The position numbers were made by a program, and so were the translations under genes. A stretch of 23,284 nucleotides of DNA from a virus: positions 1-23,284 of IMG/VR virus record IMGVR_UViG_3300017782_000234, one strand, 5' to 3'. This document shows positions 1-23,284 of the stretch, one piece after another (the stretch's first letter is position 1; each line of letters begins with the position of its first letter). The notes under the pieces were generated by a model that made no database searches, was not told where the DNA came from, and saw only the letters and a program-made list of their open reading frames with translations.

Positions 1-149
1 GCATTGAAGGCCGCCTTGATGGTGGCCACCAGGTTTCCCAGCGGCGCCGCGGCGGTCAGCGGCCGGTACTGGCGGCAGTCGAGCCCAATGCGCAGGGCGG
101 CCTTGCCGCGGCCGGCGTAGATCCGCTGCTGAATGGTCGCGCCGTCCAT
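1..149 (-). CDS. Phage structural-module protein, N-terminal part only
   Basis: The frame opens at an ATG at 149-147 and runs off the left edge, giving about 49 residues that begin MDGATIQQRIYAGRGKAAL. The start lies one base after the stop of the preceding gene, as is usual for the small genes of this late operon. The peptide is basic and soluble, with no signal or membrane segment. I recognise it only as the kind of short phage protein found after head genes; a head-tail joining or minor structural role is an inference from position. The truncation is due to the window edge, not to a mutation. Confidence 0.6.
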   Translation of the reverse strand, partial: MDGATIQQRIYAGRGKAALRIGLDCRQYRPLTAAAPLGNLVATIKAAFN

Positions 150-150
150 T

Positions 151-537
151 TCAAACCACCAGCTGCATGCTGCCGCCGCTGCCGCTGTAGGCCGGGCCCG
201 GCGGCACGCCGAGGAACTGGCACAGCTTCAGGCGCCAGTTGCTGAACAGCGCATCGCGATCGGCCAGCTCGCGCTTGTTGTGGGTCCAGACCGCGGCCTG
301 GTCCGTGTCAAGGTTTGCCGACGTGCCGGGGATGGCGGTCTCCAGCGTCGTCAGGTTGGCGAGGTAGGTCGTGCGGATCACGCCCTCCTCCTCCGGGAGC
401 AGGTTCGACAGCCGGTACTCCAGCGTGCCATAGGCCTGGAAGAACCGGTAGCTTTGAAAGCTGGACGGGGTTCCGCCGTACACGGGGTACCAGCAGAAGC
501 GCCGGATGTCGACCCGCTCCTGCGTGGTGAAAGCCAT
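151..537 (-). CDS. Conserved phage protein of the head-completion region (128 aa)
   Basis: The product begins MAFTTQERVDIRRFCWYPVYG and is rich in aromatic and helical residues, with no signal peptide or membrane segment. A GAGG ribosome site overlaps the preceding stop region and sits close to the ATG at 537. Its place downstream of the capsid and small decoration-like genes is where connector or head-closure proteins normally lie, so a connector role is plausible, but no diagnostic motif is visible. The C-terminus (GPAYSGSGGS) is a flexible Gly/Ser tail. The opposite strand is also open here, but its products are Arg/Ala-rich shadows of this GC-rich sequence. Confidence 0.75.
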   Translation of the reverse strand: MAFTTQERVDIRRFCWYPVYGGTPSSFQSYRFFQAYGTLEYRLSNLLPEEEGVIRTTYLANLTTLETAIPGTSANLDTDQAAVWTHNKRELADRDALFSNWRLKLCQFLGVPPGPAYSGSGGSMQLVV

Positions 538-545
538 GGTGAACC

Positions 546-854
546 TCAGTCGTAGGAGACAGCGACCGTCTGGCCGGTGCCGGGCACGACCACGATCCCT
601 GCCAAGCAGGGCATGTCGATCAGGTAGGTGCCGACCGTGTTGGGCCAGGCCGCGACCTGGACGGCGGCGACGGCGCCAGCGACGGTCGCTGCGTCATAGG
701 CCGCGCCCGGAGTGGTGCCGGCCACCAGCACCTGGACGCGCACCAGGCGGCATTGGCCCAGCGCGAAGCCGGCTGGAACCGTGGCGACGACCGTGGCCCC
801 AGCGATGTTCAGCGCCGAGTTCCGCCCCTGGCGGGTGTAGATGCCATCGCTCAT
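546..854 (-). CDS. Small beta-rich phage protein, possible head decoration or tail-adjacent protein (102 aa)
   Basis: The protein begins MSDGIYTRQGRNSALNIAG and consists of alternating short hydrophobic strands (ATVVATVPAG, VRVQVLVAG, GIVVVPGTG), a pattern typical of small beta-sandwich virion proteins. A GGGAGA ribosome site precedes the ATG, which lies one base after the stop of the upstream gene, suggesting coupled translation. No catalytic motif, membrane segment or coiled coil is present. The call as a virion protein comes from composition and location among head genes. A cement or decoration protein and a minor tail component are both possible. Confidence 0.7.
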   Translation of the reverse strand: MSDGIYTRQGRNSALNIAGATVVATVPAGFALGQCRLVRVQVLVAGTTPGAAYDAATVAGAVAAVQVAAWPNTVGTYLIDMPCLAGIVVVPGTGQTVAVSYD

Positions 855-855
855 T

Positions 856-1071
856 TCAGATCTCCCGGTAGGCCTTGATCGGCGCGTCGTTGGCGATCAG
901 CTCGCGGATGTCGCGCACTTCGGTGATGGGCTTGCCAGCGGCCCACACGCGCAGCAGGCCGTTGACGCTGAAGCCGAAGTCGCGCTCCAGCACGACCAGG
1001 TCCGGCAGACGTTCAGCCGCGGCCTGAGGTTCGTCGTTGTCGTCGGCCTTCGATGGAGTGCGCTTAGACAA
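856..1071 (-). CDS. Small unknown phage protein with a TTG start (71 aa)
   Basis: The frame starts at TTG (1071-1069), not ATG, with a GGAG ribosome site six bases upstream, and overlaps the end of the preceding gene by eight bases. The product begins (M)SKRTPSKADDNDEPQ, a charged and probably disordered tail, followed by a compact segment (LPDLVVLERDFGFSVNGLLRVWAAGKPI). No known motif is recognised. The overlap and rare start suggest low-level, coupled translation. It sits between small decoration-like genes and the head-completion genes, so a small structural or assembly role is likely but unproven. Confidence 0.65.
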   Translation of the reverse strand: MSKRTPSKADDNDEPQAAAERLPDLVVLERDFGFSVNGLLRVWAAGKPITEVRDIRELIANDAPIKAYREI

Positions 1072-1306
1072 TCGGAGCTCCAGCGGCGGTGAGCGCCGCC
1101 AGCATTTCCGGGCTGGTCACGAAGGGCACGTTGCGCTTCCCGGAGAAGATGTGGCCCTTGACGTTGACGGTGAAGTTCGCCGTGGGCGTCTTGACGTTGC
1201 CGGCGCCGTACTTGGTGGAAAGCGCAGCGGACGAAAGTTCCTGGTGCTGGCCGTTGCCGGCCGCATGCGCGATGGAATCGGTCAGGTAGGGTGTACCGAG
1301 TGGCAT
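1064..1306 (-). CDS. Small phage protein ending in an ALTAAGAP motif, candidate decoration protein (80 aa)
   Basis: I start it at the ATG at 1306 (MPLGTPYLTDSIAHAAG) because a GTGAGG ribosome site sits just upstream and the ATG lies seven bases after the preceding stop. The same frame extends to an ATG at 1336, but that would overlap the upstream gene. The C-terminal half is beta-like (NFTVNVKGHIFSGKRNVPFV) and ends SPEMLAALTAAGAPIV. The next gene upstream ends with almost the same segment, so the two look like diverged duplicates. A capsid decoration or minor head role is inferred from position directly behind the major capsid gene. Confidence 0.7.
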   Translation of the reverse strand: MPLGTPYLTDSIAHAAGNGQHQELSSAALSTKYGAGNVKTPTANFTVNVKGHIFSGKRNVPFVTSPEMLAALTAAGAPIV

Positions 1307-1313
1307 GTTGACC

Positions 1314-1556
1314 TCACGGGGTTGTGAACGGTGCACCAGCGGCCGTCAGCGCGGCGAGCAGGTCGGCCGGGATGGGCTGGGTGTCGCCGATGTTGAACTG
1401 GACGATTGAGCCGTTCCAGGAGAACGAGAACGGCGCCGTCGGCGTGATGGTCGCCATGCTCGGGAAGAGCGCCGCCACTTGGGACGGCGGCACCTCCGAG
1501 ATGACGCCATTGATCTCGACCGGCACAACGTCGGGGAGAAAGCTGCTGCCTGACAT
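1314..1556 (-). CDS. Small phage protein, partner of the next gene by its ALTAAGAP C-terminus (80 aa)
   Basis: The protein begins MSGSSFLPDVVPVEINGV and has a beta-like central part (PFSFSWNGSIVQFNIGDTQ) followed by PADLLAALTAAGAPFTTP. A GGAG ribosome site lies five bases before the ATG at 1556. The end is nearly identical to that of the following gene (LAALTAAGAP), and both share a G-x-I-x-F type strand before it, which suggests an old tandem duplication with a retained C-terminal anchor. It follows the major capsid gene by about 50 bases, where head fibre or decoration genes often lie. No catalytic residues are apparent. Confidence 0.7.
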   Translation of the reverse strand: MSGSSFLPDVVPVEINGVISEVPPSQVAALFPSMATITPTAPFSFSWNGSIVQFNIGDTQPIPADLLAALTAAGAPFTTP

Positions 1557-1606
1557 GAGGGCTCCAGCGCAGGGGCGCGAAGCCCCTGCTGTTCAGGTTG
1601 TGGCGA

Positions 1607-2935
1607 TCAGCCCGCGTGCTCGAACACCACGGCGCGCTTGTAGTAGCTCGCCGAGGCCGTGGGCACGATGTTGGTGTTCACCGTCTGGTCGGTGGGGGCG
1701 GTGAAGCCGCCGATCCAGTACCAGCTCTGCGCGATGATCTGCTGCAGGCGGTCCAGCGGTTCGCGGGTGACGTGCACGATGTCGTCCACCATGTCGATGA
1801 TGGCGTTGTTGCCCGCGATGTCTTCGGCGGCCATGCCCTCGAAGTCGCCCTCGACCAGCGCCTCATCGCCCACCAGGATCGGCCGGCGGATCTTCACCGC
1901 GCCCAAGGTCTGGATGTAGGCCTCGGTCGTCGGGATGATGCGGGTGTCGCCGATCTCGGTCACGCGGCCGGCGCGGAACACCGGGTTCTCGCCGGTGGCG
2001 CCCTGGTACAGCAGCTTGAAGTCGGGGTCGGCGAACAGCTGTCGGCCGCTGACCGGATCGACGTAGAGGTTGTAAAGGCCGTCCTTGGCCGGCACGCCGT
2101 TGGCGCGCAGGTAGGCCACACCGTCCAGGATGGAGCCCATGGTCAGCAGGTCCGTTCCGACGATGGCCGACGTGTTGCCGCGGCCGTTCGGGCGCAGGAT
2201 GAACGGGGCCGTGCCGGCGCCGCTGTTGTACGCGGTGACGGTGTTGTTCAGCGTGCCATCGGCGACCGTCACGTTGCCCGAGAAGGTCAGCGTGCCGGAG
2301 ATGCCGCCGGGCGCGGTGCTCACGTTGCCGCCATCGACTGCCACGCCAGTGAGCGTGTAGACGTTCGAGCCCACCGTGACCTGCATCGTGTTGGTGGCCG
2401 AGACCGCGACCATCACGCCATTGACGAACACCTGCTGGAAGCCGCGCACGTCATCCACGCTGATCGTCAATGCCGGCGCGCCGAGCGTGACGCGCACGCG
2501 GGTGTTGCCGCCCATGTAGGCGTTGAAGAGCGCGGCGCGCGCCAGGCGGTCGAGCGACTGGATCGACTGGATGCCGTTGGCCTTCGCGTTCTGGAGGAAC
2601 TGCTCGACGATGCCCACGCGGTTGGTGACCATGTTCAGGTCGATCGTGTCGCCGTACATGGCGATCGACAGCGTGTACTGCTCGACCGTCCAGGTGCTCG
2701 GCGTGAGGCCGTTGTCCAGGTTGGTGTTGCTGGCCGCCGTGATCGGCGTCGTCACGGGGGCCTTGAGGCCCGGGCGGGTCTTGGTGACGGTCTCGCCGAT
2801 CTTGTTCGGGAAGGCCTCACGGCGCGCGATGGAGCGATAGCTCAGCATCGACTGGATGCCTTCCTGGAACTCACGCTCCAGAAAGTTCTGCTGGATGATG
2901 GGCTGCAGGGCAGCGGGGAAATTTTGGATGGGCAT
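1607..2935 (-). CDS. Major capsid protein, HK97-fold, N4-gp56-like (442 aa)
   Basis: This is the putative shell-forming protein. It follows a scaffold gene, has a strong AGGAG ribosome site five bases before its ATG, and has a size usual for coat proteins. The N-terminal half has the pattern seen in the N4-gp56-type coat family: a Gly-Leu-Thr-Pro segment near residue 77, a strand pair around TLSIAMYGDTIDLN (88-101), then a long helix with SLDRLARAALFNAY (127-140). The C-terminus YYKRAVVFEHAG is typical of HK97-fold coat proteins. Residues about 165-245 form an extra beta-rich stretch with many Thr/Val/Gly residues, looking like an inserted domain. No protease or cleavage motif is obvious. Family assignment is by eye; the coat role is much surer than the exact subfamily. 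Confidence 0.88.
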   Translation of the reverse strand: MPIQNFPAALQPIIQQNFLEREFQEGIQSMLSYRSIARREAFPNKIGETVTKTRPGLKAPVTTPITAASNTNLDNGLTPSTWTVEQYTLSIAMYGDTIDLNMVTNRVGIVEQFLQNAKANGIQSIQSLDRLARAALFNAYMGGNTRVRVTLGAPALTISVDDVRGFQQVFVNGVMVAVSATNTMQVTVGSNVYTLTGVAVDGGNVSTAPGGISGTLTFSGNVTVADGTLNNTVTAYNSGAGTAPFILRPNGRGNTSAIVGTDLLTMGSILDGVAYLRANGVPAKDGLYNLYVDPVSGRQLFADPDFKLLYQGATGENPVFRAGRVTEIGDTRIIPTTEAYIQTLGAVKIRRPILVGDEALVEGDFEGMAAEDIAGNNAIIDMVDDIVHVTREPLDRLQQIIAQSWYWIGGFTAPTDQTVNTNIVPTASASYYKRAVVFEHAG

Positions 2936-2945
2936 GTCTGCTCCT

Positions 2946-2966
2946 AGGGGTTGGTGAAGAACCCCT
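2946..2966 (-). promoter_or_regulatory. Hairpin immediately upstream of the capsid gene ribosome site
   Basis: The arms AGGGGTT (2946-2952) and AACCCCT (2960-2966) form a perfect 7-bp stem with a 7-base loop. On the mRNA, the stem abuts the AGGAG ribosome site at 2945-2941 of the major capsid gene. Such a placement could stabilise the 5' end of a processed message or tune initiation; neither is shown. There is no T-run after it, so it is not an intrinsic terminator. Confidence 0.5.
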
Positions 2967-3020
2967 GGGCGTCAGGCCCCGATGGGATGGCGCTGTCGCG
3001 CCGGTGCTGGTTGCGGTTTG

Positions 3021-3048
3021 AAGAAGCGCGCCGGATCGGCCGGCGCGC
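3021..3048 (-). terminator. Strong hairpin between scaffold and capsid genes, weak terminator or mRNA processing site
   Basis: The arms 3026-3034 and 3040-3048 pair perfectly over 9 bp, all G-C, around a 5-base loop. Read on the minus strand, the stem is followed by TTCTTC, a poor T-tract. It could act as a partial terminator that reduces readthrough, or as a stabiliser of the abundant capsid message. The 124-base gap that holds it is otherwise noncoding. Confidence 0.45.
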
Positions 3049-3059
3049 GGGGGTTTGAA

Positions 3060-3659
3060 TCAGCGGCGTGCGCCGCCCGAGATGGCCGCCTTGCGGGCGG
3101 CCGCGTACTCTTGCGGCGTCATCTCGGTGGCCTTCTTGGACGCCGGATCGCCGGGCTTCGGAGGCTTCTCGGTGCTGCCGGTGTTGGTCGAGCCGAAGAG
3201 GTAGGGCTTGCCCTTCTTCATCTCTTCCATGAGCGCGTCCGCGCCCTCCACCTCGCCCGTCTCCGGGTTCAGCTTGACCTTGGACAGGTCGGCCAGCTTC
3301 AGGCCGTCCAGGTCGACCATGCCGGCCTTGACCGCGGCAGCCTTGAGCTCGGCGCGGATGACGCGCTGGTCGGCGGCGGTCTGTGTTTCCGTGGTCGCCT
3401 TCTTGACCATCTCTTCAGCCCCTTTGGTGGCGGTCTCGAGATCGGCCAGCGCCTTGGCCAGCTTGGTCTCTGCCTCCTGGTGCTTGAGGCGGTAGCCCTT
3501 GTTCTCGGCGCGCAGCTCGCGCACGTAGTCGACGCTGAAGGACTGCGGCTCGGGCGGAGTCGGCGCACCGCCCCCACCGCCCCCACCACCGCCCTCGCCT
3601 CCGCCTTCCGGCGCCATGTAGCCGCCGCGCCGCAGCAGGCCTCGCAGGAGCGCGCTCAT
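3060..3659 (-). CDS. Capsid scaffolding protein (199 aa)
   Basis: The protein has the usual scaffold design: a disordered N-terminus with a long poly-Gly stretch (residues about 19-32), a Pro-rich hinge, a charged coiled coil (YVRELRAENKGYRLKHQEAE, then KLAKALADLE), and a charged C-terminal region ending in TPQEYAAARKAAISGGARR. It lies just upstream of the major capsid gene, as expected for a factor that guides procapsid assembly and then leaves the shell. Its ATG overlaps the stop of the preceding gene by 4 bp (ATGA). No protease active site is visible, so it looks like a pure scaffold, not a protease-scaffold fusion. The Gly run is encoded by a repetitive GGN tract that could vary in length. 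Confidence 0.82.
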   Translation of the reverse strand: MSALLRGLLRRGGYMAPEGGGEGGGGGGGGGAPTPPEPQSFSVDYVRELRAENKGYRLKHQEAETKLAKALADLETATKGAEEMVKKATTETQTAADQRVIRAELKAAAVKAGMVDLDGLKLADLSKVKLNPETGEVEGADALMEEMKKGKPYLFGSTNTGSTEKPPKPGDPASKKATEMTPQEYAAARKAAISGGARR

Positions 3660-3949
3660 TGCATACCCCCGGCATGGTTGGCCTCGGCCAGGCGGCGCGC
3701 GGCCTCCTGGGCTTCCTCGCCGGCGGCGCCTGCCAGGACCGCAGCGTCGTGCTGCTGATAGTTGAGGTGGATGCCGCGGGACAGCATCTCGTTCGCGGCG
3801 GCGTGGTTGACGCCGTGGCCGCTCAGCGAGATGGCGCCGTCCTGGGTAACGACGAGCAGCAGCACAGCATGCGCCGACAGCTTGTGGCAGACCGCGGCTG
3901 CGGCGTTGCCGAGGTGGAGATCAGGCAGTGGTTGGTGGTCTTCAGGCAT
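3656..3949 (-). CDS. Small phage protein of the head module (97 aa)
   Basis: I start it at the ATG at 3949 (MPEDHQPLPDLHLGN) because a GGAGG ribosome site lies just upstream; the longer open frame reads through a terminator-like hairpin and has unlikely composition. The product contains a hydrophobic stretch (AHAVLLLVVTQDGAISLSG) and a helical, Ala-rich C-terminus (EEAQEAARRLAEANHAGGMQ). A domain that senses or binds something through the central strand pair is possible, but nothing is diagnostic. Its stop overlaps the scaffold start by 4 bp, implying translational coupling to scaffold. An intrinsic terminator sits 17 bases upstream of its start. Confidence 0.72.
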   Translation of the reverse strand: MPEDHQPLPDLHLGNAAAAVCHKLSAHAVLLLVVTQDGAISLSGHGVNHAAANEMLSRGIHLNYQQHDAAVLAGAAGEEAQEAARRLAEANHAGGMQ

Positions 3950-3965
3950 CAGGCCCTCCGGGTTG

Positions 3966-3989
3966 AAAAAAGGCCGCCATCTGGCAGCC
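3966..3989 (-). terminator. Intrinsic terminator inside the late operon
   Basis: On the minus strand, GGCTGCC pairs with GGCGGCC (one G-U) around the loop AGAT and is followed by six T (3971-3966). This is a textbook rho-independent terminator. A second perfect 7-bp hairpin (TGCCGGC/GCCGGCA, 3998-4016) lies just before it. Together they sit between the 80-aa and 97-aa genes in the middle of the head genes, so full late transcription must read through, or the transcript must be antiterminated. Confidence 0.7.
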
Positions 3990-4025
3990 CGGGGGAATGC
4001 CGGCGTGCGGCCGGCAGGGGATCGG

Positions 4026-4268
4026 CTACTTGCCCTCGGGGCGCTTGGCCAGGCCTTGCGCGGCCAGCAGCTCGGCCACGTCGTCGACGTGCAGGCAGTC
4101 GCACAAGCAGGCGTAGTCCACGACGCCACGCTTGTCCACGATGGAGCCGTTGCAATAGTCGTTGCCGGGAACGGCATCGACGAGCCAGCCGAAGGCGTCG
4201 ATCTTGCCGCCGGCGAGTCGGATGATCTTGTCGCCGTTCTTGGCCTCGCGGCCGTTTCGGTAGTGCAT
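4026..4268 (-). CDS. Small conserved phage protein (80 aa)
   Basis: The product begins MHYRNGREAKNGDKIIRLAGG and looks like a small beta-barrel or SH3-like fold at its N-terminus (GDKIIR...GKIDAFGWLVDA), followed by a Cys-containing segment (DYACLCDCLHVDDVAELLAAQ). An AAAGGA ribosome site precedes the ATG; it is flanked by 6-bp inverted arms, CAGTTC (4271-4276) and GAACTG (4284-4289), that could partly mask it. Similar small proteins occur among phage head genes without assigned function. The three Cys residues within the YACLCDC region could bind metal, which is speculation. It ends just before a double hairpin and terminator. Confidence 0.7.
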   Translation of the reverse strand: MHYRNGREAKNGDKIIRLAGGKIDAFGWLVDAVPGNDYCNGSIVDKRGVVDYACLCDCLHVDDVAELLAAQGLAKRPEGK

Positions 4269-4321
4269 GTCAGTTCCTTTCTTGAACTGGGTGTTTGAAG
4301 ATGCTGGCGGAGGGCCTGGCC

Positions 4322-6031
4322 TTACTGCTTCTCGATGCTGGCCGCGCCGAGCTTGCCGACCACAGCGACGGTGGATGCACCCGCAAAGTTCAGGTACAGC
4401 TGGAAGCCGAAGCTGGTGGCGCCATCGCTGGGGACCACGATGTCTTCGCTCACGAAGGTGATCGTCTCGTCAGCCGCACCGTACTCGGCCGAAGTGGTCG
4501 CATTGGGCAGGATGATTCCAGGCTGTGGGTTCTGCGTGCCGCCCTGGAAGTAGAAGCCGGCCAAGATGCCCTTGACGTTGGCCGTCGCCGTGCTGGAGAG
4601 AGCGAGCTGAAAGATCATGCGCAGCTTGTCACCCGCCGCGAATCGAGCGTTGGTGATGTTGCTGGCGAAATTGATGATGAAGTTGTCGCTTGCGCCGCCA
4701 GCCTTGACCGTGAACTGCAGGTCGTTGCCCTTGCCGTCAGCCCGCGCCGCGCCGACCACGGCAAAGGTGCCGGTGCCGCTGGTGTTCGTCGCATAGACCG
4801 TGTAGCCCTGCGGACAGGTGCCCGTCACCGGAGCGTTGATGCTGCCGCCTGTGGCGTTCCAGGGCGCAAAGTCCAGAATGTTGCGGCTGAGGTTGTTGGC
4901 GCCGTAGTTGTCGACGTTGGACTGCACCAGCAGCGAAGGTGCCAGCCAGCCCGGCGAGAGCTGGTCCCAAATGGCCTTGGCGATCAGGTTCGCGCCGGCC
5001 GGGGTCGGGTGCACGCCGTCTGTTGCGATGAGATTCGGCAGCGGGTAGTTGCCCGTCGCGTTGGTGGCGTCGATCAGGTATTTGCCCGCGTCAGCGAATC
5101 GAATTCCGGGGTTGACGCTGCAATACGCACGCAGCAGCCGGTTGTAGCGCACGGCCTCGGCGCGATTGGTCGCCGTGCCGCCGCTGACCCACGGGCTGGC
5201 GCCGACGATCACGACCAGCAGGCCGGCGGCGCGGGCCTGGGCCGCCATCCACGTCACATCCGCGTACACCGCATCTGCGGTGCGGCCGGCGATGGCGAAG
5301 TCGTTGTAGCCGAACAGCAGGATCAGCAGCTTGGCAGAAGGGGCCTTCGCCAGCTCGGCCAGGAAGCGCGTGCGGCCGTCTGCCGCTGTCTGGCCCGGTG
5401 CGCCGCCGTTGTGTACGAAGCGGATGGAGCCGCCCGCATTGCTCTTGAGCCGCATGAAGTAGCCGTTGTCGGTCTGCGACATGCGGTTGATCACCGACAT
5501 CGGCTTCTTGGTCGTCGCGTTCGACAGACCGTCGATGTTGGTCGTGCTGCCGTTCGCGCCGATTGATGCGTAGCTCAGCGTATTGGCGTCGATGTAGGTG
5601 ACCGGCGCATTCACCGCGTTGTACGAGGTGTCTGCGAAATTGCAGAACGTGGCCAGCATGCCCGAGGCCAGGCCGTGACTCGCGGCCGTGACGGTGACGA
5701 CGTTGCTGGTGCGGGTCGCCGCCGTGATGACACCATTCGCGTTGCCGCGCACGGTGAAGCTGTCGCCGAACGCGATGACATCCACCACTCCCGTGGCCGG
5801 CTGGTTCCCAGCCGCTGACAAGGCAGTCAAAAGCGCAGGCGTCCTGTTCTGCTTTTCCGCGTCCTGCGGGGTGATGGACAGCGGCGCGACCGTGTTGCTG
5901 AGCTGCGCCCAGCCACCGCCGAGATCCGCAGTGGCAAGAGCGGCCAGGGCGACGGCATCGTTGACGGTCTGGGTCGAGCCGATCGGGTAGCCGTAGGGGT
6001 TGCTCGCGCTCGTAATGAATATCTTCGGCAT
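4322..6031 (-). CDS. SGNH/GDSL-family hydrolase, virion-associated esterase candidate (569 aa)
   Basis: The SGNH blocks are readable: block I FGDSFT with nucleophile Ser91, block II Gly near 209-213 (NGGAPGQ), block III GYND with Asn243, and block V DGVHP with Asp338 and His341. All catalytic residues are present, so it is probably an active esterase or deacetylase. Residues about 100-165 between blocks I and II are an insertion resembling a beta-domain common in phage tail proteins (TSNVVTVTAASHGLASG). Residues 1-80 form a separate N-terminal part; 370-569 are a beta-rich region that could bind carbohydrate. It lies directly between portal and scaffold genes, an odd place for a receptor-degrading enzyme, and starts one base after the portal stop. 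It may be carried in the virion and act on host polysaccharide; the substrate is unknown. Confidence 0.85.
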   Translation of the reverse strand: MPKIFITSASNPYGYPIGSTQTVNDAVALAALATADLGGGWAQLSNTVAPLSITPQDAEKQNRTPALLTALSAAGNQPATGVVDVIAFGDSFTVRGNANGVITAATRTSNVVTVTAASHGLASGMLATFCNFADTSYNAVNAPVTYIDANTLSYASIGANGSTTNIDGLSNATTKKPMSVINRMSQTDNGYFMRLKSNAGGSIRFVHNGGAPGQTAADGRTRFLAELAKAPSAKLLILLFGYNDFAIAGRTADAVYADVTWMAAQARAAGLLVVIVGASPWVSGGTATNRAEAVRYNRLLRAYCSVNPGIRFADAGKYLIDATNATGNYPLPNLIATDGVHPTPAGANLIAKAIWDQLSPGWLAPSLLVQSNVDNYGANNLSRNILDFAPWNATGGSINAPVTGTCPQGYTVYATNTSGTGTFAVVGAARADGKGNDLQFTVKAGGASDNFIINFASNITNARFAAGDKLRMIFQLALSSTATANVKGILAGFYFQGGTQNPQPGIILPNATTSAEYGAADETITFVSEDIVVPSDGATSFGFQLYLNFAGASTVAVVGKLGAASIEKQ

Positions 6032-6032
6032 G

Positions 6033-7511
6033 TCAGTCCTCGGAGTTGCTCAGCGGCTCTTTGGCCGGCTTGGCGGCCTGGCTGTTGGGCGGCGGTGGGT
6101 CGGCGTCGATCTGCCGGATTTCGTCCTCCGGGTCGGCGATGTCGTAGCTCGCGGCCAGCGCCTTCACGCCGGTCTCTCGGGACAGCAGGCCGGCCTGGCG
6201 CAGCACATCGAGCGTCTCGGCCTGCGTCTGCTTGTCGGCGTAGGTCGGCTGGTACCACTGCGGCCAGCGCAGCGCCACGTCCTCGTCTGTGCTGAGCTTG
6301 TCGAGCTTGCGGCCCTTCTTGTCGACCAGGTCGAGCTTGGCCGAGGCCTTGACGACCATGTTCAGCAGGTCGAGCAGCGCGCCCTCGCCGTAGCTGATGC
6401 GCAGCTTGTCGGCCAGCCAGATCAGCGCCTGGTTCATCAGCTCCATCGCGCGGCCGGACTGGGCCGAGCTGAGCTTGTCCGCGTTCGCCCGGTTGCCGCC
6501 AGCGCCTTCCAGGGCCAGCTCGCGCAGCCCGCGCACCCATTCCAGCACCGCGCCGGCGGCGTCGCCGCTGATCTCGAGCAGCTTGGCGTCGCCTTCTGCC
6601 GCCGTCACGATGGCATTGGCCGCGCCCTTGATGACCGGACCCTGGCCCGAGAAGGCCGGCTCCTTGATGTGCAGCGTCGGGTCGCTCTGGTACTTCAGGC
6701 CGCGGCCACCCTGGCTGAGCAGGTAGTCGGCCTCGATCTGCGTGTCGATGGCCTCGACCGGGAACGTCGGCTCGCCGTCGATCTCGTCGCCGCCGGGCAG
6801 GTTGCGCACCCACGCGATCGGCACGAAGCCCAGGCTGTGCTTGACGGTCTTGGCCTGGTCGAGCACCGGCTGCGCGCCGCTGTCGGCGTCGACCTTCTTG
6901 AGCGGCAGGAACCAGCTCTCGGCCGCCGCGTCCCAGACGCGCTGGAACCAGAACTCGGCCTTCAGATCGTCGTCGGCCACCTGGTAACCGGCCTCGCGCA
7001 GCACGTCACCCTTGACCTTGTAGCGCTCGGTCACCGCATCGAGCGTGTCGGGCGCCTCCGGATTCCACTCGGGTGTCAGGAACGTCGAGCGCATGACCGA
7101 GAAAAAGACCCGGCCGCGCAGCACGCGCATCAGGATCGCCACCGACCCGACCGAGCCGGCCGTTGCCGCCTCGATCATCACCGCGTTGAGATTGGTCTCC
7201 CTGGCGACCTTGGTCAGCGTGTCGCGCGTCGTCTCGTCCGCGCACTCGACCGCGGGGAAGTGGCCCTCGCTGAAGAGCAGCGACACCGAGTCGTTGACGA
7301 CGGTGCGGCAGATCCGCGTGCGGGCGCTGGGGCGGCGCTTGTCGAGCGGCACGTACTCGTTGGACGGGGACTTCTCTTCGCTGAAGGCGTGCTTCAGCTC
7401 GTCGTACAGCGTGCCGTCCAGCACGCGCTGCAGCGCAGACAGGCGGAACACCCGCTCCGGATAGTCCCGGTCCTTCGGGTATCCGGTCTGCAGGGTCTTG
7501 AAGTCGGGCAT
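6033..7511 (-). CDS. Portal protein, SPP1 gp6-like (492 aa)
   Basis: Portal proteins form the ring at the capsid vertex through which DNA enters. The gene lies directly after the large terminase with a 3-base gap, which is the canonical order. The length is normal for the SPP1 gp6-type family. The N-terminal part contains RTRICRTVVNDSVSLLFSEG, a helical wing element common in this family; the middle is a mixed region (ESWFLPLKKVDADSG); the following long helix (SSAQSGRAMELMNQALIWLA) and RWPQWYQPTYADKQTQAETL match the stem/clip and crown layout. The C-terminus is acidic and Pro-rich. The assignment is by pattern and context. Confidence 0.88.
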   Translation of the reverse strand: MPDFKTLQTGYPKDRDYPERVFRLSALQRVLDGTLYDELKHAFSEEKSPSNEYVPLDKRRPSARTRICRTVVNDSVSLLFSEGHFPAVECADETTRDTLTKVARETNLNAVMIEAATAGSVGSVAILMRVLRGRVFFSVMRSTFLTPEWNPEAPDTLDAVTERYKVKGDVLREAGYQVADDDLKAEFWFQRVWDAAAESWFLPLKKVDADSGAQPVLDQAKTVKHSLGFVPIAWVRNLPGGDEIDGEPTFPVEAIDTQIEADYLLSQGGRGLKYQSDPTLHIKEPAFSGQGPVIKGAANAIVTAAEGDAKLLEISGDAAGAVLEWVRGLRELALEGAGGNRANADKLSSAQSGRAMELMNQALIWLADKLRISYGEGALLDLLNMVVKASAKLDLVDKKGRKLDKLSTDEDVALRWPQWYQPTYADKQTQAETLDVLRQAGLLSRETGVKALAASYDIADPEDEIRQIDADPPPPNSQAAKPAKEPLSNSED

Positions 7512-7514
7512 GGC

Positions 7515-8798
7515 TCAGCGGCCCACGTGGGGCACATGGGCGGCGTGCGTGGCGACCGGCTTGGTCACCGGCCAGCGGTTGTGCAGGAAGTAGCCAGCCG
7601 CGTCGTTGGTGTGATCGTGGCCAGTGGTCTTGTCGGGCTCGCCGTGGTCGTCGTAGGGCTGCTGTTCCAACGACGCCGTGAACTCGTGGCAGGCGTCGGT
7701 GTTGACACGCAGCCGGCGCTCGCCGAGGCCGTTGAGCACCAGCGCGTTGACGCTGTTGACGCGGTCCTTGACTCGCGGGTTGTGGCTGGGCGCGCGAACG
7801 GTGAAGCCGGCGCCCTGCAGGATGGTCAGGTCGGACACCGAGGCGCCCTTGCTGCTGGTGTTTTGGCCGGCGGCGTCGGGGTAGACAGTGACGCTGTGGC
7901 CATGCTCCTTGAAGCGCTCGTTCAGCAGGCGCGCCATGGTGGGCGTGTCGCGGACCTTCACCAGCTCAGCCACGGCGTGGGGCTGATCGTCGCGCACGAC
8001 GAAGACCACCGCGGCCATCTTGTTGACGTTGAAGTCCATGCCGACCTGCAGCGGCTCGCCGGGCAGGATCTGCGTCGGCGAGTGGTTGAGCTTGCGGTCG
8101 AAGTCCGGGTAGACCGTGCCGCTGGCCAGGTTGACGAACCGGCCCTCGAGATAGGCCTCGATGAGCTGCGGCGGGTAGCTCGCGCGCAACGTCTCGATGT
8201 AGTCGGCCGGCAGGAACGGGTTGGTGCGCGTCGGCGCCTGCACCATCTCGTAGCCGGCCTTCTTGTTCTTCACCCACGTCTCGTAGGCGAATCGGAAGCC
8301 CTCGGGCGTCGTGTAGGCGCTGACCCGGTTGAAGGGGTTGTTGACACCGCGCGGCCGCTGCCGGTTGCGGGCGATGATCTTGCGCCAGGCCAGCGTGGCC
8401 TGGTCCTGCTTGAGCGTGTCGATCTCGTCGACGTGCGCCCGGTAGCTCTCGTAGCCGATGATGCGCGCCGGGTTGTCCAGCGTGCGCATGACGAAGTCGG
8501 CGCAGCTGCCCGACGACGTGTAGATGATGTTCTCGGTCTTGTTGTACCGATAGCGGATGCCGAGGTCGGTCAGCCTCTCCTCCATCCGCGGCGCCAGGAT
8601 CAGGCGCACGAGGTCGTAGGTCGGCTCGTAGAGCGCGATCATGGCGCTGGGCGCCTGCAGCGCGTCGCGCGTCGCGCACAGCGTCAGGGCCTCGGTCTTG
8701 CCAGTGCCGAAGCCGCCGCAGAACAGCGGGTACTTGGCGTCGAGCTGGAAGAACCGGGCCTGAGGCTCGGTCATCGTGACATCAAGAACGCGTCCCAT
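7515..8798 (-). CDS. terL: Terminase large subunit (427 aa)
   Basis: This is the DNA-packaging motor and nuclease. The ATPase domain has a Walker A, GGFGTGKT (28-35), and a Walker B with catalytic acid, VDEID (123-127). The C-terminal nuclease domain shows the three acidic clusters expected of terminases: MDFN (Asp255), YPDAAGQ (Asp308) and HDHTNDAAGYF (Asp395/Asp399). Length and motif spacing are normal and no interruption is seen. I keep the ATG at 8798; an in-frame ATG at 8774 (MTEPQARFF) is an alternative, since neither has a strong ribosome site. It overlaps the end of the small-subunit gene by 17 bp and is followed by the portal gene. Confidence 0.95.
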   Translation of the reverse strand: MGRVLDVTMTEPQARFFQLDAKYPLFCGGFGTGKTEALTLCATRDALQAPSAMIALYEPTYDLVRLILAPRMEERLTDLGIRYRYNKTENIIYTSSGSCADFVMRTLDNPARIIGYESYRAHVDEIDTLKQDQATLAWRKIIARNRQRPRGVNNPFNRVSAYTTPEGFRFAYETWVKNKKAGYEMVQAPTRTNPFLPADYIETLRASYPPQLIEAYLEGRFVNLASGTVYPDFDRKLNHSPTQILPGEPLQVGMDFNVNKMAAVVFVVRDDQPHAVAELVKVRDTPTMARLLNERFKEHGHSVTVYPDAAGQNTSSKGASVSDLTILQGAGFTVRAPSHNPRVKDRVNSVNALVLNGLGERRLRVNTDACHEFTASLEQQPYDDHGEPDKTTGHDHTNDAAGYFLHNRWPVTKPVATHAAHVPHVGR

Positions 8799-9357
8799 GG
8801 CGGTCCGGGTTGAAGTTCTCTGGGGTGACGACGGTGATGCGGAACTCGGTCACCGGCTCCTGCGGAGGCGGCGGCGTGTTGGGGTCCACTCGGGCCAGCT
8901 CGCGGCGCGCCAGCTCCAGTTTTCGGATGACGTCGATTTGCCTGACGATCAGGTCGCCGTACTGCGTGGTCTTGACCTTGATCTCGCGCTTCTCCATCGG
9001 CCCGAAGGTCGGATGGACTTCGTAGCGCTTGGCCACCTCCATCGCGGAGTCGACCAGGTCGGAAACCTCGCTGCTGCCGGACATCTTGACCAGCCGATAC
9101 AGCTTGACCCGCGCCAAGCGGATCTCGTCATCGAGCGAGCCCAACTGCACGCGGTCCCAAAGGGCCCGTTCTTCGGGCAGGAGCGCATTGCAGTAGAGGC
9201 CGTGGGTGACAGCACGTGTGTTGCCGTCATGAGCCTGCTTGTTCTTGGCGCCCTTGCTCTTGCCGCCATGCATGCGGCATCGGCCGTTGGGCATGGGGTA
9301 GTTGTTGCAAGGCAGGCCGGTACGCCTGGACTTCGCCCCGCACTTGTTGTCGGCCAT
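8782..9357 (-). CDS. terS: Terminase small subunit with N-terminal zinc-type motif (191 aa)
   Basis: It is immediately upstream of TerL and overlaps it, the standard small-subunit position. The N-terminus carries Cys6, Cys17, Cys27 and His30 in a pattern ending CRMHGG, seen in many phage small-terminase-like proteins and likely to bind zinc. A helical region follows (LDDEIRLARVKLYRLVK, IDVIRKLELARREL), consistent with oligomerisation, and the tail is Pro-rich. I start at the ATG at 9357 because GGAGG lies five bases upstream; an in-frame ATG at 9369 overlaps that ribosome site and is less likely. It should recognise the packaging site, perhaps the inverted-repeat region directly upstream. Confidence 0.82.
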   Translation of the reverse strand: MADNKCGAKSRRTGLPCNNYPMPNGRCRMHGGKSKGAKNKQAHDGNTRAVTHGLYCNALLPEERALWDRVQLGSLDDEIRLARVKLYRLVKMSGSSEVSDLVDSAMEVAKRYEVHPTFGPMEKREIKVKTTQYGDLIVRQIDVIRKLELARRELARVDPNTPPPPQEPVTEFRITVVTPENFNPDRHGTRS

Positions 9358-9447
9358 CTGGGCCTCCATTGCGTGTGGGTAATGGCTGACCCATCGGACT
9401 TACGCCGGCTGGCGCTGGGTCAAGCCGTCTGCTCTCGCGCTCCATTT

Positions 9448-9537
9448 CCCGCAGAGTGCGTGCGGGGAAAGTTCCTCGGCATTTACCCGTGCCGAGCGGC
9501 AAGGAGCTGACCGGTTCCTCGGGGACGATCAGTCGTC
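9448..9537. other. Cluster of inverted repeats upstream of terS, candidate packaging-site region
   Basis: The 178 bases between the terS start and the 62-aa gene hold no convincing gene but three inverted repeats. CCCGCA (9448-9453) pairs with TGCGGG (9461-9466); CTCGGCA (9475-9481) with TGCCGAG (9490-9496); and GACGA (9524-9528) with TCGTC (9533-9537). A 9-base direct repeat, GTTCCTCGG, occurs at 9471-9479 and 9514-9522. Many phages have cos or pac just before or within terS, so this is a reasonable candidate; the sequence alone cannot show cutting. None of the hairpins has a T-run, so termination is unlikely. Confidence 0.4.
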
Positions 9538-9724
9538 AGGCCTGGGCAGGCGCGGCGGAGGGCGGCGGGGTCACGGTGTAGCCGTGCTGCTCCAGCAGCT
9601 TCTCGGCGTCTTCCAGGGCCTGCTTGCCCTCGGCCCAGGCGATGAATTCAGACACCTCGGCGCTGACGGCGCCCTTGACGGCGGCGTACTCGCCCTCGGC
9701 CCAGGATTTGAGCTTGTCGAACAT
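9536..9724 (-). CDS. Small helical phage protein at the start of the late operon (62 aa)
   Basis: The ATG at 9724 has a GGAGAA ribosome site; the longer open frame reads back through a terminator hairpin and is not credible. The product (MFDKLKSWAEGEYAAVKGAV...) is amphipathic and helical, with a repeated WAEGE/WAEGK theme at residues 8-11 and 49-52 by position in the chain, ending in a Pro/Ala-rich tail (VTPPPSAAPAQA). No motif is recognised. It is the first gene after the candidate late promoter and terminator and precedes terS, so it belongs to the late transcript. Its stop codon lies within the last inverted repeat of the noncoding region that follows. Confidence 0.65.
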   Translation of the reverse strand: MFDKLKSWAEGEYAAVKGAVSAEVSEFIAWAEGKQALEDAEKLLEQHGYTVTPPPSAAPAQA

Positions 9725-9740
9725 GCAGTTCTCCAAAACG

Positions 9741-9770
9741 AAAAACCCGCGCGGCGGTGGGCCGGGCGGG
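9741..9770 (-). terminator. Intrinsic terminator at the entry to the late operon (tR'-like)
   Basis: On the minus strand, CCCGC-C-CGGC pairs with GCCG-C-GCGGG (9 pairs and one C-C mismatch) around the loop CCACC and is followed by five T (9745-9741). It lies between the candidate late regulator gene and the first late gene, and only about 40 bases after a TATAAA box. In lambda-type phages a terminator in this place is overcome by the Q antiterminator. Confidence 0.78.
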
Positions 9771-9812
9771 CTGAGATTTGGGTCTGAGCGCAGTTCGGCC
9801 CCGACCATAGCG

Positions 9813-9819
9813 TTTTATA
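9813..9819 (-). promoter_or_regulatory. Candidate late promoter -10 box (PR'-like)
   Basis: TATAAAA reads on the minus strand from 9819 to 9813, in an AT-rich patch (CAAAAAGTGGTATAAAACG) that stands out from the GC-rich surroundings. No good -35 box is found 16-18 bases upstream, so the promoter may need an activator or be extended in another way. Transcription would start near 9807 and meet the terminator about 40 bases later. The call rests on one box and the layout. Confidence 0.45.
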
Positions 9820-9831
9820 CCACTTTTTGAT

Positions 9832-10464
9832 TCATGCATCCGCGGCTGCAGCTTCGACGTCCACAAGCCCGTCGCGCCGGAACATCTCCTCCAGCCGATC
9901 CATGCCGCGCCGGCGCAGTGCCGAGCAGGTCTGAGACACGACCACGACGTTGCGGTGCACCGTTGACTGGCTGACGCTCGACTCCGCGGCGATCGCGCGC
10001 TCCGTGAGGCGGTCGCGCAGCCGGCCGCGCGCGTGGACATGCCACACGATCATCCTTTGCACGTCCACGCTGTCGATGGTCATGCGCGGCTGCGTCAGGC
10101 CGTGCAACGCCGTGATGGCGTAGACCTTCTGGCGGTGTGCTGCGACATCGGAAGCGCTTTTGCCGCCCGTGTCATCGGCCGACGAAAACCACGCGACGAT
10201 GGCCGCGCGCTCGTAGGGCAAGCAGTGGTGCTCCACCGCGCCGCGCACCATCGCGCACTGCCCGCGCACCTCCATCGGCGACAGCCCGGCGAAGTTGAGC
10301 GTGCCGTCTCGCTGCACGACCTTGGCGACGCCAGCCTCCTCCATGAGGCGCTCCAGCAGCATCTGGGTGTTGCTCTTCTGGGTGACCGGCAGAATGCCCA
10401 TGAGGAACGCCACATGGAGCGCTTGCTGCGTCGAGCGGAAGACCGGTGCGTTGCGGGGGATCAT
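9832..10464 (-). CDS. Helix-turn-helix protein in the position of a late-gene regulator (210 aa)
   Basis: The ATG at 10464 overlaps the rusA stop by 4 bp (ATGA), which fixes the start; the much longer open frame is a shadow. Residues 1-50 are helical (STQQALHVAFLMGILPVTQK). Residues about 152-185 look like a helix-turn-helix (RLTERAIAAESSVSQSTVHR), with Ser-Gln-Ser-Thr-Val in the recognition helix. It is the last gene before the candidate late promoter and terminator, exactly where lambda Q sits relative to the late genes. I do not recognise the family, so a Q-like antiterminator or a late activator is an inference from order. No zinc motif of the kind seen in lambda Q is apparent. Confidence 0.72.
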   Translation of the reverse strand: MIPRNAPVFRSTQQALHVAFLMGILPVTQKSNTQMLLERLMEEAGVAKVVQRDGTLNFAGLSPMEVRGQCAMVRGAVEHHCLPYERAAIVAWFSSADDTGGKSASDVAAHRQKVYAITALHGLTQPRMTIDSVDVQRMIVWHVHARGRLRDRLTERAIAAESSVSQSTVHRNVVVVSQTCSALRRRGMDRLEEMFRRDGLVDVEAAAADA

Positions 10465-10895
10465 GCTGCTTGGTTCTCCAGTTCTTCGATCTCGACCGTG
10501 ACGCCAGGCACCGGGCCGTAGCGCTTGCGCTTGCAGACGTCGACGACCTGCACGTCGTCCTTCCAGACCACGCCGTTGAGGCCGTCGAAGATGGCCTTCT
10601 CGACGTTGTCGATGTCGGGCTTCTTGGTGGGGTGCCGCTGGCCCGCCAGCGCCAGGCGCTGCTGCTTGCCCGACCAGCTGGCGGGCACGTCGAGCACGAT
10701 GTCCAGCACCACCGCGACGGCGCCGAGGATCAGCGGCCGCCCGGCCATGGCCTGCTGGCCGGCGTGCGCCACCAGACCCTCGTAGTTCGCCGTCTTCTCC
10801 GGCGTGAACATGCGAGCGTGCTGGCCGACCTTGCCCAGACGCGGCCTGCCCTTGCCCACCGGCGTGCCCGGCACCGTGAAGCGCAGCGGGCTCAT
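10461..10895 (-). CDS. rusA: RusA-family Holliday junction resolvase (144 aa)
   Basis: RusA is a dimeric endonuclease that cuts four-way DNA junctions made by recombination and replication. The signature is clear: Asp94 and Asp96 in KKPDIDN, then EKAIFDGLNGVVWKDDVQV with Asp113/Asp114, the acidic metal-binding set. The N-terminus SPLRFTVPGTPVGKGRPRL is typical of the family and length is normal. I start at the ATG at 10895 (MSPLRF); the frame is open upstream but the extra residues do not fit the family. It overlaps the small gene before it and the regulator gene after it by 4 bp each, so it is part of a coupled operon. Confidence 0.93.
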   Translation of the reverse strand: MSPLRFTVPGTPVGKGRPRLGKVGQHARMFTPEKTANYEGLVAHAGQQAMAGRPLILGAVAVVLDIVLDVPASWSGKQQRLALAGQRHPTKKPDIDNVEKAIFDGLNGVVWKDDVQVVDVCKRKRYGPVPGVTVEIEELENQAA

Positions 10896-11020
10896 GTTGC
10901 GCAGCTCCGCACCGCGAAGCCGATGAGCGCCCAGAACACCGCGAGCCAGAACCACAACCACCGAACGGCCGTGACATCGAGCGGCACGCGGCAGCTGCAG
11001 TGCTCCCCCTGGCCCACCAT
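10892..11020 (-). CDS. Small Cys-containing single-pass membrane protein (42 aa)
   Basis: From the ATG at 11020 the frame encodes MVGQGEHCSCRVPLDVTAV followed by a strongly hydrophobic, Trp-rich segment (residues 20-38) that should span the membrane. Its stop overlaps the rusA start by 4 bp, a good sign that this reading frame ends here genuinely. The ribosome site is weak. The same frame stays open back to an ATG at 11311, so a 139-aa version is possible; it would fully overlap the 67-aa gene on another frame. Upstream codons add two more Cys (CTRC), which could form a metal knot with CSC. Function unknown. Confidence 0.5.
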   Translation of the reverse strand: MVGQGEHCSCRVPLDVTAVRWLWFWLAVFWALIGFAVRSCAT

Positions 11021-11036
11021 GCAGCGGGTGCAGCGA

Positions 11037-11240
11037 TCAGCGCCAGTCGCCGTGCTCTCCACGGTTGCCCGCCGCCCACTGATGCGTGGCGTCGGCGCGA
11101 AGACGATCGGCTGCAGCTTGTCCTCGGTGCTTCGCAACACCAGCAATCCATGCCCGGCACCACTCGGTGCCACGCTCTGCTCGCCAGAGCAGGACCTGTC
11201 GCACCTCGCATTGGTGTCGGTACTCTTCGTCAGTTCGCAT
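11037..11240 (-). CDS. Small conserved phage protein (67 aa)
   Basis: The product (MRTDEEYRHQCEVRQVLLWR...) is a charged, helical protein ending GNRGEHGDWR. It resembles a small unknown family common in phages of Burkholderiales next to replication genes; that recognition is from memory, not a search. GGAGG lies ten bases before the ATG at 11240. Another ATG in a different frame is better spaced from the same ribosome site, and third-position GC is lower here than in that competing frame, so some doubt remains. The Trp-rich, Arg-rich makeup (WRAERGTEWCRAW) suggests nucleic-acid or protein binding. Confidence 0.65.
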   Translation of the reverse strand: MRTDEEYRHQCEVRQVLLWRAERGTEWCRAWIAGVAKHRGQAAADRLRADATHQWAAGNRGEHGDWR

Positions 11241-11307
11241 GCCATCGATTCCTCCATCGGTTCGCCGCAGGCCGGAATGGACCGCTTCGGGTACAAGGGG
11301 TTGGTTT

Positions 11308-11847
11308 TCATGGGGCGCAGGCCGGTTTGGCAGCGGGGCGCAGCTCGGTCAACACATCGGCCGGCGTTGCATCGGCAGGGACATGCAGCGCAGCGCGCCA
11401 CATCTGCCGCATGGAAAGCGTCAGCCCCTTGCCCTGCTGCTGCGCCTCACGTCGCGCCAATCGGATCGCCCAGGCCCTCGGGTCGGTTTCGACACGATGG
11501 GCGACCGCTGCCACCTTGGCCAGTACCTCGGGCGATGGCTTGCCGACGGGCGCCGGCAAGGCCTTGAGCTCGGGCATCGGGGCGCGACGCATCAGACCGC
11601 GAAACTCGACCAGGTTGGGAGGCCGCTCGGGCAGGTTTTCGAGAGCGAAGCGGATGGCCTGCGGCGACTGCTGGTAGGCGCGAAGCTCGCGCCCCCAGTG
11701 GGCCTTCAGCTGCTTGCCGTGCTCGACCGGATCGGCCCCAGGCGGGCACTCCCATTGCCGGTCGAATGCCGCGCCGTAGGTGGAGCGCATGGCGGCGAAG
11801 ATGCGCTCGACCCAAGGGTCAGGGAGCGATGACTCGTGCGTCGACAT
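11308..11847 (-). CDS. Lambda P-like replication protein, helicase loader candidate (179 aa)
   Basis: Lambda P-type proteins recruit the host DnaB helicase to the phage origin. Residues about 10-85 have the family pattern: an N-terminal helix (PWVERIFAAMRSTYGAAFDR), a Trp in a short loop, a helix with HWGRELRAYQQSPQAIRFAL, and NLPERPPNLVEFRGLMRRAP, which matches the 'P-x-P-x-x-F' end of the domain. The C-terminus is Pro/Ala-rich. A GGAG ribosome site precedes the ATG at 11847. It overlaps the initiator gene by 29 bp and follows it, as P follows O in lambda. Identification is by pattern, with moderate confidence. Confidence 0.68.
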   Translation of the reverse strand: MSTHESSLPDPWVERIFAAMRSTYGAAFDRQWECPPGADPVEHGKQLKAHWGRELRAYQQSPQAIRFALENLPERPPNLVEFRGLMRRAPMPELKALPAPVGKPSPEVLAKVAAVAHRVETDPRAWAIRLARREAQQQGKGLTLSMRQMWRAALHVPADATPADVLTELRPAAKPACAP

Positions 11848-12622
11848 CGATGGTCTCCGGTTGCGGTTTCGGGGGCGTCGCCACGCCGGTCAGCACGGCG
11901 GCTGTCGCGAGCTGGCGGGCCTTGCGGTCTTGGGCTGGCGAGGCCGGCATGGCGCCGCGGTGCATGCCCTTGGCCGCTTCTGCGGCGTCGCTGCGCTGGC
12001 CCTTGAGCACGCCGAGGGCGTAGGCGAAGCCCTTGCCCTTCGAGACGGCCGTTACTGCGGCCTGCTCGAACTCGGCGTCGGTGGCTCCGGCGTCGATGAG
12101 CGTCAGCAGGTCCGGGTGGCCGTGGTTGCCGTCCGAGATCCCAGCCCGGCGCATCAGCAGACACACGCGCCCGGCTTCGGTGGAAGGCTGATGGTGCGTG
12201 TCTAAGTCTGGTGTCTGGCTATGGTGTCTGGTGTCTGGTGTCTGGTTAGGTTCATCGTTCGTTGCACGATTCGTGCTCTCTTCGTGCTGTTCTCGTAAAG
12301 ACTTTCGTCTTGCCTCTCGTTCGCGAGCGATGCGGGCATTCGTTTCAGCTTGGGCCCCGGCTTTCGACAACTCAGCGTCGGCGCGTTCGTTGATCAGACC
12401 GGCGGGTGTCTCCTTCCAGAATTGGCTTGCGACGGCGTCGATGGCGTCGCGCTCCTGCTTGTCCTGGGCGCGCAACATGCGATGCAGGGCCTTGCCCGGC
12501 GGCAACGGTTTCTCTGTGGCGTAGTAGTGCTGGAGCATCAGCAAATAGGCGCCGTGCTCGGTGACCGACAGATGCGCGGTGTCGCGCTGGTAATCGCCGA
12601 TATAGAGCTTGAAGAAGTTCAC
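11819..12622 (-). CDS. DUF1376-type replication initiator, lambda O position (267 aa)
   Basis: The start is a GTG at 12622 whose GTGA overlaps the previous stop; this gives MNFFKLYIGDYQRDTAHLS, the standard opening of DUF1376 proteins, whereas the longer frame does not. Residues 1-85 form the DUF1376 domain (EHGAYLLMLQHYYATEKPLP), a winged-helix-like fold found in phage replication proteins. A polar linker (about 100-160) follows, containing the QTPDTRHH/QTPDLDTHH repeats, then a helical C-terminal domain (HPDLLTLIDAGATDAEFEQA, FAYALGVLKGQR) resembling initiator C-termini that meet the helicase loader. The linker DNA carries tandem 7-base repeats and is less GC-rich, a possible origin. The P-like gene follows directly. 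Confidence 0.85.
   Translation of the reverse strand: MNFFKLYIGDYQRDTAHLSVTEHGAYLLMLQHYYATEKPLPPGKALHRMLRAQDKQERDAIDAVASQFWKETPAGLINERADAELSKAGAQAETNARIAREREARRKSLREQHEESTNRATNDEPNQTPDTRHHSQTPDLDTHHQPSTEAGRVCLLMRRAGISDGNHGHPDLLTLIDAGATDAEFEQAAVTAVSKGKGFAYALGVLKGQRSDAAEAAKGMHRGAMPASPAQDRKARQLATAAVLTGVATPPKPQPETIDVDARVIAP
12204..12330. other. Iteron-like repeats with AT-richer flank in the initiator gene, candidate replication origin
   Basis: GTGTCTG occurs as three perfect tandem copies at 12224-12244, with a fourth at 12211-12217 and a partial GTCTG at 12206-12210. The next 90 bases (12241-12330) are about 51% GC, clearly lower than the surrounding sequence, and include repeated TTCGTGCT. 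The 7-base period is out of phase with codons, so the pattern is not explained by protein repeats. Lambda's origin also lies inside the initiator gene and combines iterons with an AT-rich tract. Function here is an inference from that parallel. Confidence 0.42.
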
Positions 12623-12906
12623 GCGAACAGCGCCCCCTGCTGCGCCGGCAGCTTCACGGGATGCACGGTGCGGCCGGTCAAGCTGCAGCGCCGCGCCGGG
12701 GCCAGCACCAACCGGCCGGCGGCGCGCAACTCGTTGCAGCGGGCGCTGATGACGTTGACCGGCAGGCCGGTGAGCTTCACCAGCTCGCTGAGGCTGTAGT
12801 CCTGGCCAGGCTTGACCGCGGCGAGGACCTGGGCCTGGCGATGGCTGAGCCCGCCCTCTCGCTGGATCTCGCGGTAGGCCTGCAGGGATGTCGCGGCGAC
12901 GGTCAT
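12619..12906 (-). CDS. Winged-helix DNA-binding protein (95 aa)
   Basis: The ATG at 12906 overlaps the preceding stop by 4 bp and the stop overlaps the GTG of the initiator gene by 4 bp. Residues 19-75 form a MarR/GntR-like winged helix: GLSHRQAQVLAAVKPGQDYS, then LSELVKLTGLPVNVISARCN as the helix-turn-helix and ELRAAGRLVLAPARRCSL as the wing. The C-terminus is short and basic. Placed directly before the initiator gene, it may regulate replication or the operon, or assist origin binding. It is the last of four small DNA-binding proteins encoded in tandem. Confidence 0.8.
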   Translation of the reverse strand: MTVAATSLQAYREIQREGGLSHRQAQVLAAVKPGQDYSLSELVKLTGLPVNVISARCNELRAAGRLVLAPARRCSLTGRTVHPVKLPAQQGALFA

Positions 12907-13121
12907 GACGCGCCCCGATACAGCTTGACCAGGGCATCGGTCGTCTCAACTCCGGCACGGCGCCGCGCGTGCATCAGCTGGTGGCCAATCGTCTTCTCGG
13001 CGAGGCCCATTGCCTTGGCCGCGGCGACGATCGTTCCCCAACGGTCGACTGCCTCGATGCTCCGGCGCTGAGCCGGCGACAGGTTGTGCGGGAACGGCAG
13101 ATTGCGGCTGCTCACGCTCAT
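12903..13121 (-). CDS. Small LuxR-type helix-turn-helix protein B (72 aa)
   Basis: The start is the ATG at 13121, which overlaps the previous stop (ATGA); the longer open frame is a shadow of the upstream genes. After a short N-terminal tail, LSPAQRRSIEAVDRWGTIVA leads into AAKAMGLAEKTIGHQLMHAR, a GerE/LuxR-like helix-turn-helix. It is clearly a relative of the preceding 76-aa protein (AxAMGLxExTI in both), probably from a tandem duplication. There is no sensor domain, so it would act as a bare DNA-binding unit. Target sites are not known. Confidence 0.8.
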   Translation of the reverse strand: MSVSSRNLPFPHNLSPAQRRSIEAVDRWGTIVAAAKAMGLAEKTIGHQLMHARRRAGVETTDALVKLYRGAS

Positions 13122-13348
13122 GTCCCGGCTCCGAGCGTGGCCTTCAGGTAGCGTGCAACCAGCACGACGGTCTCGTGCGCGTTGGCCTTGAGGCGAGCGG
13201 TCTTGAGGTAGTCGGAGATGGTGTACTCGGACAGGCCCATGGCGCGAGCGGCGCCCTTGAACGTGCCGTGCTCGGCATACGACTCGATGGCCTGGCGTTC
13301 GCGGGCGTTGAGCGATGCCGGAAACGTGGGAGGGATGGCGTTGCTCAT
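13118..13348 (-). CDS. Small LuxR-type helix-turn-helix protein A (76 aa)
   Basis: The ATG at 13348 overlaps the preceding stop by 4 bp. The core is LNARERQAIESYAEHGTFKG followed by AARAMGLSEYTISDYLKTAR, matching the GerE/LuxR helix-turn-helix that normally sits at the C-terminus of response regulators; here it stands alone with a short N-terminal tail. The paralogue encoded next shares its AMGL-S/A-E-x-TI recognition helix region. In phages such stand-alone proteins may act as activators like lambda CII or as modulators of early promoters; this is inference from position between the immunity and replication genes. Confidence 0.8.
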   Translation of the reverse strand: MSNAIPPTFPASLNARERQAIESYAEHGTFKGAARAMGLSEYTISDYLKTARLKANAHETVVLVARYLKATLGAGT

Positions 13349-13692
13349 GCTGCGTTCCTGTCAGCCTGCATCTCCTCCAGCAGCGTGAAGCGCTGGCGAC
13401 CTGCAAGCCATTGGGTGATGACGGTGTTGCCGCACGCATCCTCGAAGTCGGCGATCCGCTCGGCCGGCAGATCGCGGCGCGTGGGCAGGTCGTCGGCGTT
13501 CAGATAGTCGGTGACGTGCTGGCGGGTGAAGCCAAAGTCGCGGCCCAAGTCCGTGGGCTTGAGCCCCTTGGCGCGGCGCAGCGTCCAGCACAGGCGCACG
13601 GCCTGCCTGTAGGTCGCTACGGACGCCAGAAGCGCGCGGGGTACGGCGTCGGGCGCGTCGATGCGCCCGAGCAGCGGAAGGACGTGTTGCAT
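13345..13692 (-). CDS. Phage helix-turn-helix regulator (115 aa)
   Basis: I choose the ATG at 13692 (MQHVLPLLGR) because GGAGG lies five bases upstream; an in-frame ATG at 13704 contains that ribosome site, and the frame remains open to 13890 through a noncoding repeat region. Residues 27-65 contain helices leading to PTDLGRDFGFTRQHVTDYLN, a helix-turn-helix. The C-terminal part (ERIADFEDACGNTVITQWLA...LLEEMQADRNAA) has the look of a phage regulator family common in betaproteobacteria, where the end helix may oligomerise. Its place after the Cro-like gene suggests a CII-like or replication-control role, unproven. Confidence 0.78.
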   Translation of the reverse strand: MQHVLPLLGRIDAPDAVPRALLASVATYRQAVRLCWTLRRAKGLKPTDLGRDFGFTRQHVTDYLNADDLPTRRDLPAERIADFEDACGNTVITQWLAGRQRFTLLEEMQADRNAA

Positions 13693-13720
13693 GGGGGCCT
13701 CCATGAACAAAACCAATCCC

Positions 13721-13744
13721 TGCACCGGTTGCTGCACCGGTTGC
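13721..13744. repeat. Tandem 12-base repeat, possible operator
   Basis: TGCACCGGTTGC occurs twice head to tail. Each copy contains the palindrome ACCGGT, so binding of a dimeric regulator to two adjacent sites on one helix face (12-bp spacing is just over one turn) is possible. The pair lies 29-52 bases upstream of the start of the 115-aa regulator gene, in a 201-base noncoding interval. It could serve autoregulation by that protein or by one of the HTH proteins encoded behind it. Confidence 0.45.
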
Positions 13745-13786
13745 GAGGGGCCGAAGCTGAAGGAATGCGAGTCGAAAAACTGCACC

Positions 13787-13876
13787 CCTTCCTGATGCAC
13801 CCACTCCGACCCGCCGCGGAGTGCGGAGGCCCCCGCCTGGGCGGCGAGCTTGAATGGGGTGGATGCATCAGGAAGG
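13787..13876 (-). repeat. Long imperfect inverted repeat, candidate structured leader RNA or attenuator
   Basis: The arm at 13787-13807 and the reverse complement of 13856-13876 match over 21 bases with two mismatches, including a perfect 13-base core (CCTTCCTGATGCA). The 48-base interval contains further GC-rich self-complementarity. On the minus strand the stem is followed, seven bases later, by GTTTTTC, a short T-run, so it may work as an attenuator in front of the regulator genes. It could also be a small RNA or a protein-binding site. No coding role is convincing, although one frame is open through it. Confidence 0.5.
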
Positions 13877-13893
13877 ACGCGAATGGGCATAGC

Positions 13894-14100
13894 TCAGTCA
13901 TCCCCCAGGCGCAGACGCCGATCCGCCCGGTACATCCGAGCCGCGGCGTCCTGGTCGCGCAAAGCGAAGTCACGTGCCGCGCTCTGCACGATCTCGCTGC
14001 CGTGCTTCGCCGCCACGTCGCGCCAATCGCGCGCCTTCTCGTGCCAGGTCGCAGCGTTGCGCTGGTTCTCCACGCATGCGCGGTGGGTGTGGGCGTCCAT
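13894..14100 (-). CDS. Small charged helical phage protein (68 aa)
   Basis: The product (MDAHTHRACVENQRNAATWH...) is rich in His, Arg, Asp and Ala and almost wholly helical, with a heptad-like pattern (AARDFALRDQDAAARMYRAD). There is no hydrophobic segment. A weak AGG ribosome site precedes the ATG at 14100. The neighbouring upstream gene in the same direction ends 230 bases away, with a plus-strand gene between, so this gene may have its own promoter or rely on readthrough from PR. No family is recognised. Composition is more natural than that of the overlapping frames on either strand. Confidence 0.6.
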   Translation of the reverse strand: MDAHTHRACVENQRNAATWHEKARDWRDVAAKHGSEIVQSAARDFALRDQDAAARMYRADRRLRLGDD

Positions 14101-14188
14101 GGCCTAACAACCCCGCCTGTGTATGGCGGCCGCCCTGCCTTGGGCTACCCTGGCGATACCCCTATCACCAAGCCCAAGGAGGGCAACC

Positions 14189-14365
14189 ATGGAAACGGTC
14201 AACAGCAGCGCAGCGTTCGCGCTGGTCAAGGCGGCTCTGGACAGCAAAGCGGTCACGCTCAGCGGACCGCAAGGAGCGGCGACGCCGGAAGAAGCCGGAA
14301 AGAAAGACGCGGCATACCTCATCGCACTTCTCAGCGGTCTCGTGAAGGCTTCGCCTTCTCTGTAG
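14189..14365 (+). CDS. Small plus-strand protein embedded in the leftward operon (58 aa)
   Basis: A near-perfect ribosome site (AAGGAGG) six bases before the ATG at 14189 strongly supports this gene, which begins METVNSSAAFALVKAALDSK and ends LLSGLVKASPSL. It is antisense to the transcript that must run from the Cro-like gene to the replication genes, and its end overlaps the convergent 98-aa gene by 35 bp. A weak promoter (TTGGGC, 17 bases, TATCAC, 14140-14168) may precede it. The peptide is small, helical and lacks a membrane segment. It may be a regulator or antitoxin-sized peptide, or its message may act as antisense RNA; no family is recognised. Confidence 0.7.
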   Translation: METVNSSAAFALVKAALDSKAVTLSGPQGAATPEEAGKKDAAYLIALLSGLVKASPSL

Positions 14366-14627
14366 CGCCGTCGACAGTAGCGAAGGCCTTGAGCAGGTCT
14401 TCGGCAAGAGCAGCCAGAGAGATCATTTCCGCCGTCGTGGCCCGAGCCACGATGGCGCCTTTGATCGACTGTGCGTCCGACCAGGAGATCCGCGCGGAAA
14501 GCCGAGCTTCCGCTTCGCGCAGGCAAAGAACCCATGCGGAGGCAGTCACCGGATCAAGAGATCGAGCGACGGGCAGCCGGATGCCATGGCGCACCAGCGC
14601 GCGAACGTGGCGAGGTTTGCAGCGCAT
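14331..14627 (-). CDS. Small early phage protein behind the Cro-like gene (98 aa)
   Basis: The protein starts MRCKPRHVRALVRHGIRLPV at an ATG one base after the Cro-like gene's stop, so the two are translated from one message. A Cys/Trp-containing helical core follows (DPVTASAWVLCLREAEARLS, then MISLAALAEDLLKAFATVDG), and the C-terminus is basic (TEKAKPSRDR). No DNA-binding helix-turn-helix is visible. The last 35 bp overlap a convergent plus-strand gene. Being immediate-early in the lytic direction, it may modulate host or phage functions; the family is not recognised. Confidence 0.68.
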   Translation of the reverse strand: MRCKPRHVRALVRHGIRLPVARSLDPVTASAWVLCLREAEARLSARISWSDAQSIKGAIVARATTAEMISLAALAEDLLKAFATVDGATEKAKPSRDR

Positions 14628-14628
14628 G

Positions 14629-14889
14629 TCAGGCCGCCTTGGCGTGGGTCTGGGGACCGCTCGGCGCGGCGTCCTGATCGACGGAGGCGTAGCGCTCCGG
14701 GTAGAGGATTTGCAGCTCGGTCAGTTCACCCTCGAACTGATTGGCCAAGCGCTCGGCCAGCTCCAGCGATGGAACCTGGACGCCGCGCTCAATGCGGCTG
14801 AGATTGCCGGGATCAATGCCCGTGGCAGTCGAGACCTGAACGATCGTCAGTCCGTGGCGCTCTCGCGCCAGTCTCAATGGTGTTTTCAT
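14629..14889 (-). CDS. Cro-like XRE-family repressor (86 aa)
   Basis: Residues 5-58 form a classic helix-turn-helix of the XRE/HTH_3 type: LRLARERHGLTIVQVSTATG, then IDPGNLSRIERGVQVPSLEL and AERLANQF. There is no peptidase domain, so it is the short antagonist rather than the main repressor. It is transcribed divergently from the CI-like gene across a 107-base gap containing three operators, the position of lambda cro. An AGAGG ribosome site precedes the ATG at 14889. Its recognition segment (PGNLSRIERG) closely resembles that of the CI-like protein (VGNLSRLERG), consistent with both binding the same sites. Confidence 0.9.
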   Translation of the reverse strand: MKTPLRLARERHGLTIVQVSTATGIDPGNLSRIERGVQVPSLELAERLANQFEGELTELQILYPERYASVDQDAAPSGPQTHAKAA

Positions 14890-14901
14890 GCGTCAGCCTC
14901 T

Positions 14902-14931
14902 TTGGCAACAAATGCGCTGTACGCATATTAC
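14902..14931 (+). promoter_or_regulatory. Candidate repressor-maintenance promoter (PRM-like)
   Basis: TTGGCA (14902-14907, five of six matches to a -35 box) and TATTAC (14926-14931, four of six to a -10 box) are separated by 18 bases. The operator at 14912-14926 fills the spacer, so repressor bound there would shut off its own gene. Transcription would start about 60 bases before the repressor ATG. This is a pattern call; other starts are possible. Confidence 0.42.
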
Positions 14932-14974
14932 GCGAGGCTGCGGAAATGCGCAACGCGCTTTGCGCTTGACGCAA
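14912..14974. promoter_or_regulatory. Right operator region, three 15-bp sites (OR-like)
   Basis: Three sites fit the form [AT]TGCG-N5-CGCA[AT]. They are ATGCGCTGTACGCAT at 14912-14926 (perfect arms), ATGCGCAACGCGCTT at 14946-14960 (two mismatches in the right arm) and TTGCGCTTGACGCAA at 14960-14974 (perfect arms). They lie between the Cro-like and CI-like genes and overlap both candidate promoters. The same motif recurs three times at 17291-17352. They are the best candidates for the binding sites of the two XRE proteins. Confidence 0.85.
14925..14953 (-). promoter_or_regulatory. Leftward early promoter (PR-like)
   Basis: On the minus strand TTGCGC (14953-14948) and TAATAT (14930-14925) are separated by 17 bases. 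The -35 box lies within the middle operator and the -10 box runs into the operator at 14912-14926 (TAATATGCG). The promoter points to the Cro-like gene 36 bases away and the whole replication operon. The rightward promoter at 17297 has the same -10 box and the same 17-base spacing. Confidence 0.72.
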
Positions 14975-14996
14975 TTCGCCGGGGAAACTGGCAGCC

Positions 14997-15626
14997 ATGA
15001 ACATCGGCGAGACCATCCGGCGCATCCGCAAGGGCAGGCACATGACCCTGCTCGAGGTGGCGAACATCATCGAGAGCGATGTCGGAAATCTGTCCCGCCT
15101 GGAGCGCGGCAAGCAGGGCTACAGCCCAGAGCTGCTGGAGCGCCTAGCAGACGCGCTCGGCGTGAAGGTGCGCGATTTTTTCGACTCGGACGACAACGCC
15201 CAGGAGTTCTTCGAGCATGCCGTCATTCCGGCCGGCCAAGTTCCGCTCATCTCGTGGGTCCAGGCCGGCGAGTGGTGCCAGGCCCATGACCCCATGCCAC
15301 TTGGGCACGCCGAGGAATGGCTACCTTGCCCGACCAAGCACAGTTCAAGCACCTTTGCGCTGAGAGTTGTTGGTGACAGCATGGACGGCCCCGGTGGCTA
15401 CCGAGAAGGCGAAATCGTTTTCGTCGACCCGGAGATTGCGGCAATGCCGAACCGCGATGTAGTCGCTCGCACGCCCGACGGCAAGGTGACCTTCAAGCGT
15501 TTGAAGGAGGATTCGGAGGGGCGCTATCTTCTGGCCTTGAATCCAGCCTGGCCAGATCGTGTAATCCGCTGCCCCGAAGGCACGCTGATCTGCGGCGTGG
15601 TCATCGGCTCGTTTGTTCCGAGGTGA
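14997..15626 (+). CDS. CI/LexA-type cleavable phage repressor (209 aa)
   Basis: This is the probable lysogeny repressor. Residues 1-60 form an XRE helix-turn-helix (TIRRIRKGRHMTLLEVANII, then SDVGNLSRLERGKQGYSPEL). Residues about 80-209 are a LexA/S24 peptidase-type domain: the Ala90-Gly91 cleavage bond (VQAGEW), catalytic Ser128 in GDSMDGP, and Lys167 in VTFKRLK. All autocleavage residues are present, so it should be inactivated in a RecA-dependent SOS response. It is divergent from the Cro-like gene across three operators. Four plus-strand genes follow before a terminator, so they are likely transcribed with it in the prophage state. Confidence 0.94.
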   Translation: MNIGETIRRIRKGRHMTLLEVANIIESDVGNLSRLERGKQGYSPELLERLADALGVKVRDFFDSDDNAQEFFEHAVIPAGQVPLISWVQAGEWCQAHDPMPLGHAEEWLPCPTKHSSSTFALRVVGDSMDGPGGYREGEIVFVDPEIAAMPNRDVVARTPDGKVTFKRLKEDSEGRYLLALNPAWPDRVIRCPEGTLICGVVIGSFVPR

Positions 15627-15629
15627 ACC

Positions 15630-16124
15630 ATGGCAAGTACGCAGCCCTCGAAAACCTTCAAGATCACGGTGGCCGCAGTGATTATCGCGGGGGCCATTGC
15701 GTGGCTGGAAACTAGACCTGGCGAAGGCGCGGAGGCAGCAAAAAAAATCACGGCCCAAGCAGAGAACAACCCCCGCAGCCCTATTCAACCAGCGGCCGAC
15801 ATTGGCCAGCAAAGACTGCTACCAGAAATGACCATCCGCTTCACCAAAGGCACGTATGCGTGTCTTACGCGCGATGCACTTCAGGAATTCATGGCTCATG
15901 GAGCAATCGGCGAGGCGACGAAACTCAACGCGATGGTGAACTCCAAGACTAACCCTACGGGACCATGCGTTTTCATTGATCCAAGCCAAGTGGTGAAGGT
16001 TGTTCACGTCGAATACAACATTCCTGACAATGCCGATCTGGGTCTACTTGAGATCGTCGGGACCGGGAGCCAGTCATCCAATGGGGCGTGGGCACTCTCG
16101 GTCGGCGCCGAACCCGCTCCATGA
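15630..16124 (+). CDS. Membrane-anchored protein cotranscribed with the repressor (164 aa)
   Basis: The ATG lies three bases after the repressor stop, implying one transcript. Residues 10-28 (FKITVAAVIIAGAIAWLET) form a single N-terminal membrane anchor, so residues 30-164 would be periplasmic. That part holds a polar linker and a compact domain (MTIRFTKGTYACLTRDALQE and CVFIDPSQVVKVVHVEYNIP) with Cys78 and Cys113, which could form a disulphide. The gene is less GC-rich than the phage core and has an A8 run at 15740-15747. Expression in the lysogen plus a periplasmic domain suits superinfection exclusion or lysogenic conversion, but no family is recognised. Confidence 0.75.
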   Translation: MASTQPSKTFKITVAAVIIAGAIAWLETRPGEGAEAAKKITAQAENNPRSPIQPAADIGQQRLLPEMTIRFTKGTYACLTRDALQEFMAHGAIGEATKLNAMVNSKTNPTGPCVFIDPSQVVKVVHVEYNIPDNADLGLLEIVGTGSQSSNGAWALSVGAEPAP

Positions 16125-16408
16125 TCCGCGCCCTCGCGCTCGCTACAGCTTTCTCTCTGCTCTCAGTGCCGGCCGAAGCGAAGGGGCACCGATCGCATTC
16201 GGCGACCGCCGCCTTCAAGCGTCAGCACCCGTGCCCCAGCACAGGCAAGCCTCGCGGCGCGTGTCCAGGCTGGGTGATCGACCACGTCGTCCCTCTATGC
16301 GCTGGTGGCCGCGATGACCCGGCCAACATGCAGTGGCAGACCATGGCTGACGCCAAGGCCAAGGATCGGGAAGAGGCGAAGCAGTGCCGGAAATTGCGCC
16401 ATTCCTGA
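16121..16408 (+). CDS. Exported HNH-nuclease-like protein (95 aa)
   Basis: The ATG at 16121 overlaps the preceding stop (ATGA). Residues 1-20 (MIRALALATAFSLLSVPAEA) look like a cleavable signal peptide with an Ala-x-Ala end. The mature part has the HNH pattern GACPGWVIDHVVPLCAGGRD with Asp54-His55, then PANMQWQT with Asn69 and AKAKDREE with a Lys in the last position, as in many small HNH proteins. Cys38, Cys48, Cys60 and Cys89 could hold zinc or form disulphides. An exported nuclease would act in the periplasm, perhaps on incoming DNA, which fits its place in the repressor-linked cassette. Nuclease activity and target are inferred. Confidence 0.82.
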   Translation: MIRALALATAFSLLSVPAEAKGHRSHSATAAFKRQHPCPSTGKPRGACPGWVIDHVVPLCAGGRDDPANMQWQTMADAKAKDREEAKQCRKLRHS

Positions 16409-16445
16409 AACAACACCCATCAAAGTACTGTGGCAAACTTGACCC

Positions 16446-16724
16446 ATGCCTCTCGTCCTGCTCGATTTCAACGACTCTCCGCGCGATTCGTTTCGCCGCG
16501 GGGTCACGAAGGGCTTGGCTGCTCCGCTGATGCTGTTCGCATCCAACGCCGTCGACTTGAAGTTGCCGCCCCCCGTCTCGCTTCCGAAGGTGCTGCCTGT
16601 CAAAGTGCCAGAGAGCTTGCGCGCGCTGACCGACGCCCAGCGGATTGGCATGGATTTCAACGCAGCGGTTGGCCGGCATGAAGAAGCAGGCCAGAACGCC
16701 GCCCGGGACTCTGAAGCCCTCTGA
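16446..16724 (+). CDS. Unknown small protein of the repressor-linked cassette (92 aa)
   Basis: The product begins MPLVLLDFNDSPRDSFRRGV and has a Pro-rich middle (LKLPPPVSLPKVLPVKVPES) and a helical end (LTDAQRIGMDFNAAVGRHEE). There is no good ribosome site before the ATG at 16446. The end overlaps the DUF2335 gene by 47 bp in another frame, which suggests coupling. Base composition is less GC-rich than in the phage core. No known domain is seen; a cytoplasmic partner of the DUF2335 membrane protein is one possibility. The open frame and natural amino-acid make-up are the evidence for a real gene. Confidence 0.6.
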   Translation: MPLVLLDFNDSPRDSFRRGVTKGLAAPLMLFASNAVDLKLPPPVSLPKVLPVKVPESLRALTDAQRIGMDFNAAVGRHEEAGQNAARDSEAL

Positions 16725-17226
16725 GGCGGCCGCACGCGAGGCGTTTGGCCCTATAGCGCAACAGCAAGTCGTGACCCTGCAGGAGCAGAGCGTCACGGTT
16801 CATGTCCAGCTTCCTCCACCAGCCCTCTTGGCTGAATACGAACGTGTGCAAGCTGGGACGATGGACCTGTTCATACGCTGGAGCGAAGAAGAACAGGCCC
16901 ATCGCCGACGCCAGGATGAGCTGGCTTTGACGGCCAACATCGAGGCACAACGTCGACAGCTCTCCGTGGCTGAATCGCAGCTTGAAGCCAACAAAGCCAT
17001 TGCGACTTACCAGGCCGAAACCGTCCGCTCAAGCGACCGTTCCGGTCAGATTTTGGGTTGGTCTCTTTGTGCCGCCGCCATGGGGCTTGCTGTGTACCTC
17101 TCGCTCCAGGGACACGAGGCTGTAGCGGCAGTCCTCGCTGCGCTCCCAACTGCAGCAGTCATCCAGTCGTTTCGGACCCTCACACGGCAAGAAGCAAGGA
17201 CGCCGGAAGCATCACCGAAGAAGTAG
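16678..17226 (+). CDS. DUF2335 membrane protein (182 aa)
   Basis: I start it at the ATG at 16678 (MKKQARTPPGTLKPSEAAAR) rather than at 16645, where the extra residues fit no family. The layout is that of DUF2335: a Pro-rich entry (LPPPALLAEYERVQAGTMDL), a long charged helix with FIRWSEEEQAHRRRQDELAL, and two hydrophobic spans at about 124-144 and 147-163 joined by LSLQGHEAV. The N-terminus and coiled coil would be cytoplasmic. DUF2335 proteins occur widely in phages and bacteria and have no firm function; a membrane-sensing or exclusion role is speculation. It is the last gene before an intrinsic terminator. Confidence 0.82.
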   Translation: MKKQARTPPGTLKPSEAAAREAFGPIAQQQVVTLQEQSVTVHVQLPPPALLAEYERVQAGTMDLFIRWSEEEQAHRRRQDELALTANIEAQRRQLSVAESQLEANKAIATYQAETVRSSDRSGQILGWSLCAAAMGLAVYLSLQGHEAVAAVLAALPTAAVIQSFRTLTRQEARTPEASPKK

Positions 17227-17248
17227 ACCGTCACACACCATCATCCAT

Positions 17249-17273
17249 AAGCCCGCCCAGCGCGGGCTTTTTT
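17249..17273 (+). terminator. Intrinsic terminator of the repressor operon
   Basis: AAGCCCGC (17249-17256) pairs with GCGGGCTT (17262-17269) around the loop CCAGC, and T continues to 17273. This is a perfect 8-bp stem with a T-run on the plus strand. It lies 23 bases after the DUF2335 stop and about 20 bases before the left operator cluster, so it insulates the lysogenic transcript from the recombination operon. Confidence 0.92.
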
Positions 17274-17290
17274 GCGCCCAACCAAGACAA

Positions 17291-17352
17291 ATGCGCTTGA
17301 CGCATTTTATTTCCGGCCCTAATATGCGTTCAACGCTTTGCGCAACACGCAT
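17291..17352. promoter_or_regulatory. Left operator region, three 15-bp sites (OL-like)
   Basis: The sites are ATGCGCTTGACGCAT at 17291-17305 (perfect arms), ATGCGTTCAACGCTT at 17324-17338 (two mismatches in the right arm) and TTGCGCAACACGCAT at 17338-17352. Spacing mirrors the right cluster: two sites share one base at their border and the third stands apart. No XRE repressor gene is adjacent, so control must come from the repressor 2 kb away. Confidence 0.85.
17297..17325 (+). promoter_or_regulatory. Rightward early promoter (PL-like)
   Basis: TTGACG (17297-17302, five of six to consensus) and TAATAT (17320-17325, four of six) are 17 bases apart. The -35 box lies inside the first operator and the -10 box merges into the second (TAATATGCG), so bound repressor would block it. 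It drives the operon starting with the 133-aa gene at 17368. Confidence 0.82.
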
Positions 17353-17367
17353 TTTACGGAGCCTGAA

Positions 17368-17769
17368 ATGTCCTTGTCCCGTACCCTCTACGCCTGCATC
17401 GACAACCCCATGGTCACCGGACGGCCCCGCCACGCCGCCCGCATCGGGCGGCGCGACGCTCTGCTGCAGCTTGCCAAGGGCACGCTGGTCGTCGAGTACA
17501 TGCGGGCCTGCTTCGAGCCGCTGAAGACGATCTCCACCCCGGCCTTCGTGGACAGCGAGACGCCGCCCGCACTGCGCTTGATGCGTCATGAGACGCGGCT
17601 GATCGACGTGCTGTCGGACCAGATGGCCGGCATTCACAGCGATCGCCTGTGGGTCGAGCTCGTCGGCCTGCTGACCAAGACCGCTGAAGGCTGCGAATGG
17701 CTGCGCCAGCGCGCTCTGGAGCACGCCGAATACCACGCCGAGGCTGAGGCCTACGGAGACGCCGAATGA
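17368..17769 (+). CDS. First gene of the recombination operon, unknown phage protein (133 aa)
   Basis: The ATG at 17368 has GGAG six bases upstream and begins MSLSRTLYACIDNPMVTGRP. An in-frame ATG at 17338 lies inside the operators, upstream of the expected leader, and is unlikely. The protein is mostly helical (DALLQLAKGTLVVEYMRACF, then LIDVLSDQMAGIHSDRLWVE and CEWLRQRALEHAEYHAEAEA). It has no membrane segment or known motif. In lambda the first PL gene is the antiterminator N, but this protein lacks an Arg-rich N-terminus, so that comparison is not supported. Its stop overlaps the next start by 4 bp. Confidence 0.78.
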   Translation: MSLSRTLYACIDNPMVTGRPRHAARIGRRDALLQLAKGTLVVEYMRACFEPLKTISTPAFVDSETPPALRLMRHETRLIDVLSDQMAGIHSDRLWVELVGLLTKTAEGCEWLRQRALEHAEYHAEAEAYGDAE

Positions 17770-17909
17770 GCGCCCGTCCCATCGTCCCGGGCCGCGCGTA
17801 CCGCGTGCGCGGCTGCGGCCTTGACCTGGTGGTATTGGCCACTCACCCCTGCGACGCGATCTGCGCGGCGCTCGACCTTCTGGAAAACCTCAACCGGAGC
17901 ATTCGATGA
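17766..17909 (+). CDS. Very small phage protein (47 aa)
   Basis: ATG at 17766 overlaps the preceding stop (ATGA), and its own stop at 17907-17909 overlaps the next ATG (17906) in the same way. The product starts MSARPIVPGRAYRVRGCGLD and continues LVVLATHPCDAICAALDLLE, a compact strand-strand-helix pattern with three Cys. The double 4-bp overlap is the main evidence that it is translated. No function is recognised. Small peptides in this operon position often modulate host nucleases or replication, but nothing here shows that. Confidence 0.7.
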   Translation: MSARPIVPGRAYRVRGCGLDLVVLATHPCDAICAALDLLENLNRSIR

Positions 17910-18649
17910 CCACTGAAATCAAGACTGTGAGCCTGCTCGACCAACTGCGCGCCTCTCGCGCCATCTACGAGAAGGCTCTGGAGAACCTCGAGAACCTGAG
18001 CGACAGCGCCCTGTCGCGGATCTTGGACCTTACGGGCAGAGCATCCACCGTGGACCGCGTGCTCGGCATCGCCAGCGCATCCACCGTGGCCCGCGTGCTC
18101 GGCATCGCCAGCGACGACACCGTGGCCCGCGTGCTCGGCATCGCCAGCGCATCCACCGTGGACCGCGTGCTCGGCATCGCCAGCGCATCCACCGTGGACC
18201 GCGTGCTCGGCATCGCCAGCGACGACACCGTGGACCGCGTGCTCGGCATCGCCAGCGACGACACCGTGGACCGCGTGCTCGGCATCGCCAGCGCATCCAC
18301 CGTGGCCCGCGTGCTCGGCATCGCCAGCGACGACACCGTGGACCGCATCACCTTCGTCAAGGCCCTCCAGGTTCCGGTCGTCCCGGATCTGGACAAACGC
18401 GTCGCGGAGGCGGCCGAGGCCGGCAATCTGGACATGAGCACCTGGCACTGCGGCACGACGCACTGCCGCGCCGGCTGGGCCGTGGTGTTCGGCGGAGAAG
18501 CCGGGGCAAAGCTGGAGAAAGAACTGGGTAGCGAGATGGCCGGCCGCCTGATCTACGAAGCCAGCACCGGCCGACCGGCGCCGGACTTCTTCGCCGGCCA
18601 GGACAGCGCCCTGGAAGACATCCGCCGTTGCGCTGCGGAGGCCCAATGA
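17906..18649 (+). CDS. Phage protein with a 12-residue tandem-repeat array and a conserved C-terminal domain (247 aa)
   Basis: Residues 1-45 are helical (LRASRAIYEKALENLENLSD). Residues 46-147 consist of eight near-identical 12-residue units plus a partial ninth, of the form [AS/DD]-T-V-[D/A]-R-V-L-G-I-A-S. Degenerate units flank the array: SDSALSRILDLTG before it and SDDTVDRITFVKAL after it. Each unit is amphipathic, with Val, Leu, Ile and Ala on one face, so a stacked helical solenoid is likely. Residues about 172-247 (STWHCGTTHCRAGWAVVFGG, then EMAGRLIYEASTGRPAPDFF) resemble a domain seen in many phage hypothetical proteins; the Cys/His pairs may bind metal. It is coupled by 4-bp overlaps to genes on both sides. 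A DNA- or protein-binding scaffold for recombination is possible; function is unknown. Confidence 0.85.
   Translation: MTTEIKTVSLLDQLRASRAIYEKALENLENLSDSALSRILDLTGRASTVDRVLGIASASTVARVLGIASDDTVARVLGIASASTVDRVLGIASASTVDRVLGIASDDTVDRVLGIASDDTVDRVLGIASASTVARVLGIASDDTVDRITFVKALQVPVVPDLDKRVAEAAEAGNLDMSTWHCGTTHCRAGWAVVFGGEAGAKLEKELGSEMAGRLIYEASTGRPAPDFFAGQDSALEDIRRCAAEAQ
18041..18346 (+). repeat. 36-bp tandem array, 8.5 copies, in frame
   Basis: Eight full units (18041-18328) and half of a ninth follow with no spacers. Units differ at only two places: the first six bases are GCATCC or GACGAC, and one later base makes GAC or GCC. All other bases are identical, including third positions, which indicates recent copying or gene conversion. 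Because 36 is divisible by three, gain or loss of units keeps the reading frame. Confidence 0.95.
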
Positions 18650-19473
18650 ACGCCCCCGAGCGCAGCGCCTTCATGCGCACCATCATCCCCATCCGCGCCA
18701 GCTCGCTGGCCGAGCTGTTCGACTGCCCTGCAAGGTGGGAAGCGAAGCACATCCTGGGCATGCGCGGCCCGCGCAGCGCCGCCGCGCAGCTGGGCACGGC
18801 GGTGCACGCCGGCACCGCCCTCTTCGACCAGTCCCACCTGCCGGGCGGAACTCCCTTGAGCGCCGATGACGCCGCCGGCGCTGTCGTGGACGCGATCCAC
18901 AAGCCCGAAGAAGAGGTCGATTGGGAAGAAACCGCGCCGCGCGACGCCGAGCGCATCGCGCTGGCGCTGCACACCCGCTACTGCGGAGAAATTGCCCCGC
19001 AGCAGGTCTACCGCGGCGTCGAGGTGAAGTGCGAGAGCCTGGAGCTGCCCGACCTTGGCATTGCGCTGACCGGAACGACCGACCGCGTGCGCGAGGTCGG
19101 CGGCAGCTTGGGCATCACCGACCTGAAGACCGGCGGCCGCGCCGTGGGCGCCGATGGCCGCGCCGTGACGCAGGGCCACGCCGTGCAACTCGGCGTCTAC
19201 GAGCTGCTGGCAGAGCACGCCATGGGGCTGCACATCACCGCGCCGGCGCAGATCGTCGGTATGAACACCGGCAAGACACCGGCAGCACAGCGCGTCGGCA
19301 CCGGCGAAGTCCCCAACGCTCGCGCGGCGCTGATCGGCACCGAGGAATCTCCCGGCCTGCTCGAACACGCCTCGCGACTGATCCACAGCGGCGCCTTCTA
19401 CGGCAACAGCAAGAGCTTCCTGTGCTCGGCGAAGTATTGCCCGCGTCACCCCGTCTGCACCTTCAAGGCCTGA
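18646..19473 (+). CDS. PD-(D/E)XK exonuclease partner of RecT, probable Fe-S cluster type (275 aa)
   Basis: The enzyme should resect double-stranded ends to give single strands for RecT. The nuclease core is visible: LGTAVHAG with His54, LTGTTDRVR with Asp146, GITDLKTGG with Asp159-x-Lys161, and the QLGVYELL motif (Gln181, Tyr185), as in RecB/Cas4-like nucleases. Cys27 in FDCPARW plus Cys260, Cys265 and Cys271 near the end (CSAKYCPRHPVC) match the one-plus-three Cys arrangement that holds a 4Fe-4S cluster in AddB and Cas4. It starts with a 4-bp overlap at 18646 and is followed by RecT. The fold is sure; the cluster is inferred. Confidence 0.88.
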   Translation: MNAPERSAFMRTIIPIRASSLAELFDCPARWEAKHILGMRGPRSAAAQLGTAVHAGTALFDQSHLPGGTPLSADDAAGAVVDAIHKPEEEVDWEETAPRDAERIALALHTRYCGEIAPQQVYRGVEVKCESLELPDLGIALTGTTDRVREVGGSLGITDLKTGGRAVGADGRAVTQGHAVQLGVYELLAEHAMGLHITAPAQIVGMNTGKTPAAQRVGTGEVPNARAALIGTEESPGLLEHASRLIHSGAFYGNSKSFLCSAKYCPRHPVCTFKA

Positions 19474-19501
19474 ACCCATCACCACGAGAGGAAACCACCA
19501 C

Positions 19502-20590
19502 ATGGCAACCGCACAGATCGCCGACCTGCGCCAGCAGTCCGTCGCCACCCGGCCGCTGGCCGACATGAAGCCCAAAGAACAAATCGCCTACCTGCTGCAG
19601 CAGAAGAAGGGCGAGCTCGCCAAGATGCTGCCCAAGACGCTGAGCATCGAGCGACTGCTCAAGGTCGCGCAGATCGCCGCGACGACCACGCCGGCCCTGG
19701 CCAAGTGCGACGTGCCGTCGCTGGTCGGCGCCATCGGCCAGTGCGCCCAGATGGGCCTGGAGCCCAACACCGTGCTGGGCCACGCCTACCTGGTGCCCTT
19801 CAACACCAAGCGCAAGGACGCCAACGGCAACGAACGCTGGGTCAACAGCGTGCAGGTCATCATCGGCTACAAGGGCCTGATCGACCTGGCGCGCCGCTCG
19901 GGCCAGATCGTGAGCATTGCCGCGCACGAGGTCTGCGAGAACGACCACTTCGAGCTGGTCTACGGCCTCGACGAGAAGCTGAACCACACGCCCGCCATGG
20001 GCGCGCGCGGCCACGTCATCGGCTTCTACGCCGTGGCCAAGCTGAAGGACGGCGGCTACAGCTTCGAGTTCATGAGCGTGCACCAGGTCGAAGAGATCAT
20101 GGTCGGCACCCAGAGCAAGGGCAAGTACGGCCCCTGGAAAGAGCACTTCGTCGAGATGGGCCGCAAGACGGTCATTCGCCGCCTGGCCAAATACCTGCCG
20201 CTGTCCATCGAGTTCCAGACCGCCGTGGCCCTGGACAACCAGGCCGAAGCCGGCAAGGACCAGAAGCTCGACACCATCGACGGCGACTTCATGGTGGTCC
20301 AGGACGACGACGCGCCGCAGCACGCCGGCGAGATCGATGCCGACACGGGCGAGATCCGCGGAACGCTCAGCGGCGACGCCAAGGTGGGCTCGCCGGACTC
20401 GGCGCACAAGCACGCTGACGACGATGTCGGCCGCAGCGCGGATGACTGGCGGCCCAGCCCCGAAGAAGAGGCCGCGATCCTCGCGCGCGAGCGCGCCGAG
20501 GCCGGCACCGATTCGCAGTCCAGCTCGCAGGCCACGCCCGCTCGCACCGCCGCCGCGCGCCGCACACGGCCGGGCGTGAACGTCGAGTAA
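19502..20590 (+). CDS. recT: RecT-family single-strand annealing protein (362 aa)
   Basis: RecT binds single-stranded DNA and anneals complementary strands during phage recombination. The family core spans about residues 30-245: LSIERLLKVAQIAATTTPAL, AIGQCAQMGLEPNTVLGHAY, LVPF, VQVIIGYKGLIDLARRSGQI, HFELVYGLDEKLNH, and KTVIRRLAKYLPLS. Residues 250-362 are an acidic, low-complexity tail rich in Asp, Glu and Ala with Ser/Gln/Thr near the end, longer than in E. coli RecT and perhaps a docking site for partners. A GAGAGGAAA ribosome site precedes the ATG. It follows the exonuclease gene by 28 bases, the expected exonuclease-annealase pair. Confidence 0.95.
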   Translation: MATAQIADLRQQSVATRPLADMKPKEQIAYLLQQKKGELAKMLPKTLSIERLLKVAQIAATTTPALAKCDVPSLVGAIGQCAQMGLEPNTVLGHAYLVPFNTKRKDANGNERWVNSVQVIIGYKGLIDLARRSGQIVSIAAHEVCENDHFELVYGLDEKLNHTPAMGARGHVIGFYAVAKLKDGGYSFEFMSVHQVEEIMVGTQSKGKYGPWKEHFVEMGRKTVIRRLAKYLPLSIEFQTAVALDNQAEAGKDQKLDTIDGDFMVVQDDDAPQHAGEIDADTGEIRGTLSGDAKVGSPDSAHKHADDDVGRSADDWRPSPEEEAAILARERAEAGTDSQSSSQATPARTAAARRTRPGVNVE

Positions 20591-20716
20591 CCCAGTTTCC
20601 CCGGGCGACACCAGCGATCAGGACTTCAGGCTTTCCTCCCTGGCCAACACGAATTCACCAGATCGCCACCGCGAGGCGCGCCCGGCTTCTCTTTCCCTCC
20701 ATCAAGGAACCAGACC

Positions 20717-21634
20717 ATGACGAAGAAGGACAAAGACACCATCCAAATGACCGCATCGACGATCGGCGTCGACCTGCTTCAGGCGCTGGTGCTGGAGGTC
20801 AAGCTGCTGCCCGACGTGTGGCCCAAGCTGTCCAAGGCCAAGCAAGACGACGTCATCGAGCGGCTGCGCAAGCGCGTCGTCACCTGCGTTCAGAGCGCGG
20901 TGCACCTGATCGCCAGCGACGGCCGCACGACCATCGTGGCTGAGCTTGAGCAGGTCACCGTGAAGGACGGCATCAAGGCCGTGCTCACCATGAGCAAGAG
21001 CGACCCAAACCGGCACGGCCTGATCGACGCCCAGGGCAAGACGGTGCTGGTGGCGATCGCTGACGCCGAAGACCACATGGGCGACGTCGCCGCCGTGCGC
21101 GGCGAGCCCGATCAGCGCGCCATGGACCTGGGCCGGGAATACGACCCCAAGGGCGACGGCAATGGCATGCCGGGCGGCCAGGGCGATGTGGTCGACGCCG
21201 AGGTGCGCGAGGTGCCGGCGCTCGGCAACGACGCGCTGCAGGCCGAGCTCGACGCTGCCTACACGGCCGGCGAGGCCGCCGCCGAGGCCGGCGAGCCCAA
21301 GGATTCCTGCCCGAGCATGCGCCACGAGCTGGTGGCCCGCTGGACGCAGGGCTGGTGCGACTGGCACGAAGAGAACGACGCCCCGTCCATCGCAACCGGC
21401 GACGGCGGCGCGGCCGAAGTGCTCGACGACCAGGATGAACTGCTCGGCCAGGCCGAACAACTGGTCGTCAGCCAGCAGCGCGCTTCGATCAGCTTCCTGC
21501 AGCGCCAGCTGCGCATCGGCTACAACCGCGCCGCGCGGCTGCTGGAGGCCCTGGAGAAGGCCGGCGTGATCAGCGCCCCCGAAGCCGACGGCATCCGCAA
21601 GGTGCTGCGCAGCGGCGATCCGGAGGCCGCATGA
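20717..21634 (+). CDS. Multidomain phage protein with C-terminal FtsK-gamma winged helix (305 aa)
   Basis: Residues 1-130 are a mixed domain (GVDLLQALVLEVKLLPDVWP, then CVQSAVHLIASDGRTTIVAE) of a type seen in phage recombination operons. Residues about 178-218 (AYTAGEAAAEAGEPKDSCPS, MRHELVARWTQGWCDWHEE) resemble the small Rmf/CrpP-like fold. Residues about 240-298 match the FtsK gamma domain (DELLGQAEQLVVSQQRASIS, FLQRQLRIGYNRAARLLEAL), the part of FtsK that reads polar DNA motifs. There is no ATPase domain, so it is not a translocase. An AAGGAACC ribosome site precedes the ATG. It may direct phage DNA or recombination to marked host sequences, or compete with FtsK; this is inference. Confidence 0.8.
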   Translation: MTKKDKDTIQMTASTIGVDLLQALVLEVKLLPDVWPKLSKAKQDDVIERLRKRVVTCVQSAVHLIASDGRTTIVAELEQVTVKDGIKAVLTMSKSDPNRHGLIDAQGKTVLVAIADAEDHMGDVAAVRGEPDQRAMDLGREYDPKGDGNGMPGGQGDVVDAEVREVPALGNDALQAELDAAYTAGEAAAEAGEPKDSCPSMRHELVARWTQGWCDWHEENDAPSIATGDGGAAEVLDDQDELLGQAEQLVVSQQRASISFLQRQLRIGYNRAARLLEALEKAGVISAPEADGIRKVLRSGDPEAA

Positions 21635-22146
21635 AGATCACCGCCATCCACGCCAGCAACTTCCTCGGCGCGCGCGCCGTTGATCTCCAGCTGACGAAGC
21701 GCGTCAACCTGATCGCAGGCAGCAACGGCGCCGGCAAGAGCAGTCTGCGCGACGCCATCGCGCTGGCGTTGACTGCCGACCTCGGCCGCGTGAGCCTCAA
21801 GAAGGACGCTCCGGCCCTGGTGACCGATGGCGCCGACGCGGCGCACGTGCAGGTCGACACCGAGAACTTCAGCAGCTCAGTGTCGATCACCGCCAGCGGC
21901 AAGATCGTCGACAGCCTGAAGGGCGTGCAGGTCCCCGACGTGCTGCGCTTCGTGCTGGACGCCCAGCGCTTCGCGCGCCTGGAGCCGAAAGACCGCCGCG
22001 CCTTCCTGTTCGACCTGATGGGCCTGAAAGCCGGCGGCGACGCCGACACGCGCCTGCAGGCCGCCATTGCGGCCACGGCGCAGGCCCTGGCGCTGCCCGT
22101 GGAAACGGTGCGCGAGTGCGTGGAGCAGCAGGAGCAGGCGGCGTGA
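21631..22146 (+). CDS. Short Rad50/RecF-like P-loop protein (171 aa)
   Basis: The N-terminus (MKITAIHASNFLGARAVDLQ, then LIAGSNGAGKSSLRDAIALA) is the start of an SMC/Rad50/RecF-type ATPase, with Walker A GSNGAGKS at about 30-37. The protein then ends at residue 171 without a recognisable Walker B, signature motif or coiled coil. Full family members are two to five times longer. The ATG overlaps the previous stop and the stop overlaps the next GTG, so it seems a settled short gene rather than a recent frameshift, and no remnant of the missing half is seen downstream. It may bind ATP and act as a subunit or inhibitor of a larger complex. Confidence 0.8.
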   Translation: MKITAIHASNFLGARAVDLQLTKRVNLIAGSNGAGKSSLRDAIALALTADLGRVSLKKDAPALVTDGADAAHVQVDTENFSSSVSITASGKIVDSLKGVQVPDVLRFVLDAQRFARLEPKDRRAFLFDLMGLKAGGDADTRLQAAIAATAQALALPVETVRECVEQQEQAA

Positions 22147-23284
22147 TCCCGATGCAGTCGAGCTTCTTCGATGGCGGCCGTCGCATGCAGATGGACGAGA
22201 GCATCGCGCTCAGCGTCCAGTCGATGCAAGCCTACGGGCCGGACCACGCCCACTGGGGCATTGCGTGGTCCGGCGGCAAGGACAGCAGCGCCACGCTCAC
22301 GCTGCTGATGTGGATGCTCGACACGGGCAAGCTGGCCAAGCCTGAAAGCCTGACGGTGTTCTACGCGGACACGCGCCAGGAACTGCCGCCGCTGGCCGTG
22401 GCCGCCGCGCAGATCATGGACGAGTTGCGCGAGCGCGGCGTGCGCGTCGAGGTGGTGATGGCGCCGCTGGACAAGCGGTTCATGGTCTACATCCTGGGCC
22501 GGGGTGTCCCGCCGCCCAACAACAACACGCTGCGCTGGTGCACGCGCCAGATCAAGATTGACCCGATGGAAGATGCGCTGCGCGCGCGCCTCGACCAGGT
22601 GGCCGGCCAGATCTTGATGATCACCGGCGTGCGCCAGGGCGAGAGCGCCGTTCGCGACCAGCGCATCGAGATGAGCTGCGGCAAGGACGGGGCCGAGTGC
22701 GGCCAGGGCTGGTACCAGCAGATCCTGCCCAACGCGAAGGGCCTTCGCGGGCGGCTGGCGACCCTCGCACCGCTGCTGCACTGGCGCGTCTGCCACGTGT
22801 GGGAGTGGCTGCGCCACTGGGCGCCGCAGGTTGAGTTCGGCGACTGGTCGACGGCCATGATCGCGCAGGCCTACGGCGGCGATGAGGCCGAAGAGATCAA
22901 CGCGCGCACTGGCTGCATCGGCTGCCCGCTGGCGTCCGAGGAGAAGGCGCTGGAGAACGTGCTGGCCATGCCGGCGTGGGCATACCTTGCGCCGCTGCGC
23001 GGGCTGAAGCTGCTGTGGCGCGAGCTGCGCGAGCCCCAGCACCGGCTGAAGAAGGCCGGCCTGGAGCGGCTGAAGGACGGCAGCATCGCCAAGAACCCGC
23101 AGCGCATGGGGCCGCTGACCTTCGAAGCGCGCCTGATGGGCCTCGAGCGCGTGCTCGGCATCCAGGCCGACTGCAACGCTGCGGCACTCGCTGCCGGCCG
23201 GCCAACGATCAGCCTTATCAACGCCGAGGAAGAGGCGCGGATCCGCGAGCTGATCACACTAGAGACGTGGCCGCAGGGCTGGGA
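22143..23284 (+). CDS. PAPS-reductase/DndC-like PP-loop ATPase, C-terminus beyond window
   Basis: I start at GTG 22143, which overlaps the previous stop (GTGA) and has AGGAG nine bases upstream; an ATG at 22152 is too far from it. The PP-loop SGGKDS is at residues 43-48. Other family motifs follow: NNNTLRWCTRQIKIDPMEDA, ITGVRQGESAVRDQR, and a RTGCIGCPLASEE Cys pair that, with the Cys in RWCTRQ, may hold an iron-sulphur cluster. These proteins activate a substrate with ATP for sulphur transfer or reduction; phage versions are common and resemble DndC of the DNA phosphorothioation system. At least 380 residues are present and the frame is still open at the edge. The substrate is not known. Confidence 0.9.
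   Translation, partial: MIPMQSSFFDGGRRMQMDESIALSVQSMQAYGPDHAHWGIAWSGGKDSSATLTLLMWMLDTGKLAKPESLTVFYADTRQELPPLAVAAAQIMDELRERGVRVEVVMAPLDKRFMVYILGRGVPPPNNNTLRWCTRQIKIDPMEDALRARLDQVAGQILMITGVRQGESAVRDQRIEMSCGKDGAECGQGWYQQILPNAKGLRGRLATLAPLLHWRVCHVWEWLRHWAPQVEFGDWSTAMIAQAYGGDEAEEINARTGCIGCPLASEEKALENVLAMPAWAYLAPLRGLKLLWRELREPQHRLKKAGLERLKDGSIAKNPQRMGPLTFEARLMGLERVLGIQADCNAAALAAGRPTISLINAEEEARIRELITLETWPQGW

Follow-up and report, generated by a model that had tools for sequence, protein, structure and literature searches.

Genes and operator sites at the locus

The window, meaning the whole stretch of DNA that was analysed, is a virus record of 23,284 bp that may be a fragment. Within it, divergent cro- and cI-like genes encoding HTH proteins are separated by a first cluster of palindromic sites, and a second cluster lies beyond cI at an early promoter; we call these clusters OR and OL (Table 1). 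To the left of OR, cro is followed by more leftward genes. CI joins an HTH domain to an S24 self-cleavage domain with its Ala-Gly, Ser and Lys residues; G91, S128 and K167 are invariant among 25 family CIs and A90 is kept in at least 90% of them, which is consistent with SOS cleavage of CI. In a PDB sequence search the C-terminal domain of CI matched lambda CI and UmuD, and Cro had no meaningful relative. The DUF2335 membrane protein (16645-17226) and a small weakly HNH-matching protein (16088-16408) encoded between cI and OL occupy the position of rexAB in lambda and are candidates for exclusion functions.

Table 1. Features of the region from cro to the pL operon, in window coordinates
Feature	Coordinates	Strand	Basis or remark
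Cro-like repressor gene, 86 aa, HTH_3, helix IDPGNLSRIERG	14629..14889	-	Pfam HTH_3 E=6e-12
OR single operator ATGCGCTGTACGCAT, perfect, merges with pR -10	14912..14926	.	site scan
pR -10 box TAATAT	14925..14930	-	direct reading; TA[AT]TAT conserved in 81 distinct ORs
OR composite operator: ATGCGCAACGCGCTT (14946-14960) and TTGCGCTTGACGCAA (14960-14974)	14946..14974	+	base 14960 in common, centres 14 bp apart
pR -35 box TTGCGC, 17 bp from -10	14948..14953 (+ strand coordinates)	-	TTGCGC in 81/81 distinct d34 ORs
Predicted pRM -35 box TTGCGC, within composite operator	14960..14965	+	family alignment
Predicted pRM -10 GGAAAC, weak in window phage, 8 nt before cI ATG	14983..14988	+	position from family alignment
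CI repressor gene, 209 aa, HTH_3 and Peptidase_S24, helix SDVGNLSRLERG, A90-G91, S128, K167	14997..15626	+	Pfam S24 E=4e-23
Block between cI and OL: small ORFs, weak HNH-endonuclease match, DUF2335 membrane protein	15630..17226	+	
Terminator-like hairpin then T6, between cI-side block and OL	17249..17269	+	direct reading; RNA fold -14.2 kcal/mol
OL single operator ATGCGCTTGACGCAT, contains pL -35	17291..17305	.	site scan, comparison with relatives
pL -35 box TTGACG	17297..17302	+	promoter scan
pL -10 box TAATAT, 17 bp from -35, merges into composite	17320..17325	+	promoter scan
OL composite operator: ATGCGTTCAACGCTT (17324-17338) and TTGCGCAACACGCAT (17338-17352)	17324..17352	+	base 17338 in common
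pL operon first gene	17368..17769	+	leads to exonuclease 18628-19473, RecT 19502-20590

An earlier note on this DNA had described three sites of the form WTGCGN5CGCAW in each cluster, two of them sharing a border base and one of that pair having a degenerate right arm, and all six sites were recovered where it had placed them. Four are perfect matches, namely both single operators and the second site of each composite; the first site of each composite has one mismatch, its right arm reading CGCTT in both cases. A scan with the consensus, as the note had proposed, found no perfect match outside the two clusters in the entire 23,284 bp; the remaining one-mismatch sites of the window are scattered. 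The four perfect sites compare with means of 0.34 in 400 first-order and 0.19 in 400 third-order Markov simulations, and a three-site cluster, of which the window has two, arose in 0/800 simulations.

The two clusters are oppositely oriented relative to their own promoters, the fused pair lying at the -35 box of pR but at the -10 box of pL, and therefore the centre-to-centre spacing is 34 + 14 bp in OR and 33 + 14 bp in OL. Both hexamers of pR and of pL lie inside or touch an operator, and at each promoter, as had been noted, the -35 box sits in one operator and TAATAT merges into another.

The OR triad, its promoters and OL across the family

Used alone as a query against viral contigs, the 29-bp composite recovered at least 119 stretches, most of which carry the composite together with a third site, nearly always perfect, that precedes it by exactly 34 or 33 bp. 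The OR layout of the family is thus a TGCG-N5-CGCA site, an interval of 34 bp (33 in some) and the 29-bp composite WTGCGN5CGCTTTGCGN5CGCAW, and wherever flanks are included this triad lies between homologues of the window's Cro and CI, with the cro homologue in the equivalent position. Among the matches listed we counted 98 triads, excluded four that probably read the same ORs in reverse orientation and, with identical sequences merged, retained 94 distinct triads; the CGCTT arm is kept in 92/94 of these listed triads, though the pattern left that arm free. Among the matches listed, the pattern with the free arm also brought in L253, which is closely related to the window, and 10 more loci (L254-L263). 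Matches to CGCAATGCG/CGCATTGCG in L003, L004, L064 and L068 were treated as unrelated, since they lack both CI/Cro-like HTH genes and a third perfect site at the distance typical of the family.

Exact triads are also present in 17 bacterial genome records, which come from Paraburkholderia, Enterobacter, Erwinia, Pantoea, Tatumella, Mixta, Yersinia, Aeromonas, Hafnia, Atlantibacter and a betaproteobacterial MAG. Among named phages, Cronobacter phage ENT47670 and Yersinia phage vB_YenM_30.14 carry the triad exactly, and Serratia phage vB_SspM_BZS1 and Morganella phage IME1369_01 with one mismatch. Compared pairwise, the CIs of 25 representatives (one of which comes from a weaker d32 match) show a median of 34% identity overall and 52% over the first 65 residues. 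We acknowledge that most family members were gathered via the operator itself, so that the conservation seen in the family is partly ascertained and only sets gathered otherwise are free of this bias. A diverged triad that keeps the 34-bp spacing (TTGCGTGATGAGCAT ... TTGCGCAAGTTGATTTGCTTAACGCGCAA) occurs at 4042-4104 of mEp460 and adjoins a CI with a DAANISR helix, possibly an intermediate specificity.

In 81 distinct d34 ORs among the matches listed, pR reads TTGCGC-17-TA[AT]TAT, with TTGCGC invariant and the fourth base of the -10 box conserved at 95%. The family alignment of the same 81 ORs places a second, divergent promoter, TTGCGN-17-ttNaAT, which starts within the composite and which we predict to be pRM. 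The cI ATG lies 6-8 nt past the pRM -10 in 84/92 switches and a ribosome-binding-like sequence precedes it in 5/92, which together imply that cI mRNA from the predicted pRM would be leaderless. Counting against this assignment, the pRM -10 of the window is poor, and another promoter-like pair, TTGGCA (14902) and CATATT, also faces cI.

Downstream of cI, 77/80 switches with enough flank carry WTGCGNTTGACGCAW, an operator containing the pL -35, followed by a -10 box. A second perfect OL site stands at +15 in 49 switches, and in others near +23/24 and about +46. The OR-like OL composite of the window, at +33, is found only in the window phage and its close relatives; the earlier proposal that both clusters share one three-site design is therefore true of these phages and fails for the wider family, in which OL differs. 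Across their complete genomes, ENT47670, vB_YenM_30.14 and vB_SspM_BZS1 have perfect sites exclusively at OR and OL; IME1369_01 has one perfect site away from them.

Probable recognition of the sites by CI and Cro

CI and Cro of the window have the recognition helix GNLSR-x-ERG in common, SDVGNLSRLERG and IDPGNLSRIERG matching at its core, and in triad phages CI mostly carries SDVGN[LIV]SR and Cro mostly D-x-GNLSR. To obtain a sample free of the operator, we collected CIs by their C-terminal domain alone, without regard to helix or operator; the whole domain gave a profile too diverse for searching, a three-member alignment was used instead, and CIs with unalignable HTH regions were omitted. 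Two or more upstream sites were present for 4/5 CIs with an [AGS]N[LIV]SR helix and for 0/22 others, or for 4/5 and 0/14 when only unique helices are counted (p = 0.001), the class having been widened after inspection of the data. Under the narrower GN[LIV]SR class, fixed beforehand, sites accompany 3/4 CIs in the class and 1/23 outside it. Operators and recognition helices thus covary in this sample, the relationship that the earlier note had suggested looking for.

Salmonella phage Fels-1 is a counterexample. It resembles the window in gene order and in the GNxSR helices of both CI and Cro, yet it has no TGCG site; visual inspection shows palindromes of the ATGT...ACAT type at the corresponding -10 (4699-4812), a type of operator absent from the window, where the sites are TGCG-N5-CGCA. 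Because Fels-1 combines the same helix class with different operators, the helix by itself is not enough to set specificity. In the window and its relatives, the common recognition helix is consistent with CI and Cro acting on the same sites, as they would, with opposite preference, cooperative binding and OR-OL looping, in a lambda-type switch.

A lambda-type reading of the switch

In lambda, cro and cI are divergent, two operator clusters about 2.4 kb apart flank cI and accessory genes, pL leads to recombination genes, CI is self-cleaving and PRM yields a leaderless cI mRNA. The window shares each of these traits, the leaderless mRNA and the self-cleavage being predictions, in a gene arrangement that is the mirror image of lambda's. 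It differs in its operators: lambda has 17-bp sites, separate and 23-24 bp apart, whereas the window family has a 13-bp TGCG-N5-CGCA core, two sites fused at 14 bp centre to centre and, unlike lambda, both divergent -35 boxes within the composite. The 23-24 bp spacing of three separate operators is lambda's own trait rather than that of every member of the type. Judged from gene content and sequence, the two clusters are very probably OR and OL of a lambda-type lysis-lysogeny switch in which CI and Cro act on common sites. The earlier suggestion of one repressor specificity for both early operons gains support from the helix common to CI and Cro, the gene context of the triads and the second operator at the pL -35 in 77/80 relatives.

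In such a switch, CI dimers, with Cro competing, would recognize the 13-bp palindrome TGCG-N5-CGCA through the GNLSR helix that both proteins carry. At OR, the -35 of pR would be covered by dimers on the fused pair and its -10 by a dimer on the single site, and occupancy of the inner site would also govern pRM, whose predicted -35 lies inside the composite; at OL, CI and Cro would cover both the -35 and the -10 of pL. In a lysogen, CI would silence the cro-side and recombination operons together, and because CI has the residues of RecA-stimulated self-cleavage (Ala-Gly, Ser and Lys), DNA damage would be expected to release both.

Three other readings bear on parts of this scheme. The same operators may be used with OR and OL repressed independently and no part for looping by a CI octamer, a reading whose probability we put just short of even. 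It fits the OR-OL distances, which run from 798 to 3203 bp (median 916, in switches with enough flank) with no signal of helical phasing (Rayleigh p about 0.65-0.85, uninformative at such lengths), and the variable architecture of OL (tandem +15, 23/24, about 46, or +33) beside a fixed OR. Long-range looping does not require phasing, however, and OL lies downstream of cI in 77/80 relatives, as in lambda, where looping occurs; OR-OL looping is plausible. A second alternative, that the TGCG sites are bound by CI or by Cro but not by both, with different DNA serving the remaining protein, would suit the C-terminal-sampled set, which probes CI only, and some Cro homologues with DTGNLSR (L135-L138) that have degenerate sites only, but the near-identical recognition helices of both proteins in triad phages make it unlikely. 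Least probable by far, and with nothing found in its favour, is that the sites serve a host regulator or other process and lie near cI and cro by coincidence: they overlay the early promoters exactly, triads are flanked by cro- and cI-like genes both in phage contigs and in the genomes of several bacterial genera, and the sites are associated with the CI helix, so that gene context and helix association lead us to reject this reading.

Within the lambda-type scheme, we tentatively propose, as a possibility somewhat below even, that phages infecting beta- and gammaproteobacteria have preserved the single TGCG-N5-CGCA specificity and its fixed 62-63 bp OR layout as a module with hardly any change, despite CI divergence to about 34% identity. 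With one specificity conserved in this way, mutual immunity may be widespread among these phages. As part of the same proposal, the invariant CGCTT would be a functional device and not decay, setting which of two mutually interfering dimer positions fills and so toggling pR versus pRM. Lambdoid immunity regions are usually seen as fast-changing, whereas here 90-odd distinct switches repeat one operator sequence in one exact layout, forming a comparative data set for two repressors on overlapping sites. The triad family should help in reading CI/Cro specificity from sequence, and the triad may predict prophage immunity groups across genera and serve as a signature for finding the switch in unannotated viral contigs.

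Switches of the lambda type are familiar; the recognition sequence and the fused double site may be new. The earlier note had thought the motif undescribed, and within limited literature coverage we found no printed description of it, six of the operator strings having no match as text in papers. Among the 10 of 22 matches listed for overlapping operators (lambda, TP901-1, phi11, 933W and others), none names this motif in its title or abstract. The vB_SspM_BZS1 paper makes no mention of operators, and no operator description was found for ENT47670, vB_YenM_30.14 or IME1369_01. These four phages have a window-like OR triad and a pL-embedded OL site, and their OL consists of two sites 15 bp apart, in contrast to the OR-like composite of the window. 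In the telomere phages N15, PY54 and phiKO2, CI/CB and Cro are likewise accompanied by OR, of which N15 has three and PY54 one, and PY54 has a leaderless repressor mRNA and a Cro that binds a single 16-bp OR3 site (PMC4488713); their operators differ from those of the window.

Elsewhere in the window, a 36-bp tandem array of 8.6 copies (18037-18346) lies inside the ORF at 17906-18649, a predicted early protein, and encodes 12-residue repeats such as STVDRVLGIASA. The large terminase (7515-8798) is closest among phage records to that of Xanthomonas phage Kintu, at 64% identity, a weak hint of the host group.
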